Shown here: positions 1 through 64,000 of the stretch, one piece after another
Layout of the letters: each line of letters opens with the position of its first letter
How positions within the stretch are numbered: position 1 is the stretch's first letter
From: Alphaproteobacteria bacterium 65-37
GTDB taxonomy: Bacteria; Pseudomonadota; Alphaproteobacteria; Reyranellales; Reyranellaceae
DNA: 64,000 nucleotides
Assembly (NCBI GenBank): GCA_001897995.1
Contig: MKRV01000236.1
Location: forward strand, 62,001 to 126,000
Direction: 5' to 3'
Translations under genes and position numbers: made by a program
Notes under the pieces: model-generated
What the model saw: only the letters and a program-made list of their open reading frames with translations
Told to the model about the DNA's origin: nothing
The model's database searches: none

Positions 1-1593
<1,593 letters not shown>

Positions 1594-1613
1594 CGCCGGA
1601 GGACGCGGAAGCC

Positions 1614-2183
1614 ATGGCGCCAGCTTCTCAAGACGGGGGGCTGGCCGACCGCATGGTCGCCATGGCCCGCAACAACATCCTGGCGAACCACCGCCTGCTC
1701 GGCGCCTGCAAGGCGCTGACGCCGGCGGAGTTCGCCGCTCCGCGCACCAGCTTCTTCCCGTCGCTGCGCGCCACGCTCAATCACATCCTCTGGGTCGACA
1801 CCTACTACATCGACGCGATCGAGCGCGATCCGACGGTGCTCAAGCGTTACAACGATCCGCCGCCCGATTTCGCCGACGGCGGCTCGCTCTATCCGGCCCA
1901 GATCGCCAGCGACCGCCGGTTGCTCGCCTTCTGCGAGCGTCAGACCGCGGCGAGCCTCGGCGAAATGCTGGTCCTGCCGCGGCCCAATCGCACGCCGCCG
2001 CCGACCAGCGTGGCGTCGATCCTCGACCATCTCTTCCAGCACCAGACCCATCATCGCGGCCAGGCGCACGCCATGCTGGCCGGCACGGCCGTGAAGCCGC
2101 CGCAGCTCGACGAGTTTTTCCTGGCCGGCGAAGAGCATCTGCGCCGCGACGAACTGCTGGCGCTGGGGCTCGAACCGAGTTGA
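1614..2183 (+). CDS. DinB family protein
   Basis: 189 residues with the four-helix DinB/YfiT fold signature: a histidine in NHILWVDTYYID (about residue 60) and the C-terminal HQTHHRGQAHAML (about 142-154), which together supply the three metal-binding histidines of this superfamily. Family members are metal-dependent thiol-conjugating or damage-related enzymes; the substrate here is unknown. It begins 20 bp after aconitase. Its TGA stop overlaps the ATG of the next gene by one base, so the two are probably translationally coupled. Confidence 0.85.
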   Translation: MAPASQDGGLADRMVAMARNNILANHRLLGACKALTPAEFAAPRTSFFPSLRATLNHILWVDTYYIDAIERDPTVLKRYNDPPPDFADGGSLYPAQIASDRRLLAFCERQTAASLGEMLVLPRPNRTPPPTSVASILDHLFQHQTHHRGQAHAMLAGTAVKPPQLDEFFLAGEEHLRRDELLALGLEPS

Positions 2184-3304
2184 TGCGGCCCCGGCCTTCC
2201 TTCGCGGGCGCGGCGATCGAAGTGAGCGACCTCGGCCGCTCTATCGCCTTCCATCGCCTGTGGCTGCCGATGCTGGGTTTCCGTCGCGTCTGGGCCCATC
2301 CTGACCGCGTGATGTGGTCACGCGGCTACGACCATTTCGTGATGCGTCAGGCCAAGGACGGCGTCTCCTACGGGCCGGGTGCCTTGTGGCTCGCCGTCTC
2401 GGCCGAGAGCCGCGCCCAGGTCGACCAGGTCTTCGCCGAGCTGCGCGATGCCGGCGCGGAAATCCTGCAGCCGCCCAAGGAGCTCGAGTACTTCGCGCCC
2501 GGCTATTACTCGGTCGGCTTCCGCGACCCCGACGGCGTGCCGATCGAGGTCGTGCATCGCTGGGACGAACTGCCCGATGTCGCCGACGCCGAGCAGGTGC
2601 GCGTGCCCGGCCACGGCGTCACCCTGGGCGGCTACTTCTTCAAGCCACAGGCCGGACAGCCCCCCTATCCGGCGTTGATCCTGCTGCACGGCTTCGCCGG
2701 CCATGCTCACAATCTGATCGGCCTGGCCCGTCGCGCCTCGGCCAACGGCTATGTCGTGCTGGCTCTGTCGCTGCGCGGCTGGCTGGGATCGGAGGGCGAA
2801 AGCGACCAGGGTCTGCGCCAGCCGCTCGATGTTCTCGCGGCGGTCGATTGGCTGGCCAAGCGGCCATCGGTCGATCGCGATCGCATCGGCCTGGTCGGCG
2901 CGTCGATGGGCGGCCAGGTGGCGCTGCTGACGGCCGCGCACAAGCCGCCGATCAAGGCCGTCGCCTCCTACTTCGGGCCGACCGATCTGGCGCGCTGGCG
3001 GGCGGCCAACCCCTTCATCAAGGACTATCTCGACGATCTCTGTGGCCCGGAAGGCCTGCCCGTTCGCTCTCCGATATTCCGCGTTGCGCAGATCGATGCG
3101 CCGGTTCTGCTGATCCACGGCGACGCCGACGAAAACGTGCCGGTCGACCAGACGACGACCATGGCCGAGGCCTTGCGAAATCACGGCAAGGACGTCGAGG
3201 CCTTCATCATTCCGGGCGCAACGCACTATTTTACCGACAAGGAGTATGGCATTGCGCTTCGCACCCTGTTCGACTTCATGCGTCGACATCTGACCCGGAG
3301 CTAG
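2183..3304 (+). CDS. Fusion of a VOC (glyoxalase-like) domain with an alpha/beta hydrolase
   Basis: About residues 8-130 form a VOC domain: one beta-alpha-beta-beta-beta module ending in FRDPDGVPIEVVHRW, with its terminal Glu metal-ligand position present. Residues 140-373 form a prolyl-oligopeptidase/dienelactone-hydrolase-type alpha/beta hydrolase: oxyanion region LLHGFAGH, nucleophile elbow GASMGG, acid in HGDADENV and catalytic His in GATHYF. The start ATG at 2183 shares its A with the upstream TGA; a TTG three bases earlier is also possible. The first VOC metal position lacks the usual His, so the VOC part may bind ligand rather than catalyse. Substrate unknown. Confidence 0.85.
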   Translation: MRPRPSFAGAAIEVSDLGRSIAFHRLWLPMLGFRRVWAHPDRVMWSRGYDHFVMRQAKDGVSYGPGALWLAVSAESRAQVDQVFAELRDAGAEILQPPKELEYFAPGYYSVGFRDPDGVPIEVVHRWDELPDVADAEQVRVPGHGVTLGGYFFKPQAGQPPYPALILLHGFAGHAHNLIGLARRASANGYVVLALSLRGWLGSEGESDQGLRQPLDVLAAVDWLAKRPSVDRDRIGLVGASMGGQVALLTAAHKPPIKAVASYFGPTDLARWRAANPFIKDYLDDLCGPEGLPVRSPIFRVAQIDAPVLLIHGDADENVPVDQTTTMAEALRNHGKDVEAFIIPGATHYFTDKEYGIALRTLFDFMRRHLTRS

Positions 3305-3310
3305 TCCGTC

Positions 3311-3982
3311 ATGCGCGTGTCCGAAGCCATCAACTCCCGCCGGTCGATGCGGGTCTTCAAGGCCGAGCCGGTCGCCAAGGCCGATATCGAATGGATCATC
3401 AGCAACGCCAACCGCGCGGCGTCGAACGGCAACCTGCAGCCGTGGAAGCTCTACGTCACCATGGGCAAGGCGCGGCAACGCCTGTCGACGGCGATCCTCA
3501 AGGCCATGGACGAGGGTGACCATGGGCCGGGCGGCGAATACGACGTCTATCCGAAGGAATTCACGCCGGTCTACGACACGCGCCGCAAGCATGTCGGCAA
3601 GCAGCTCTATACGCTGCTCGGTGTGCCGAAGGGCGATGCCGCCGGCATGCTGAAGCAGTTTCGCAAGAACTACGAATTCTTCGATGCGCCGGTCGGCATG
3701 ATCCTCTGCATCGAAAAGCGCATGGGCGGCGGCCAGTGGATCGACTGCGGCATCTTCCTCGACCAGCTCATGTTGCTGGCCCGCGAAAAGGGCCTGCACA
3801 CCTGCCCGCAAGCGGCATTCAGTCGCTACCAACATGTTGTGCGGCGCGAGCTCGCGATCCCCGAGGATCAGATCGTGATCTGCGGCCTGGCGCTGGGCCA
3901 TGCCGACCCCGATGTTGCTCCCAACAGCCTGATCACCGAACGCGCGCCGATCCAGGATTTCACGACCTGGTTCACTGAATGA
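3311..3982 (+). CDS. Nitroreductase family protein
   Basis: 223 residues of the FMN-dependent nitroreductase fold. The N-terminal SRRSMRVFKAEPV and the ASNGNLQPWKLYV segment (about residues 37-49) are the FMN phosphate and isoalloxazine contacts typical of the family; the C-terminal half carries the CGLALGHADPD segment that packs on the flavin. Family enzymes reduce nitro groups, quinones or flavins with NAD(P)H; the substrate cannot be told. It lies 6 bp after the VOC/hydrolase fusion, so aconitase-DinB-hydrolase-nitroreductase may be one transcript. A hairpin and a tandem repeat follow its stop. Confidence 0.88.
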   Translation: MRVSEAINSRRSMRVFKAEPVAKADIEWIISNANRAASNGNLQPWKLYVTMGKARQRLSTAILKAMDEGDHGPGGEYDVYPKEFTPVYDTRRKHVGKQLYTLLGVPKGDAAGMLKQFRKNYEFFDAPVGMILCIEKRMGGGQWIDCGIFLDQLMLLAREKGLHTCPQAAFSRYQHVVRRELAIPEDQIVICGLALGHADPDVAPNSLITERAPIQDFTTWFTE

Positions 3983-3988
3983 CGCTGC

Positions 3989-4016
3989 CGTCGTGAATTT
4001 GGCGTCGTGATTTTGG
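3989..4016. repeat. Two tandem 14-bp direct repeats upstream of acs
   Basis: CGTCGTGAATTTGG (3989-4002) is followed directly by CGTCGTGATTTTGG (4003-4016), a 13/14 match. The pair lies just after the nitroreductase stop and about 130 bp before the acs start. It could be a regulator site or a chance slippage product; nothing identifies a binding protein. Confidence 0.6.
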
Positions 4017-4036
4017 TGTCGCGCGGCGAGCGACAC
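4016..4036 (+). terminator. Candidate terminator hairpin after the nitroreductase gene
   Basis: Perfect 7-bp stem GTGTCGC (4016-4022) / GCGACAC (4030-4036) with a 7-base loop, followed by GTTTCC. The T tract is weak, so termination efficiency is uncertain. It would separate the preceding operon from acs. Confidence 0.4.
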
Positions 4037-4144
4037 GTTTCCGGCAGGACAGCACGCGGCCAAAGTCGAATTGCCCAGCTTGGCGACAGCGCGCTAAAAC
4101 GCAGGTAATTCATGGCCTAAGCCTAGCGATGTGGGAGGAACAAA

Positions 4145-6082
<1,938 letters not shown>

Positions 6083-6090
6083 GGAGTCCG

Positions 6091-7443
6091 ATGGCCAACC
6101 CGACGCCGAATCCCACCCTAGGGCAACTCGCCGCGGATCTGGCCGCCGGCCTAACCACTTCCCGCCAGCTCACCGAAGAGGCGCTGGCGCGCATCGAGGA
6201 TCCCAAGGGCGAAGGCAAGCGCGCCTTCGTCAAGGTCTGGCGGACCCAGGCGCTGGCCGCCGCCGATGCCAGCGACCTGCAGCGCAAAGCGGGGATCGTG
6301 CTCTCGCCACTCGCCGGCATTCCCGTCTCGATCAAGGATCTCTGCAACGTCGCCGGCGAGACGACGCTCGCCGGCTCCAAGGCACTCGACGACGCCAAGC
6401 CGGCGGCCGCCGATGCGCCGGTGGTGGCGCGCCTGCGTGCGGCGGGCGCGGTGATCGTCGGCAGCACCAACATGAGCGAGTTCGCTTTTTCCGGCGTCGG
6501 CTTCAACCCGCATTACGGCACGCCGGGCAATCCGGCCGACCGCAAGCGCGTGCCGGGCGGCTCTTCCGCGGGGGCGGCCGTTTCGGTCGCCGACCGCATG
6601 GCCGTGGCGGCACTGGGCACCGACACCGGCGGCTCGGTGCGCATCCCCGCGGCGGTCTGCGGCCTGGTGGGCTTCAAGCCGACGGCGCGGCGCGTGCCGA
6701 TCGACGGCGTGGTGCCGCTCTCGACCTCGCTCGATTCGATCGGTCCGCTCGCCAATTCGGTGGAGGACTGCGCCATCGTCGACGCGGTGTTCGCCGGCGA
6801 GCCGATCTCCGTACCCGCGGCCGCCCCGCTGGCCGGCCTGCGCTTTGCCGTCCCGAAACACTTCGTGATGAGCGAGCTCGATCCCACGGTCACCGCGGCG
6901 TTCGAGCGTGCCTGCAAGGCCTTGTCGGCCAAGGGCGTGAAGATCGAACAGATCGATCTCGCCGAGCTCGACGAGCTGCCCACCATCAACGCCACGGGGG
7001 GCTTCGCCGCTGCCGAGTCCTATGCCTGGCACAGGGACCTGATCGCACGGCGCGGCAACGAATACGATCCGTTCGTCCATCCCCGCATCATGCGCGGCAA
7101 GGACATGTCGGCCGCCGACTATATCGAGCTGCTGGCACGCCGCGCCGACTTGCAGCGCCGCGTGTCGGCGATCACCTCGAATTACGACGCGGTGATCATG
7201 CCGACCTGCGCCATCGTCGCGCCGACCCTGGACGAGGTCGCGACGTCGGACGGCTTCGTGAAGAAGAACATGCTGCTGCTGCGCAACACCTCGGTCGGCA
7301 ACTTCCTCGACCGTTGCGGCATCAGCCTGCCCTGCCACGCCGCCGGCGAGCTGCCGGTCGGCTTCATGCTGATGGGCGAGACGATGGCGGACCGGCGCCT
7401 GCTCGCGCTCGCCCGCAGCGTAGCGCCGGTGGTGAAGGGCTGA
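6091..7443 (+). CDS. Amidase (amidase signature family)
   Basis: 450-residue amidase-signature enzyme. The Ser-cisSer-Lys triad is visible: Lys in VSIKDLCN (about residue 78), then the glycine/serine-rich GGSSAGAAVS (about 153-162), then GTDTGGSVRIPAAVCG with the nucleophile Ser. Such enzymes hydrolyse amides to acid and ammonia; the substrate is not predictable. The ATG is preceded by AAGGAG overlapping the acs stop, so it is probably co-transcribed with acs. An open frame extends upstream across acs, but that part is out-of-frame shadow. It is convergent with the flavin reductase gene, with only 7 bp between stop codons. Confidence 0.9.
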   Translation: MANPTPNPTLGQLAADLAAGLTTSRQLTEEALARIEDPKGEGKRAFVKVWRTQALAAADASDLQRKAGIVLSPLAGIPVSIKDLCNVAGETTLAGSKALDDAKPAAADAPVVARLRAAGAVIVGSTNMSEFAFSGVGFNPHYGTPGNPADRKRVPGGSSAGAAVSVADRMAVAALGTDTGGSVRIPAAVCGLVGFKPTARRVPIDGVVPLSTSLDSIGPLANSVEDCAIVDAVFAGEPISVPAAAPLAGLRFAVPKHFVMSELDPTVTAAFERACKALSAKGVKIEQIDLAELDELPTINATGGFAAAESYAWHRDLIARRGNEYDPFVHPRIMRGKDMSAADYIELLARRADLQRRVSAITSNYDAVIMPTCAIVAPTLDEVATSDGFVKKNMLLLRNTSVGNFLDRCGISLPCHAAGELPVGFMLMGETMADRRLLALARSVAPVVKG

Positions 7444-7450
7444 TCCCGTC

Positions 7451-8086
7451 TCACTGATACCGGGGATCGTCGGGCCGGCGCATGCGCCAGACGTTCTCGG
7501 TCGTGGTGTATTCGCTGTAGCCCAGCCGCGCGACCGGCTTGAAGGACATGATGTCGACGCGGCCGTCCTTCAGGATTGAATCGTCGATATGCACGCCGAC
7601 CACGTGGCCGAGCACGATCGAGCCACGCTTGTCCTCGTGGCCCGGCTCAACCGGCAGTTCGATGGTCTTCCAGTACTTGCACTCGAGCGCCACCGGCGAT
7701 TCCTTGACCCGCGGCGGCTTCACCAGCCGGCAGGGCTCGGGCGTCAGGCCCGCGAGCTTCATCTCGTCGACACCGTAGGCCACCATGGCGGTGGTGATGT
7801 TCATCTTCTCGCTGAGCGCGCCCGCCACCATGTTGACCACGAACTCGCCGGTCTCCTCGGCGTTCATGCGGCTGTGCTTGGTCGGCGTGTCGCCATAGGT
7901 GCCGGTGATGGCGAAATAGACCATCGGCGGGAACTCGCTGACGCCGTTGTAGAAGCTGTAGGGCGCAAGATTGACGCGGCCCTGCTTGTCGACCGTCGAG
8001 ATCCAACCGATCGGCCGCGGCACGATCACCGCCTTCAACGGGTCCTGCGGCAATCCATGGTCGCGCTTGGCGGTCTCGTAGAACAT
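7451..8086 (-). CDS. Flavin reductase-like domain protein
   Basis: 211 residues starting MFYETAKRDHGL. The split-barrel FMN-binding flavin reductase family pattern is visible: VPRPIGWISTVDKQGRVNLAPYS (about residues 21-43) then NAEETGEFVVNMV. These proteins bind FMN and either supply reduced flavin to a monooxygenase or act as small flavin oxidoreductases. The ATG is chosen because AGGGGAAG precedes it; the upstream in-frame extension runs into the neighbouring gene. It starts 10 bp after the stop of the FAD oxidoreductase, so the two form an operon. Confidence 0.88.
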   Translation of the reverse strand: MFYETAKRDHGLPQDPLKAVIVPRPIGWISTVDKQGRVNLAPYSFYNGVSEFPPMVYFAITGTYGDTPTKHSRMNAEETGEFVVNMVAGALSEKMNITTAMVAYGVDEMKLAGLTPEPCRLVKPPRVKESPVALECKYWKTIELPVEPGHEDKRGSIVLGHVVGVHIDDSILKDGRVDIMSFKPVARLGYSEYTTTENVWRMRRPDDPRYQ

Positions 8087-8096
8087 CGTCTTCCCC

Positions 8097-9329
8097 TCAC
8101 TCGTGTCGCGCCGGTGGTGTCTGCACTGTGGGCGCCGCCGCATCAAGCAGAGCCTGCCGCCCGCCGTCGCGGGGCGGATAGATGCGCTGGCGGTTGATCG
8201 TTTCCTTGGTGCGCTTGGCCGTCGCGCCGCGCGCGACGACCTTACGCTCCCAGCCCTCGGTGTAGAGGGCGCCCCACGGCCCGAGATCGAGGATGGTCGT
8301 GTACCAGTCGATCCGAAGCGGCAGCAGGGGCTGACCAAGCAGGTCGCAGACCGCATTGTGGCCGGCGAAACGGCCCATCGGCCGGCCGTGCTGGCAGGAC
8401 ATCACGCAGGAATGCGTGCCGTCGATCAGGAACGAGGCCACGTCCCCCGCGGCGAACTCCGCCGACGGCCCGTTGATCTTCTGGCCTTCGATCTTCAGAC
8501 AGGAATCGACCGGCAAACGGCCGAGCCGATCGCGCGTCACCGGAAAGGCCGAGGCCAGCGGATGAGCCTGCATGCCGGCGCACCAGACGACGGTCTCCGC
8601 GTCGATGCGCCCGCCTGCCGCGAGAGTGACGCCCGCACGGTCGATCGACGCCACGGACACGCCGCCCCGCCGCTCGACGCCCAGCGCGTCGAGCGCCTCC
8701 TCGATCACCGGCACGGCGCTCTCGCCCATGCCGGAGCCGACGCGGACCGCCCTGTCGGCCAGGATCACGCGCGGCGCCTCGACGCCGGCGGCGCGCAGCT
8801 TGGCCGGCAGTTCCGCGGCGGCCTCGATACCTGTCAGTCCGCCGCCGATCACGAGCGCAGTCGACGAGGGCCGCGGGCCGAGCGCCGTGAGGTGCGCATT
8901 GAGCCGCGCGGCAGCCGTGTAGGTGTCGACATCGAAGCCATGGGCCGAGAGGCCGGGCAGGTCCGGCCGCACCAGGCGGCTGCCGAGCGCAAAGACCAGC
9001 CGGTCATAGCCGATCGTCTGCCGGCCGCCCGTCTTCCCACCACCCCGGGAATCGTAGGTCACGACCTTGGCCGCAACGTCGATATCGGTCGCCTCGCCCT
9101 CGATCCGCCGCACGCCGACGGGCAACAGCACATCGTCCAGCGCGACCCGCGTGTCGGAAAGATCGGCTTCGTAGTTGCGCACCCGGATCGAATGCCAGGG
9201 CGTGTCGTTCATCAGCACGATCTCGAGGTGCCGTGCGCCCAGGATCGCGCGCGCGCGGGCCGCCGCGAGGGCGCTCCAGAGGCCGGCGAAGCCGCCGCCC
9301 AGGACGAGGATGCGCTGGACCGAAGTCAC
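8097..9329 (-). CDS. NAD(P)/FAD-dependent oxidoreductase, NDH-2-like
   Basis: 410 residues of the two-dinucleotide-fold pyridine nucleotide-disulfide oxidoreductase type. The FAD-binding motif LGGGFAGLWSA is at about residues 10-20 and the NAD(P)-binding motif VIGGGLTGIEAAAELP at about 162-177; the C-terminal segment has AAGDVASF, the second FAD contact. There is no redox-active CxxxxC, which fits type II NADH dehydrogenase or sulfide:quinone/AIF-like members. It leads an operon with the flavin reductase and is divergent from the Sco gene. Substrate and membrane association are not determined. Confidence 0.87.
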   Translation of the reverse strand: MTSVQRILVLGGGFAGLWSALAAARARAILGARHLEIVLMNDTPWHSIRVRNYEADLSDTRVALDDVLLPVGVRRIEGEATDIDVAAKVVTYDSRGGGKTGGRQTIGYDRLVFALGSRLVRPDLPGLSAHGFDVDTYTAAARLNAHLTALGPRPSSTALVIGGGLTGIEAAAELPAKLRAAGVEAPRVILADRAVRVGSGMGESAVPVIEEALDALGVERRGGVSVASIDRAGVTLAAGGRIDAETVVWCAGMQAHPLASAFPVTRDRLGRLPVDSCLKIEGQKINGPSAEFAAGDVASFLIDGTHSCVMSCQHGRPMGRFAGHNAVCDLLGQPLLPLRIDWYTTILDLGPWGALYTEGWERKVVARGATAKRTKETINRQRIYPPRDGGRQALLDAAAPTVQTPPARHE

Positions 9330-9392
9330 ATCCTGTTGTGCGACGAGGCGTCCGGCTTGTCGAGTGAGGCGGTGCGGCCCATCTTCACGGCC

Positions 9393-9974
9393 ATGTCACG
9401 TACCATGAAGGCGCTGCTCGGCGTCTGGATCGCCGCCCTCGCTGCGGCCGCCGGCTGGATCGCCTGGGACGTCGTCCGCGGCGACGAGCGCCAGACGATC
9501 GGCGGGCCCTTCGCCCTCACCGACCAGGACGGCCGCACAGTTACCAGCGACAGCCTCAAGGGCAAGCCGACCCTGATCTATTTCGGCTTCACGTTCTGCC
9601 CCGACGTCTGTCCGACATCGCTGCTCCTGATGGAAACGGCCGTCGAGCGGCTGGGCCCGGACGCCGCCAAGAAGGTGAATCTGGTCTTCATCACGATCGA
9701 CCCGGAGCGCGACACGCCGGCGCTGCTCAAGGGCTACGTCACCAATTTCGGGCCGACCTATATCGGGCTCACTGGAACGCCGCAGCAGATCGCCGACGTG
9801 GCGCGCGCCTACCGCGTCTACTACCAGAAGGTCCCGGGCAAGGATGGGGGCCCCTATCTCATGGACCATTCCTCGATCGTCTATCTGCTCGACCGCAACG
9901 GCCGCTTCGTCACGCATTTTACACACGACGCCAAAGCCGAGCAGATCGCCAATACTGTGGGCCGTTTGCTGTAG
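9393..9974 (+). CDS. SCO1/SenC family copper chaperone
   Basis: 193 residues. It begins with a short cytoplasmic segment and one N-terminal membrane anchor (about residues 5-22), then a periplasmic thioredoxin-like domain. The copper-binding CxxxC is in FCPDVCPTS and the matching distal His is in LMDHSSIVYL. Sco proteins deliver copper to the CuA site of cytochrome c oxidase. The ATG at 9393 gives MSRTMKALL; ATG 9405 is a possible alternative. The 63-bp gap to the divergent FAD oxidoreductase must hold both promoters. Confidence 0.93.
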   Translation: MSRTMKALLGVWIAALAAAAGWIAWDVVRGDERQTIGGPFALTDQDGRTVTSDSLKGKPTLIYFGFTFCPDVCPTSLLLMETAVERLGPDAAKKVNLVFITIDPERDTPALLKGYVTNFGPTYIGLTGTPQQIADVARAYRVYYQKVPGKDGGPYLMDHSSIVYLLDRNGRFVTHFTHDAKAEQIANTVGRLL

Positions 9975-9977
9975 TTT

Positions 9978-10016
9978 CGACTTAAGTCGTTGAATTTGCG
10001 CCAATTGTGCAGTGCA
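9978..10016. promoter_or_regulatory. Palindrome and TGCA-type candidate operator upstream of phaZ
   Basis: Two elements lie between the Sco stop and phaZ: a perfect 12-bp palindrome CGACTTAAGTCG (9978-9989) and TTGTGCAGTGCAC (10005-10017), in which GTGCA-G-TGCAC is an odd palindrome. TGC/GCA-rich operators are known for the PHA regulator PhaR in other alphaproteobacteria, so a PhaR site is plausible but unproven. The same 12-mer TTGTGCAGTGCA occurs upstream of secB at 32225. Confidence 0.4.
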
Positions 10017-10061
10017 CTATTGAAGTGACAAGCCCTCGCCCAGGCGTACAATCCGGGCCGA

Positions 10062-11282
10062 ATGCTCTACCAAGCGTATGAATTTCAGCGGCAGCTCGCG
10101 ACGCCAGTCCGCCTTTGGGCAAACGTCCTCGAGCAGGCCTATTCCAGCCCCTACAATCCGTGGGCGGATACGTGGTTTGGCAAGTCGGTCGCGGCAGGCG
10201 CCGAGATCCTGTCACGCCTTACCCAGACTTATGCCAAGCCGGCTTTCGGGCTGAAGACGACGCAGGTCGGCGACGAAACCGTCGCGGTCAACGAAGAAAT
10301 TCTGCTGCGCAAGCCTTTCGGCCAGCTGCTGCGCTTCCACCGCGATACGCCCCGGCGCGACCCCAAGGTGCTGGTCGTGGCGCCCATGAGCGGCCACTTC
10401 GCCACCCTGCTGCGCGGCACGGTCGAGGCGCTGCTGCCCGACCACGACGTGCACATCACCGACTGGGTCGATGCGCGCGAGGTTCCGCTCTCCCAGGGCA
10501 ACTTCGACCTCGACGACTATATCGACTACGTCGCCGACTTCTGCCGCTACCTCGGCCCGGACGTGCACGTGATCGCCGTGTGCCAGCCGTCGGTGCCGGT
10601 CCTGGGCGCCGCCGCGCTGATGGCCGAAGCACAGGATCCACGCCAGCCCAAGTCGATCACCCTGATGGGCGGCCCCATCGATACGCGCGAGAGCCCGACG
10701 GTCCCCAACGACCTCGCCATGCGCAACTCGATGATGTGGTTCCGTCAGAACGTCATCTCGACGGTGCCGCTCAACTATCCGGGCGCGCTGCGCCGGGTCT
10801 ATCCGGGCTTCCTGCAGCTCACCAGCTTCATCAGCATGAACCTCGACCGGCACGTGAACGCCCACATGCGCCAGTTCGAGCATCTGATCAAAGGCGACGA
10901 CGATTCGTCGTCCTCCCATCGCACTTTCTACGACGAGTATCTCGCGGTGATGGACCTCACCGCCGAATTCTACCTGCAGACCATCCAGGTCGTGTTCAAG
11001 GAGCACCAGCTGCCGCGCGGCGTCTGGGTGAGCCGCGGCCGCAAGATCAACCCGGCCGCGATCGAGACGGCGCTGATGACGGTCGAAGGCGAGCTGGACG
11101 ACATTTCCGGCGTCGGCCAGACCAAGGCTGCCCATGCACTGACCCCCAACATCCCCGGCGCACGCCACGTGCATTGGGAACAGCCGCGGGTCGGTCACTA
11201 CGGCATCTTCAACGGCCGCAAGTGGCGCGAACAGATCATGCCACGCGTGCGTACCTTCATCCGCGAAAACGACGCCCGCTGA
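10062..11282 (+). CDS. phaZ: Intracellular polyhydroxyalkanoate depolymerase
   Basis: 406 residues, the usual length of alphaproteobacterial intracellular PhaZ. It mobilises stored PHB granules. Recognised by the N-terminal MLYQAYEFQRQLATPVR, the oxyanion segment VVAPMSGHFATLLRG, and the nucleophile elbow with Cys in place of Ser (AVCQPSVPVLGA, about residue 172), as in known intracellular depolymerases. The His near the C terminus is in RVGHYGIFNGRKW. It stands alone, with no phaC, phaP or phaR in the window, between Sco and a convergent phospholipase D-like gene. No clear Shine-Dalgarno precedes the ATG. Confidence 0.93.
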   Translation: MLYQAYEFQRQLATPVRLWANVLEQAYSSPYNPWADTWFGKSVAAGAEILSRLTQTYAKPAFGLKTTQVGDETVAVNEEILLRKPFGQLLRFHRDTPRRDPKVLVVAPMSGHFATLLRGTVEALLPDHDVHITDWVDAREVPLSQGNFDLDDYIDYVADFCRYLGPDVHVIAVCQPSVPVLGAAALMAEAQDPRQPKSITLMGGPIDTRESPTVPNDLAMRNSMMWFRQNVISTVPLNYPGALRRVYPGFLQLTSFISMNLDRHVNAHMRQFEHLIKGDDDSSSSHRTFYDEYLAVMDLTAEFYLQTIQVVFKEHQLPRGVWVSRGRKINPAAIETALMTVEGELDDISGVGQTKAAHALTPNIPGARHVHWEQPRVGHYGIFNGRKWREQIMPRVRTFIRENDAR

Positions 11283-11292
11283 GGCGGCTCGA

Positions 11293-11314
11293 AGGCCTGC
11301 CGATCGGCAGGCCT
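11293..11314. terminator. 22-bp perfect palindrome, bidirectional terminator between phaZ and the PLD gene
   Basis: AGGCCTGCC (11293-11301), GATC, GGCAGGCCT (11306-11314): a 9-bp perfect stem with a 4-base loop that is itself self-complementary. It lies between the convergent stop codons of phaZ (11282) and the PLD-like gene (11317). The flanks are not T-rich, so it may need Rho or act mainly against read-through. Confidence 0.6.
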
Positions 11315-11316
11315 GG

Positions 11317-12984
11317 TCAGGTTTCGCCGACCCAGAAATCGATCTCGCGCAGGCCGGCGCTGCCGGGCTTCAGGTAGCCCGTCTGCCAGGTGTCGGTGTC
11401 CTGCAGGCCCTTCCAACGCTTGGCCTTCGGCTGGATCTGGCGACGGAACCGCCAGCGATACTGGTTGTAGATCGCCATGATGTTGGCCGCGTAGGCCCCC
11501 GCCAGGCCGGGTGCGCCGCGGACGATCAGCATGTTCTCGTCGTTCTTGCCGCTCGCCCTGGGGCCGAGATTGTGCGAGCCGGTGATCAGGATCGGGTCGT
11601 CGCCGAACGGATCGATCAGCACGACCTTGCTGTGCACCATCGCCCGGGCCTTGGGCAGCTTCTTCATCTCGCGCACGAAGAACCCCGTGGCCTCGTCGAT
11701 CGCGGCCGGCAGAACGACGTTGAAATCCGCCTTCTCGGTATTGGCCTGGTCGAAGAGCTGCACGGGACTCTTCGTCGTGCTGGGATCCTGGTTGATCGCG
11801 CCCTTGATGTAGAAGCGCCGGCCCTTCGTACCTGCCCGCGCCTTGTCGATGATCTGGTTGAGCAGCGTCTCGCGCGGCCCGGGATTGAACATCAGGAACA
11901 GGATGGCCTGCTGGGCGCCCAGGATCAGCTTGCGCGCCTCGACGAGGTCGACCTGGCCGATCGTCGGCGTAAACCACAGACGCGTCGGCACCGTGCCGAT
12001 CTTCATGCTGCGCGGCCTGGTATCCGACTTCAGCAGCGCCGGCGGCGACAGGTCGCCCGATTGGCGCAGCAGATCCCACTGTTCGCGGTACTCGGCCGCG
12101 AGCTTGGGATCGTCGATCAGAAGCGAGTTGTTCGCCTGGGTGCAGAGCCCCGTCTTCGTCCAGTTCTGGCTGCCGGTCCACACCCAGCGCGGCTTCTTCT
12201 TCTGGTCGCAGATCACCAGGAATTTGTTGTGACCGAGGGCGCGCGGCGAGATCATTCGGTCGTGCAGGTCGATCCGGCCCTTAAGGCTGCGGCGGGCCGG
12301 CTTGTTCTGGTCCTCACCCTTTTTCTTCACGCTGCCATTGGCCAGCACGACATGGGCGCGTTTGCCGATCTTGCGCAGGGCGGCTTCGAGCTGCTTGTCG
12401 TCGAGTTCGTAGAGCGCCGCGTAGATCTCGCTCCTGGCCTTCGCGGCCTTGTCCAGGATCTCGAACAGACGGGCGCCCAGCGGCCCGGTCAGATAATCAC
12501 GGAACGGATCGCCCGGCGTGGCGATGATCTTCTCGAGCCTGGCCGATTTCAGATCGCCGTCGGTGACGCCGAGGCGACGCGACACCCATTGAGCTGCCAC
12601 GATCCCGCGATTGAAATAGGCTTCGATGCGGGGCGCCATTTCGTGTGACAGGACGATCTTGGCGGTCCAGGCACTCGCCCGGCCGGCGTCGGCCGACAGG
12701 TTGTCCTTGTCGGGCCCGACCATCGGCACCACGCGGTACTGCACCGTGTCGCCCGGCCTGGCCATGTAGTCGGTCCATTGGTATTTCTGGATCGGCCAAT
12801 TGGTCGATGCGCGACGTTCGCCGAGCTTGGCTTTCTCGCCCTCGAAACCGACCCAGGTGCTGACGATTTCCTCGACGCCATTTCGCCGGCGCAACAGGGC
12901 AAATCCACGACACTCCTTGATGAAACCGTCGGGCTTCCAGGCAACGAACACGTCGTCGCCATTGTGGCAGACGTTGACCTTCAT
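11317..12984 (-). CDS. Phospholipase D-like domain protein with two HKD motifs
   Basis: 555 residues. An N-terminal region of about 150 residues without a recognised domain is followed by two PLD-like halves. The first catalytic motif is GHNKFLVICD (His about 252), followed by TGSQNWT. The second is VHSKVVLID with TGSHNLG. The second has the standard HxK(x)4D spacing; in the first the residue at the Asp position is Cys with Asp one place later. No signal peptide is evident. The substrate (phospholipid, nucleic acid or other phosphodiester) cannot be told. GGGGGAGGG precedes the ATG. Confidence 0.83.
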   Translation of the reverse strand: MKVNVCHNGDDVFVAWKPDGFIKECRGFALLRRRNGVEEIVSTWVGFEGEKAKLGERRASTNWPIQKYQWTDYMARPGDTVQYRVVPMVGPDKDNLSADAGRASAWTAKIVLSHEMAPRIEAYFNRGIVAAQWVSRRLGVTDGDLKSARLEKIIATPGDPFRDYLTGPLGARLFEILDKAAKARSEIYAALYELDDKQLEAALRKIGKRAHVVLANGSVKKKGEDQNKPARRSLKGRIDLHDRMISPRALGHNKFLVICDQKKKPRWVWTGSQNWTKTGLCTQANNSLLIDDPKLAAEYREQWDLLRQSGDLSPPALLKSDTRPRSMKIGTVPTRLWFTPTIGQVDLVEARKLILGAQQAILFLMFNPGPRETLLNQIIDKARAGTKGRRFYIKGAINQDPSTTKSPVQLFDQANTEKADFNVVLPAAIDEATGFFVREMKKLPKARAMVHSKVVLIDPFGDDPILITGSHNLGPRASGKNDENMLIVRGAPGLAGAYAANIMAIYNQYRWRFRRQIQPKAKRWKGLQDTDTWQTGYLKPGSAGLREIDFWVGET

Positions 12985-13127
12985 GGCGCCCTCCCCCGAG
13001 GCCTACTACACCCCGGGAAACGCTAGGCACGTTCTCACAGCACGTCCACCTTCACCGCGTGACGGACGGTGCGAGGGCCCTGCTTCGTGGGCGACACCTC
13101 TTTCTGCCGGGAGTAGCATCCCGCCCA

Positions 13128-13979
13128 ATGACCGTGCCCGTAACCCTCTCGGAGTGGAAACCCGCGCCATTCGACGTGCAGGGTGAGTCGGTGTTCGCCA
13201 TCGGCGACGTCCATGGCTGCGCCGACGAGCTGGCGGGGCTGCTCCAGTCGATCGCCGGCCTCGCGCGCGAAACGGAAGGCCGGCGGCGGCTGATCTATCT
13301 CGGCGACATGATCAATCGCGGACCGGACAGCATCCGTGTCCTCGACCTGTGGGCCCGCACTGAAGAGGCGCACGGCGTCGACCATGTCGACCGGCTGCTG
13401 GGCAACCACGAGATCATGATGATGCTTTCGGTCATCGGCGGACCTTTCGCCCACAAGGCCGAAACGATGTGGCTGTCCAAGCGCATGGGTGGCCATGTCC
13501 TGCTCGATCAAATGGCCAACCGCGCCGGCCGGGCCGTGGCGCATGCCGACCAGGCATTGCTCGCCGAGACCCTGGGCGACACGGTGGTCCATCGCCTGCA
13601 GGGCATGCGCTCGCATGTCCGGCTGGGCAATACGCTATTCGTCCATGGTGGCCTCGATCCCCATGCCGACCCGGATGAGTTCCTGACGCGTCCGTGGACC
13701 CTGTTCACCGAGGCGCGCTGGGCCTGGATCAATCACGGCTTCCTCGACTGGAAGGGCCGGTTCGGCGGCACCCTGGTGGTGCATGGCCACACCCCGCCCG
13801 ACAAGCATCGGGCGATCAGCGGGCTCGACGACCCGCACCTGTTCGAAGGCGACCGGTTGGGTCTGGATGGCGGCAGCGCCCGCACCGGCATCGTGACGGC
13901 GGCAGAAATCCAGGATGGCCGGTACCGGCTCCTGAAGGCCGGCACGCCTTTCGAGACCCCGATCCCCTCCGAAGGGTAA
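13128..13979 (+). CDS. PPP-family metallophosphatase (serine/threonine or diadenosine tetraphosphatase-like)
   Basis: 283 residues with the complete calcineurin-like metal-binding set: GDVHG (about 26-30), GDMINRGP (about 59-66), GNHE, HGG and HGHT. This order is that of the PPP family, which includes protein phosphatases and symmetrical Ap4A hydrolase ApaH; I cannot separate those. The ATG at 13128 is preferred over an in-frame GTG at 13059 because the homologous core begins soon after it and GGGAG lies upstream. It is divergent from the PLD-like gene. Confidence 0.85.
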   Translation: MTVPVTLSEWKPAPFDVQGESVFAIGDVHGCADELAGLLQSIAGLARETEGRRRLIYLGDMINRGPDSIRVLDLWARTEEAHGVDHVDRLLGNHEIMMMLSVIGGPFAHKAETMWLSKRMGGHVLLDQMANRAGRAVAHADQALLAETLGDTVVHRLQGMRSHVRLGNTLFVHGGLDPHADPDEFLTRPWTLFTEARWAWINHGFLDWKGRFGGTLVVHGHTPPDKHRAISGLDDPHLFEGDRLGLDGGSARTGIVTAAEIQDGRYRLLKAGTPFETPIPSEG

Positions 13980-14022
13980 GCTGCCGACGGCCAGGATGGC
14001 TGTCACTTTTTTTCGGCTGTTC

Positions 14023-14051
14023 TGTCGGCAGTCCCCCTGCTTCTTCGTCCT
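14023..14051 (+). promoter_or_regulatory. Candidate ECF42-type promoter of the YCII/sigma operon
   Basis: TGTCGG (14023-14028), 17-base spacer, CGTCCT (14046-14051), 23 bp before the YCII start codon. The same hexamers with the same 17-base spacer occur at 15768-15796. ECF42 factors are reported to use TGTCGA-like -35 and CGTC-like -10 elements, so autoregulation is the likely reading. Confidence 0.65.
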
Positions 14052-14074
14052 ATGCAACAAGAGGGTCCGCTTCC

Positions 14075-14464
14075 ATGCTTTATGCCATCCTTTGCTACAA
14101 CTCCGAGGACGCGATCGGCTCCTGGTCCAAGGAGCAGCACGCCGAAACCATGACGCGGCTGCACAAGGTCCACGAGAAACTGGAGAAGCAGAACCGGATC
14201 GGCCCCGTGGCTCGCCTGCTGCCGACCACCGCCGCCACCACCCTGCGGAAGGGCCGCGAGGACGTGGTGATCGACGGCCCCTTCGCCGAGACCAAGGAGC
14301 AGCTCCTCGGCTTCTACATCGTCGATTGCGCATCGCTCGACGGCGCCATCGAGGTCGCCAGGGACCTTGCAAAGGCCAATCCCCTGACCGGCGCCTACGA
14401 AATCCGGCCGGTGGCACAGCTTCACGAAAGCCACCTTCCGACTGAAAAGAAGCCCGCGGCATGA
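14075..14464 (+). CDS. YCII/DGPF-domain protein
   Basis: 129-residue YCII-related protein: ferredoxin-like fold, beginning MLYAILCYNSED and containing the hallmark DGPFAETKEQLLGFY at about residues 68-82. DGPF proteins are encoded next to ECF42-type sigma factors across bacteria; they may be enzymes or modulators of the sigma factor, and their reaction is not established. It lies directly downstream of the TGTCGG-N17-CGTCCT element. Its TGA overlaps the ATG of the sigma gene (ATGA), which indicates translational coupling. Confidence 0.92.
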   Translation: MLYAILCYNSEDAIGSWSKEQHAETMTRLHKVHEKLEKQNRIGPVARLLPTTAATTLRKGREDVVIDGPFAETKEQLLGFYIVDCASLDGAIEVARDLAKANPLTGAYEIRPVAQLHESHLPTEKKPAA

Positions 14465-15699
14465 ACGACCTCGGCTGGATCGACGCGGTCGTCGCCGGCG
14501 TCCGCCCCCAGGTGATGGGAGCGTTGCTGCGCTACTTCCGTGACCTCGATACGGCCGAGGAAGCTTTTCAGGAAGCCTGCCTGCGGGCCCTCAGGACATG
14601 GCCGCAGAACGGCCCGCCACGCGACGCCGCCGCTTGGCTGATCCTGGTCGGGCGCAATGCGGCGATGGACGATGTCCGCAAGCGCGCCCGCCACACCGAA
14701 CTGCCCGACGAGGCGGAACTCTCCGATCTCGGCGACGCCGAAGCCTCGCTCGCCGACCGGCTCGACGGCGAACACTACCGCGACGACATCCTGCGGCTGC
14801 TCTTCATCTGCTGCCATCCCGAGCTGCCGGCGACGCAACAGATCGCGCTGGCGCTGCGCATCGTCTGCGGTCTCTCGGTGGGCCAGATCGCCCGGGCCTT
14901 CCTCGTTTCCGAGGCGGCGATGGAGCAGCGCATCACGCGGGCCAAGGCCAAGATCGGCAATGCCAAAGTCGCCTTCGAGACGCCGGGCGCCGCGGAGCGG
15001 GCGGAGCGGCTCGCCGCCGTGGCCGCCATGCTCTACCTGATCTTCAACGAAGGCTATTCGACGAACCTGGCCGAGGCCGAAGCCCGTGCGCCGCTGGCCG
15101 AGGAGGCGATCCGGCTGGTCCGTCTGCTGCTCCGCCTCTTCCCCACCGAGCCCGAGATCATGGGGCTCACGGCATTGATGTTGTTGCAGCAGTCGCGCGC
15201 GGCGGCGCGCTTCGACGGAGACGGTAACGTCATCCTGCTCGAGGATCAGGATCGTAACCTGTGGAGTACGAGCGACATCGCCGAAGGCTTGGCGCTGATC
15301 GACAAGGCGATGCGCCATCGCCGGCCCGGCCCCTATCAGATCCAGGCCGCCATCGCGGCTCTTCATGCCCGCGCCGAGTGCGCCGAGAACACCGACTGGC
15401 CGCAAATCGACCTGCTCTACGCAAATCTCGAACGCCTGCAGCCTTCGCCGGTCGTCACGCTGAACCGCGCCGTCGCCGTTTCAAAGGTCAAAGGACCGCA
15501 GGCGGCGCTCGACATGATCGAACCGCTGGGGGCACGGCTGCAGGGCTATTTCTATTTCCACGGGGTCAAAGGCGCGCTGCTGCAGCGGCTCGACCGCAAC
15601 GACGAAGCGCGCGAAGCCTTCAGGCGCGCGATCGCGCTGGCCCACACGCCGGCGGAAGCGGCCCATATCCGCCAGCACCTCGACCGCCTGTCATCCTGA
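14461..15699 (+). CDS. ECF42-type RNA polymerase sigma factor with C-terminal TPR-like domain
   Basis: 412 residues, about twice the size of a minimal ECF sigma. Region 2 is seen at about 15-75 (DTAEEAFQEACLRALRTW, WLILVGRNAAMD). Region 4 is at about 110-165, with the recognition helix GLSVGQIARAFLVSEAAMEQRI. A roughly 230-residue C-terminal extension follows, containing LYLIFNEGYS and TPR-like helices (EAREAFRRAIALA). Such an extension plus an upstream DGPF gene defines the ECF42 group. No anti-sigma gene is present; in this group the C-terminal domain is thought to control activity. A weak CCTCC/GGAGG hairpin follows the stop at 15707-15721. Confidence 0.93.
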   Translation: MNDLGWIDAVVAGVRPQVMGALLRYFRDLDTAEEAFQEACLRALRTWPQNGPPRDAAAWLILVGRNAAMDDVRKRARHTELPDEAELSDLGDAEASLADRLDGEHYRDDILRLLFICCHPELPATQQIALALRIVCGLSVGQIARAFLVSEAAMEQRITRAKAKIGNAKVAFETPGAAERAERLAAVAAMLYLIFNEGYSTNLAEAEARAPLAEEAIRLVRLLLRLFPTEPEIMGLTALMLLQQSRAAARFDGDGNVILLEDQDRNLWSTSDIAEGLALIDKAMRHRRPGPYQIQAAIAALHARAECAENTDWPQIDLLYANLERLQPSPVVTLNRAVAVSKVKGPQAALDMIEPLGARLQGYFYFHGVKGALLQRLDRNDEAREAFRRAIALAHTPAEAAHIRQHLDRLSS

Positions 15700-15767
15700 T
15701 TGCAAGCCTCCTGCAAGGAGGGCCCTTTCGCGGCAAGCAAGGATTGTAAAATTTTTCCCCCTGCCAA

Positions 15768-15796
15768 TGTCGGATCGCCCAGGGCTCGTCCGTCCT
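15768..15796 (+). promoter_or_regulatory. Second candidate ECF42-type promoter, before the VOC/DoxX pair
   Basis: TGTCGG (15768-15773), 17-base spacer, CGTCCT (15791-15796), 29 bases before the VOC start codon. It is identical in both hexamers and in spacing to the element before the YCII gene, which suggests that the VOC and DoxX genes belong to the regulon of the adjacent sigma factor. Confidence 0.65.
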
Positions 15797-15825
15797 CGGG
15801 ATATGACAACAGCCAGGAGACTGTC

Positions 15826-16233
15826 ATGAGCAATACCAATCCTCCCGTCCTCGGTGGCCCGACCCCCTACCTCTCGGTCAGCAATGCCGCCAAGGCCGCG
15901 GAGTTCTACGTCAAGGCTCTCGATGCCAAGGAAGTCATGCGCATGCCGCCGGACGACAAGGGCCGCTACCTGCACATCCATCTCGTGATCAATGGCGGCT
16001 CGCTGATGCTGGCCGATGTCTTTCCCGAGCATGGCCATCCGCTGGAGAAGCCGGCCGGCTTCGCGCTGCATCTGGCGGTCGACGACGTCGACAAGGCCTT
16101 CGACCGTGCGGTCAAGGCCGGTGGCGACGTCGTGTTGCCGGTGCAGGACATGTTCTGGGGCGATCGCTACGGCCAGTTCCGCGACCCGTTCGGCGTCCTG
16201 TGGTCGATGGGCGCGCCCCTCAAGAAGGCCTGA
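15826..16233 (+). CDS. VOC family protein (PhnB/glyoxalase-like)
   Basis: 135 residues. Two beta-alpha-beta-beta-beta halves: TPYLSVSNAAKAAEFYVKAL at about 12-31 and FALHLAVDDVDKAFDRAV at about 72-89, ending GQFRDPFGVLWSMG, the pattern of PhnB-like VOC proteins. The reaction is unknown. The ATG at 15826 is chosen for the CAGGAGA site before it; an in-frame upstream extension is low-complexity and crosses the promoter. Its TGA is one base from the next ATG. Its promoter-like element suggests ECF control. Confidence 0.88.
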   Translation: MSNTNPPVLGGPTPYLSVSNAAKAAEFYVKALDAKEVMRMPPDDKGRYLHIHLVINGGSLMLADVFPEHGHPLEKPAGFALHLAVDDVDKAFDRAVKAGGDVVLPVQDMFWGDRYGQFRDPFGVLWSMGAPLKKA

Positions 16234-16234
16234 G

Positions 16235-16624
16235 ATGATCTCCAGCCGTGCACTCTGGGCGGGCCGCATCCTGAGCGGCCTCGCCATCGTGTTCCTGGCG
16301 ATGGACGGCGCCATCAAGATGGTGCCGATCCAGCCGGTCACCGACAGCCTGAAGGACCTGGGCTACCCGACGAGCGACGGCTTCGCCCGCCTGCTCGGCG
16401 TCATCACCCTGGGCGGCACCGCGCTCTATGCCTGGCCGCGCACCGCGCTGCTCGGTGCAATCCTGCTGACCGGCCTGATGGGCGGCGCCATGGCGAGCCA
16501 CGTGCGCCTCGACCATCCGATATTCACGCACACCCTGTTCGGCCTCTGGCTCGGCCTGATCGTCTGGGGTGGATTGTGGCTACGGGACGAACGGCTACGC
16601 CGACTGTTGCCGTTCATGCAGTGA
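16235..16624 (+). CDS. DoxX-like integral membrane protein
   Basis: 129 residues with four predicted membrane helices: ILSGLAIVFLAMDGAIKM, LLGVITLGGTALYAW, LLGAILLTGLMGGAMASHV and FGLWLGLIVWGGLWL. The size, helix number and the conserved AMDGAIK segment fit the DoxX-like family, whose members are linked to quinone or thiol redox stress but mostly lack a defined reaction. It starts one base after the VOC stop codon, so the two are co-expressed. It is convergent with the histidine kinase gene. Confidence 0.85.
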   Translation: MISSRALWAGRILSGLAIVFLAMDGAIKMVPIQPVTDSLKDLGYPTSDGFARLLGVITLGGTALYAWPRTALLGAILLTGLMGGAMASHVRLDHPIFTHTLFGLWLGLIVWGGLWLRDERLRRLLPFMQ

Positions 16625-16653
16625 AACCTTCAAAGGATTGACCGGAAGAAACT

Positions 16654-18336
16654 TCAGCCGAGCAGAGCCTTGATCTGCTCGGCCAATTGCCTCTGCTGAT
16701 AGGGCTTGTTGAGGCGCGGCAGCTCCAGGCTGGCGCGCGCCGGCAGATCGGCGTAGCCGGTTGCCAGCAGGATAGGCAGTTCGGGACGCATGGAACGCGC
16801 CTGCTCGGCAAGCTGCAGGCCGGTCATCCCCGGCATCGCATAGTCCGTAATCATCAGGTCGATCGCCTCGTCGGCGCGCAAGATATCGAGTGCCTCTGCA
16901 CCCGACGATGCCCTGATCACCGTATGACCGAGATCTTCCAGGAGGTCCGTCGTCGCCAGGCCGATGAGGAAATCGTCGTCGACGAACAGGAGTTTGGCGG
17001 TCCTTTTCTCGTTGGATGCCGCTTCTTGAAGGCCGGAGGTCACTACCATTGGAACACCGTCTGCTACGGGAAGCCACAATTCGGCGCGTGTTCCATGGCC
17101 CGGCGTGCTGAACAGGCGCAGTGCGCCCTTGAGCTGCTGCGCGAGGCCGTGGATCATCGATAGGCCGAGCCCCGTTCCTTTGCCGACTTCCTTGGTCGAA
17201 AAGAAGGGCTCGACCGCCTTCTGCAATGTCAGCGCATCCATGCCGGTGCCCGAATCGGACACCGAAAGCCGCAGATATCGACCTGCCGCCAAGTCACGTA
17301 CCGTACCGGTTTCGACCTCATCGAGAGAGATCGCCACCCTGCCACCGTCGGGCATCGCATCGCGGCTGTTGACGACGAGATTGAGCAATGCGAGCTCGAC
17401 CTGATTGGCATCGATATGCGCCGCAGCCAATCCACTCGGCAAGTCGAAGTGCATGTCCACGGCAGGACCGGTGGATCGGCGCAACAAATTTCCCATTCCC
17501 TGGACGAGTTCGGCCAGATCGACCGGCTTCGGTTCCAATGCCTGGTGCCGCGCAAAGGCGAGCAAGCGTTGCGTCAAAGCGGCACCACGCTGCGCGCCCT
17601 GCATGGCGCCGTCGATCAGCTGGTCGTTCATCGGGCCGGCGGGTACGCGCTTGCGGAGAAGCTCCAGATTGGCGATCACTGCCGTCAGGAGGTTGTTGAA
17701 GTCATGGGCCACCCCGCCGGTGAGCTGCCCGATCGATTCGATCTTCTGCATTTGACGTAGCTTGGCCTCGGTCCGCTCCCGTTCGGCGATCTGCGCGACG
17801 AGTTCGTCGTGTGCATTCTGAAGCTGCGCCGTGCGTTCTTCGACCCGCCGTTCCAGAACGTCGTTCGCCTGCTGGAGTCTCAGCTCCTTATCGCGCAGGC
17901 TCTCCAGCAACGACCGCGCCTCATACTGACGATGACGCCCTTTGACGGCGGCGCGCGCGACGCTGACAAGCGTGGTCGGGTGAAAAGGCCGCTCAATGAA
18001 CGAGACATTGCCGAGCGTCTCGAGCCAGCGGGAGGCAATCGGATTGCGTTCCGGGCCGCCCCCATGGTTCGTCACCAGCAGAACGGGCAAGTCCGACCAG
18101 GCTGGCTGCGCGGCGAACCATAGGGCAAGAGGCTTGAGGTCGGTCGCGCGGATTGCCTCCTCCGTGACCAGGAAGAAAGCGACATCGTCATCGAGGGCCT
18201 CGACCAGAGCCCCCAGTGTCGAAAAGACGGCGCACGAGACGTCCGTTTGCGCGATCAGGGAACAGGCCACGGCAGCGTCGCGACCGCGGGGCGCCAGCAC
18301 CAGCGCGCGCAGCGGTCGTTCGGCATTTCCGATCAC
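16654..18336 (-). CDS. Hybrid sensor histidine kinase/response regulator
   Basis: 560 residues, no membrane segment, so cytoplasmic. Residues 1-130 resemble a receiver domain without the acidic pocket and with RPF where KP is usual (a pseudo-receiver). A coiled coil runs from about 140 to 200. HisKA has the phospho-acceptor in GGVAHDFNNLL (His211). HATPase_c shows NLVVNSRDAMP, DSGTGM and GKGTGLGLSM. A C-terminal receiver has FVDDD, ITDYAMPG (Asp about 498) and NKPY. Its ATG overlaps the TGA of the KaiC-like gene by 4 bp, so the two proteins are translationally coupled and probably work together. No output domain is present in the protein. Confidence 0.92.
   Translation of the reverse strand: MIGNAERPLRALVLAPRGRDAAVACSLIAQTDVSCAVFSTLGALVEALDDDVAFFLVTEEAIRATDLKPLALWFAAQPAWSDLPVLLVTNHGGGPERNPIASRWLETLGNVSFIERPFHPTTLVSVARAAVKGRHRQYEARSLLESLRDKELRLQQANDVLERRVEERTAQLQNAHDELVAQIAERERTEAKLRQMQKIESIGQLTGGVAHDFNNLLTAVIANLELLRKRVPAGPMNDQLIDGAMQGAQRGAALTQRLLAFARHQALEPKPVDLAELVQGMGNLLRRSTGPAVDMHFDLPSGLAAAHIDANQVELALLNLVVNSRDAMPDGGRVAISLDEVETGTVRDLAAGRYLRLSVSDSGTGMDALTLQKAVEPFFSTKEVGKGTGLGLSMIHGLAQQLKGALRLFSTPGHGTRAELWLPVADGVPMVVTSGLQEAASNEKRTAKLLFVDDDFLIGLATTDLLEDLGHTVIRASSGAEALDILRADEAIDLMITDYAMPGMTGLQLAEQARSMRPELPILLATGYADLPARASLELPRLNKPYQQRQLAEQIKALLG
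16657..16683 (-). terminator. Hairpin overlapping the 3' end of the histidine kinase gene
   Basis: 9-bp perfect stem GCCGAGCAG (16657-16665) / CTGCTCGGC (16675-16683) with a 9-base loop. Read leftwards it is followed by TGAAGTTTCTTCC, moderately T-rich. It overlaps the last kinase codons and could stop transcripts from both the kinase and the convergent DoxX gene. Confidence 0.45.
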
Positions 18337-19826
18337 TCGCCGATCCCGGGGCGCGGAGGGGCGCGGTTTCCAGCCAGCGTCGGCGTGCCGCGCAAGACGC
18401 CATGAAATTCCACGAGGGGCTCGCCGATGTGCAGACCGTGGTCGATCCAGAATTCTCGGATCGTGTCCTCATGCTGGCCACCGCGTTTCTTGATGACCGA
18501 CAGCGCTCGGCGCACCGCTCCTTCGGCTTCGAAGTAGCGGAGCAGCACGACAGCATCGGCGAGGTAGGTGATATCGACAGGTGATTTCATCTCGCCGACC
18601 AACCCATGTTGGGCCACCGTCATGAATGTCGAAACACCTGTGCGGTTGAGATACTGGATCAGCTCATGCATGTGCAGGATCAGCGCGTTCTCCTGCGGCA
18701 TCGCCGCCTGGTAGCCATTGAGGCTGTCGATCACCACCGTTTTCGTCGCCGGATCCGCACAGGCCGCCCGCACAGTGTACGCGAACTCGCCGGGTGAGAG
18801 TTCTGCGGCGTCGAGCTGCTTGATCTGCAACATTCCGGTGGCCTGCATGGCGGCGAAATCAAAGCCAAGCGGCTTTGCACGATCGAAAAGCAGCCCCAGC
18901 TCTTCGTCGAATAGGAACATCGCAACCTTTTCGCCTCGACGAACCGTCTCCGCCGCGAACTGCCAGGCAAGCGTGGTCTTGCCGGCCCCCGCCGGACCAA
19001 GCACGAGCGTACTCGAGCCCTGCTCGATGCCGCCGCCTAGAAGCTTGTCGAGAGCCGCGATGCCGCTGGCGATACGACCGCGATGAAAACTGCGCCGATG
19101 CTCGGCAGCGACAAGGCGCGGAAAGACGTGAGCGCCACCGGCGCGGATGGTGAAATCGTGGTAGCCGCCGCGAAAGCCCTGCGCGCGGTACTTGACGACA
19201 CGCAGGCGACGACGCTCGGCACCATAATCCGGCGTCATCTCTTCGAGACGAATGACGCCGTGAGCAACGGAGTGCACCGTCTTGTCGAGCGTATCGGTCG
19301 TGAGATCGTCGAGCATCAGCACCGTCGCGCCATGGCGCGAAAAGTAATGCTTGAGAGCCAGGATCTGCCGCCGATAGCGGAGCGAGCTCTGTGCCAATAG
19401 GCGAATCTCCGACAACGAATCGAGGACAATACGTTGCGCGTCGCTCTTCTCGACAGCTTGGAAGATGAGCTTGGTCGTCTCGCCGAGCTCCAGATCCGAC
19501 GAATAGAGCAGACTCTGCTGCTGGTCGGAATCGAGCAGACTCTCCGGCGGCACGACTTCGAAGACATCGATTTTTTCGTCGAGTTCCCAGCCATGAGACA
19601 CTGCCGCGCTGCGAAGTTCGGCTGCACTCTCCGACAACGTCACGTAGAGCCCCTGCTCGCCCTGCTGTGCGCCTTCCATCAGAAAGCGCATCGCCATCGT
19701 GGTTTTGCCGGTTCCAGGGCTGCCCTCGAGAAGGAAGACCCTCCCGACCGCGAGGCCACCGAAAAGAATGTCATCAAGTCCTGGCACGCCCGTTCGGGCA
19801 CGAAGCGTCTTTACAGGGTCGTCCAT
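18333..19826 (-). CDS. KaiC-like double RecA-fold ATPase
   Basis: 497 residues with two KaiC/RadA-type ATPase domains in tandem. The first has P-loop GSPGTGKTT (about 35-43) and Walker B IVLDSLSE. The second has P-loop GPAGAGKTT (about 277-285) and Walker B VVIDSLNG. No KaiA or KaiB gene is nearby, and I do not see a clear match to the cyanobacterial CII Ser-Thr phosphorylation pair, so clock function should not be assumed. GAGGGAAG precedes the ATG. The 3' end overlaps the hybrid kinase gene by 4 bp. Confidence 0.92.
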   Translation of the reverse strand: MDDPVKTLRARTGVPGLDDILFGGLAVGRVFLLEGSPGTGKTTMAMRFLMEGAQQGEQGLYVTLSESAAELRSAAVSHGWELDEKIDVFEVVPPESLLDSDQQQSLLYSSDLELGETTKLIFQAVEKSDAQRIVLDSLSEIRLLAQSSLRYRRQILALKHYFSRHGATVLMLDDLTTDTLDKTVHSVAHGVIRLEEMTPDYGAERRRLRVVKYRAQGFRGGYHDFTIRAGGAHVFPRLVAAEHRRSFHRGRIASGIAALDKLLGGGIEQGSSTLVLGPAGAGKTTLAWQFAAETVRRGEKVAMFLFDEELGLLFDRAKPLGFDFAAMQATGMLQIKQLDAAELSPGEFAYTVRAACADPATKTVVIDSLNGYQAAMPQENALILHMHELIQYLNRTGVSTFMTVAQHGLVGEMKSPVDITYLADAVVLLRYFEAEGAVRRALSVIKKRGGQHEDTIREFWIDHGLHIGEPLVEFHGVLRGTPTLAGNRAPPRPGIGE

Positions 19827-19952
19827 CTTCCCTCACCACCTCCGGTGCTCCCGACGGGCCGAAACGCACCACAACGATGAGAGCGCTTGAATAACGGTGG
19901 CTGGAGGCCGAAGTTCCGGCACCCTCCGGGCCGGGGGAGTGCCTGGGAAGAT

Positions 19953-19970
19953 GGAACCGCGAGCGGTTCC
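19953..19970 (-). terminator. Candidate terminator hairpin downstream of recQ
   Basis: GGAACCGC (19953-19960) GA GCGGTTCC (19963-19970): a perfect 18-base inverted repeat, foldable as a 7-bp stem with a CGAG-type loop. It lies 15 bp beyond the recQ stop in the direction of recQ transcription. The following bases (ATCTTCCC on the leftward strand) are only weakly T-rich. Confidence 0.45.
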
Positions 19971-19984
19971 GTTGTCCACGTACC

Positions 19985-21805
19985 CTAGGACACGCCGCCC
20001 TGAATGATCTCCAGGAAGGCGGTTCCGTAGCGTTCGAGCTTGGCGTCGCCGACCCCATGGATCTCGCGCATTGCCCCGGGTGTCGTTGGCCGATGGGTGG
20101 CAAGCTCGGCCAGGGTCCGGTCGGAAAAGACGACATAGGCCGGCACATTCTGGGCACGCGCCAGCCGGGTGCGCAGGGCCTTCAGCGAATCGAGCAAAAC
20201 CGCATCGGCATCGTCCACGATCACTGCCGCTGCTGCCGCCCGCCGATCACGGCGTGCCCCGGCCTTGGGCACGGTAAGATCCTTGCGCAGCTCGATCTTC
20301 GCTTCGCCCTTCAGCACCCGCCAGCCTTCGTCGGTGACCCACCAGCGGCCGTGTTCCATCAGGTCCTGGGCGATCAGACCGACTGCCGAGAGCTGACGGA
20401 AGATCGACCGCCATTCCATCGGCTTGCGGTCCTTGCCCACGCCGAAGGTCGGCAGCCTCTCGTGGTTGAACTTCCGGACATTGTCGGTGAGGTCGCCGGT
20501 CAGGATGGCGACGAGATGCTCCATGCCGAACCGCTCGCCGGTGCGCACCACGGCCGACATCACTTTCTGCGCCTCGATCGTGCCGTCGAACAATTCGACG
20601 CCTTCCTGGCAGAGATCGCAGTTGCCGCAGGGCTCCGACGGCTCGCCGAAATAGGCGAGCAGGGTCTGGCGGCGGCAGCGCGGCGCCTCTGCCAGCGACA
20701 GCAGGGCGCCCAGCCGTTGGCGTTCGATGCGCTTGCGCTCGTCGGACGACTCGCTCTGCTCGATCTGCAGGCGGCGCAGTTGCATGTCGCTCAGGCCGTA
20801 GAGCGTCAGCGTATCAGCTGGCAGGCCGTCGCGGCCGGCACGGCCGATCTCCTGGTAGTAGGCTTCGACATTGGCCGGCAGGTCGGCATGGCAGACGAAG
20901 CGCACGTCGGGCTTGTCGATGCCCATGCCGAAGGCCACGGTCGCGGTCATCACCAGGCCGTCCTCCTGCTGGAAGGCATCCTGGTTGGCGTCGCGCACAG
21001 CCTTGTCGAGGCCGGCATGATAGGGCAGCGCCCGCACACCCGCCGCCGTGAGAGCCTCGGCCAGCTCCTCGACCTTGCGGCGCGAGGCGCAGTAGATGAT
21101 GCCGCTTTCGCCCTGATGCGCCTGCACGAACGACAGGACCTGCCGCGTCGACCGCTCCTTGGCCTTGAAGGAGAGCTTGAGATTGGGCCGGTCGAAGCTG
21201 CGTACGAAGGTCCGCGGCGACTGGGCGAACAGCTTCTCGACGATGTCGCCGCGCGTCGGCGCGTCGGCCGTGGCCGTGAAGGCGAGTGTCTGCAGTCGGC
21301 CGCCGATCTGGCGGGCGAGGTTGCCGAGCGAGAGGTACTCGGGGCGAAAATCGTGGCCCCATTGCGAGACGCAATGCGCCTCGTCGATCGCCATCATCGA
21401 AACATCGGCCTCGGCCAGCATCTCGACCGTGTCCGGGCGCGCCAGCCGCTCCGGCGCGACGTAAAGCAGCTTCAACTCGCGCCGGCGCAGCAGGCCGAGG
21501 ACGCGGCTGTTCTCGGCGGGCTCGTTGCTGGAGTTGAGGCTGCCGGCCGCGACGCCGGCGGCCGAGAGGGCGCGGACCTGATCGCGCATCAGGGCGATCA
21601 GCGGCGAGATCACCAAGGTGAGGCCCGGCCGCACGATGGCCGGCAATTGATAGCACAGCGACTTGCCGCTGCCCGTCGGCATGACGGCGAGCACGTTTTC
21701 GCCGGCCAGCACCGTCCGCACAATCTCCTCTTGGCCCGGACGGAAATCGCCGAAGCCGAAGACGGAATGCAGCAGGGCGCGCGCTTGGGAGAGGGCGTCG
21801 GACAT
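19985..21805 (-). CDS. recQ: ATP-dependent DNA helicase RecQ
   Basis: 606-residue 3'-5' helicase of recombination and fork repair. Visible are motif I MPTGSGKSLCYQLP (about 46-59), motif II AIDEAHCVSQWGHDFRPEY, motif VI IGRAGRDG, the zinc-binding cysteines (CRRQTLLAYFG then CGNCDLC), a winged-helix RQC region, and a C-terminal HRDC domain with the TPGAMREIHGVG segment. The domain set is complete. It is followed by a hairpin and then the KaiC-like gene on the same strand; an 84-bp gap separates it from the SDR gene upstream. Confidence 0.97.
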   Translation of the reverse strand: MSDALSQARALLHSVFGFGDFRPGQEEIVRTVLAGENVLAVMPTGSGKSLCYQLPAIVRPGLTLVISPLIALMRDQVRALSAAGVAAGSLNSSNEPAENSRVLGLLRRRELKLLYVAPERLARPDTVEMLAEADVSMMAIDEAHCVSQWGHDFRPEYLSLGNLARQIGGRLQTLAFTATADAPTRGDIVEKLFAQSPRTFVRSFDRPNLKLSFKAKERSTRQVLSFVQAHQGESGIIYCASRRKVEELAEALTAAGVRALPYHAGLDKAVRDANQDAFQQEDGLVMTATVAFGMGIDKPDVRFVCHADLPANVEAYYQEIGRAGRDGLPADTLTLYGLSDMQLRRLQIEQSESSDERKRIERQRLGALLSLAEAPRCRRQTLLAYFGEPSEPCGNCDLCQEGVELFDGTIEAQKVMSAVVRTGERFGMEHLVAILTGDLTDNVRKFNHERLPTFGVGKDRKPMEWRSIFRQLSAVGLIAQDLMEHGRWWVTDEGWRVLKGEAKIELRKDLTVPKAGARRDRRAAAAAVIVDDADAVLLDSLKALRTRLARAQNVPAYVVFSDRTLAELATHRPTTPGAMREIHGVGDAKLERYGTAFLEIIQGGVS

Positions 21806-21889
21806 CGCTATTGCGCCGCACTATTGCGCCATCGTCCCGCGCCGTCATGTGGAAGAACGGCGGCGCGCGGAAAGGCCGCCGTTGGCGCT

Positions 21890-22663
21890 TTAGTGCCGCG
21901 CGGCCTGGCCGCCATCCAGGGTCATCACCACGCCGCTGATATAGCTTGCCCGTTCCGACGCCAGGAATACGGCAAGGTCAGCGACCTCGTCGGGCTCGGC
22001 AGCGCGGCCGAACGGCATGTGCTTGGTGAGTTCGGGCCAGCGCTCGGGATCGTCCCATTTCTGCTCGGCTTGGCCGCGCAGCAGGGTCAGCATGCGGTCG
22101 GTGCGCGTAGCCGGCGGATTGATCGCCACGACCCGCACGCCATGGTCGACGCTGCGCGAACCGACGGCGCGAGTGAAGGCCATCAGGCCGGCATTGCCCA
22201 TGGTGCCTGCAACGTAGTCGTAATTGTAGCTTTCGCCGGCGAGGCCGATCACGTTCACCACCACGCCGTTCTTGCGCGCATACATCTTCTCCAGCATGGC
22301 GCGCGTGGCATTGACGTAACCGAAGACCTTGAGTTCCCAGGCCTCCCGCCACTTGGGCTCGGTCATGCCGAAGATATCGCCACGCGGGATGGCGCCGGCA
22401 TTGTTCACCAGGATATCGGCATGGCCCACGGCCTCGACGACGGCCCGGGCCGTGTCGCCCTGGGAGAAGTCGGCGGGATGGATTTCGACCGGAACGTTGT
22501 GCCGCGCCCGAATCTTGTCGCGCGCCGCCTCCAGCGACTCCTTCGAGCGCGAGGCGATGTGCACCGCGCAGCCTTCAGCCGCGAACCCCAGGGCGCAGGC
22601 GAAGCCGATGCCGCGGCTGCCCCCGGTGATCAGGACTGTCTTGCCGGAAAGTTTGAGATCCAT
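21890..22663 (-). CDS. SDR family oxidoreductase with atypical active site
   Basis: 257 residues. The cofactor motif TGGSRGIG (about 14-21) and the NNAG motif are canonical for an NAD(P)-binding Rossmann short-chain dehydrogenase. The active-site stretch reads YNYDYVAGTMGNAGL where most family members have YxxxK, so the catalytic Lys is not evident at its usual place. Substrate unknown. The start ATG is 2 bp after the stop of the metallo-hydrolase gene, so both are in one operon. Confidence 0.87.
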   Translation of the reverse strand: MDLKLSGKTVLITGGSRGIGFACALGFAAEGCAVHIASRSKESLEAARDKIRARHNVPVEIHPADFSQGDTARAVVEAVGHADILVNNAGAIPRGDIFGMTEPKWREAWELKVFGYVNATRAMLEKMYARKNGVVVNVIGLAGESYNYDYVAGTMGNAGLMAFTRAVGSRSVDHGVRVVAINPPATRTDRMLTLLRGQAEQKWDDPERWPELTKHMPFGRAAEPDEVADLAVFLASERASYISGVVMTLDGGQAARH

Positions 22664-22665
22664 GG

Positions 22666-23559
22666 TCAGAGCCTGTAGGTCGAATCGATGTCGGCACGGC
22701 CATCGCCGGTTTTCACGCGGCCGTCCTTCGCCATCTGCACGAGGTGCGCCAGCATCGACCGACCGGCCGCCTTATGCAGATGCACCGGCGTGTCGGCGTA
22801 GTTCTTGGCGACCATCTGCGGGATCGTCTGCGGCCCTTCCTTGAGACGCGCCAGGATCTGCGCCTCGCGGCCCAGGCGATGTTCGATGTAGGCCTGGACG
22901 AACGGATTGGGATCGCGGATCTCCGCACCATGCGTCGGGATGTAGATCGTCTCGTCGCGCGGCAGGAGCTTGCGCAGGCTCGCGAAGTAGTCGGCCATGT
23001 TGCCGTCGGGCGGCGAGATCACCGCCGTCGACCACCCCATCACATGGTCGCCGGAGAGCAGCGCCTTGTCTTCCTTCACGGCGAAGCAGAGGTGGTTGGA
23101 GATGTGGCCCGGCGTGTAGACCGCCTCGACGTTCCAGCCGTCGCCCTGGATCACGTCGCCGTCGTTCAATTTGATGTCCGGCGCGAACGACAGATCGCCT
23201 GGTTCCTCGGCGTGGTCGCCGGCCGGTGGCTTGGGATGCGGGCCGTAGCTGTAGACCTTGGCGCCGGTCGCCTTGGCGAGCGCAGGCGTCGCCGGCACGT
23301 GATCGATATGCGTATGGGTGACGAAAATATGCGTCACCGTCTCGCCACGCAGGGCGCGCAGCACGGCATCGATATGGTCCTGCTGGTCGGGGCCGGGATC
23401 GACCACGGCGACCTTGCCGTGACCGATGATGTAGGTCCCGGTGCCCTTGAAGGTGAATGGATTGGGATTGTTGGCGACAACGCGACGGATGAGCGGCGTC
23501 ACCTCCATCGCCGTTCCGTAGTCGAACTTGAAGTCCTTGATGAAGGGAATGCCGGGCAT
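22666..23559 (-). CDS. MBL-fold metallo-hydrolase (LACTB2/glyoxalase II-like)
   Basis: 297 residues. The metallo-beta-lactamase zinc motif HTHIDH is at about residues 82-87, with later ligands in YTPGHISNH and SGDHVMG. A C-terminal winged-helix-like extension of about 80 residues resembles that of LACTB2-type proteins. Likely a hydrolase of thioesters or RNA; the substrate cannot be told. It is followed 2 bp later by the SDR gene and preceded by 10 bp to the beta-propeller gene, all leftwards, so the three may share a transcript. Confidence 0.87.
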   Translation of the reverse strand: MPGIPFIKDFKFDYGTAMEVTPLIRRVVANNPNPFTFKGTGTYIIGHGKVAVVDPGPDQQDHIDAVLRALRGETVTHIFVTHTHIDHVPATPALAKATGAKVYSYGPHPKPPAGDHAEEPGDLSFAPDIKLNDGDVIQGDGWNVEAVYTPGHISNHLCFAVKEDKALLSGDHVMGWSTAVISPPDGNMADYFASLRKLLPRDETIYIPTHGAEIRDPNPFVQAYIEHRLGREAQILARLKEGPQTIPQMVAKNYADTPVHLHKAAGRSMLAHLVQMAKDGRVKTGDGRADIDSTYRL

Positions 23560-23569
23560 CGCGTACTCA

Positions 23570-25297
23570 CTATGGGCTGGGCGGCGTCAACTTGTAGAGC
23601 GCATTGCGGGTGTCGGCGCTGACATAGACCGCACCGGACTTGGCGACCGCTACGCCGGTCGGCATCAGCGCCGGCGGCCCGCCGGGATAGGGCGCAAGGC
23701 CGATATCGAGATTGGACGCGATCACGACCTTGTTGCCGTTGGCCGGATCGATTGCGACCACGCGCTTCTGGCCGACCTCGGCGACATAGAGCTTGCCGTC
23801 CGGGCCGACGTCGATGCCTTCCGGACCGGCGAGATTGTCGGCCACGACCTTGCGTGCGCCTGAAGCGACGTCGATCTGGGTCACGGCACCAGCAGCGATC
23901 TCGGTCACGTAGACCAGGTTGCCGGCACCTTGCGCCAGCGCCACCGGTGCACGCAGTCCCTTCACGACGTTGGTGCGTGTCTTGCCGTCGGAACTGACCT
24001 TCACGAGGTTGCCGCTGCCGAGCTCGGCGACATAGACCGAGCCGTCGGCCGCTTCCAGCGCATCGACTGGCGCCATGAAATCGGCGAGCGTCGCCACCAG
24101 CTTGCCGGTCTTGCGATCGACCTTCTGCACGGTGTTGGAGAACCAGCTCGAGAGCAGCGTGTGCTTGGGCCCGACCGAGATGCCGGTCGGATAGGAATGC
24201 GTTTCGCCATGCACTCGCAGCATGTCGGTCACTGCGCCGGTCGAGCCGTCGACATTGCGATAGCTGAAGACGTCGGCAACGTGCACCGTCTCCTTGGCCC
24301 CGTCCGTCGTGACGGCGAGGTCGGCCGGAATGGCGAGCTTGCCCTCGACGATCGTGCGCCAGGAGCCGGTCTGCTTGTCGACCAGGTAGATGCCGTTGTC
24401 CGTCATCGAGGTGACGAATAGGCGGCCGCGCGAATCGAAGGCGAGGTTGTCGAGACCGGGCTTCATCGAGGCGACCAGCTTCTTGGCCTTGCTGGTGAGG
24501 CTGACGCTCCAGATGCCGCCGGTGCCGGTGTCCACGACATAGAGGTTGTCGGGGTTCTGCGGATCGATGTTGGCGGCCGCTGGGATCTTGAAGCCCGAGG
24601 CGATCACCTCGGACGTGCCGGTCTCGAGGTTCACCTTGACGATCTCGCCCTTGAACCAGATCGGGCCGTAGAGGAAGCCATCGTTCTTGTGGATCTCGAA
24701 GCCGTTCAGGCCGCCCATCTTCTCGGCGATCTTACGCAGCTCGTTGCGCGCCGCTGGCTTGAAGTCCGGCTTGTCGACGTTCTTGAGATCGATCTCGTAA
24801 AGCGCGTCGCCCAGGAACACCTCGGTGACGAAGAGACGGCCGTCCTTGCCGAAGGCGAGTGAGTTCGGACCGCTCATCCCCTGCGCCACCTCGATGGTCT
24901 TGCCGTTCGGCCGGCGGACATAGACCTTGCCCAGCAGGAACGCCGTCCAGGCCATCGTGCCGTCGTCGGCGAAGGCGATGTCGTCGGCCATGCCTGTCGG
25001 CGGATCGATGACACGATCGACCTCGCCCGAATCGACCTGCACGCGATAGATCGTCTGGCCGACAACGGAACCGGCGAAGAGCTGGTCGTCCTTGTTGAAG
25101 GCAAGGCCATGCACGCCGTGGAACCACGACCCCGGCACCAGGAATTGCTGATTGTATTCCTTGTGCACCGGCGCTGCCTGCGCGGCCGGTGCGGGGCTCG
25201 TCGTGGGTGCCGCCGCAGGTGCTGCCTGCTGGGCCAGCGCCGACCCCGTCAGCCCGACCACCAGCGCCGCCGTCGTGACAATGCGGCCCAACTCCAT
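23570..25297 (-). CDS. Exported SMP-30/NHL-type beta-propeller protein
   Basis: 575 residues. A signal peptide (MELGRIVTTAALVVGLTGSA, then LAQQ) is followed by a Pro/Ala-rich linker (about 22-45). The rest is repeating blades of the SMP-30/gluconolactonase or NHL type, recognisable by recurrent NLAFDSRGRLFVTS, PEGIDVGPDGKLYVAEVG and GVAVAKSGAVYVSAD segments. It is probably periplasmic and binding or lactonase-like; no catalytic assignment is made. The ATG at 25297 has GGAGGAAA before it. It is divergent from the CoA transferase gene across 124 bp. Confidence 0.83.
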   Translation of the reverse strand: MELGRIVTTAALVVGLTGSALAQQAAPAAAPTTSPAPAAQAAPVHKEYNQQFLVPGSWFHGVHGLAFNKDDQLFAGSVVGQTIYRVQVDSGEVDRVIDPPTGMADDIAFADDGTMAWTAFLLGKVYVRRPNGKTIEVAQGMSGPNSLAFGKDGRLFVTEVFLGDALYEIDLKNVDKPDFKPAARNELRKIAEKMGGLNGFEIHKNDGFLYGPIWFKGEIVKVNLETGTSEVIASGFKIPAAANIDPQNPDNLYVVDTGTGGIWSVSLTSKAKKLVASMKPGLDNLAFDSRGRLFVTSMTDNGIYLVDKQTGSWRTIVEGKLAIPADLAVTTDGAKETVHVADVFSYRNVDGSTGAVTDMLRVHGETHSYPTGISVGPKHTLLSSWFSNTVQKVDRKTGKLVATLADFMAPVDALEAADGSVYVAELGSGNLVKVSSDGKTRTNVVKGLRAPVALAQGAGNLVYVTEIAAGAVTQIDVASGARKVVADNLAGPEGIDVGPDGKLYVAEVGQKRVVAIDPANGNKVVIASNLDIGLAPYPGGPPALMPTGVAVAKSGAVYVSADTRNALYKLTPPSP

Positions 25298-25338
25298 CCC
25301 GTTTCCTCCGACAGTCTTTATCGCGGCGCGAACTTTAG

Positions 25339-25375
25339 ACCGGAGGACCGGTTTTGTAACGCCGAACCCTTCGGC
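25339..25375. promoter_or_regulatory. Two short inverted repeats in the divergent propeller/CoA-transferase promoter region
   Basis: ACCGG-AGGA-CCGGT (25339-25352) and GCCGAA-CCC-TTCGGC (25361-25375) lie within the 124-bp region between the two divergent start codons. They may be operators; no regulator gene is adjacent to name a binder. Confidence 0.35.
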
Positions 25376-25421
25376 TACCATTGGCGCACCAAAGGATCGC
25401 GCATTCTGCAGGAGGAAAATC

Positions 25422-26576
25422 ATGGCGGGGCCGCTTTCAGGACTGACGATCGTCGAGCTGGCCGGCATCGGGCCGGGACCGATGTGCTCGATGATGCTGG
25501 GCGACATGGGTGCCGACGTGATCCGCGTCGATCGCACCAAGGCGCATGTCATGGATCGTCTCTCCGACCCGAAATTCGCGGTGCACAATCGCAGCCGCCG
25601 GTCGGTGTCAGTCGACCTGCAGAAGAAGGAAGGCATCGAGGTGGTGCTGCGCCTGATCGAAAAGGCCGACGGCCTCACCGAACCGTTCCGCCCCGGTGTC
25701 GCGGAGCGGCTCGGCCTCGGTCCCGACGTCTGCCTGAAGCGTAACCCCAAGCTGGTCTACGGCCGCATGACGGGCTGGGGCCAGGACGGACCGCTCGCCA
25801 AGGCGGCGGGCCACGACATCAACTACATCGCGCTGACCGGCGCCCTGCACGCGATCGGCGGCAAGGGCAAGCCGGTGGCGCCGCTCAACCTGGTCGGTGA
25901 CTTCGGCGGCGGCGGCATGCTGCTGGCCTTCGGCATGGTGTGCGGCCTCCTCGAGGCGCAACGTTCGGGCAAGGGCCAGGTGGTCGATGCCGCCATGGTC
26001 GATGGCGCCGCGCTGCTGCTGGGCGGCATCTACGGCATGACCGGTGCCGGCCTGTGGAACGACGCCGAGCGTGAAGCCAACATGCTCGATGGCGGGGCGC
26101 ATTTCTACGGCACCTACGAGACCAAGGACGGCAAGCATGTCTGCATCGGTTCGATCGAGCCGCAGTTCTACGAGCTGCTGCTGGAGAAGACTGGCCTGAA
26201 GGGCGAAGACCTGCCGGCACAGATGGATCGCAAGTCGTGGGGCCAGTTCAAGACGCGCCTCGAAGGCATCTTCAAGACCAAGACGCGCGACGAATGGTGC
26301 ACGATCATGGAGGGCACCGACATCTGCTTCGCGCCCGTGCTCACCATGAAGGAAGCGCCCAACCATGCGCATGCCAAGGCGCGCAATGCCTATGTCGACG
26401 TCGCGGGCTTCGCCCAGCCGAACGCGGCGCCGCGCTTCTCGCGCACCAAGGAAGCCGTGCGCGGCCCCGCCGCCAAGCGCGGCCAGCACACCGACGAGAT
26501 CCTGAGCGAACGCGGCTTCTCCACCAAGGAGATCGGCGAGCTCAAGGCCGCGGGCGTCGTCGGCGCGCAGGCGTGA
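25422..26576 (+). CDS. CaiB/BaiF CoA transferase, alpha-methylacyl-CoA racemase type
   Basis: 384 residues of the family III CoA-transferase fold. Three segments match alpha-methylacyl-CoA racemase: AAGHDINYIALTGAL (His131), NLVGDFGGGGM (Asp160) and the Glu in IGSIEPQFYELL, the residues used for proton abstraction in that enzyme. This makes racemase activity on 2-methyl-branched acyl-CoA more likely than CoA transfer. GGAGGAAAATC precedes the ATG. It is transcribed away from the beta-propeller gene. The motif EGFRPG seen in many relatives is EPFRPG here. Confidence 0.9.
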   Translation: MAGPLSGLTIVELAGIGPGPMCSMMLGDMGADVIRVDRTKAHVMDRLSDPKFAVHNRSRRSVSVDLQKKEGIEVVLRLIEKADGLTEPFRPGVAERLGLGPDVCLKRNPKLVYGRMTGWGQDGPLAKAAGHDINYIALTGALHAIGGKGKPVAPLNLVGDFGGGGMLLAFGMVCGLLEAQRSGKGQVVDAAMVDGAALLLGGIYGMTGAGLWNDAEREANMLDGGAHFYGTYETKDGKHVCIGSIEPQFYELLLEKTGLKGEDLPAQMDRKSWGQFKTRLEGIFKTKTRDEWCTIMEGTDICFAPVLTMKEAPNHAHAKARNAYVDVAGFAQPNAAPRFSRTKEAVRGPAAKRGQHTDEILSERGFSTKEIGELKAAGVVGAQA

Positions 26577-26587
26577 CGTTGTCTATC

Positions 26588-26648
26588 GGACCGCGGACCT
26601 CCAGGTCCGCTCAGATCAATCATGAGCGGGGCTGGATCCCCGCGGTCC
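26588..26648. repeat. Nested palindromic element (REP-like) between the CoA transferase and EI24 genes
   Basis: Outer arms GGACCGCGG (26588-26596) and CCGCGGTCC (26640-26648) enclose hairpin A, GCGGACCT (26593-26600) / AGGTCCGC (26603-26610), and hairpin B, GCGGGG (26626-26631) / CCCCGC (26638-26643). With a 5-bp outer stem, A and B stack into a neat three-way junction. The element ends 7 bp before the EI24 ATG and carries no T tract. It may be a REP-type repeat or an RNA regulatory structure. Confidence 0.55.
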
Positions 26649-26655
26649 GGGCCAG

Positions 26656-27351
26656 ATGATCCGCGCTTTCGAACTGGCCGTCGGGCAGCTCGGCGACCCC
26701 CGGCTGCGCGGCATCGTCTGGCAGTCGCTGGCGCTGTCGCTGGTGCTGCAGGTGGCCTTGGGCGTGCTCGCCTGGTGGGCGCTGCAATCCTTCGCAACCT
26801 TCCAGTGGAGCTGGTTGAACGAGGCCATCCGCTGGCTGGGCGGCGGCGCCGTGCTGGTGCTGGCGCTGATGCTCTTTCCGGCGAGCTTCGGCATCGTGAT
26901 CTCGATCTTCATGGAGAAGATCGCCGACATCGTGGAAAGCACGCACTATCCGCAGCTCGGCCCGGCGCGCGGCATCCCGGTCTGGACCGGCATCTGGTCG
27001 GGCATCCTGTTCCTGGTGACCTTGATCGTCCTGAACCTCGTGATGCTGCCTTTCTACATCGTGGCGCTGTTCGTGGCCGGGCTCGGCGCCCTCCTGTTCT
27101 ATGGCGTCAATGGCTGGCTGACCGGGCGTGAATATTACGAGCAGGTCGCCTTGCGCCGCCGCGATCCGGCCGAAGTGCGCGCCTGGCGCAAGGCCAATGC
27201 CGGGACGCTCTGGCTCACCGGCGCGGCCATCGTTTTCTTAGGCACCATCCCGATCCTGAACCTGATCGTGCCCGTCCTGGGGGTCGCGGCGATGGTTCAT
27301 ATCGCGCAAACCCTCAAGCCCCCCTTCAATCCACCGGGCCGCCCGCGTTAA
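26656..27351 (+). CDS. EI24/CysZ-like integral membrane protein
   Basis: 231 residues with about five hydrophobic segments, of the EI24 domain family (the family of the sulfate permease CysZ). N-terminal AFELAVGQLGDPRLRGIVWQ, the central LMLFPASFGIVISIFMEKIAD and the C-terminal PILNLIVPVLGVAAMVHI are characteristic. The transported substrate is not established for this branch. No Shine-Dalgarno is seen; the ATG lies directly after a strongly folded palindromic element, which could limit ribosome access. A small lipoprotein gene follows 9 bp after the stop. Confidence 0.85.
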   Translation: MIRAFELAVGQLGDPRLRGIVWQSLALSLVLQVALGVLAWWALQSFATFQWSWLNEAIRWLGGGAVLVLALMLFPASFGIVISIFMEKIADIVESTHYPQLGPARGIPVWTGIWSGILFLVTLIVLNLVMLPFYIVALFVAGLGALLFYGVNGWLTGREYYEQVALRRRDPAEVRAWRKANAGTLWLTGAAIVFLGTIPILNLIVPVLGVAAMVHIAQTLKPPFNPPGRPR

Positions 27352-27360
27352 AGTGGCAGC

Positions 27361-27750
27361 ATGAAACCGGCTTTTGGGGCACTGGCAGCCCTCCTCCTGG
27401 TGGGAGGGTGCCAGACAGGCAATCAGCAATACTCGCTTTCTTCGGGCGAAAAGGGCGTCTTCAGCTCCCGCAATGCCGGGTCGCCGATCTCATCGGATCG
27501 GCTGAAGGGCCTCGACGAGCCACAGCTCTCGGCCCTCCTGGGCGCGCCGCAGCTCGACCGCAAGGACGGCCCGGCCCGGGTGCTGCGGTACCAGTCGGAC
27601 GGCTGCACCCTCTTCGTCTCGATGTACCAGCGCGACGGCCAGCCGTGGCGGGCCGAGTTTGCCGACGCCTACGACCCCCAGCTGCGGCCGCTCCCTTCGC
27701 CCGACCAATGCGCGGGCTCGGTCGCCGCCCAGAAGCGCCGCACCGCCTGA
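27361..27750 (+). CDS. Predicted lipoprotein, function unknown
   Basis: 129 residues. The N terminus MKPAFGALAALLLVGGCQTG is a type II signal peptide with lipobox LVGGC, so the mature protein would be lipidated at Cys17. The body has LDEPQLSALLGAPQLDRKDG and a C-terminal Cys pair that might form a disulfide; the segment resembles the short SmpA/BamE-like type where a Pro-x-x-x-Asp/Gly turn precedes a beta hairpin, but I cannot assign a family firmly. It is probably co-transcribed with the EI24 gene and is convergent with the membrane-hydrolase fusion. Confidence 0.75.
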   Translation: MKPAFGALAALLLVGGCQTGNQQYSLSSGEKGVFSSRNAGSPISSDRLKGLDEPQLSALLGAPQLDRKDGPARVLRYQSDGCTLFVSMYQRDGQPWRAEFADAYDPQLRPLPSPDQCAGSVAAQKRRTA

Positions 27751-27769
27751 CGTCCCAAGGCCTGGGCGA

Positions 27770-29305
27770 TCACGGGCGACCCGCGAATGCCTTGTCGAAG
27801 AAGACCGGAAGCTCGGCCTGCAGGCGGGTGAGAAACACCCGGCGATCGAAGCCCGGCGGGTCGGCCGCCGCATCGCCGTCCGGCGTGAGAATGGGGCCGC
27901 TGGGCGGGTCCATGAAGGCGAAGTGCCAAGCATTGGCGATCTGGTGGGACTCGGCGTTGGGGACGTTGCGGGCGATCCACTCGGCGTGGAAGCGCGGCAC
28001 CAGCCAGCGGTCGCCCTCGGCAGCGTAGACCGCCAGGGGGATCCGGACGTTCGCCAGCGAGGAAGCTGTAAAGGCGACACCGAACGGCGCCAGGGCAACG
28101 ACGGCACGCACCCGCTTGTCGACGGTCGGCGGGATCGACGGCGGCTCCGCGGCCTGGCCCGACGGCCGGACCATGCCGCAGAAGATCGGGTCGTCTGCCG
28201 CATGGTCTCGGCAATGCTCGCTGATGCGCCGCAGATCAGCCTGGCCGCCCGCTAGGGCGGTCACCGTATAGCCGCCTGCGGAATGCCCCACGGCGCCAAT
28301 GCGGGGCCCCTGAGCATCCGCCGCAATTCGGTCTTTCCAGTCGGGATCGGCCAGCAGCGCGTCGATCACCCGTGAGACCTGCGCCGGCCTTTCGATGAAA
28401 TAGCGGTCAGGGGCCTTCGACCACAGCGACCGATCCTGCCAGTTGTCGCCCGGATGACGGAGGGCGGCGACCAGATAGCCTCGTTTTGCGAGCGCCTCCG
28501 CCAGGCTGCTGTGGCCGAATTCGGAGCCGCCCGTGCCGTGACTGAGGATGATCAGGCTTTTGACCTTCTCGGGCAGCGGCGCCTGGATGGCGACATGGGC
28601 CGTGAACAAGCCCATGACGACCGCCTGCGACGGCACCTGGGTCGGGTAATAGAGCGTTACCGGAATAGCGTCGGCATCTGTAGCTCCCGGAACAGTGAGC
28701 CGCCGCCAGCCGGCTTCCTCGGCCGCCGCTCCTCGCGAGGAGAACGACAGACCCGTGATCGCCAGCGCCCCCACCAGAAGAAGGTGCGCGATGGCCACGC
28801 CGCGAACCCTCGATTGCGCGTGCCGTGCACTGCCCAGGACGCCAGCCAGCCACCCCAGGCCCACCCCCGCGACCGCCCCGCCGATGCCTGCGGACAGTGC
28901 CACCCATAACAGTTCGCCGCGCAGCGTCGGCGTCAGGCCGAACAGGACCCCGAGCGCATAGCGCACCAGGAACACCGACAGGCCGAAGACCAGGATGAAC
29001 CAGCTGCCGGGCATGTCGAAACGACCGTCGGGCCGCCGACAGGCCGGCCGGCGGCGCCCCAGGAGATAGCCCGGCACCAGGGCGAGCAGCAGCGCCGCCC
29101 CCCAGCTCGCGACCGCCATCGCCGGCTGCAGCGACTGGATCAAGCCGCTTGCCGTGACCCCGAGGCCGATCAGCGGCAGGAGAGCCAGCCGCCACGCCGG
29201 CACCGCGCGCGGCTTCAACCCCTGCCAGCCCAGCCAAATGAGGCCCCCGAGCAGCGGCCAGACCCAGAACGGCGTATGGACGATCACTTGCCAGACGAAC
29301 GACAT
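27770..29305 (-). CDS. Membrane-domain/alpha-beta hydrolase fusion
   Basis: 511 residues. Residues 1-150 hold four or five membrane helices (starting VWQVIVHTPFWVWPLLGGLI) like small standalone membrane proteins of unknown function. A further helix at about 165-185 resembles a signal peptide retained inside the protein. Residues 195-511 form a dienelactone-hydrolase-like alpha/beta hydrolase: LSHGTGGSEFG, nucleophile GHSAGGYT, acid and His segments (YAAEGDRWL, AWHFAF). The catalytic part is probably periplasmic. The start at 29305 has GGGAGCT before it; a longer start at 29332 has none. It is divergent from a LytTR regulator. Confidence 0.82.
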   Translation of the reverse strand: MSFVWQVIVHTPFWVWPLLGGLIWLGWQGLKPRAVPAWRLALLPLIGLGVTASGLIQSLQPAMAVASWGAALLLALVPGYLLGRRRPACRRPDGRFDMPGSWFILVFGLSVFLVRYALGVLFGLTPTLRGELLWVALSAGIGGAVAGVGLGWLAGVLGSARHAQSRVRGVAIAHLLLVGALAITGLSFSSRGAAAEEAGWRRLTVPGATDADAIPVTLYYPTQVPSQAVVMGLFTAHVAIQAPLPEKVKSLIILSHGTGGSEFGHSSLAEALAKRGYLVAALRHPGDNWQDRSLWSKAPDRYFIERPAQVSRVIDALLADPDWKDRIAADAQGPRIGAVGHSAGGYTVTALAGGQADLRRISEHCRDHAADDPIFCGMVRPSGQAAEPPSIPPTVDKRVRAVVALAPFGVAFTASSLANVRIPLAVYAAEGDRWLVPRFHAEWIARNVPNAESHQIANAWHFAFMDPPSGPILTPDGDAAADPPGFDRRVFLTRLQAELPVFFDKAFAGRP

Positions 29306-29429
29306 GACAGCTCCCTGAAACGGCGACGGCATCGCGGCGGGCAGGATCGGGGAGCGCCGGCCGGCACTCCATCGCGGCTGCGCGGACGGGCTGGCTTTTT
29401 CGCGAACCGACGGCGATCATCATTTGGCG

Positions 29430-30230
29430 ATGCGTGAAATCACCGGCTGGAAACTGCTGCTCTTGCACGTGCCGTGGGTGCTCGGGTTCGCGCTCGTCAT
29501 GGCCATCATCGGCCCCTTCGGCAGCTACCTGTCGATGGGGTTTGCCGTCCGGCTGTTCTTCTTCACGTCGACCGCGCTCGTCTTCTGGCTGCAGGTCGTT
29601 CTGTATGCACGCCTCCTGCGTCTGTTTGAGCCGACCAGCCAATGGACGGTCGCGACCCGTATGGCGGTGGCCGGCCTCGTGGCCTCGGTGCCCGGCACCG
29701 CTGCGGTCATGATGCTGGTGGGCTGGCTGGTCCGGCCGATTCCGCTTAGCTACGTGCCCGAGATCCTGGCCGAGAATGCGTTCCTGGCCATGGTCGTCTC
29801 GGTTCTGGTCGGGCTTTTCATCGAGCGCCAACGGCACGCCGACGCCGACAGCGAGCGCGCCCGCGTCGCCGCGACCCCTGTGGCACCCGCAGAGGCCACC
29901 CCAACAACCACGGCACCCGACTTCTTCCGCCGGGTACCGCCCGCCCTCGGCCGCGACCTGCTGGCGCTCGAGATGGAGGACCACTATCTGCGCATCCATA
30001 CGGCGCTCGGCAGCGACCTGATCCTGTTGCGGCTGCGCGATGCCCTGGCCGAACTCGGCCCGGCGCATGGACGGCAGGTCCATCGCTCCTGGTGGGTTGC
30101 CGAAGGCGCCGTCGCCTCGATCGATCGCGAGGCGGGACGGCCGGTCCTGGTGCTGCGCAACGGCTTGCGCGTACCCGTGAGCAAGACCTATCGCGAGCAG
30201 GTCAAGGAAGCAGGCTGGCTGGCGGCATGA
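29430..30230 (+). CDS. Membrane-anchored LytTR transcriptional regulator
   Basis: 266 residues. Four N-terminal membrane helices (about 8-30, 40-62, 75-98, 108-128) precede a Pro/Ala/Thr-rich linker (about 140-165) and a C-terminal LytTR DNA-binding domain. The domain is recognised by LLALEMEDHYLRIHTALG, ILLRLRDALAELG, GRQVHRSWWVAEGAV and LRNGLRVPVSKTYRE. There is no receiver domain, so the signal is presumably sensed in the membrane. It lies 124 bp from the divergent membrane-hydrolase fusion, which is its likely target. The ATG at 29430 is chosen over a TTG two codons earlier. Confidence 0.9.
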   Translation: MREITGWKLLLLHVPWVLGFALVMAIIGPFGSYLSMGFAVRLFFFTSTALVFWLQVVLYARLLRLFEPTSQWTVATRMAVAGLVASVPGTAAVMMLVGWLVRPIPLSYVPEILAENAFLAMVVSVLVGLFIERQRHADADSERARVAATPVAPAEATPTTTAPDFFRRVPPALGRDLLALEMEDHYLRIHTALGSDLILLRLRDALAELGPAHGRQVHRSWWVAEGAVASIDREAGRPVLVLRNGLRVPVSKTYREQVKEAGWLAA

Positions 30231-30254
30231 CCCGTCAGCGGCTAGGCGTCCGCC

Positions 30255-31298
30255 TTATCGGCTGCCGCGGTCCTCTCGCCACAGGTCGAGCCTCTCCTGC
30301 ACCGGACGGTCGGAGAAGGAGAAGAGCACAGCGTCGCTGTCGGCGCGGTGCTCGACCCTGGCCCAGCTCGGGACCACGAAATGGTCACGCTTCTTCCAGC
30401 GCATGACCTGGTCGCCGATCCGGCTTTCGCCCTCGCCTTCGACCACCGAGAAGACCGTGCCGTCGGTGCTGCGGTAGGGCGCGCTCGCAAAGCCCTTGGG
30501 CAGGAGCTGCATGAAGGTGCCCATGGTGGCGATGGGCGCGCCACCGCTCGCTGGGTTCACGTAGCGAAGCTTGTAGCCGTGGCAGGCGTCGGGCGGGCCG
30601 GCTTTGGCGAGCCCCTGCAGGGCTTCGCGCGTGCGCGCATAAGGATAGTTGAAGATCGGCGAGGTCTGCCGCGCCGGCTTCCAGTCGACAGGCAGCAGGC
30701 CGCTCGCGAACTTCGCATCCGACGTGCCGGCCGGCGCCGTAACGGCCTGTTCATCCTCGGCACCGTTCTCCGCAAAGCCCGCGTTGAACATCGCCACCAT
30801 CGGGATGTCGAGCCCGTCGAGCCAGACCATCGGCTTCGAGGATTCGTTGCCGTGATCGTGCCAGGTCCAGGTCGGCGTGATGACGAAATCGCCCTCGTGC
30901 ATCAGGGTCCGCTCGCCATCGACGGCGGTGTAGGCGCCTTCGCCTTCGACGATGAAGCGCAGGGCCGACTGGGTATGGCGATGCGACGGCGCAACCTCGC
31001 CGGGCAGGATGAGCTGCAGGCCGGCATAGAGCGTCGGCGTGATGCAGGCGCTGCCCGGCATCGCCGGATTCTCGAGAATCAGCACACGCCGCACCGCCTC
31101 CTTGGCGGTGATCAAGGTACCCGACTCCATCAGGAACGGGCGCACCCGGTCATAGTCCCAGTGCGCCGGCCGATACTTGGGGGTGGGCTGCGGCGGCACG
31201 AGCTGATGCAGCGATTCCCAGAGCGGGGCCATCGAAAGCCCGCCGATCCGCTCGTAGAAGTCGCGACGGGCATTGTTGCGGGTGGCCGGCGCGGACAC
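30255..31298 (-). CDS. Gentisate 1,2-dioxygenase
   Basis: 347-residue bicupin ring-cleavage dioxygenase. The N-terminal cupin shows the iron-ligand histidines in SHRHTQSALRFIVEGEG and WHDHGNE (about 110-165); the C-terminal cupin has TDGTVFSVVEGEGES and the DHFVVPSW turn. The protein length and the N-terminal YERIGGLSMAPLWESLH fit gentisate dioxygenases, which open gentisate to maleylpyruvate. The start is GTG at 31298, with GGAG upstream, 5 bp after the amidotransferase stop. No maleylpyruvate isomerase or fumarylpyruvate hydrolase is adjacent, so the pathway must be completed elsewhere. Confidence 0.9.
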   Translation of the reverse strand: MSAPATRNNARRDFYERIGGLSMAPLWESLHQLVPPQPTPKYRPAHWDYDRVRPFLMESGTLITAKEAVRRVLILENPAMPGSACITPTLYAGLQLILPGEVAPSHRHTQSALRFIVEGEGAYTAVDGERTLMHEGDFVITPTWTWHDHGNESSKPMVWLDGLDIPMVAMFNAGFAENGAEDEQAVTAPAGTSDAKFASGLLPVDWKPARQTSPIFNYPYARTREALQGLAKAGPPDACHGYKLRYVNPASGGAPIATMGTFMQLLPKGFASAPYRSTDGTVFSVVEGEGESRIGDQVMRWKKRDHFVVPSWARVEHRADSDAVLFSFSDRPVQERLDLWREDRGSR

Positions 31299-31303
31299 CG
31301 ATC

Positions 31304-32134
31304 CTACTCCGCGGCGCGCAGAATGGTGCCGGACCGCCGGGCCTGACGCGACCGGCAGGCTGTGGCGAAGGCCTCGAACAGCTTCATCGAGACGGGATTC
31401 TCCAGCGCTTTGTATTCGGGGTGCCATTGCAGCGCGAGCGTGAAGGCTTCCGCATCGGGCACACTCAGCGCTTCGACCTGGCCGTCCTCACAGCAGGTAG
31501 CTTCGATCTTGGCGCGCGGTGCCAGCTGATCGACGCCCTGACCGTGCAGCGAGTTCACCTTCACGCGACGCTCTCCGAGCAGGCGGTGCAGCACGCCCCC
31601 CTCGACCACGTCGATGTCGTGCGCCGGTGCATAGTTCACGTCCATGTCGGGCGACTTGGGCGAACGATGGTCGCGACGGCCTTCGACCTCGTGGACGTGC
31701 TGGTGCAAGGAGCCGCCCAGCGCGACGTTCACTTCCTGCAGGCCGCGGCAGATCGCGAGCAACGGCACGCCGCGCGCGATCGTGCGCCGGATCAACGGCA
31801 AGGTGGTGGCGTCCCGGGCAGCGTCGTGCAGAGTGCCGTCGCGGCTCTCCTTGCCGTAGTGGTGCGGCTCGACATTGGACGGGCTGCCGGTCAGCAGCAC
31901 GCCGTCGAGAGCATCGAGCAACTGGTCCAAGGCCTGCAGCACACCGGTGCCATCGCCGAATTCCGGCCCAATGGCCGGAATCAGCACCGGCAGCGCGCCG
32001 ACGGCTCGGATTGCCGCCTGAACGTACTTTTCGTTGACCGTGTGATGCCACCCGCCGCGGCCATTTTCCTTGAGACAGGCGGAAATTCCGACGAGGGGGC
32101 GTGGAGACAAGGGACCCGAAGACGAACGGTTCAT
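31304..32134 (-). CDS. Class I glutamine amidotransferase-like hydrolase (gamma-glutamyl-GABA hydrolase type)
   Basis: 276 residues of peptidase family C26. The nucleophile Cys is in LLAICRGLQEVNVALGG (about residue 118) and the catalytic His in LQWHPEY near the C terminus; LLTGSPSNVEPHHY is the oxyanion-side segment typical of PuuD-like hydrolases. Such enzymes cleave gamma-glutamyl amides of amines. The ATG at 32134 is chosen because the conserved PRPLVGISACL follows closely. It is 5 bp upstream of gentisate dioxygenase and divergent from secB. Confidence 0.88.
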   Translation of the reverse strand: MNRSSSGPLSPRPLVGISACLKENGRGGWHHTVNEKYVQAAIRAVGALPVLIPAIGPEFGDGTGVLQALDQLLDALDGVLLTGSPSNVEPHHYGKESRDGTLHDAARDATTLPLIRRTIARGVPLLAICRGLQEVNVALGGSLHQHVHEVEGRRDHRSPKSPDMDVNYAPAHDIDVVEGGVLHRLLGERRVKVNSLHGQGVDQLAPRAKIEATCCEDGQVEALSVPDAEAFTLALQWHPEYKALENPVSMKLFEAFATACRSRQARRSGTILRAAE

Positions 32135-32224
32135 AATCAGCCGGCACGTGCAGACAGGGAGAAAAATATCATTGCCGTTACAGGGGTTCTTGGCAATTGC
32201 TTGCCTGCTCGGCCGGCCCGCACC

Positions 32225-32236
32225 TTGTGCAGTGCA
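32225..32236. promoter_or_regulatory. TTGTGCAGTGCA motif upstream of secB
   Basis: The 12-mer is identical to one at 10005-10016 upstream of phaZ. The last motif base is 48 bases before the secB ATG and 46 bases before the phaZ ATG. Here it is followed by GCCCTGCATGG, adding further TGCA halves. A shared regulator is possible; chance cannot be excluded from one pair. Confidence 0.3.
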
Positions 32237-32283
32237 GCCCTGCATGGTACCGCCGCGCCGCAGCGAAAATTGGAAAGAGCGCC

Positions 32284-32802
32284 ATGACGACCACCCCTCC
32301 TCCGTCAAACCCGACTGCCGACCAGCCGCAGCAGGGCCCCGCCGCGCCGATCACCATGCACGGCCAGTACATCAAGGATTTCAGCTTCGAGAATCCGCGG
32401 GCGCCGCAGAGCCTGATCGAGCAGACACAGCCGCAGCTGACCCTGAACGTACAGGTCTCCAACCGGCAGTTCGACGTCAAGACCTTCGAGGTGTCGCTCA
32501 CCATCGAGGCCTCGGCACATACGCCGCAGAAAGAGCCCCTGTTCATGCTCGAGCTGGTCTATGCCGGCACGGTGACCCTGGGCGACCTGCCGCAGGATGC
32601 CTTCGGGCCCATGCTCTTCATCGAGACGCCGCGCCTGCTCTTCCCCTTCGCCCGCGCCATCGTCGCCAACACCACGCGCGAGGCCGGCTTCCCGCCGCTG
32701 AACATTGCGCCGGTCGACTTCGTGGCCCTCTATCGCCAGCAGCTCGAAGCCAATGGCGGCCAGATCCCCGGCCTCTCCGAGGGCCCGGTCGGCCACGCGT
32801 AG
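32284..32802 (+). CDS. secB: Protein-export chaperone SecB
   Basis: 172 residues. Tetrameric cytoplasmic chaperone that keeps preproteins unfolded and hands them to SecA. Recognised by MHGQYIKDFSFENPRAP (about 20-36), the strand VSLTIEAS, YAGTVTLGDLPQD and the highly conserved FPFARAIVANTTREAGFPP with PVDFVALYRQQL. The start ATG is followed by a Pro/Gln-rich tail usual in alphaproteobacteria. It is convergent with dnaQ, the common alphaproteobacterial arrangement. Confidence 0.95.
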   Translation: MTTTPPPSNPTADQPQQGPAAPITMHGQYIKDFSFENPRAPQSLIEQTQPQLTLNVQVSNRQFDVKTFEVSLTIEASAHTPQKEPLFMLELVYAGTVTLGDLPQDAFGPMLFIETPRLLFPFARAIVANTTREAGFPPLNIAPVDFVALYRQQLEANGGQIPGLSEGPVGHA

Positions 32803-32811
32803 CCAACTGCC

Positions 32812-32830
32812 CTTCCTTCGCTGAAGGAGG
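32812..32830. terminator. Candidate bidirectional terminator between secB and dnaQ
   Basis: CTTCCTTC (32812-32819) GCT GAAGGAGG (32823-32830): an 8-bp stem including one G-T pair, in the 32-bp gap between convergent genes. Rightwards it is followed by AAACTTATTCC. Modest stability. Confidence 0.4.
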
Positions 32831-32834
32831 AAAC

Positions 32835-33512
32835 TTATTCCTTCAGCCAGATCGGGTTGGTGACCTTCTTCAGGAACTCGGCGTGGGCGGCACGTTCGCT
32901 TTCGCTCGCGGCATGCGGCCGCGCCGGGCGCACCGGGCGCTTAATCGCCATCAGCTCGCTGAAGCTGGTCGGCGCCATCTCGGGGGCGAGACCCAGGTCG
33001 TGCTGCCGGCCGCCACTCAGCTCGAGATAGACCTCGGCCAGCAGTTCCGAGTCGAGCAGCGCGCCGTGCTTGGTCCGCTTGGTGTTGTCGATGTTGAAGC
33101 GCTCGCAGAGCGCGTCGAGGCTGGCGCGCTGCCCAGGGAACTTGCGTCGCGCCAGCGAGACCGTATCGACATACTCATTCGTGAGCTTCAACCGGCCGGC
33201 CCGCACCAGTTCGGCATTGATGAAGCCCAGGTCGAACTGCGCATTGTGGATCACGAGCTGAGCGTCGCCGAGGAACTCGATAAGCGCGTCGACCCTATCG
33301 GCGAACAGCGGCTTGTCGGCCAGGAACTCGTCGGAGAGGCCGTGCACCTTGTATGCTTCGGCCGGCATCAGCATCTCAGGGTTGAGATAGAGCTGCAGCG
33401 ACCGGCCGGTCGCCACCATGTTCACGAGCTCGACACAGCCGATTTCGACCAGGCGATGGCCGGCCAGCGGGTCGAGGCCGGTGGTTTCGGTATCGAGAAC
33501 GACTTCGCGCAT
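32835..33512 (-). CDS. dnaQ: DNA polymerase III subunit epsilon (3'-5' exonuclease)
   Basis: 225 residues. Proofreading subunit of the replicative polymerase. DEDDh exonuclease motifs are visible: Exo I VLDTETTGLDP (about 5-15), Exo II HNAQFDLGFIN (about 94-104), Exo III HGALLDSELLAEVYLEL (about 148-164). The C-terminal tail would bind the polymerase alpha subunit. It lies 26 bp downstream of coaE on the same strand; coaE-dnaQ is a common alphaproteobacterial pair. Confidence 0.95.
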   Translation of the reverse strand: MREVVLDTETTGLDPLAGHRLVEIGCVELVNMVATGRSLQLYLNPEMLMPAEAYKVHGLSDEFLADKPLFADRVDALIEFLGDAQLVIHNAQFDLGFINAELVRAGRLKLTNEYVDTVSLARRKFPGQRASLDALCERFNIDNTKRTKHGALLDSELLAEVYLELSGGRQHDLGLAPEMAPTSFSELMAIKRPVRPARPHAASESERAAHAEFLKKVTNPIWLKE

Positions 33513-33538
33513 TGGCCTCTTCTAGCCCACTTGTGCCG

Positions 33539-34201
33539 CTACCGGCGACGAGCGCGAGCAAGCTGGGCTGTGAATTTCTCGCGCCAGGGATTGGGCGGCC
33601 AGAAGCAGCCCGGCAAGGCGCGCAGTTCCGCCACCGCGCGGACCAGCGCCGCCCGCGTCGGCGCCAGACCCATGCCGGTCGGGATCACGATGCTGGCCTT
33701 CCGGCGCTTCAGCGCATCCGGCACCTGTTGGCGCAGGATGCCGTCCAGTTTCTCCGCCGTCATGCCGGGGCGGGCCATCACGCGCCGACGCTGCAGAAAG
33801 GCCGGCGCACTGACCACCAGGGTGGCATCGACGCGGCGCTCGCCCATCCCCTCGAAGAGCAATGGGATATCGAGCACCACCAGCTTCTCGCCGGCCAGCG
33901 CCGCCCGCCGAAGGAAAGCCCGCTGTTTCCGGAAGACCAGCGGATGCACGATGGCTTCGAGCCGGCGCAATGCCTCCTTGTTGCCGAAGACCCGCGCGCC
34001 CAGCGCCTGGCGATCGAGCACGCCGGCTTTCACGACACCTGGAAACGCCGCCTCGATCCCGGGCAGCGCTGCGCCGCCCGGCGCCTGCACTTCATGAACG
34101 GCGGCATCGGCGTCGTACACGGGCACACCCATCTCCCGCAGCATCTTCGCTGCGGTCGATTTGCCCATGCCGATCGAGCCGGTCAGTCCAACAATGACCA
34201 T
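33539..34201 (-). CDS. coaE: Dephospho-CoA kinase
   Basis: 220 residues. Last step of CoA synthesis: phosphorylates the 3'-hydroxyl of dephospho-CoA. The P-loop GLTGSIGMGKST is at about residues 5-16, and the substrate-binding VYDADAAVHE and the lid region HPLVFRKQRAFL follow. The LFEGMGERRVDATLVV segment is the expected Walker B area. It begins 35 bp after the quinone oxidoreductase gene and precedes dnaQ. Confidence 0.95.
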   Translation of the reverse strand: MVIVGLTGSIGMGKSTAAKMLREMGVPVYDADAAVHEVQAPGGAALPGIEAAFPGVVKAGVLDRQALGARVFGNKEALRRLEAIVHPLVFRKQRAFLRRAALAGEKLVVLDIPLLFEGMGERRVDATLVVSAPAFLQRRRVMARPGMTAEKLDGILRQQVPDALKRRKASIVIPTGMGLAPTRAALVRAVAELRALPGCFWPPNPWREKFTAQLARARRR

Positions 34202-34236
34202 CTACGGCAACGCACCCTGGAAACGCGGAAGATGGC

Positions 34237-35214
34237 TCAGGGAACCAGGATGGTCTGGCCGGTGGTCTTGCGGCTTTCGAGGTCGACATGCGCCTGCCCC
34301 GCCTCGCTCAGCGGATAGCGCTGATCGATGGCGATCTTCACCTTGCCGCTCTTCACCATCTTGAACAGCGACTTGGCGCTGGCGTCGAGCTCCGCCCGGG
34401 TGGCGGTGTAGGCGCCGAGGCTGGGACGCGTGACGTAGAGCGAACCCTTGGTGTTCAGGATGCCGAGCCCCACCGGCGGCACCGCGCCGGACGCATTGCC
34501 AAACGACACCATCAGGCCGCGCGGCTGCAGGCAGTCGAGCGAGGCGTTCCAGGTATCCTTGCCGACGCCATCGAACACGACGGGCACGCCCTTGCCCTTG
34601 GTGATCTTCTTCACCTCGGCGACGATGTCGTCCTTGGTATAGTCGATCACCCACTTGTAGCCATTCTTCTTGGCGAGCGCGGCCTTCTCGGCCGACGAGG
34701 TCGTGCCGATCACCTTGTAGCCGCGCGCCTTTGCCCACTGGCCGAACAGCAGGCCGACGCCACCGGCCGCGGCATGGAACAGGATCGTGTCGCCCTTCTT
34801 CAGCCAGCCCTTGGGCGTATGGTCGACGAGATACTCGGTCGTCATGCCCTTCAGCATGATCGCCGCGGCCTGCTCGTCGCTCACGCCCTTCGGCACATGC
34901 ACGAGCTGCTCGGTGCCCATCACGCGCTCTTCGCAATAGGCGCCGAGCACGCCGCAATAGGCGACGCGGTCGCCCTTCTTGAAGCCCCTCACCTTCGGGC
35001 CCACGGCGACGATCACGCCGGCGCCTTCGCGACCGACAGCGTTGGGCAGCGGCGTCTGGTAGAGGCCGGAACGGGTGTAGACGTCGATGAAATTGAGACC
35101 GATCGCGGTGTGACGGAGCTTGACCTGGCCGGGACCGGGCGCGCCGACCTCGACGTCCTCGAACTTCATCTTCTCGGGACCGCCATTTTCATGGATCAGG
35201 ATGGACTTGGACAT
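34237..35214 (-). CDS. Quinone oxidoreductase (zinc-free MDR family, QOR type)
   Basis: 325 residues of the medium-chain dehydrogenase/reductase family. LRHTAIGLNFIDVYTRSGLY (about 35-54) and LPNAVGREGAGVIVAVGP are typical of NADPH:quinone reductase; the Rossmann segment is FHAAAGGVGLLFGQWAK (about 144-160). No structural zinc cysteines are seen. The start ATG at 35214 is followed directly by the conserved MSKSILIHENGGPE; upstream in-frame codons are not conserved. It is divergent from the sugar dehydrogenase gene, with 144 bp between starts. Confidence 0.92.
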   Translation of the reverse strand: MSKSILIHENGGPEKMKFEDVEVGAPGPGQVKLRHTAIGLNFIDVYTRSGLYQTPLPNAVGREGAGVIVAVGPKVRGFKKGDRVAYCGVLGAYCEERVMGTEQLVHVPKGVSDEQAAAIMLKGMTTEYLVDHTPKGWLKKGDTILFHAAAGGVGLLFGQWAKARGYKVIGTTSSAEKAALAKKNGYKWVIDYTKDDIVAEVKKITKGKGVPVVFDGVGKDTWNASLDCLQPRGLMVSFGNASGAVPPVGLGILNTKGSLYVTRPSLGAYTATRAELDASAKSLFKMVKSGKVKIAIDQRYPLSEAGQAHVDLESRKTTGQTILVP

Positions 35215-35250
35215 CGGATGCCCCCCTCGGGCGCTCATTCGTGAGGCGGT

Positions 35251-35295
35251 GGTCACTGGTCGTCCCCCCGCTTGGCGGCGTCGAGTATAGTGACC
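35251..35295. promoter_or_regulatory. Spaced inverted repeat and -10-like hexamer between QOR and the sugar dehydrogenase
   Basis: GGTCACT (35251-35257) and AGTGACC (35289-35295) form a 7-bp inverted repeat separated by 31 bp. The right arm overlaps TATACT on the leftward strand, a good -10 candidate for the quinone oxidoreductase. The function is inferred from position only. Confidence 0.3.
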
Positions 35296-35358
35296 GGCCT
35301 TTGTTGCGCCAGCCTCTGAACATATCTCGTCACGCAGCCCTGTTGTCAGGAGGGTTAA

Positions 35359-36501
35359 TTGCACAGGCGTCGTCTATTTCTTGCAACTACCGCGATGGCC
35401 CTGCTGGCGGCCCCAGCGATCGTGCGTGCGCAGGCGGTATTGAAAAGCGCCAAGGCATCGTATCGCCTCACCATGCTCACTCAGGATCTCGAACATCCCT
35501 GGGGCATGGCCTTCTTGCCCGACGGCCGGCTGCTGATCACCGAACGGCCCGGCCGCCTGCGCCTGTTCGCCAACGGCCGCCTGGAGCGGGCGCCGATCGG
35601 CGGCGTGCCGCGAGTGCAGGCCAGCGGCCAGGGCGGCCTGCTCGACATCTGCCTGCATCCGGCCTTCGCGGAAAATCGCGTTCTTTATCTGACGTATGCC
35701 GGTCCGGGTGACGGCGGCGCCGCCACGGTCCTGGCGCGAGCGGAGTTCCGCGACGGCGGCGGCTTGCGAAATGTCCAGCCGATCTTCGAGGCATTGCCAC
35801 GTACTTCAGGCGGCCTGCACTTCGGCTCACGCATCGTCTTCGACCGCGCCGGATTGCTCTACCTCACCGCCGGCGAGCGCTATCAGATGCAGCGCGCCCA
35901 GCGGCTCGACGATCTCGGCGGCAAGGTCGTGCGGCTACGCGACGACGGCTCGATTCCGCCGGACAATCCCTTCGTCGGCCGCGCGCCCATCGGCGGCGTG
36001 ACGCCACGGCCGGAGATCTTCACCTACGGCCATCGCAATCCGCAGGGCCTCGCCCTGCATCCCACGACCGGCCGGCTCTGGCTGGTCGAGCATGGGCCGC
36101 GCGGCGGCGACGAACTCAACCTCCTGAAGCCTGGCGCCAACTACGGCTGGCCGCTCGCCACCCACGGCATCGACTATAACGGCGCGATCATCAGCCCCAA
36201 CAAGAGCCTGCCCGGCATGGAAGATCCGGTGCGGGTCTGGGTGCCCTCGATCTCGCCGAGCGGGCTTGCCTTCTATTCCGGCGATCGCTTTCCCGGCTGG
36301 AAGGGCTCGCTCTTCACCGGCGCCCTGTCGAACGACGCGCTGTTTCGCATCGAGCTCGACGGTGAGCGCTACGTGACCGAGGAGCGGTTGATCGTCGATC
36401 TGCTTCCGAGTATCCGCGACGTCCGGCAAGGGCCCGACGGCCTGATCTATCTCCTGACCCGCAGCAATTCGGGCGGGCTCTACCGCCTCGAACCCGCCTG
36501 A
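35359..36501 (+). CDS. PQQ-type sugar dehydrogenase, exported
   Basis: 380 residues. A signal peptide (HRRRLFLATTAMALLAAPA, cut near IVRAQA) leads a six-bladed beta-propeller of the soluble glucose/sorbosone dehydrogenase family. Typical segments are LEHPWGMAFLPDGRLLITERPGRL, GGLLDICLHPAF, LHFGSRIVFDRAGLLYLTAGE, FTYGHRNPQGLALHP and EHGPRGGDELN. It is probably a periplasmic aldose oxidoreductase or a relative. The start is TTG at 35359: AGGAGGG sits at 35348-35354, and the signal peptide begins right at this codon. maf follows 5 bp downstream. Confidence 0.9.
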   Translation: MHRRRLFLATTAMALLAAPAIVRAQAVLKSAKASYRLTMLTQDLEHPWGMAFLPDGRLLITERPGRLRLFANGRLERAPIGGVPRVQASGQGGLLDICLHPAFAENRVLYLTYAGPGDGGAATVLARAEFRDGGGLRNVQPIFEALPRTSGGLHFGSRIVFDRAGLLYLTAGERYQMQRAQRLDDLGGKVVRLRDDGSIPPDNPFVGRAPIGGVTPRPEIFTYGHRNPQGLALHPTTGRLWLVEHGPRGGDELNLLKPGANYGWPLATHGIDYNGAIISPNKSLPGMEDPVRVWVPSISPSGLAFYSGDRFPGWKGSLFTGALSNDALFRIELDGERYVTEERLIVDLLPSIRDVRQGPDGLIYLLTRSNSGGLYRLEPA

Positions 36502-36506
36502 GCCTC

Positions 36507-37118
36507 ATGCTGATCCTCGCCTCCGCCAGCCCCTCGCGCCGCCAGCTCCTCACCAATGCAGGTCTCGATTTCATGGTAGAGCCGTCGGGCGTCGACGAGG
36601 ACGAGATCAAGCTCAGCCTCGTCGCCGAACGCGCCGGCGCCCAGGACGTCGCCGAGACCCTGGCCGAGCTCAAGGCTTGCCACGTTTCCAAGCGCCGTCC
36701 CCTGGCGCTGGTGATCGGCTGCGATTCGACGCTCGCCTGCGAGGGCCGGCTGTTCGACAAGCCGCCGACTCTCGCGGCAGCCCGCCGGCAACTGCGCGAT
36801 CTCAGTGGCCGCACGCACGAGCTTTGCTCCTCGGTGGTGGTCGCGCGCGGCGGCGCGCGGCTGTGGCACCACAATGAACGGGCTCGCCTCACCATGCGGC
36901 CGTTCGACGACACTTTCCTCGACGCCTACCTGGAACGCGCCGGCGAGGGCATCACGGGATCGGTCGGTGCCTATCATCTCGAAGGTGTCGGCGCGCACCT
37001 GTTCAGCCGCATCGACGGCGACTACTTCACCATCCTCGGCCTGCCGCTGCTGCCGCTGCTCGCTTTCCTGGCGGAGCACGGGATCGGCCTCGCCGCCTCG
37101 CGAGGAACATCGACATGA
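36507..37118 (+). CDS. maf: Maf family nucleoside triphosphate pyrophosphatase
   Basis: 203 residues. Maf proteins hydrolyse non-canonical or canonical NTPs to NMP and pyrophosphate. The N-terminal LILASASPSRRQLLTNAGL is the signature phosphate-binding segment; the catalytic Asp region is VIGCDSTLACEG; the C-terminal AGEGITGSVGAYHLEGVG and IDGDYFTILGLPLLPLL are also conserved. Its stop codon overlaps the aroE start (ATGA at 37115-37118), so it is coupled to aroE. Confidence 0.94.
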   Translation: MLILASASPSRRQLLTNAGLDFMVEPSGVDEDEIKLSLVAERAGAQDVAETLAELKACHVSKRRPLALVIGCDSTLACEGRLFDKPPTLAAARRQLRDLSGRTHELCSSVVVARGGARLWHHNERARLTMRPFDDTFLDAYLERAGEGITGSVGAYHLEGVGAHLFSRIDGDYFTILGLPLLPLLAFLAEHGIGLAASRGTST

Positions 37119-38005
37119 CACCGTACGAGAAACTGCTCGCCGAAGCCCGGGGCCGGCCCTTTGCCGCAATCGTCGCCTGGCCGGTCGAGCATTCGCGCTC
37201 GCCGGCGCTGCATGGCTTCTGGCTGCGGCAGAACCGCATCGACGGCTACTACGGCCGCCTGCCCGTCGAGCCGCGCCGCGCCGCCCTCGAGGAGCTGGTC
37301 GCCTTCCTGAGGCGTACGCCCAACGCCCGCGGCTGCAACCTCACCCTGCCGCACAAGATCAATATCCTGCCGCTGCTCGATCGGATCGACCCGATCGCCC
37401 GGCGGATCGGCGCCGTGAACACCGTGGTGAAGCAGGCCGACGGCTCACTTGAAGGCCGCAACACCGACGGGTTCGGTTTCCTCGAAGCCCTGAAGTACAA
37501 CGCGCCTCACTGGACGACAGCGTCCGGCCCGGTGGCGGTGCTGGGCGCCGGCGGCGCAGCGCGCGCCGTCGTGGCCAGCCTGATCGATGCCGGCGTGCCC
37601 GAGCTTCGGCTGGTCAATCGCACACGTCAGTCGGCCGTCGAGCTCGGTATCGCCTTCACGCCGGACGACGGCCGGCGCATCGTGATCGGCTCGTGGAGCG
37701 AGCGGGCCGAGCTGCTGGAGGGTGCCACCCTGCTGGTCAACACCACCTCGCTCGGCATGAAGGGCCAGCCTGCACTCGACATCGATCTCGCGCCCCTACC
37801 GCGCGAAGCCGTGGTCTACGACATTGTCTATGTGCCGCTCGAAACTTCGTTGCTGGCTGCCGCTCGCGCCCGCGGCAATCGCTGCGTCGACGGGCTCGGC
37901 ATGCTGCTACACCAGGGCCGCCCGGGCTTTGCCGCCTGGTTCGGCAAGGAGGTCGATGTCAGCACCGAACAGCGCCGCGCCGTTGCGGCGGATCTCGGCG
38001 TCTGA
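37115..38005 (+). CDS. aroE: Shikimate 5-dehydrogenase
   Basis: 296 residues. Reduces 3-dehydroshikimate with NADPH in the shikimate pathway. The N-terminal substrate site WPVEHSRSPALHGFWL (about 23-38), the catalytic Lys in NLTLPHKINILP (about 70-81), NTDGFGFLEAL and the NADP-binding VLGAGGAARAVVASL are in order, and the C-terminal LGMLLHQGRPGFAAWFG completes the family pattern. It overlaps maf by 4 bp. coaE and dnaQ, its usual downstream partners in alphaproteobacteria, lie instead 3 kb away on the other strand. Confidence 0.95.
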   Translation: MTPYEKLLAEARGRPFAAIVAWPVEHSRSPALHGFWLRQNRIDGYYGRLPVEPRRAALEELVAFLRRTPNARGCNLTLPHKINILPLLDRIDPIARRIGAVNTVVKQADGSLEGRNTDGFGFLEALKYNAPHWTTASGPVAVLGAGGAARAVVASLIDAGVPELRLVNRTRQSAVELGIAFTPDDGRRIVIGSWSERAELLEGATLLVNTTSLGMKGQPALDIDLAPLPREAVVYDIVYVPLETSLLAAARARGNRCVDGLGMLLHQGRPGFAAWFGKEVDVSTEQRRAVAADLGV

Positions 38006-38033
38006 GGGCGGCGTCCGCGTAGGGAGTACCGAT

Positions 38034-38456
38034 ATGGAAAGCAATCCGCCCGACGGCTTCAAGCCGTTGTTTCGCACCAGCCCGTTTCTCGATCACAACG
38101 GGCCGTTCTTCTACTGCGAGAACGACGACGGCACATTCGTGGTCGGCGTGCGTATCCAGCCCAAGCACGCCAACGCGCGCGGCATCGCCCATGGCGGCCT
38201 GCTGATGACGCTCTGCGATATCGCCCTGGGCTATCGCACGACCCGCAGCCAAACGCCCTCGCCCCTGCTCACCACCGCGAGCGTCACGACCGACTTCGCC
38301 GGATCGGCCAAGCTCGGCGACTGGGTCGAGGCGCATGTCGACGTCCACAAGGTCGGCGGCCGTCTGGCCTTCGCCAATTGCTACCTGAAGGTCGGCGACG
38401 AACGCATCGTGCATGCCAGCGCCGTGTTCGCGCGCACCGGCGATCGTCCCGGCTGA
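38034..38456 (+). CDS. PaaI family hot-dog thioesterase
   Basis: 140 residues with a single hot-dog fold. The family motif is in NARGIAHGGLLMTLCDIALGY (about 44-64), where the HGG turn and the following Asp are the acyl-thioesterase active-site area. It likely hydrolyses acyl-CoA; the chain length is unknown. AGGGAG precedes the ATG at 38034. It lies 28 bp after aroE and 15 bp before the tandem GNAT gene. Confidence 0.88.
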   Translation: MESNPPDGFKPLFRTSPFLDHNGPFFYCENDDGTFVVGVRIQPKHANARGIAHGGLLMTLCDIALGYRTTRSQTPSPLLTTASVTTDFAGSAKLGDWVEAHVDVHKVGGRLAFANCYLKVGDERIVHASAVFARTGDRPG

Positions 38457-38471
38457 CGCCGGCGTGTCGAC

Positions 38472-39449
38472 ATGACCGACGCGGAGCCCTCCGCCGCGGT
38501 GCCGGCACGGCTGCGCCTGGCACGCTCGTCCGACCGCCAGGCGCTCGTCGACCTGCTGCACGCGACCTGGCGAACGACATTCGCGCCACACCTGCCCGGC
38601 ACCGCGACCACGACCTTCTTCGAAAGGAAGATCGCCGAAATTTACATTGCCCGCGACTGGCCCGAGGTTGTCGTCGCCGAGATGGATGGCGTCGTTGCCG
38701 GCCTCGCGCATCTCGAGGATCGGCTGATCGCCACTCTGCACGTCGCACCGGCCTTGTGGCGCCGCGGGATCGGGCGCCAGCTCCTGCAGCACGTCGAACG
38801 CGAGGCCGTCGCTCGTGGACACCGCGCGGTCGTCCTGCAGGTCGAAGACTTCAATGCACGGGCCATCGACCTCTACCGGCGCAACGACTATGTCGAGATC
38901 GCCCGCCGGCCGGATCGCGAATTCGGCAGCGACGGCAGATCAATCACGATGGCGAAGCTGCTCGATGACGGATCTGCCATCGACGGCCCCGGTATGGTGC
39001 GCGCCTGGCGCCCCGACGATCGGGCGCAATGCCTCGCCCTGTTCGACGGTAACGTGCCCGACTATTTCGCGCCCAAGGAACGCGCCGACTTCATCGCCTT
39101 CCTCGACGACCTGCGTGGCCCCTACCTCGTGATCGAGGACGCTACCGGCAATGTCGTCGCCTGCGGCGGCTTTCAGGCCGACGACCGAAACGAAGGCGTC
39201 GTCGTGCTCTGCTGGGGAATGGTCGACCGCCGCCACCATCGCGCGGGCCTCGGACGGCGGCTCCTGCAGGCGCGCCTCGATCTGATCGCCGCGAGCGACC
39301 TCTTCACGACGGTGACGGTCGAGACCACGCCCTTCAGTCGCGGCTTCTTCGAACGTGCAGGCTTCGTATGCACGCAGGTGGTGTCCGACGGCTTTGCCCC
39401 GGGATATGATCGCGTCGACATGCAACGTCCGATCGGAGCGGTCCGCTGA
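38472..39449 (+). CDS. Tandem GNAT N-acetyltransferase
   Basis: 325 residues containing two GNAT domains. The first (about 12-158) has the acetyl-CoA motif LHVAPALWRRGIGRQLLQHV and ends in the YRRNDYVEIARR strand. The second (about 175-320) has DRRHHRAGLGRRLLQARLDLI and FFERAGFVC. Both keep the RxxGxG-type pyrophosphate loop, so both may bind acetyl-CoA. Substrate unknown. Its TGA at 39447-39449 is embedded in the proposed CTG start of the next gene, an MFS transporter. Confidence 0.87.
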   Translation: MTDAEPSAAVPARLRLARSSDRQALVDLLHATWRTTFAPHLPGTATTTFFERKIAEIYIARDWPEVVVAEMDGVVAGLAHLEDRLIATLHVAPALWRRGIGRQLLQHVEREAVARGHRAVVLQVEDFNARAIDLYRRNDYVEIARRPDREFGSDGRSITMAKLLDDGSAIDGPGMVRAWRPDDRAQCLALFDGNVPDYFAPKERADFIAFLDDLRGPYLVIEDATGNVVACGGFQADDRNEGVVVLCWGMVDRRHHRAGLGRRLLQARLDLIAASDLFTTVTVETTPFSRGFFERAGFVCTQVVSDGFAPGYDRVDMQRPIGAVR

Positions 39450-40720
39450 GTCCCGAACCGCGCGCAGTCCCTTTCCCCGAGGCGGGCAAAGCGCCCGGCA
39501 GAACCAGCGTTCCCAAGCTCGTCCTGACGGCCTTCCTGCCGTTCGCTCTGGGCTACTTCCTGAGCTTCCTCTTTCGCTCGCTGAACGCCGTCGTGGCGCC
39601 GGCCCTGCAGAGCGAACTCGGCCTCGGCGAAGCGGCAATCGGCATCGTGACCTCCATGTATCTGGCCGCGTTCGTGGTGGCCCAGCTGCCGGCCGGCGTG
39701 GCCCTGGACCGCTTCGGGCCGCGCCGCGTGGCGCCGCTCATGCTGATGGCGACGGCGGCCGGCGCGGTGATCTTCGCGCTCGGCCGCGATGCCGTGACGC
39801 TCAGCATCGGCCGTGCCCTGATCGGGCTCGGTCTTTCGGTCGCCTTGATGAGCGGCTTCAAGGCCAACGTCCTCTACTGGCCGATCGGTCGCCTGCCGCT
39901 CGCCAATGCCTTCATGATGACCTTCGGCGGGCTGGGGGCAGCCATGGCGACGCGGCCGGTGCAGTGGCTGCTGGCCGACTACGACTGGCGCCACATCTTC
40001 CTCGGACTCGCCGTCATCACAGCCGCCGTCGCGCTCTACCAGATCCTGGCGGCACCGGCCTTCGACCGCGGCGGCAAGGGCCGTCTGAGCGACGAGTTGC
40101 ACGGCCTGCTGGGTGTGCTGAAGCGGCCGCTGTTCTGGCGTGCCGGCCTCGCACCGACCTTCTCGCTGGGTGTCTGGGTCTGCTACGCGAGCTTCTGGGC
40201 GGCAGGTTGGCTGCGCGACGTGGCGCATCTCGATGAACCGTCGGTCGGCGTCGCCCTGTTCACACTCTCGATCGCGATCATCCCGGGCTACTTCTTCAGC
40301 GGCATGATCGTCGACCTGCTGCAGCGCAGGGGCGTCCGCGGCGGCCATGTGCTGCTGGCCTACGGCGTGCTGTTCCTCGCCATCCACATCCCGGTCGCCC
40401 TGAACGTGACGGCCGCGCCCAAGCTTCTCTGGTTCGTCTACATCATGTTCGGCGGCCTGCCGGTCGTCTGCTACGCGCTGGTCACACGCGCCTTCGCGCC
40501 CGAGCTCGCCGGTCGGGTCAACACGACGCTCAACCTGGTGTGCATGGCCATCGCTTTCCTGGTGCAGGCAGCGATCGGCCCGGCGCTCGTCTGGATGGAA
40601 GCTGCCCATGGCCTGCCGCGGGCACAGGCGCACCAGGTCGTAACCTTCGCTCTGCTGGCAATGCAGGCCATTGCCTGGGCATGGTTCGCGCTCAGCCGCG
40701 ATGCCCGGGAGCTGGCGTAG
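39446..40720 (+). CDS. MFS transporter with a probable CTG start
   Basis: 424 residues if started at CTG 39446. Twelve hydrophobic helices of the major facilitator superfamily, with the loop 2-3 motif LDRFGPRRVAPLM after helix 2. A GTG start at 39593 would cut off helix 1 (LVLTAFLPFALGYFLSFLF), and no ATG, GTG or TTG occurs between the in-frame stop at 39407 and 39593. CTG 39446 overlaps the GNAT stop (CTGA) and has GGAG at 39435-39438, 7 bases upstream. Substrate unknown. A strong hairpin terminator follows. Confidence 0.85.
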   Translation: MSPEPRAVPFPEAGKAPGRTSVPKLVLTAFLPFALGYFLSFLFRSLNAVVAPALQSELGLGEAAIGIVTSMYLAAFVVAQLPAGVALDRFGPRRVAPLMLMATAAGAVIFALGRDAVTLSIGRALIGLGLSVALMSGFKANVLYWPIGRLPLANAFMMTFGGLGAAMATRPVQWLLADYDWRHIFLGLAVITAAVALYQILAAPAFDRGGKGRLSDELHGLLGVLKRPLFWRAGLAPTFSLGVWVCYASFWAAGWLRDVAHLDEPSVGVALFTLSIAIIPGYFFSGMIVDLLQRRGVRGGHVLLAYGVLFLAIHIPVALNVTAAPKLLWFVYIMFGGLPVVCYALVTRAFAPELAGRVNTTLNLVCMAIAFLVQAAIGPALVWMEAAHGLPRAQAHQVVTFALLAMQAIAWAWFALSRDARELA

Positions 40721-40724
40721 CGAA

Positions 40725-40755
40725 CCGCCCCTGCGCGGTGTCGGCGCAGGGGCGG
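40725..40755. terminator. Strong bidirectional hairpin between the MFS gene and rho
   Basis: 12-bp perfect GC-rich stem CCGCCCCTGCGC (40725-40736) / GCGCAGGGGCGG (40744-40755) with a 7-base loop, in the 41-bp gap between two convergent genes. It has no long T tract. Its position and stability make termination the obvious role. Confidence 0.75.
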
Positions 40756-40761
40756 CTTCGC

Positions 40762-42141
<1,380 letters not shown>

Positions 42142-42309
42142 CTGTCTTCAATCTGGTGGGGAAATGACGCACGCGCTTTCGCCGGCCGGACCGGCCAAAC
42201 GTCGAAAATCAGCGCTGTGTCGTACTAGGGGGCCCCGTCGAGTTACCGCCGGGGAGGCGATGCCAGGGGCCCTGAGGTGGCGTTTATATAGGCAGGCACC
42301 CTGATCTTG

Positions 42310-42705
42310 TCAAAGCCCGGCCGCCACCGGCCGATGTTCGGTCCCGGCCCCCGGAGTCACGAACAGGAGCTGCCCGGCCTTGTGGACGATACCGCGATGC
42401 CAGGCGCCCTGGGGCACGACGAAGGTCTGGCCGGGCGTAAGCGCCGTCCGCTCTTCGCCCGACGCGGTCTCGATCACCATCTCCATCTCGCCCGACAGCA
42501 GGGTCAGGATCTCCTCGCCGGCCGGATGGCGCTCCCAATGCGGCCAGTCGCCGGACTGGTCGAAGATGCCCATCAGCCGGCCCTTGTCGAGCTCACGGCG
42601 CTGCTCGACGGTCGCCCAGAAGGCCTCGCCGCCCTCGATCACGGAGGCCCGCTCGTCAGGCCGCAGGTGGATATAGGTCGTGTCGAGCGAAAGGGCCTGA
42701 CTCAT
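42310..42705 (-). CDS. Cupin domain protein
   Basis: 131 residues with one small beta-barrel cupin: HWERHPAGEEILTLLSGEMEMVIE (about 56-79) carries the first metal-binding motif and VPQGAWHRGIVH (about 102-113) the second. Function unknown; it may be a small dioxygenase, isomerase or sugar-binding protein. Its ATG overlaps the TGA of the upstream dehydrogenase-like gene by 4 bp, so the two are coupled. Confidence 0.85.
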   Translation of the reverse strand: MSQALSLDTTYIHLRPDERASVIEGGEAFWATVEQRRELDKGRLMGIFDQSGDWPHWERHPAGEEILTLLSGEMEMVIETASGEERTALTPGQTFVVPQGAWHRGIVHKAGQLLFVTPGAGTEHRPVAAGL

Positions 42706-43613
42706 GCGTTCTCCTCGGCCAGCATCTCGGCGTATCGGAAGATCTCGGTATGGTCCGCGCCCTTGCCCAGCCGGCCATCGGCTGCCGCCCAATAGGATAC
42801 CGCCTGTTCGAGGTTCGGCATATGGAGCTCGAGGTGACGTGCGACGTCGCCTGCCGTGCGCAGGTCCTTGGCCATCAGCGCCGCCGTGAAGCCCGCCGCG
42901 AAGCTGCGCGACACGACAAACTGCCGTCCCTTCACTTCGGTGGCGTTGCTCTTGCCGGTCGAGCTGTTGAAGACGTCGACCATGGTGCCGGGATCGAGGC
43001 CGAAAGCCTCCCCGACGACCAGCGCTTCGCACATCGCCACCAGTCCGGCGGCCGAGAGGTAATTGTTCAACGCCTTCAGCGCGTGACCGGCGCCGGCCGG
43101 ACCGCAATGCGTGATCGTCTTGCCCATGGCGCCGAACACCGGCCGGACCCGCTCGAGGTCGGCCGCCGCACCGCCGACCATGATGCTGAGCGAGCCGTCG
43201 ACCGCCCGCTTCACCCCACCCGAGACCGGCGCATCGAGCAGCGCCACGCCGCGCGCCGCGAGATCGCGTGCGAGCTTCTGGGTGTCGACGGGATTGGACG
43301 AGCTCATGTCCATGACCAAGGCGCCCGCCTCGAGGCCTTCGAAGGCGGCATCGCGACCTTCGAGCACGGCCTGCCGCACGATCTTGCCGTCCGGCAGCAT
43401 GGTGATGAGAGCCGCCGCCCCCTTGGCGGCCGCCTTGGCCGATGCCGTCGCCAGCGCTGCGGGATGGGCGCCCACGAAATCCGAGACCGCTTTCTGCGAG
43501 ACGTCGAAGACCTGCAGCTTGAAGCCCGCCTCGACCAGGCGGCTCGCCATCGGCCGCCCCATCATGCCGAGACCGATGAAGGCGATGGTGGCGGGAGGCG
43601 CAAGCGTCGTCAT
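42702..43613 (-). CDS. NAD(P)-dependent beta-hydroxyacid dehydrogenase (3-hydroxyisobutyrate dehydrogenase-like)
   Basis: 303 residues. The N-terminal Rossmann motif FIGLGMMGRPMASRL (about 12-26), the substrate-binding DAPVSGGVKRA (about 125-135), and the catalytic Lys in GHALKALNNYLSAA (about 174-187) are the three family signatures. Substrates in this family include 3-hydroxyisobutyrate, tartronate semialdehyde and 6-phosphogluconate; which one applies is unclear. It overlaps the cupin gene by 4 bp and lies after a hairpin that separates it from the carboxymuconolactone-decarboxylase-like gene. Confidence 0.9.
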   Translation of the reverse strand: MTTLAPPATIAFIGLGMMGRPMASRLVEAGFKLQVFDVSQKAVSDFVGAHPAALATASAKAAAKGAAALITMLPDGKIVRQAVLEGRDAAFEGLEAGALVMDMSSSNPVDTQKLARDLAARGVALLDAPVSGGVKRAVDGSLSIMVGGAAADLERVRPVFGAMGKTITHCGPAGAGHALKALNNYLSAAGLVAMCEALVVGEAFGLDPGTMVDVFNSSTGKSNATEVKGRQFVVSRSFAAGFTAALMAKDLRTAGDVARHLELHMPNLEQAVSYWAAADGRLGKGADHTEIFRYAEMLAEENA

Positions 43614-43665
43614 GGTCAGCTTCCTCGATCAGCTTTCTGGGATGAAGTCGTATTCATAGAGCGGC

Positions 43666-43699
43666 CGCAGCCGTCCGGGAATGGTGCCGGACGGCTGCG
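43666..43699 (-). terminator. Hairpin between the CMD-like gene and the dehydrogenase
   Basis: 13-bp perfect stem CGCAGCCGTCCGG (43666-43678) / CCGGACGGCTGCG (43687-43699) with an 8-base loop, 15 bp past the CMD-like stop in the direction of transcription. No T tract follows, so termination or RNA stabilisation are both possible. Confidence 0.6.
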
Positions 43700-43713
43700 C
43701 CATCGGTCGTCCT

Positions 43714-44166
43714 TTAGACGCCGCGTTCCCTGAAGACTTCGCGCGCCGTCTTGAAAGCATCGAGGCTGGCCGGGATACCGCAATAGATCCCGACCTGCAG
43801 GAAGATCTCCTTGATCTCGTCCTTGGTGAGGCCGTTGTTCAAGGCGCCGTTGATGTGGAGCTTGAGCTCCGGGCCGCGGTTGAGCGCCGCCAGCATGGCG
43901 AGATTGAGCATCGAGCGCGACTTCTTGGAGAGGCCCGGGCGCGTCCAGAGGTAACCCCAGCAATACTCGGTCGTGATGTCCTGGAACGTCATCATGAAGT
44001 CGTCGGCATTGGCCATCGAGTTGTCGACATAGCCCGCGCCCAGCACGGCTTTGCGGACCTTCATGCCCTCGTCGTAGAGCTTCTTGTTGCGCGGATTGGG
44101 CCGGGCCTTCACTGCCTTGGCCTTTGCCGTCTTGGTCTTCGCCTTTGCCCGAGTGGCCTTCGCCAT
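43714..44166 (-). CDS. Carboxymuconolactone decarboxylase family protein with basic N-terminal tail
   Basis: 150 residues. The core (about 30-150) fits the CMD family of small helical oligomers: MLNLAMLAALNRGPELKLHINGALNNGLTKDEIKE with the conserved H-x-N segment and FLQVGIYCGIPAS. The CxxC of AhpD is absent, so peroxidase activity of that kind is unlikely. Residues 1-27 are almost only Lys, Ala, Thr and Arg, a histone H1-like or disordered tail not usual for the family. GGAGGAACGG precedes the ATG. Confidence 0.88.
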   Translation of the reverse strand: MAKATRAKAKTKTAKAKAVKARPNPRNKKLYDEGMKVRKAVLGAGYVDNSMANADDFMMTFQDITTEYCWGYLWTRPGLSKKSRSMLNLAMLAALNRGPELKLHINGALNNGLTKDEIKEIFLQVGIYCGIPASLDAFKTAREVFRERGV

Positions 44167-44379
44167 GTCCGTTCCTCCGTATTATGCCAGCAGGCTGTAT
44201 ATCAGATCGAAACCATGGGCGGCGGACTTGCGGACGCGTGTCGAAATTCCGGCTGATCCGCGACAGGCCTTGGCCTAGATTGGCGGCCGACATGCTGACG
44301 GAGGGGGCGTGACCCTTCCGCCCCTGATTGCGGGGGCACCTCCCTTGACGATGCGGGAGGAGATTGAAGAGGGGCGGTA

Positions 44380-45639
44380 TTGCTGGGTTTCCTTCTCGAG
44401 ATTCTCGGATTGGCGCTCTGCAGCTATGTCGCGATCCTGCTCCTGGCCGATCTCTACCTGATCCTGGTTCACCTCAGTCGATCGAAAGCCGAACTCGCGC
44501 GTGAAGCGGAACTCGGCCAGGTGGGTCGCGGCGCCGAGCCGAAGATCTGCGTGAAGCTGCCGATCTTCAACGAAGGCCGCAGCGTGGCGCCGGCCATCGA
44601 TGCGCTCTGCCAGCTCGACTGGCCGCGCGACAAGCTCGAGATCATGGTGCTGGACGACAGCACCGACGATACGTCAGCCATCGTCGCCGAACGCGTCGCA
44701 CACTGGCGGGCGGCCGGCCTGCAGATCAGCGTATTGCGACGCAGCCATCGTGAGGAGTTCAAGGCCGGCGCTCTGGCCGCTGCCGTCGACCAGACCGACG
44801 CGCGCTTCTTCGCGATCTTCGACGTCGACTATCGTCCCGCGCCCTCCTTCCTGCGCCTGACCATGGCCGCCCTGCTGGCCGATCCCAAGGCCGCCTTCGT
44901 CCAGGCCCGCCTCGATTTTCGCAACCGCGACCGCAACCTGCTGACCCGCGCACAGGCCATCGAGCTCGACACCTTCTTCGCCTACGAGCAGGCGGCGCGA
45001 AACTGGGCCGGCGTGCCGATGACGTTCAACGGCACCTGCGGGGTCTGGCGCCGCGAAGCGATCGAGCAGGCCGGGGGCTGGAGCGGCCGATCGCTGGTCG
45101 AAGACCAGGATCTCAGCTTCCGGGCGTTCGCGGCCGGCTGGCGATGCCGCAACCTGGTCTCAGTGTCGGCCGCCGGCGAGCTGCCCGAGAGCTTCGGCGT
45201 GCTGGCAGTGCAGCGGACGCGCTGGGGCGCCGGCACGGCGCAGGCCTTCAACGACCTGTCATGGCGACTGCTCCATCATCTGCGCTGGCACCAGGCCGTG
45301 ATCTTCGCCCTGCTGGCGCAATTCTATGCCGCGATCTCCCTGCTGCTGGGGGCCATCTTCGTCGTTGCCGCCGTGACCTTGCTGGTCGATGCCAGGCGCG
45401 GCCTGTGCATCCTGCTGGCCTTCCTCGCCGTCGCCGTGCTGCTGGTCGTCCTGAAGACGAGCGGGGCAGCCCTTGCCACGTCGGTGCAGGGCCGTCGCGT
45501 CGGAATCGGCTTCCTGCGCGACATCGTCGGCATGTGGGTGATGGAGTTGGCGCTGCTGCCGGTGGTCGGGCTCGCGCTGGTCAAAGGCTACTTGAAGCAC
45601 CGCCTGGTGTTCGATCGGACACCGAAGAGCGGCCGCTGA
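44380..45639 (+). CDS. Membrane glycosyltransferase family 2 (cellulose synthase-like)
   Basis: 419 residues. An N-terminal membrane helix (about 2-30) is followed by a processive GT2 domain: KLPIFNEGRSVAPAIDAL, VLDDSTDD, FDVDYRP (DxD-like), LVEDQDLSFR and QRTRW, i.e. the D,D,D,QxxRW set. Four hydrophobic segments follow at the C-terminal end. It would use a nucleotide sugar to make a surface polysaccharide or glycolipid. The start is TTG at 44380, with AGAGGGG just upstream; no in-frame ATG gives helix 1. The 213 bp before it hold no gene I can support. Confidence 0.9.
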   Translation: MLGFLLEILGLALCSYVAILLLADLYLILVHLSRSKAELAREAELGQVGRGAEPKICVKLPIFNEGRSVAPAIDALCQLDWPRDKLEIMVLDDSTDDTSAIVAERVAHWRAAGLQISVLRRSHREEFKAGALAAAVDQTDARFFAIFDVDYRPAPSFLRLTMAALLADPKAAFVQARLDFRNRDRNLLTRAQAIELDTFFAYEQAARNWAGVPMTFNGTCGVWRREAIEQAGGWSGRSLVEDQDLSFRAFAAGWRCRNLVSVSAAGELPESFGVLAVQRTRWGAGTAQAFNDLSWRLLHHLRWHQAVIFALLAQFYAAISLLLGAIFVVAAVTLLVDARRGLCILLAFLAVAVLLVVLKTSGAALATSVQGRRVGIGFLRDIVGMWVMELALLPVVGLALVKGYLKHRLVFDRTPKSGR

Positions 45640-45644
45640 CTAAG

Positions 45645-46130
45645 TTAAACCTGTTCGGTCGACGGCGCGGGACGCGGCTCCACGATGCCGGCGGCGGCCT
45701 GGGGCGGCGTATCGAGGCCCTTGGCATGGGCGCGCTGGCAAAGCTCCTCGATGGTGATGTTGTCGAGCTGCGCCATCATCTCCTCGCGCAACTTCTCCCA
45801 GAGCGGCCAGACCACCTCATGGGCGAGCGGCGAGCCGATCGACGGATCGTTGGGCTCGGTCTCGACTTCGAGATTGCGCACCACGCGCACCACCTCGCCC
45901 AAGGTGATCGCGACCTTGTCGCGGCCGAGCCGGTAACCACCGCGCGGGCCGCGCTTGCCGTTCAGGATGCCGGCCCGTACCAGATGCTGCAGCACCTGCT
46001 CGAGATAACGCTTGGGAATGCGCTGGCGTTCGGTGATGTCGCCGCTGCGCACCGGATGCTCGCCGACATGGAACGCCACATCGAGAACAGCCTCGATGGC
46101 GAACATCGTCTTCTTGCTCAGGCGAGGCAT
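45645..46130 (-). CDS. Rrf2 family transcriptional regulator without cluster cysteines
   Basis: 161 residues. The winged-helix domain of the Rrf2/IscR family is clear: MFAIEAVLDVAFH, the recognition region RIPKRYLEQVLQHLVRAGILNGKRGPRGGYRLGR and ITLGEVVRVV. IscR, NsrR and RirA carry three Cys for an iron-sulfur cluster; here the only Cys is near the C terminus (ELCQRA), so it probably does not bind such a cluster. The ATG at 46130 fits the family start. It is 19 bp downstream of dut and convergent with the glycosyltransferase. Confidence 0.9.
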   Translation of the reverse strand: MPRLSKKTMFAIEAVLDVAFHVGEHPVRSGDITERQRIPKRYLEQVLQHLVRAGILNGKRGPRGGYRLGRDKVAITLGEVVRVVRNLEVETEPNDPSIGSPLAHEVVWPLWEKLREEMMAQLDNITIEELCQRAHAKGLDTPPQAAAGIVEPRPAPSTEQV

Positions 46131-46149
46131 TGTCGTTCCCGTCCCCTTT

Positions 46150-46644
46150 TCAGGCGCGTTTTGCCGACCCGGCTGCCGCTCCTGTCTGTACGCCCGTGGA
46201 CCCGAATCCCCCCGCGCCGCGCGCCGTCTCGTCGAGTGTCGCGACTTCTCGCCAGGCGGCACGCGCATGGCGAGCGACAATCATTTGAGCAATTCGCATG
46301 CCGCGTTCAATCCGAAAAGGCTCCTTGCCGAGATTGATCAGGATGACGCCGATTTCGCCGCGATAGTCCGCGTCGATGGTTCCCGGCGTGTTGACCAGGG
46401 TGATGCCGTGCTTGGCCGCCAGGCCCGATCGCGGCCGCACCTGGGCCTCGAAGCCCACCGGCAGGGCAATGGAGATGCCGGTCGGCACGATACGGCGCTC
46501 GAGCGGGCCGAGTTCGATCGGCTGGTCGATGGCGGCAAGCAGATCGGCGCCGGCCGCCGCGGTGGTCGCATAGTCGGGCAGGGGCAGATCGCGCGCGTGG
46601 GCCAGGCGCACGATCTCGATCTCGACACTTTCCACGCCCTTCAT
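46150..46644 (-). CDS. dut: Deoxyuridine 5'-triphosphate nucleotidohydrolase (dUTPase)
   Basis: 164 residues. Trimeric enzyme that hydrolyses dUTP to dUMP, keeping uracil out of DNA. The five family motifs are visible: [13 protein letters not shown] (I), [10 protein letters not shown] (II), [18 protein letters not shown] (III), RIAQMIV (IV) and the C-terminal GAGGFGSTG arm (V). It lies downstream of coaBC on the same strand, as is common in alphaproteobacteria, and 19 bp before the Rrf2 gene. Confidence 0.95.
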
Positions 46645-46692
46645 CAGCTCTTCTCCCCCGTCCTCGTCGTGCCTGTTTTGATCATACTGGTT

Positions 46693-47919
46693 TCACTCGG
46701 CAGCCTCTGCCTTGCGTGGCTGCCCGAAGTGCGCGGCGATCCGATCGGCCAGCCGCAGCGCGACGTCCTCCTTGGCGAGCGTCGGCCAATCCTCGACCCC
46801 TTTGGCGCTGATCAGGTGCACCGTATTGCGCTCGCCGCCGAAAGTTCCCGTGGCCGGCGAAACGTCATTGGCGACGATCCAGTCGCAGCCCTTGCGCTTG
46901 CGCTTCTCGACGGCGTTGGCGACCACGTCCTCGGTTTCGGCGGCAAAGCCCACGACCAGCGCCGGCCGGCCGGGGCCGGGCTTGGAGAGCGTCGCCAGGA
47001 TGTCGGGGTTGGGGGCGAGCTCGAGGGTCGGCGGCTCGGCGCCGGCCTTCTTCTTGATCTTGGCTGCGGCGGGGCGGGCAGCCTTCCAGTCGGCGACGGC
47101 GGCGGCGCAGACGGCGATGTCGACCGATCCGGCCGCAAGGCAGGCTGCCAGCATCTGGTCCGCCGAATTGATGCGCACGACCGTCACGCCCGTCGGATCG
47201 GGCACGACCACCGGGCCGCTCACCAGGGTGACCTCGGCGCCGAGTCGGGCCAGCGCCTGGGCGATGGCATGGCCCTGCTTGCCCGAGGAATGGTTGGAGA
47301 TGTAACGCACGGGATCGAGCGCTTCGCGGGTCGGCCCCGAGGTGACCAGCGCCCGGCGTCCGGCCAGCGGCTTCTCGACCGTCAGCATCGCCTCGATGGC
47401 TGCCACGATCTCAAGCGGCTCGGACATCCGGCCCGGCCCGTACTCGTTGCACGCCATCGCGCCCTCGTTGGGCCCGACGAAGCTGACGCCCCGCTTCTTC
47501 AGGATCTCGACATTGGCCACAGTGGCGGCATGCGTCCACATGCGCACATTCATCGCCGGCGCGGCGAGCACCGGCTTGTCGGTGGCGAGCAGCACGGTCG
47601 CGGCGAGATCGTCGGCCATGCCGGCCGCCATCCGCGCCAGCATGTTGGCGGTCGCCGGGGCGACGACCAGCAGGTCGGCATCGCGCGACAGCTGGATGTG
47701 GCCCATCTCGCTTTCGTCGGTCAGCGAGAACATGTCGCTGTAGACCTTGTCCTCCGTCAGGGCCTGCAGCGACAGCGGTGTCACGAATTTCGCGCCGGCT
47801 TCGGTCAGAACGCAACGCACCGAGGCGCCGCGTTCCCGCAGGCGCCTGACCAGGTCCAACGACTTGAACGCCGCGATGCCTCCCGCGACGATCAGCAGGA
47901 TCCGTTTACCGTGCAACAT
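46693..47919 (-). CDS. coaBC: Bifunctional phosphopantothenoylcysteine decarboxylase/phosphopantothenate-cysteine ligase
   Basis: 408 residues. Two steps of CoA synthesis in one chain. The N-terminal CoaC flavoprotein domain (about 1-180) shows VAGGIAAFKSLDLVRRL, the catalytic His in GHIQLSRDADLLVVAPATAN, APAMNVRMW and the flap ACNEYGPGRMSEP. The C-terminal CoaB ligase (about 190-408) begins LAGRRALVTSGPTREALDPVRYI and contains the GKQGHAIAQAL helix and KIKKK. It is flanked by dut and a TauE-like gene on the same strand. Confidence 0.95.
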   Translation of the reverse strand: MLHGKRILLIVAGGIAAFKSLDLVRRLRERGASVRCVLTEAGAKFVTPLSLQALTEDKVYSDMFSLTDESEMGHIQLSRDADLLVVAPATANMLARMAAGMADDLAATVLLATDKPVLAAPAMNVRMWTHAATVANVEILKKRGVSFVGPNEGAMACNEYGPGRMSEPLEIVAAIEAMLTVEKPLAGRRALVTSGPTREALDPVRYISNHSSGKQGHAIAQALARLGAEVTLVSGPVVVPDPTGVTVVRINSADQMLAACLAAGSVDIAVCAAAVADWKAARPAAAKIKKKAGAEPPTLELAPNPDILATLSKPGPGRPALVVGFAAETEDVVANAVEKRKRKGCDWIVANDVSPATGTFGGERNTVHLISAKGVEDWPTLAKEDVALRLADRIAAHFGQPRKAEAAE

Positions 47920-47932
47920 GCCGGCAAGAGTA

Positions 47933-48673
47933 TCACATGAGCCGGGTGGCGAAAGTATACAGCCCGGTCAGCAGAAGGGCCCAGAAGACGGCCAGGCGGA
48001 ACTGCTCGACCGACAGGCGAGAGCGGATCTGCTGGCCGAGCCACATCCCCACCACCGCCGGGACGACGGCGGCTGCCGACACCAGGGCGCGCGGCCCGTC
48101 GAGCAGACCGAAGAGCAGCAGCGAGGCGGTCAGCGCAAACGACGTCGCGCACAGCACCACCCCCAGGGTCTGCACCAGCTCCGACGGCTTGATGTCGAGG
48201 CCCTGCAGGTAAGGCATCAGCGGCACGACCGGCACCCCGACCAGGCCGGCGATTAAGCCCGATATGACGCCGATCACCGGCGCCAGCGGTTTCTCGAGGT
48301 CGGCGTGGATATGCAGGCGGATACGGAACAGACCGAGGGTGCTGTAGGCGATCAGCACCGTTCCCAGCACCAGGAAGGACCAGTCGGGCCCCTTCTGCCC
48401 GACCAGCCAGACGGTGAGGTAGAGGACCACCGCGAGCGGCACGATGAGCGGCCATTGCCGGCGCACGATCAGCTTGAACTTGCCGCCCACCGCGGCCTGC
48501 CAGATGTTGGTGAAGATGGTCGGCAGCGAGATCAGCGCGATCGCTTCGGGCAACGGCAGATAGAGCGACATCAGCGCGATCGAAATCGCCGGCAGTCCCA
48601 GCCCGACCAGGCCCTTGACCGTTCCCGCCAGCAGGAACACGGCAAGGCCGACGACGACATCGATGGCGGACAT
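47933..48673 (-). CDS. TauE/SafE family membrane permease
   Basis: 246 residues with about eight hydrophobic segments in two related halves. The N-terminal VGLAVFLLAGTVKGLVGLGLPAIS and the mid-protein VIGVISGLIAGLVGVPVVPLMPYLQ carry the repeated G-x-x-G-x-G/x-P pattern of this family. Proposed to export sulfite, sulfoacetate or other organic anions; the substrate here is unknown. It sits between ubiB and coaBC, which are direct neighbours in many alphaproteobacteria. Confidence 0.88.
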   Translation of the reverse strand: MSAIDVVVGLAVFLLAGTVKGLVGLGLPAISIALMSLYLPLPEAIALISLPTIFTNIWQAAVGGKFKLIVRRQWPLIVPLAVVLYLTVWLVGQKGPDWSFLVLGTVLIAYSTLGLFRIRLHIHADLEKPLAPVIGVISGLIAGLVGVPVVPLMPYLQGLDIKPSELVQTLGVVLCATSFALTASLLLFGLLDGPRALVSAAAVVPAVVGMWLGQQIRSRLSVEQFRLAVFWALLLTGLYTFATRLM

Positions 48674-48703
48674 GGTGTTGGCCGTCGTCCCGGTGTCGCA
48701 GCC

Positions 48704-50227
48704 TCAGTGCCACCAGGCGGCAATGGCCGCGATCAAGGCGAGGATGGCGACCACCTCGGCAAAAGCCGGGCGCCAGCGGCCGCCCGAGGGCGGCTCGGCG
48801 GCATCCCGCTCGGCCTTGCGCCGTTCGTGCTCGGCCACGAGATGCAGGCTGTCGATCAGGCGCGGCAGGCGGCGCAGGCCGCGCGTCAGATCCTCGGTGG
48901 CGCGGCCGATCGTGGCGCGCGGGCCGAAATGCGTCACCATCCAGTCCTCGATCAGCGGCCGCGCCAGCTCCCAGATGTTGACGTGCGGGTTGAGCTTGGT
49001 GCCCATGCCCTCGGCCATCAGCATGGTCTTCTGCAGCAGCAGGAGCTGCGGCTGCACCGCCATCTCGAACTGTTCGGTGACGCGCAGCATCTGCGCCAGC
49101 AGGCGGGCGATCGAGATCTGATGGCTGGGCTTGCCGAAGATCGGCTCGCCGATCGAGCGGCAGGCCTGGGCGAACGTCTCGAGCGACTGGTCGGGCGGCA
49201 CGTAGCCGGCGCGGAACTGGACCTCGGCCACGGCACGGTAGTCGCGACGCAGGAAGGCGACCAGGAGCTCGGCGAGGTAACCGCGCGTGTCCTCGTCGAC
49301 CCGGCCCATGATGCCGAAATCGACCGGCACGATGCGACCGTCGCGATCGACGAAGGCGTTGCCGCCATGCATGTCGGCATGGAAGAAGCCGTCGCGGAAC
49401 ACCTGGTAGAAGAACGCTTCGGCGCACTTCTTCATGATGAGGTCGGGGTCGTGGCCGGCAGCGACGATGGCGTCGCGATCGCCGATCGGCGTGCCGTCCA
49501 CTCGTTCCTGGGTCATCACACGCTCGGCCGTGCGGTCCCAGTCGATGGCCGGCGCGTGATAATTGGCATCGTCGATGAAGTTCTCGCCGAGCTCCTCGGC
49601 CGCCGCCGCCTCCATGCGCAGGTCCATCTCGACCCGCACCACGTCGGCGAAGGCACGCACCGAGTCGACTGGCTTCAGCCGGCGGAAACGCGGCTGCGTG
49701 CGTTCGACCAGCTCGGCCATCCAGTAGAAAAGATCGAGATCGCGCTCGAAGGCTTTTTCGATGCCGGGCCGCAGCACCTTGACCGCGACGTCGCGGCCGT
49801 CGGTGGTGACGGCGAAATGCACCTGGGCGATCGACGCCGCCGCCACCGGTTTGTCCTCGAAGCTCGAGAAGATCGCATCGATGGGCTGGCCGAGCTCGGC
49901 CTCGATGATACGGCGCGCCTCCTCCCCGGAGAACGCCGGCAAGTGATCCTGCAGGCGCGCGAGATCGGCGGCGACGCCTTCGCTCAGGAGGTCGGCGCGC
50001 GTCGACAGCGCCTGGCCGAGCTTGATGAAGGACGGCCCCATCTCCTGCAGCGCCTCCGCCAGGCGCTCGCCCGGCCGTCGCGAATCGCGCCGGAGCGCGA
50101 AGAGCCGCGCCCAGGCGATCAGTGCCGGCGCGATGCCGAGCGTTTCCAGCGGAAACAGCGCATCGTGGCGGGCGAAACGCAGCGCCATGCGCAGCAGGCG
50201 CCAGCCGTTGCGAAGCGCGCGGAACAT
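48704..50227 (-). CDS. ubiB: UbiB/ABC1 kinase-like protein of ubiquinone synthesis
   Basis: 507 residues. Atypical kinase-like ATPase needed for ubiquinone production. The KxGQ motif is in GPSFIKLGQALSTRADLL (about 48-65). The Ala-rich nucleotide loop is AAASIAQVHFA (about 126-136). The catalytic/metal region is GFFHADMHGGNAFVDRDGRIVPVDFG. Two C-terminal hydrophobic stretches would anchor it to the membrane (AFAEVVAILALIAAIAAWW). Its ATG follows the ubiE stop with no gap, indicating tight coupling. Confidence 0.95.
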   Translation of the reverse strand: MFRALRNGWRLLRMALRFARHDALFPLETLGIAPALIAWARLFALRRDSRRPGERLAEALQEMGPSFIKLGQALSTRADLLSEGVAADLARLQDHLPAFSGEEARRIIEAELGQPIDAIFSSFEDKPVAAASIAQVHFAVTTDGRDVAVKVLRPGIEKAFERDLDLFYWMAELVERTQPRFRRLKPVDSVRAFADVVRVEMDLRMEAAAAEELGENFIDDANYHAPAIDWDRTAERVMTQERVDGTPIGDRDAIVAAGHDPDLIMKKCAEAFFYQVFRDGFFHADMHGGNAFVDRDGRIVPVDFGIMGRVDEDTRGYLAELLVAFLRRDYRAVAEVQFRAGYVPPDQSLETFAQACRSIGEPIFGKPSHQISIARLLAQMLRVTEQFEMAVQPQLLLLQKTMLMAEGMGTKLNPHVNIWELARPLIEDWMVTHFGPRATIGRATEDLTRGLRRLPRLIDSLHLVAEHERRKAERDAAEPPSGGRWRPAFAEVVAILALIAAIAAWWH

Positions 50228-51031
50228 CTAGATGCGCCAGCCCGAATGCAGGGCAACGACGCCGAGCGACATGTCGCGCCAGGCGACATTGGCAAAGCCC
50301 ACTTCCCGCATGCGCGCTGCCAGCTCGCGCTGCGGCGGGAAGCGGCGGATGCTTTCGTGCAGATAGCGGTAGGAGTCGGCGTCGCGAGCGACGATCCGGC
50401 CGAACAACGGCAGTGCCCGCTCCGAATAGGCGTCATAGAGACGGCCGACCGGCGCCGACGTCACCTTGCTGAATTCGAGGCAGTAGAAACGTCCGCCGGG
50501 CTTCAGCACGCGATGGGCCTCGGCCAGCGCCTGGTCGATATGCGTCACGTTGCGCAGGCCGAAGGCGATCGTATAGGCGTCGAAGGAGCGGTCGGGAAAC
50601 GGCAGCTTCTCGGCATCGCCCGTCGTCCAGGTGAGGCCCTGCAGCAGGCCGCGATCGATGGCTCGGTCGCGACCGACCTCCAGCATGGCGGGATTGATGT
50701 CGCAAACGGTCACGTCGGGCCGATCGCCCTGCCGGCGGACCATGCGGAAGGCGATATCGCCGGTGCCGCCCGCCACGTCGAGGATATGCTCCCCCGGACG
50801 CGGGCGAACGACGTCGACCATGGCATTCTTCCAGAGCCGGTGCACACCACCCGACATCAGGTCGTTCATCAGGTCGTAACGCGGCGCCACGCTTTCGAAG
50901 ACGCGCGCCACCAGGCCGGCCTTTTCGCCGGCTGGAACCTCGCGGAAGCCGAAGGAAGCGCTGTCCTCGACGCCGCCGGCCAGGCTCTGGCTCTCGGGGC
51001 GGGCTGCGCTAGGATCGGTGGCATCTGTCAT
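50228..51031 (-). CDS. ubiE: Ubiquinone/menaquinone methyltransferase UbiE
   Basis: 267 residues. SAM-dependent C-methylation of the benzoquinol ring. Family signatures are FESVAPRYDLMNDLMSGG (about 46-63), the SAM-binding LDVAGGTGDIAFRM, GDAEKLPFPDRSFDAYTIAFGLRN and RVLKPGGRFYCLEFSK. The start at 51031 leaves about 30 extra N-terminal residues before the core. It begins only 24 bp from the divergent halohydrin dehalogenase-like gene, and its stop abuts ubiB. Confidence 0.95.
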   Translation of the reverse strand: MTDATDPSAARPESQSLAGGVEDSASFGFREVPAGEKAGLVARVFESVAPRYDLMNDLMSGGVHRLWKNAMVDVVRPRPGEHILDVAGGTGDIAFRMVRRQGDRPDVTVCDINPAMLEVGRDRAIDRGLLQGLTWTTGDAEKLPFPDRSFDAYTIAFGLRNVTHIDQALAEAHRVLKPGGRFYCLEFSKVTSAPVGRLYDAYSERALPLFGRIVARDADSYRYLHESIRRFPPQRELAARMREVGFANVAWRDMSLGVVALHSGWRI

Positions 51032-51055
51032 GGGCCGCAACCTAGAGGAATCGCC

Positions 51056-51790
51056 ATGCTGCTGAAAGACCGGGTGGTCTTGATCACCAACGTCGAGAAA
51101 TTCGCAGGCCATGGCACCACACGCGTGGCCTTGGCCCAGGGCGCCACCGTCCTTGCCCACGATCCGTCATTCGAAGCACCGAGTGCGCGCCACAAGTACG
51201 AAGCCGCGTTCCCGGGCGCCCATGCCCTGTCGGCCGTCGAGCCCGCGACCCTGATCGAGCTCGCCCTGAAGCGGCACGGTCATATTGACGCGCTGGTCAA
51301 CAACGACGCCTATCCCGCTTTGCGTGCGCCGCTCGGCGAGACCCGGCTGGAGGATTACCGTGCGGCGCTCGAGGCCATGGCGGTGGTGCCGTTCCGGCTG
51401 ACGCAGCTCGTGGCGCCGTCGATGCGCAAGCGCAAGTCGGGACGCATCGTCTTCGTCTCGTCGGCAGCCCCATTGCGCGGCATCGCCAATTACGCGCCCT
51501 ACGTGTCGGCGCGCGCCGCCGCCAACGGACTCGTTTCCTCGCTGGCGAAGGAACTCGGCCGCGACGGAATCACGGTCAACGCCGTCGGCTCGAACTATGT
51601 CGAGAATCCGGATTATTTTCCGCCGGCCCTGCTCGCCAACCACGAAGCCATGGCGAAGATGACGGCGCAGATCCCGCTCGGAAGGCTTGGAAAATCGGAC
51701 GAACTCGGCGCGACCGTTTGCTTCCTCTGCTCCGACGCCGCAGGCTTCATCACCGGTCACGTTCTTCCGCATGCCGGAGGGTGGGCGTGA
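51056..51790 (+). CDS. Halohydrin dehalogenase-like SDR protein
   Basis: 244 residues with the SDR fold but neither the TGxxxGxG cofactor loop nor YxxxK. It carries both motifs described for halohydrin dehalogenases: T-X4-F-X-G as TNVEKFAG (Thr11, Phe16, Gly18) and S-X12-Y-X3-R (Ser136, Tyr149, Arg153). Other stretches also match HheC as I know it: LAHDPSF, LEDYRAALEAM, MRKRKSGRIVFVSSA and the halide-site area GSNYVENPDYFPP. Such enzymes expel halide from vicinal haloalcohols to give epoxides, and open epoxides with azide, cyanide or nitrite; they need no NAD(P). GAGGA precedes the ATG. Confidence 0.85.
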   Translation: MLLKDRVVLITNVEKFAGHGTTRVALAQGATVLAHDPSFEAPSARHKYEAAFPGAHALSAVEPATLIELALKRHGHIDALVNNDAYPALRAPLGETRLEDYRAALEAMAVVPFRLTQLVAPSMRKRKSGRIVFVSSAAPLRGIANYAPYVSARAAANGLVSSLAKELGRDGITVNAVGSNYVENPDYFPPALLANHEAMAKMTAQIPLGRLGKSDELGATVCFLCSDAAGFITGHVLPHAGGWA

Positions 51791-51882
51791 CATCGCGTTA
51801 GATCGCATGCAAACTCGACTCATAACGAATGTCGCGCACGACCGACCGAAGCGCGACGACCAGGGAAGGAACGTCTGAGCGA

Positions 51883-51901
51883 CGCCGGCTATCGTCCGGC
51901 G
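51883..51901 (+). terminator. Candidate terminator after the halohydrin dehalogenase-like gene
   Basis: 6-bp stem CGCCGG (51883-51888) / CCGGCG (51896-51901), 7-base loop, followed by CGGTCGTCCTTTGC. It lies in the 148-bp gap before the peptide-transport operon, whose promoter must also be in this gap. Confidence 0.4.
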
Positions 51902-51938
51902 CGGTCGTCCTTTGCTGGGTTCGGTCCGAGGACGGCGA

Positions 51939-52877
51939 ATGGGAAGACAGATTGTCCACCGCCTGCTGATCTCGTTTCCCGCGTTGCTCGGGGTTCTTTT
52001 CCTGTGCTTCTGTCTGTTGCAGGTGGTGCCCGCCGATCCGGCGATGATCATCGCCGGACCTGAGGCCAAGGCCGAGACGATCGCCGCCATCCGCCAGGAA
52101 CTCGGGCTCGACCGGCCGATCCCCGTCCAGTTCGCCGAGTATATCGGCCGCGTGCTGCGCGGCGATCTCGGCCGCTCGATCATCTCCAACAAGATGGTGA
52201 GCGAAGAGCTGGCACTCACCATCGGTCCGACCGTCGAGCTGATGCTGGGCGGCATGCTGATCGCCATTCCGATCGGCCTCACGCTCGGCACCCTGGCCGC
52301 GGTGCGGCGCGGCACGATCGTCGACCGCATCATCATGGCCTTCTCGGTGGCCGGCGTTTCCATGCCGGTGTTCTTCATCGGCCTGATCCTGATCCAGTAC
52401 ATGGGCTTCAAGTGGGGCCTCTTTCCTTTCACCGGCCGCACCGGGCCGATCTGGGACGGCGGCCTGCCGAGCCTCGTTCTGCCGGCCCTGACCTTAGGCA
52501 GCGTCCTGATCGGGCCGATCGCACGGCTGACGCGAACGGCGGTGCTGGAGGTGCTGGGGGCCGACTTCGTGCGCACCGCCCGCGCCAAGGGCCTGCGCGA
52601 GACCGCGGTGATCGTGCACCATGCGCTGCGCAATGCGCTGATCCCGGTCGTCACCCTGATCGGCCTGCAGGCGGCCTTCCTGCTGGGCGGTGCGGTGGTG
52701 ACGGAGACCATGTTTTCCTGGCCGGGTGTCGGCCGCCTCGCCGTCGGCGCGATCGTCTCCAGCGATTTCCCGACTGCGCAGGGCGCGATCATGATCCTCG
52801 CCATCGCGTTCCTGTCGATCAACCTGCTGGTCGACATCCTCTACGTCTATCTCGATCCCAGGGTTCAGCGGACATGA
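51939..52877 (+). CDS. dppB: Peptide ABC transporter permease (DppB type)
   Basis: 312 residues, about six membrane helices. First permease of a dipeptide/oligopeptide importer. The N-terminal RLLISFPALLGVLFLCFCLLQVVPADPA and the EAA-loop region FVRTARAKGLRETAVIVHHALRNALIPVV (about 210-238) are typical. GAGGA precedes the ATG at 51939; a TTG nine codons upstream is less likely. It opens an operon of six genes (B, C, two A, D, F). Confidence 0.92.
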   Translation: MGRQIVHRLLISFPALLGVLFLCFCLLQVVPADPAMIIAGPEAKAETIAAIRQELGLDRPIPVQFAEYIGRVLRGDLGRSIISNKMVSEELALTIGPTVELMLGGMLIAIPIGLTLGTLAAVRRGTIVDRIIMAFSVAGVSMPVFFIGLILIQYMGFKWGLFPFTGRTGPIWDGGLPSLVLPALTLGSVLIGPIARLTRTAVLEVLGADFVRTARAKGLRETAVIVHHALRNALIPVVTLIGLQAAFLLGGAVVTETMFSWPGVGRLAVGAIVSSDFPTAQGAIMILAIAFLSINLLVDILYVYLDPRVQRT

Positions 52878-52890
52878 GAGGTCAACGGCC

Positions 52891-53778
52891 ATGAGCGTCG
52901 AGACCGTCAACGTCGCGGCCGCCGCGTCCGAGGAGACGGGCCTGCTCTCGCGTGCCGGCGTGCTGCGCCGCCTGGCACGCGACAAGATCGCGGCGGCGGC
53001 CGCTCTCGCCCTCACGCTGATCGTCCTCTCGGCCGTCTTCGCCCCCCTCATCGCCCCCTACGATCCCTATCTCACCGACCTCACCAAGGTGATGCAGCCG
53101 CCCAGCGCCGAGCACTGGTTCGGTACCGACAATACCGGCCGCGACATCTTCAGCCGCATCCTCTACGGCACGCGCAACACGCTGATGCTGGGGCTGGTCG
53201 GCGTGGTGATCGGCGGCTTCCTGGGCGGCGTGCTCGGCATCCTTGCCGCCTACTACCGACGCGCCGACGGCTGGATCATGCGGCTGGTCGACGTGATGCT
53301 GGCCTTCCCGGCCATCCTGATCGGCCTGGCGGTGGCAGCGATCTTCGGCGCCGGCCTTACCGCCGTGGTGATCGCCCTCGTCGTGGCGACCGTGCCTGAC
53401 GTGGCGCGGGTCGCCCGCGGCTCGGCGGTCGGCGTCATGGGTCAGGAGTTCATGGAGGCCGGCCGCGCCGTCGGCGTCTCCGACGGCACGCTGATCTGGC
53501 GCTACCTGACGCTGAACTGCATCTCGACCATCTTCGTTTTCCTCACCCTGCGCTTCGGCCAGATCATCCTGATCGGTTCGGCGCTGGGCTTCCTCGGCAT
53601 GGGCGCGCAGCCGCCGACCGCCGAGCTCGGCATGATGGCGGCCCAGGGCCGCGACTTCCTCTTCATGGCGCCGCACATCGCGACGATCCCGAGCTTCGCG
53701 ATCTTCGTGATCGTGCTGGCGGCCAATCTTCTGGGCGACGCAACGCGCGACGTCCTCGATCCGAGGCTGCAACAATGA
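52891..53778 (+). CDS. dppC: Peptide ABC transporter permease (DppC type)
   Basis: 295 residues. Second permease: an N-terminal cytoplasmic stretch and DKIAAAAALALTLIVLSAVFAPLIAPYDPY helix region, then HWFGTDNTGRDIFSRILYGTRNTLMLG, the conserved DppC/OppC periplasmic segment, and the EAA loop EFMEAGRAVGVSDGTLIWRYL. Starts 13 bp after dppB. Its stop overlaps the ATG of the first binding-protein gene by 4 bp. Confidence 0.93.
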   Translation: MSVETVNVAAAASEETGLLSRAGVLRRLARDKIAAAAALALTLIVLSAVFAPLIAPYDPYLTDLTKVMQPPSAEHWFGTDNTGRDIFSRILYGTRNTLMLGLVGVVIGGFLGGVLGILAAYYRRADGWIMRLVDVMLAFPAILIGLAVAAIFGAGLTAVVIALVVATVPDVARVARGSAVGVMGQEFMEAGRAVGVSDGTLIWRYLTLNCISTIFVFLTLRFGQIILIGSALGFLGMGAQPPTAELGMMAAQGRDFLFMAPHIATIPSFAIFVIVLAANLLGDATRDVLDPRLQQ

Positions 53779-55349
53779 TCAGAGCCGTTCTGAGTGCAGC
53801 GTTTGCGTTGAGTATTGCCGGGAGTATCGCCCTACCGGCCGCCGGCCAGACCCTGAACATGATGAAGTCGATCGACGCGCCGCATTACGATGCGCAGCGC
53901 ACGACCTGGGGCCCGACGTCCGACATCGTCAACATGTTCCAGGACACGCTGGTCGCGCTCGACTGGGACGGCAAGACGCCCATCCCCTACCTCGCCAAGT
54001 CGTGGACCGTCAGCCCCGACGGCAAGCTCTACACCTTCAAGCTGCGCGACGACGTCACCTTCTGCAGCGGCAAGAAGTTCACGGCGGAGGACGTCGTCTA
54101 CTCCTTCAAGAGACTGAAGGATCCGGCCCTCAAGGGACCGTTCGCCTGGCGTGCCGGTACCATCAAGGAGCTTCGTGCACCCGACCCCTATACCGTCGAG
54201 TACGAGCTCGAGGAGCCGTTCTCCGAGCTGCTACTGCAGCTCACCATGTTCACCAACGTGATCCACAACAAGGAAAGCGTCGAGGCGCTGGGCAAGGACT
54301 ACGGCGTCAAGGGTGCCGATGGTACCGGCCCCTGGTGCTTCGAGTCGTGGACGCCGCGCACGCAGATCGTGCTCAGGCGTCACGACGCCTACAAGTGGGG
54401 CCCCTCGATGTACCAGAACAAGGGGCCGGTGAAGTTCGAGAAGCTCAGCATCAGGATCGTGCCCGAGGATTCCAGCCGGGTGGCGGCCATGATGGCGGGA
54501 CAGTTCGACTACACCAACCAGTTCCCCAGCCAGTTCATCGCGCAGGCCAAGGCCGCGCCGATGCTGCAGGTGCAGGAGGCCCGGCCCAACTTCCAGCTCC
54601 TCTATTTCGGCTTCAAGACGTCGCGGCCGATGGTCGAGGACAAGCGCGTGCGCGAAGCGATGAGCATCGCGATCAACCGCGCCGAGATCGCCAAGGGCAT
54701 CCTGCTGGGAAATGCCGATCCCGCCTTCACCATCGTCGACAAGGACGCGCAGGATTTCGACCCTAAGTCCGGAGAGATCGTGAAGGAGGACGTCGAGCGG
54801 GCGAAGAAGCTGCTCGACGAGGCCGGCTGGAAGGTCGGCAGCGACGGCATCCGCGAGAAGGACGGCATCAAGCTGCAGCCCAAGGTCTACTTCACCCAGG
54901 CCGGCAACACGCCGCGCATCGCCGAAGCCATCCAGGGCTATCTGCGCCGTATCGGCGTGCAATGGCAGCTCCAGCCGTGGGACTCGACCATTGCCGCGGC
55001 GAAGATGGCCGAGCAGGACTACGAGATCTGGTCCGTCACCGTGCCCTACCTGTCGGCCGGTGACTTGATGAACATCTACTTCGACTCCCGGAACATCCCG
55101 ACGCCCAACAGGATGAACTGGAAGAATGCCGAGACCGACGAGGTGCTGCGGCGCGGCCGCTCGGCGCTCAACGACGCCGACCGGGCCAAGGCTTACGAGC
55201 TGGTGCAGCAGCAGGTGACGCGCGAGCACCTCTGGATACCGGTGCTGAACATCAGCATGCACATGGTGACCAGCAAGCGGCTCAAGGGCGCCCGGCCGCA
55301 CATGATCTACCAGAACACGTTCTACAAGGGGTTGGACCTCAGTCTGTAG
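53775..55349 (+). CDS. Peptide ABC transporter substrate-binding protein, copy 1
   Basis: 524 residues, family 5 extracellular solute-binding protein. The signal peptide is at about 1-24 (AFALSIAGSIALPAAGQ). The lobe-I segment [26 protein letters not shown] and [12 protein letters not shown] are typical. It is about three quarters identical by eye to the next protein, so the pair is a tandem duplication. Differences cluster where peptide ligands bind in this family (around residues 240-265 and 385-405), suggesting different specificities. It overlaps dppC by 4 bp. Confidence 0.93.
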   Translation: MIRAVLSAAFALSIAGSIALPAAGQTLNMMKSIDAPHYDAQRTTWGPTSDIVNMFQDTLVALDWDGKTPIPYLAKSWTVSPDGKLYTFKLRDDVTFCSGKKFTAEDVVYSFKRLKDPALKGPFAWRAGTIKELRAPDPYTVEYELEEPFSELLLQLTMFTNVIHNKESVEALGKDYGVKGADGTGPWCFESWTPRTQIVLRRHDAYKWGPSMYQNKGPVKFEKLSIRIVPEDSSRVAAMMAGQFDYTNQFPSQFIAQAKAAPMLQVQEARPNFQLLYFGFKTSRPMVEDKRVREAMSIAINRAEIAKGILLGNADPAFTIVDKDAQDFDPKSGEIVKEDVERAKKLLDEAGWKVGSDGIREKDGIKLQPKVYFTQAGNTPRIAEAIQGYLRRIGVQWQLQPWDSTIAAAKMAEQDYEIWSVTVPYLSAGDLMNIYFDSRNIPTPNRMNWKNAETDEVLRRGRSALNDADRAKAYELVQQQVTREHLWIPVLNISMHMVTSKRLKGARPHMIYQNTFYKGLDLSL

Positions 55350-55381
55350 GAACAAGAACTTAGCGAGGCGAGGAAACGACG

Positions 55382-56952
55382 ATGCGTACCATTGTGACAG
55401 GCGTGGCAGCGTTTCTCGGGATGGCCGGCTTCACGGTCGCGGCAGAAGCGCAGACGCTCAAGATGATGAAAGCGCTCGACGCGCCGCATTACGACGGGCA
55501 GCGCACGACCTGGTCGCCGACCTCCGACATCGTCAACATGTTCCAGGATACGCTGGTCGCGATGGACTGGGACGGCAAGACGCCCATTCCCTACCTCGCC
55601 AAGTCGTGGACCGTCAGCCCCGACGGCAAGCTCTACACCTTCAAGCTGCGTGACGACGTCACCTTCTGCAGCGGCAAGAAATTCACCGCCGAAGACGTGA
55701 TCTATTCCTTCAAGCGCCTGACCAGCCCCGAACTCAAGGCCCCGCTCGCCTGGCGCGCCGGCAACATCAAGGAGCTGCGTGCACCCGATCCCTACACCGT
55801 CGAGTACGAGTTGAACGAGCCGTTCGCCGACCTGCTGCTGCAGCTCACCATGTTCACAACGGCGATCCACAACAAGGAAAGCGTCGAGGCGCTGGGCAAG
55901 GATTACGGCACCAAGGCGATCGACGGCACCGGCCCCTGGTGCTTCGAGTCCTGGACGCCGCGCACCGAGATCGTGCTGAAGCGCCACGATGCCTATAAGT
56001 GGGGCCCCTCGATGTATCAGAACAAAGGGCCGGTGAAGTTCGAGAAGCTCAGCATCAAAATCGTGCCCGAGGATTCCAGCCGAGTGGCGGCGATGATGGG
56101 CGGACAGTTCGACGTGACGCATCAGATCCCGCTGCAGTTCATCCAGCAGGTCAAGGCTTCGCCCAATCTCAACGTCCAGGAGGCGACGCCCAACTTCCAG
56201 CTGATGTACTACGGCTACAAGACGACGCGGCCGATGGTGGCGGACAAGCGCGTGCGCGAGGCGATGAACATCGCCATCAATCGCGCCGATATCACCAAGG
56301 GCATCATGCTGGGCAACGCCACGCCGGCCTATACTTTCATCGATCCCAAGGCGCTCGACTTCGCCGAAGCGACCAAGGGCGTCATCAAGGAAGACGTCGA
56401 ACGGGCGAAGAAGCTGCTCGACGAAGCGGGTTGGAAAGTCGGCAGCGACGGCATCCGCGAAAAGGACGGCGTCAAGCTGGCGCCGCGCGTCCTGTTCACC
56501 CAGGTCGCCTACTTCCCGCGCGTTTCGGAGGCGATCCAGGGCTACATGCGCAAGATCGGCATCGACTGGAAGATCGTCGGCTACGACTCGACTATCGCAC
56601 CGGCTGAGATGGCCAAGCAGGATTACGAACTCTGGACGGTGACCTTTCCCTACATCTCGTCCGGCGACCTGCTGAATTTCTACTTCGATTCGAAGAACAT
56701 GCCGGCTCCCAACCGCATGAACTGGAACGACCCCGAGACCGACGAGTATCTCAAGATGGGCCGCGCTTCGCTCACCGACGCCGACCGCGCCAAATACTAC
56801 GCGCTCGCCCAGCAGCGGGTGACCGAAGAACATCTCTGGATGCCGGTGATGAACATCGCGATGTACACCACCAGCACCAAGAAGCTGAAGGGCGTGCGGC
56901 CGCACATGCTCTACCAGAACACCTTCTACAAGGGCCTGGACTACTCCTTCTG

Positions 56953-56953
<1 letters not shown>
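55382..56953 (+). CDS. Peptide ABC transporter substrate-binding protein, copy 2
   Basis: 523 residues. Paralogue of the preceding gene with its own signal peptide ([18 protein letters not shown], cut near residue 24). The same family 5 binding-protein motifs are present and the two align without large gaps. Where copy 1 has QFDYTNQFPSQF this copy has [12 protein letters not shown]. It lies 32 bp after copy 1 with a GAGGCGAGG-type ribosome site, and its TGA shares one base with the dppD ATG. Both copies presumably feed the single permease pair. Confidence 0.93.
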
Positions 56954-57935
<982 letters not shown>

Positions 57936-57939
<4 letters not shown>

Positions 57940-59024
57940 CCGCCGATGCCAAGGTGCCGGTCCTGCAGGTCGATGGCCTGGTGAAGCACTTCCCGGTCGC
58001 GCGCGGGCTCATCCGCCGCAAGGTCGTGGGCACGGTCCGCGCGGTCGAAGGGGTGAGCTTCGAGATCGCCCGCGGCGAGACCCTGGCGCTGGTGGGCGAG
58101 TCGGGTTGCGGCAAGTCGACGACCGGCCGCCTGGTGCTGCGCCTCATGGATCCGACATCCGGCTCGGTGCGGTTCAAAGGCGAAGAAATCGCCGGCCTGG
58201 GCAAGCAGGCGCTGCGACGGTTGCGCCGCCACATGCAGATCATCTTCCAGGACCCCTATGCGTCGCTCAATCCACGCATGACGGTGGGCGAGATCCTGGC
58301 CGAGCCCATGGCCGTGCACGAGATCGGCAGCGCCGCCGAGCGCGAGAGCCGGGTGCGCGAGCTGCTGGCCGTGGTCGGCCTGCTGCCCGAGCACGCGCGG
58401 CGCTATCCGCACCAGTTCTCCGGCGGCCAGCGCCAGCGCATCGGCATCGCGCGCGCACTGGCGGTCAATCCCGACCTGATCGTGTGCGACGAGCCGGTCT
58501 CGGCGCTCGACGTCTCGATCCAGGCCCAGATCGTCAACCTGCTGCAGAACCTGCAGCAGCGCTTCGGCCTGTCGTACCTGTTCATCGCCCACGACCTCGC
58601 GGTGGTGAAGCACATCAGCGACCGCGTCGCAGTGATGTATCTCGGCCAGCTGGTCGAGATCGCGAGCAAGCGCGACCTCTACGACCGGCCCCTGCATCCC
58701 TATACGCAGGCATTGCTGTCGGCGATCCCGCGGCCCGACCCCAGCGTGCGCAAGGAACGGATTCTGCTGGCCGGCGATGTACCAAGCCCGCTGGCGCCGC
58801 CGTCGGGCTGCCGCTTCCACACGCGCTGCCCGCATGCCCAGGCGCGCTGCAGGCAGGAGCAACCAACGCTGCGCGACGCCGGCAATGGGCATCGCGTCGC
58901 CTGTCACTTCTACGACACGATCCCCAAACCCGAAATCGCCGCGACGGCCGGCGCGGCCAACGGCAAGTTCACCGAGCGGCTGGCCGCGTTCGAGGCCGCA
59001 AAGGCGGCGCGCGCTTCGGTCTGA
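57936..59024 (+). CDS. dppF: Peptide ABC transporter ATP-binding protein (DppF type)
   Basis: 362 residues. Walker [29 protein letters not shown], signature [15 protein letters not shown], Walker [12 protein letters not shown] and H-loop [13 protein letters not shown] are intact. The C-terminal extension has [12 protein letters not shown] and about 35 further residues rich in Ala and Lys. It is the partner ATPase of DppD and ends the operon. A methyltransferase gene begins 32 bp downstream and may be read with it. Confidence 0.95.
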
Positions 59025-59056
59025 CCGGCTCGGTCTTGCTGGACTACACTCGCGGC

Positions 59057-59662
59057 ATGCGCGTGAGTGGAACCGAAGGCTATGCCGAGACGGCGGACCG
59101 GCTGGCCGAGCAATATGAGAGCCGGCGCTTCGCCGACGTCCACAAAAGCATCCTGCCTCTGATCCCGACCACGCCCTGCCGCGTGCTCGATATCGGCGCC
59201 GGCACAGGCCGCGATGCCGCCGGCCTGGCTGCCATGGGACATCGGGTTCTGGCGGTCGAGCCCACGGCCGAGATGCGCGCCCACGGCCGGCGCCTCCACT
59301 CCTCTTCCGCCATCGACTGGATCGACGATTCCCTGCCGGAACTGGCGCAGGTTCACGCCCGGGGCGAACGCTTCGACCTCGTGATGATGACGGCGGTCTG
59401 GATGCATCTCGATGACGCAGAGCGGCGCCGCGGCATGGCGCAGGTGAGGTCGCTCATTGCGCCCGCCGGCCTGCTGACGCTCTCCCTGCGCCATGGGCCG
59501 ATCCCGGCCGGCCGCCGCATGTTCGAGGTGACTTCGACCGAAACCAAGGCGCTCGCCGCCGAGCACGGGTTGAACGTGCTTGTCGACCGCGATCGCCCGT
59601 CGTCGTTCGGCACCGAGGGCGTGTGGTGGAGCGTGCTGGCGTTTCAGGCGCAGGACGCATGA
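59057..59662 (+). CDS. Class I SAM-dependent methyltransferase
   Basis: 201 residues. SAM-binding motif I is VLDIGAGTGRDAAGLAAMG (about 38-56), followed by the acidic end of strand 2 AVEPTAEM and motif IV FDLVMMTAVWMHL. The first 30 residues, YAETADRLAEQYESRRF, resemble tellurite-resistance/ubiquinone-type methyltransferases. The substrate is unknown. The ATG at 59057 is the first in frame after the dppF stop; no strong ribosome site is seen. It is convergent with the GFA gene (12-bp gap). Confidence 0.85.
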   Translation: MRVSGTEGYAETADRLAEQYESRRFADVHKSILPLIPTTPCRVLDIGAGTGRDAAGLAAMGHRVLAVEPTAEMRAHGRRLHSSSAIDWIDDSLPELAQVHARGERFDLVMMTAVWMHLDDAERRRGMAQVRSLIAPAGLLTLSLRHGPIPAGRRMFEVTSTETKALAAEHGLNVLVDRDRPSSFGTEGVWWSVLAFQAQDA

Positions 59663-59674
59663 TCCATCCAGGGG

Positions 59675-60079
59675 TCAGAGATAACTGGTGATCTTGGGCG
59701 GTTCGAACCAGTTGTCGTGCCGACCGTCCATGTACCGAACCGGCAGTTTGGCCAGCTCCTCGGGCGAGATATCGTCGAGGCAGGCGACCTTGATCGACAC
59801 GAAGGCACCGCCGATCTCCTTGACGTCACCGTCGCCGAAAGGAGCGATGCCGCAGGTTCTGCAGAACCGATGGTGGCCCTGCAGGCTGCCGAACTGGTAG
59901 TCGCCGAGATCGTCCTGGCCCGACAACAAACGAAAGTCCTGCGGCTTGATCGAGACGTTCCACGCACGCTGCTTGGTGCAGATCGAGCAGTTGCAGCGCC
60001 CGGTGCCGGCTTCAAGGTCGATATCGGCCTCGAAGCGCACCCGGCCGCAGTGACAGCTTCCGCGATAGGTTCTTTTCAT
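59675..60079 (-). CDS. GFA family zinc protein (glutathione-dependent formaldehyde-activating enzyme-like)
   Basis: 134 residues with the zinc cysteines of the GFA/CENP-V family: GSCHCGRVRFEAD (about 7-19), CNCSICTKQ (about 33-41) and FCRTCGIAPF (about 77-86). The founding member was proposed to form S-hydroxymethylglutathione, but the role of most relatives is unknown. The ATG at 60079 is right before the first motif; upstream in-frame sequence belongs to another reading of nrdB. It follows nrdB by 53 bp on the same strand. Confidence 0.9.
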   Translation of the reverse strand: MKRTYRGSCHCGRVRFEADIDLEAGTGRCNCSICTKQRAWNVSIKPQDFRLLSGQDDLGDYQFGSLQGHHRFCRTCGIAPFGDGDVKEIGGAFVSIKVACLDDISPEELAKLPVRYMDGRHDNWFEPPKITSYL

Positions 60080-60132
60080 TCGACCGCCCTCCTCTCGGAG
60101 GTCCAGCTTAGGCCAGCTGGCGCCAATTCGCT

Positions 60133-61095
60133 CTAGCTGAACGCCTCGTCCCAGGTGCCGCGCGTCGAGGCCTTCGAATACTCCGTCGCGCGGTTCTCGA
60201 AGAAGTTGGTGTGCTCGATGGCGTTCAGCATCTGGTCCATCCACGGCAGCGGATTCTTGGCATCCTTGCGGTAGATGGGCTGCAGGCCGATCTGGGTCAG
60301 GCGGCGGTCGGCGATGAAGCGGATGTAGCGCTTCACGTCGGTGGCGGTCATGCCCTCGATGCCGCCGAGCTCGAAGGCGAGCTCGATGAAGGCGTCCTCG
60401 TGGTCGACGATGGTCGAGCAGGCCATGTAGATCTCGCGCTGCAGGGCCTCGGTCCAGACTTCCGGGTTCTCCTGGATGAAGGTGCGGAAGAGCTTGATGA
60501 TCGAGTTGCAGTGCAGGGTCTCGTCGCGGACCGACCACGACACGATCTGGCCCATGCCCTTCAATTTGTTGAAGCGTGGGAAGTTCATCAGCATCGCGAA
60601 CGAGGCGAAGAGCTGCAGGCCTTCGGTGAAGGCGCCGAACACCGCCAGCGTCTTGGCGATGTCCTCTTTCGAGTCGACGTTGAAACCCTGCATGTAGTCG
60701 TACTTGTCCTTCATCTCCTTGACGTGGAGGAAGGCGGAGTACTCGGTCTCGGGCATGCCGATCGTGTCGAGCAGATGGCTGTAGGCGGCGACATGCACCG
60801 TCTCCATCGCCGAGAAGGCGGCCAGCATCATCTGGACCTCGGTCGGCTTGAAGACGCGGCTGTAGTGCCGCATGTAGCAGTTGTTCACCTCGACGTCGGC
60901 CTGAGTGAAGAAACGGAAGATCTGCGTGAGCAGATGGCGCTCGCTGTCCGTCAGCTTGTTGCGCCAGTCCTTCACGTCGTCGGCCAGCGGCACCTCTTCC
61001 GGCAGCCAGTGGATGCGCTGCTGCGTCAGCCAGGCATCGTAGGCCCAGGGATAGTGGAACGGCTTGTAGATCGGCTTGGCGTCGAGAAGGGACAT
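60133..61095 (-). CDS. nrdB: Ribonucleoside-diphosphate reductase, beta subunit (class I)
   Basis: 320 residues. Holds the di-iron/tyrosyl radical cofactor that starts dNTP synthesis in the alpha subunit. Ligand and radical positions are visible: Asp/Glu in TQADVEVNN, Glu, His and Tyr in METVHVAAYSH (E-x2-H-x3-Y), and the second helix pair FTEGLQLFASFAML and RDETLHCNS. The presence of Tyr argues for a standard class Ia/Ib-type radical. It is separated from nrdA by 128 bp containing a strong terminator, so it may also have its own promoter there. Confidence 0.95.
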   Translation of the reverse strand: MSLLDAKPIYKPFHYPWAYDAWLTQQRIHWLPEEVPLADDVKDWRNKLTDSERHLLTQIFRFFTQADVEVNNCYMRHYSRVFKPTEVQMMLAAFSAMETVHVAAYSHLLDTIGMPETEYSAFLHVKEMKDKYDYMQGFNVDSKEDIAKTLAVFGAFTEGLQLFASFAMLMNFPRFNKLKGMGQIVSWSVRDETLHCNSIIKLFRTFIQENPEVWTEALQREIYMACSTIVDHEDAFIELAFELGGIEGMTATDVKRYIRFIADRRLTQIGLQPIYRKDAKNPLPWMDQMLNAIEHTNFFENRATEYSKASTRGTWDEAFS

Positions 61096-61137
61096 GGCAC
61101 GGGCCCGGCTGAATCGTTGAAAAAAGGTCGGATCGCG

Positions 61138-61171
61138 GAAACGAAAAATCGGACTCTTGAAACGAAAAATC
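61138..61171. repeat. Two 13-bp direct repeats in the nrdA-nrdB gap
   Basis: GAAACGAAAAATC occurs at 61138-61150 and again at 61159-61171, 21 bp apart (two helical turns). The second copy supplies the T tract of the nrdA terminator on the leftward strand; the first gives a second T-rich run. The spacing would also suit a regulator binding site in front of nrdB. Confidence 0.6.
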
Positions 61172-61213
61172 CCCTGTCACGCCGACGGACGAAGCCGCGG
61201 GCGCGACAGGGGA
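61165..61213 (-). terminator. Intrinsic terminator between nrdA and nrdB
   Basis: On the leftward strand the 9-bp arm TCCCCTGTC (61213-61205) pairs with GACAGGGGA (61178-61170). Four more G-C pairs lie inside a 1x1 mismatch, and the hairpin is followed directly by TTTTTCG (from 61169 down). This is the clearest Rho-independent terminator of the window. It lies just after the nrdA stop and before nrdB. Confidence 0.8.
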
Positions 61214-61223
61214 CGACTCGAGT

Positions 61224-63086
61224 TTACTGACAGCTAAGGCACTCTTCGTAGTCGTTGCTCTGCGCCGGTATTCCGGTCGCCAAGGGAGAGGGGACGTCAG
61301 TTCTGGGGGCTGAGAGACCGTGGTCGCCAAGCGGCGCCGCGAGAGCTTCGCCGGCGACGGTTTCGGCACGCTGAATGCTGAGCGAGCGGCAGTAGTACAG
61401 GCTCTTCACGCCACGCTTCCAGGCCATCATGTGGATCTGGTGCAGGTCGCGCTTGTGCACGTCGGCCGGCAGGAAGAGGTTGAGCGACTGGCTCTGGCAG
61501 ATGAAAGGCGTGCGGTCGGCGGCATGCTCGACCAGCCAGCGCTGATCGATCTCGAACGCCGTCTTGAACACCGCCTTCTCATGGTCGTCGAGGCAGTCCA
61601 GATGCTGTACCGAGCCCTGGCTGGTGGTGACAGACGTCCAGGTATCCTCGTCGTTCTTGCCCTTCTGCTCGAGCAGCTTCTCGAGATAGGGATTGCGCAC
61701 CACGAAGGAGCCCGAGAGGGTCTTGTGGTTGTAGACGTTGGCCGCCGACGGCTCGATGCCGGGCGAAGCGCCACCGCAGATGATCGAGATCGAGGCGGTC
61801 GGTGCGATGGCGAGCTTGTTGGAGAACCGCTCTGCCACACCGAAATCGGCAGCATCCGGGCAGGCACCACGCTCGGCGGCGAGCGACGTTGACGCCTCGT
61901 CGCACTGACCGCGGATGTGCTTGAACATCTTCTTGTTCCACACCTTGGCCATCACGGATTCGAGCGGAATACCGTTGGCCTGCAGGAAGGAGTGGAAGCC
62001 CATGACGCCGAGGCCGACCGAACGCTCCCGCATGGCGGCATAGGTCGCGCGCGCAAAGTCGGTGCCGGCATTGTCGATGAAGCCCTGCAGCACGTTGTCG
62101 AGGAAGCGCATCACGTCCTCGATGAAGTGCGGGTGCTCGTGCCACTCGAGGTAGGTTTCGAGGTTGAGCGACGAGAGGCAGCAGACCGCGGTGCGCTGCT
62201 TGCCGTGATGGTCGATACCGGTCGGAAGCGTGATCTCGCTGCACAAGTTCGAGGTCTTGACCTCGAGGCCGGCGAGCTTGTGGTGCTCGGGCCGTGCATT
62301 GTTCACGTGATCGACGAAGACGAGGTACGGCTCGCCGGTCTCAATGCGCGCCGTCAGGATGCGGATCCAGAGATGGCGGGCCGACACCTTGCGCTGTACG
62401 GCGCCGTCCTTGGGGCTGACCAGTGCCCACTCCTCGTCGTTCTCCACGGCGCGCATGAAGGCGTCGGAGATCAGGAGACCGTGATGCAGGTTCAGCGCCT
62501 TGCGGTTGGGGTCGCCGCCGGTCGGCCGACGGATCTCGATGAACTCCTCGATCTCGGGGTGGTTCACCGGCAGATAGCAGGCGGCCGAGCCGCGGCGCAG
62601 CGAGCCCTGGCTGATGGCAAGCGTCAGGGAATCCATGACGCGGATGAAGGGCACGACACCGGAGGTCTTGCCGTTCATGCCGACCTTTTCACCGATCGAG
62701 CGCAGGTTGCCCCAGTAGGAACCGATCCCGCCGCCGCGCGCCGCCAGCCACACATTCTCGTTCCACAGCCCGACGATCCCTTCGAGGCTGTCATTCGCCT
62801 CGTTCAGGAAGCAGGAAATCGGCAGGCCGCGGCTGGTCCCCCCGTTGCTGAGCACGGGCGTGGCCGGCATGAACCACAGATTGCTGATGTAGTCGTAGAG
62901 CCGCTGGGCATGGGCGTCGTCGTCGGCATAGGCCGAGGCGACGCGCGCAAACATCTCCTGATAATTTTCGCCAGGCAAAAGATACCGGTCGGACAGGGTG
63001 GCCTTGCCGAAGGCCGTCAGACGGGAATCCCGAGAGGAGTCGGTAACAACCCGTGCGCCGCTGCGAACTTGAACGACATCAAACAC
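61224..63086 (-). CDS. nrdA: Ribonucleoside-diphosphate reductase, alpha subunit (class I), without ATP-cone
   Basis: 620 residues from GTG 63086. Active-site cysteines are visible: LPISCFLNEA (redox pair), NLCSEITLP (thiyl radical Cys with Asn and Glu), CCLSSLNL, the radical-transfer SLYYCRS, and the C-terminal CLSC shuttle. No N-terminal ATP-cone is seen before the barrel, unlike the 761-residue E. coli enzyme, so overall-activity regulation by dATP may be missing. GTG 63086 has AGGGGA before it; a longer in-frame GTG at 63131 would translate through the DnaA-like boxes. Confidence 0.93.
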   Translation of the reverse strand: MFDVVQVRSGARVVTDSSRDSRLTAFGKATLSDRYLLPGENYQEMFARVASAYADDDAHAQRLYDYISNLWFMPATPVLSNGGTSRGLPISCFLNEANDSLEGIVGLWNENVWLAARGGGIGSYWGNLRSIGEKVGMNGKTSGVVPFIRVMDSLTLAISQGSLRRGSAACYLPVNHPEIEEFIEIRRPTGGDPNRKALNLHHGLLISDAFMRAVENDEEWALVSPKDGAVQRKVSARHLWIRILTARIETGEPYLVFVDHVNNARPEHHKLAGLEVKTSNLCSEITLPTGIDHHGKQRTAVCCLSSLNLETYLEWHEHPHFIEDVMRFLDNVLQGFIDNAGTDFARATYAAMRERSVGLGVMGFHSFLQANGIPLESVMAKVWNKKMFKHIRGQCDEASTSLAAERGACPDAADFGVAERFSNKLAIAPTASISIICGGASPGIEPSAANVYNHKTLSGSFVVRNPYLEKLLEQKGKNDEDTWTSVTTSQGSVQHLDCLDDHEKAVFKTAFEIDQRWLVEHAADRTPFICQSQSLNLFLPADVHKRDLHQIHMMAWKRGVKSLYYCRSLSIQRAETVAGEALAAPLGDHGLSAPRTDVPSPLATGIPAQSNDYEECLSCQ

Positions 63087-63106
63087 TTGCGGTCCCCTTT
63101 TTCTTT

Positions 63107-63126
63107 TTGTCCACAGCTGTGGATAG
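63107..63126. promoter_or_regulatory. Inverted pair of DnaA-box-like sites upstream of nrdA
   Basis: TTGTCCACA (63107-63115) and, on the other strand, CTATCCACA (63126-63118) each differ from the DnaA box TTATCCACA at one position and face each other across GC. The centre is the 14-bp palindrome TCCACAGCTGTGGA. DnaA boxes also regulate nrdAB in E. coli, so replication-linked control is plausible. Confidence 0.5.
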
Positions 63127-63142
63127 GACACACTGTGGAAGA

Positions 63143-63158
63143 CACCTAGATATTGGGA
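63143..63158. promoter_or_regulatory. Candidate NrdR box 1 upstream of nrdA
   Basis: Core CTAGATATTG (63146-63155) matches 9 of 10 core positions of the NrdR-box consensus CwAtATaTwG. It is paired with box 2, whose core centre is exactly 31 bp away, the spacing of three helical turns usual for NrdR box pairs. Confidence 0.6.
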
Positions 63159-63173
63159 GGGGCTCTTGGGTCC

Positions 63174-63189
63174 CCACTATCCATTGATA
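63174..63189. promoter_or_regulatory. Candidate NrdR box 2 upstream of nrdA
   Basis: Core CTATCCATTG (63177-63186) matches 8 of 10 NrdR core positions. The site also overlaps the inverted repeat ACTATC-CATT-GATAGT (63176-63191), which could instead be an operator for another protein. The gap to box 1 is 15 bp. Confidence 0.5.
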
Positions 63190-63191
63190 GT

Positions 63192-63534
63192 ACGTCACCC
63201 ACCGACGGTGTCATTTCCATTTTTTTCCCTCGAATGTGAATCTCAGGAATGGCTTGCTAAGCATCTGATATTCTTCGAAGAAAAGCCGTTTGAAATTCTG
63301 TTTCTCGGCACCTCTGCGCGCCTTCGCAAGTGCAGCATAGAAGGAGAACAAAACGCGCTTTCCCGCGGAATCCGTGGGCCAGAAACAGAAACAGCAGCGA
63401 TTCGGCTCACCCGCGCTCGCCCATCCCGCAAAAGGCGAGACGCGGTGGGCATTCTCAGGCTCGCCAAGAGTTCGTCGTCAGAATGTCACGGAGCGGCGTA
63501 ACATCCGCCGCAGTTCGAGGAGGAGACACAAGAC
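63192..63534. other. 343-bp intergenic region between the nrdA control region and the glutamate dehydrogenase gene
   Basis: The left half (about 63200-63330) is clearly poorer in G and C than the rest of the window, as expected for promoter DNA. It holds the perfect 12-bp palindrome TTCTTCGAAGAA (63271-63282) and a T tract at about 63222-63229. The right half is GC-rich and ends with the GGAGGAG ribosome site. A possible 111-codon frame crosses it but shows no recognisable protein features, so I call no gene here. Confidence 0.5.
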
Positions 63535-64000
63535 ATGGCCACCGCCCTCGCACCGCGTGTTTACGGGCTCGATGCCATTTGCGCCGCCGCCCTGCGGGCC
63601 GCCGGCGGCGAGGATGCCGCCCAATTCGCACGCCGCCTGTTCGGCCGCGTCGCCGACAAGGACCTGGCCGCAGCCCCCGCCGACCAGCGCGCCGCGGCGT
63701 CAAACTCCCTGCTCGCCTTCGCCCGCCGCCGACTGCCCGGCGTCGCCAAGGTCCGCGTCTTCAACCCGACGCTCGCCGGCCATGGCTTCGAGAGCCGCCA
63801 TACGATCGTGCAGATCGTCAACGACGACATGCCGTTCCTGGTCGATTCGATCGCCAACGAGTTCAATCGCCGCGAGGCCGCCGTGCATCTGCTGGCGCAT
63901 CCCGTGCTGGCGGTGCGCCGTGACCTCGACGGCGACATGATCGGCATCGCGCTCGAGGTCGGCGAGCGCGCGCGGCCGGAGTCGATGATGCATATCGAGA
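63535..64000 (+). CDS. NAD-specific glutamate dehydrogenase (large type), N-terminal part
   Basis: Frame open to the end of the window; 155 codons seen of a family of about 1,550-1,650 residues. The enzyme deaminates glutamate to 2-oxoglutarate with NAD. Recognised by the N-terminal TIVQIVNDDMPFLVDSIANEF (about residues 86-106) and HPVLAVRRD, conserved in this class (GdhB/RocG-large type of proteobacteria and actinobacteria). A GAGGAGGAG ribosome site precedes the ATG at 63535. It is divergent from nrdA across a long AT-richer region. Confidence 0.9.
   Translation, partial: MATALAPRVYGLDAICAAALRAAGGEDAAQFARRLFGRVADKDLAAAPADQRAAASNSLLAFARRRLPGVAKVRVFNPTLAGHGFESRHTIVQIVNDDMPFLVDSIANEFNRREAAVHLLAHPVLAVRRDLDGDMIGIALEVGERARPESMMHIE

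Follow-up and report, generated by a model that had tools for sequence, protein, structure and literature searches.

The window, the whole stretch of 64,000 nucleotides that was analysed, contains an intact ORF coding for a protein of the halohydrin dehalogenase (HHDH) family (Table 1). The coordinates of the ORF and the positions of its two signature motifs were exactly those of the preliminary description, which had interpreted the product as a candidate halohydrin dehalogenase and had placed the gene divergent from ubiE and upstream of a peptide importer. Both neighbours were found where it had put them. The DNA belongs to Reyranella or a close relative.

Table 1. Features of the dehalogenase locus (positions refer to the window)
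Feature	Position	Strand	Remark
Halohydrin dehalogenase-family protein	51056..51790	+	244 aa plus stop
Motif 1, T11-N-V-E-K-F16-A-G18	51086..51109	+	motif definition from section 5 of PMC4989007
Motif 2, S136-X12-Y149-X3-R153	51461..51514	+	S136, Y149, R153 invariant in 28 aligned rows
N180 to P189 segment	51593..51622	+	aligned with the HheC segment after P175
ubiE methyltransferase gene, divergent	50228..51031	-	start codon inferred at 51031
ubiB (ABC1 kinase-like), neighbour	48704..50227	-	neighbour scan
First permease gene of the downstream peptide-type ABC importer	51912..52877	+	neighbour scan
Leader AACCTAGAGGAA, including Shine-Dalgarno-like AGAGGAA	51039..51050	+	just before ATG
TAGGAT within the 5' end of ubiE, a possible -10 element for the dehalogenase gene	51010..51015	+	function inferred

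Residues 11-18 (TNVEKFAG) conform to the T-X4-F/Y-X-G definition of motif 1, and S136, Y149 and R153 have the exact spacing of motif 2 (S-X12-Y-X3-R). Motif 1 would form the nucleophile (halide) pocket in place of the glycine-rich loop of SDR enzymes, and motif 2 a putative catalytic triad in which Arg replaces the Lys of the SDRs. The SDR motifs TGxxxGxG, NNAG and YxxxK were all absent from the 244 residues; the lack of the SDR cofactor and YxxxK motifs had been noted before. When the protein was shuffled 100,000 times, motif 1 occurred in 5,099 and motif 2 in 2,167 of the products, and both, at any positions, in 112. The window has 189 open frames with a length of 150 aa or more, and a single one of them, the frame holding the dehalogenase gene, showed both motifs 100-150 residues apart. 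None of seven other SDR loci fetched from the genome had a full motif 1 or 2 at the aligned positions, the remaining approximately 95 SDR matches of this genome lying outside the motif comparison. According to PMC4989007, a search with the two motifs yielded 37 new genes, and the products of a selection of 19 proved active.

In an alignment of 28 rows Ser136, Tyr149, Arg153, Gly18, Asn180 and Tyr187 were invariant, and Thr11, Phe16 and P189 nearly so. The remaining residues of the N180-P189 segment presumably line the pocket. The role of P175 of HheC has been described in the literature (PMC11976700). A comparison of 57 loci took in the window gene, its close kin and the best matches from the class. 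S/Y/R was kept in all 57 and T/F/G in 52; the five departures were Ser for Thr (2) and Trp for Phe (3). Trp replaces the Phe/Tyr of motif 1 in one genus of the class sample (loci L042, L044 and L045, from position 1501 onwards), and Ser replaces the Thr in L039 and L055. A search with the published motif would miss these five variants.

As far as sequence comparison can tell, membership in the HHDH family is well supported by the motifs, the relatives and the tree. In a PDB sequence search the best matches were HHDH chains and not ordinary SDRs: entry 6a41 ("dehalogenase") gave 498.9 bits and 91% identity over 244 residues, followed by HheC (160-145 bits), HheA (143-139), HheD8 and HheD2 (107), HheB (97-96) and FabG (93). 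The resemblance to HheC, noted in the preliminary description, was borne out by the engineered HheC chain 3zn2, which is 39% identical across 239 residues. With a profile of 28 relatives 6a41, HheC, HheA, HheD2, HheD8 and one HheB chain scored above every FabG. In the tree a 100/100 split separated the window protein, 6a41, HheC and HheA from seven SDRs of the same genome, with bootstrap values not fully settled and two of the SDR outgroup rows long-branched. The genome has a single HHDH-like copy (530.8 bits); the next match is an SDR with 93.6 bits.

A structure prediction had been proposed earlier as a check. The AlphaFold monomer model (mean pLDDT 92.6) matched 6a41 with a TM of 0.96, but its fold Z was near that of FabG as well, so that fold comparison does not separate HHDH from SDR here. 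At the level of the overall fold, the model and the match to 6a41 agreed with the absence of an NAD(P) sequence motif. Closeness to the FabG fold would also suit an ordinary NAD(P)-dependent SDR oxidoreductase with drifted motifs, and so would the strong matches to the SDR Pfam families PF13561 and PF00106 and the names of the relatives, which among the best 120 of 4621 read "SDR family oxidoreductase", "NAD(P)-dependent dehydrogenase" or "FabG". Such an enzyme is nevertheless very improbable, because the glycine-rich loop, NNAG and YxxxK are all missing, most HHDH chains score above SDR chains, the tree split is complete, and none of the 25 listed NCBIfam models (of 209 matched) reached its cut-off; none of the listed models is HHDH-specific. 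The HHDH assignment also corrects the annotation of these named relatives. By score the protein is nearer to the A/C subtypes than to B and D, and in the tree, which holds HheA and HheC and leaves out HheB, D, E, F and G, it is separate from both. The window clade may deserve a subtype letter of its own.

The gene was divergent from ubiE in all 52 named close-kin loci (L065-L116), where ubiE is usually followed by ubiB, TauE-family, coaBC and dut genes, and it was near the first permease gene of the importer in 28 of these 52, with 1500 bp or more of downstream sequence available in 50; the loci compared by name were the best 80 out of 140. On this count the importer was rejected as an obligate partner. 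In the 28 more distant named loci (L117-L144, some on short contigs; likewise from the best 80 of 140) and in 20 fetched class stretches (L147-L166) ubiE was never found beside the gene. A general functional link to ubiquinone synthesis was rejected, ubiE adjacency being confined to close kin; the location beside the ubiquinone genes is most likely a local matter rather than the sign of a shared pathway. A general neighbour partner was rejected as well: apart from the gene itself and reverse frames, clustering found no open-frame family in more than 7 of the 28 distant loci. In the importer operon of the window two similar ORFs (524 and 523 aa) follow one another at 53775-56953, the first coding for a family-5 solute-binding protein; judged by the distance to the ATPase gene, the number of such ORFs seems to vary among relatives.

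Some gene positions recurred among the distant loci. purK was tail-to-tail with the dehalogenase gene in six loci (five Sneathiella-type, and L157 of another family), and an alpha-amylase gene was head-to-head with it in six loci on five distinct contigs, including L158 of another family. In sister genera of Reyranella a phosphofructokinase gene follows closely downstream on the same strand (five loci, two of them the same contig); this arrangement is operon-like in L118, L120 and L122 (near 10000-12000) and in L119 (near 9000-11000). That more than one family has the gene in the same place is a further sign that it is inherited vertically. Of the 46 listed neighbours 20 were scanned for Pfam families, and 3 had no Pfam match; the others included recJ, amidase and transporter genes, and no obvious epoxide or halide gene was among the scanned neighbours.

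The inferred start codons of ubiE and of the dehalogenase gene are 24 bp apart in the window. A conserved TAGGAT, a conserved leader and conserved first codons occupy positions 51010-51066 between and around these close divergent starts. Among the close-kin loci (52, from the best 80 of 140 named loci) TAGGAT was present upstream of the dehalogenase gene in 38, the leader pattern A[AG][CA][CT]TAGAGGAA in 47, and CTGAAAG within the first codons in 51. This conservation at such short start spacing suggests that the two divergent promoters overlap.

The gene was found in 66 of the 75 genomes of the family Reyranellaceae (three of the 66 with a partial match only), in 48 of the 51 good ones and in all five genera. 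In the order, which adds one genome to those of the family, 67 of 76 carried it, and in the class sample 41 of 385 genomes and 24 of 276 genera (E <= 1e-38). A phylum search at E <= 1e-60, a threshold too strict to judge distant relatives, found the gene in 2 of 398 genomes, each belonging to the genus. Named carriers, among the best 80 of 140 loci, include Reyranella massiliensis 521, R. soli NBRC 108950, R. aquatilis KCTC 52223, Enhydrobacter aerosaccus ATCC 27094, Vineibacter terrae and Sneathiella species.

Median pairwise omega (Nei-Gojobori, with high synonymous divergence) was 0.085 for the dehalogenase (52 loci), 0.172 for ubiE (49 loci) and 0.151 for ubiB (44 loci); the dehalogenase is more constrained than either neighbour. 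Amino-acid-changing distances of the dehalogenase correlated with those of ubiE (Pearson 0.77) and ubiB (0.72), the value for ubiE against ubiB being 0.81. Together these figures give the pattern of a vertically inherited gene under steady constraint. In Reyranella the dehalogenase gene thus seems to belong to the strongly conserved chromosomal core and not to the rare genes for pollutant degradation.

The strains that yielded HheA, HheB and HheC had been enriched on toxic epihalohydrins or haloalcohols (PMC4989007), and a xenobiotic-degradation gene acquired by recent horizontal transfer, like the plasmid-borne HheA type, has a counterpart in the one match among 72,556 plasmid records (E <= 1e-30). 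There, on a Microbacterium plasmid, the order is epoxide hydrolase, haloalcohol dehalogenase, glycerol kinase, with transposase genes around. This plasmid copy is of the catabolic type, and the Reyranella gene looks different. For the window gene recent transfer is highly unlikely in view of the single plasmid match, the presence of the gene in nearly all good family genomes, the constant divergence from ubiE in the close-kin loci (from the best 80 of 140) and the distances that follow those of ubiE and ubiB. A vertically inherited endogenous role fits the distribution better than pollutant breakdown.

We consider it very probable that the protein is a cofactor-independent HHDH of the A/C side, using the proposed triad chemistry and vertically kept, whose substrate is likely an endogenous or common environmental epoxide or halohydrin. 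The reaction would be dehalogenation or epoxide closure. By analogy with the family, Ser136 would hold the vicinal hydroxyl group, and Tyr149, its pKa lowered by Arg153, would take the proton of the hydroxyl. The alkoxide would then displace the neighbouring halide or another anionic leaving group, closing the epoxide, and the released anion would sit in a pocket that takes the place of the NAD(P) site of SDRs and is made of the Thr11-Phe16-Gly18 loop together with the Asn180-Tyr187 segment. In the reverse direction small anions would open epoxides. Speculatively, the epoxide might be handed to an EHN-type epoxide hydrolase. Of the 41 genus genomes 40 carried a member of that family, among them all 27 good ones, against 1 of 14 control genomes, and in the window genome it lies on another contig than the dehalogenase; the tie between the two enzymes is one of co-occurrence alone. 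The core genome could conceivably include a route for handling epoxides. The earlier statement that the context offers no haloalcohol pathway held for the eight neighbour proteins scanned, but the genome does have this unlinked hydrolase.

The same fold and triad could serve a native reaction with another leaving group or with a halide-free epoxide, for example an endogenous epoxide opened by another anion, dehalogenation being a side activity. HHDHs accept azide, cyanide and nitrite (PMC4989007), no haloalcohol operon was seen among the scanned neighbours, tryptophan-halogenase family genes were found in 0 of 41 genus genomes (1 of 14 controls), and a core gene under strong purifying selection would be in keeping with such a reaction. 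The motif 1 and Asn180-Tyr187 residues, however, are conserved nearly like the triad, and we judge this alternative a real one that falls somewhat short of an even chance.

Halohydrin dehalogenases serve chiral epoxide chemistry. The conservation of a core gene in the genus points to an undiscovered natural role. According to the authors of PMC11976700, HheC probably has natural substrates other than the epoxides and haloalcohols that have been tested. In the openly licensed literature we found no paper on Reyranella and halohydrins, and, among the papers listed, nothing on point on a natural role of HHDHs or on an HHDH as a core gene. As a tentative proposal, to which we give a little less than even weight, the A/C-type HHDHs of pollutant degraders branched off from an old alphaproteobacterial family that is passed on vertically and whose enzyme has a housekeeping function, acting on an endogenous epoxide or its precursor. 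HheC and HheA do fall inside the alphaproteobacterial clade of the tree; the relatives were gathered with the window protein as query, and this nesting may partly reflect sampling. If the proposal is true, the Reyranellaceae core gene would offer the first way of approaching what these enzymes do in nature. With a family-wide, constrained copy in named strains the question of the natural role becomes a knockout experiment.

The Rossmann fold and the Ser-Tyr positions of the window protein are common to FabG and the classical SDRs, but the latter rely on TGxxxGxG for NAD(P) binding and also employ YxxxK, and the window protein has neither. HheD2 (7b73), HheD8 (8xxb), HheB (4zd6) and an AbHheG mutant (8hqp) belong to the same enzyme family by entry or paper names, as does 7wkq, a halohydrin dehalogenase by name; these chains gave lower scores (107 down to 85 bits) and are absent from the tree. 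HheA (4z9f, 1zmo, 8oxf) has both motifs and, like the window protein, no C-terminal extension. It is 35% identical (4z9f) and groups with another alphaproteobacterial subclade (99/95 in the tree).

Unusual relatives were seen in two places. A subclade on the HheA side (L152:4702-5448, L153:5086-5826, L154:4914-5693) keeps motif 1, Ser and Arg and has Pro or Ala at the position of the catalytic Tyr in all three members, so that the standard mechanism should not apply to them. Three small genomes of one family have two HHDH-like genes in tandem (L149:4857-6337, L150:4777-6249, L151:4647-6140). In all three pairs one copy has Ser-Tyr-Arg, and the other lacks the motif 1 aromatic residue and has Gln for the catalytic Arg; the Gln-bearing copy could be a non-catalytic partner subunit.

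HheC (1pwx, 3zn2, 5kwe), from Agrobacterium radiobacter AD1 (PMC11976700), shares both motifs, the Ser-Tyr-Arg triad and the aligned N-Y ... Y-P segment. It differs in a C-terminal extension with Trp249, which the window protein lacks, and its gene is in an operon with an epoxide hydrolase gene (same source), whereas the window gene is not. The closest known protein is 6a41 ("dehalogenase" or "Dehalogenation enzyme", released in 2019), which has the same motifs. Its sequence is 98% identical to a protein of another genome of the genus Reyranella, and it evidently comes from a different species of this genus. No paper on the entry was recognised by title in the openly licensed literature; a 2019 paper reportedly deals with an HHDH "from an Alphaproteobacterium" and may concern a related protein. 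The enzyme itself is not new, being a member of a known family with a solved, near-identical structure already deposited as 6a41; the interesting part is the core-gene pattern.
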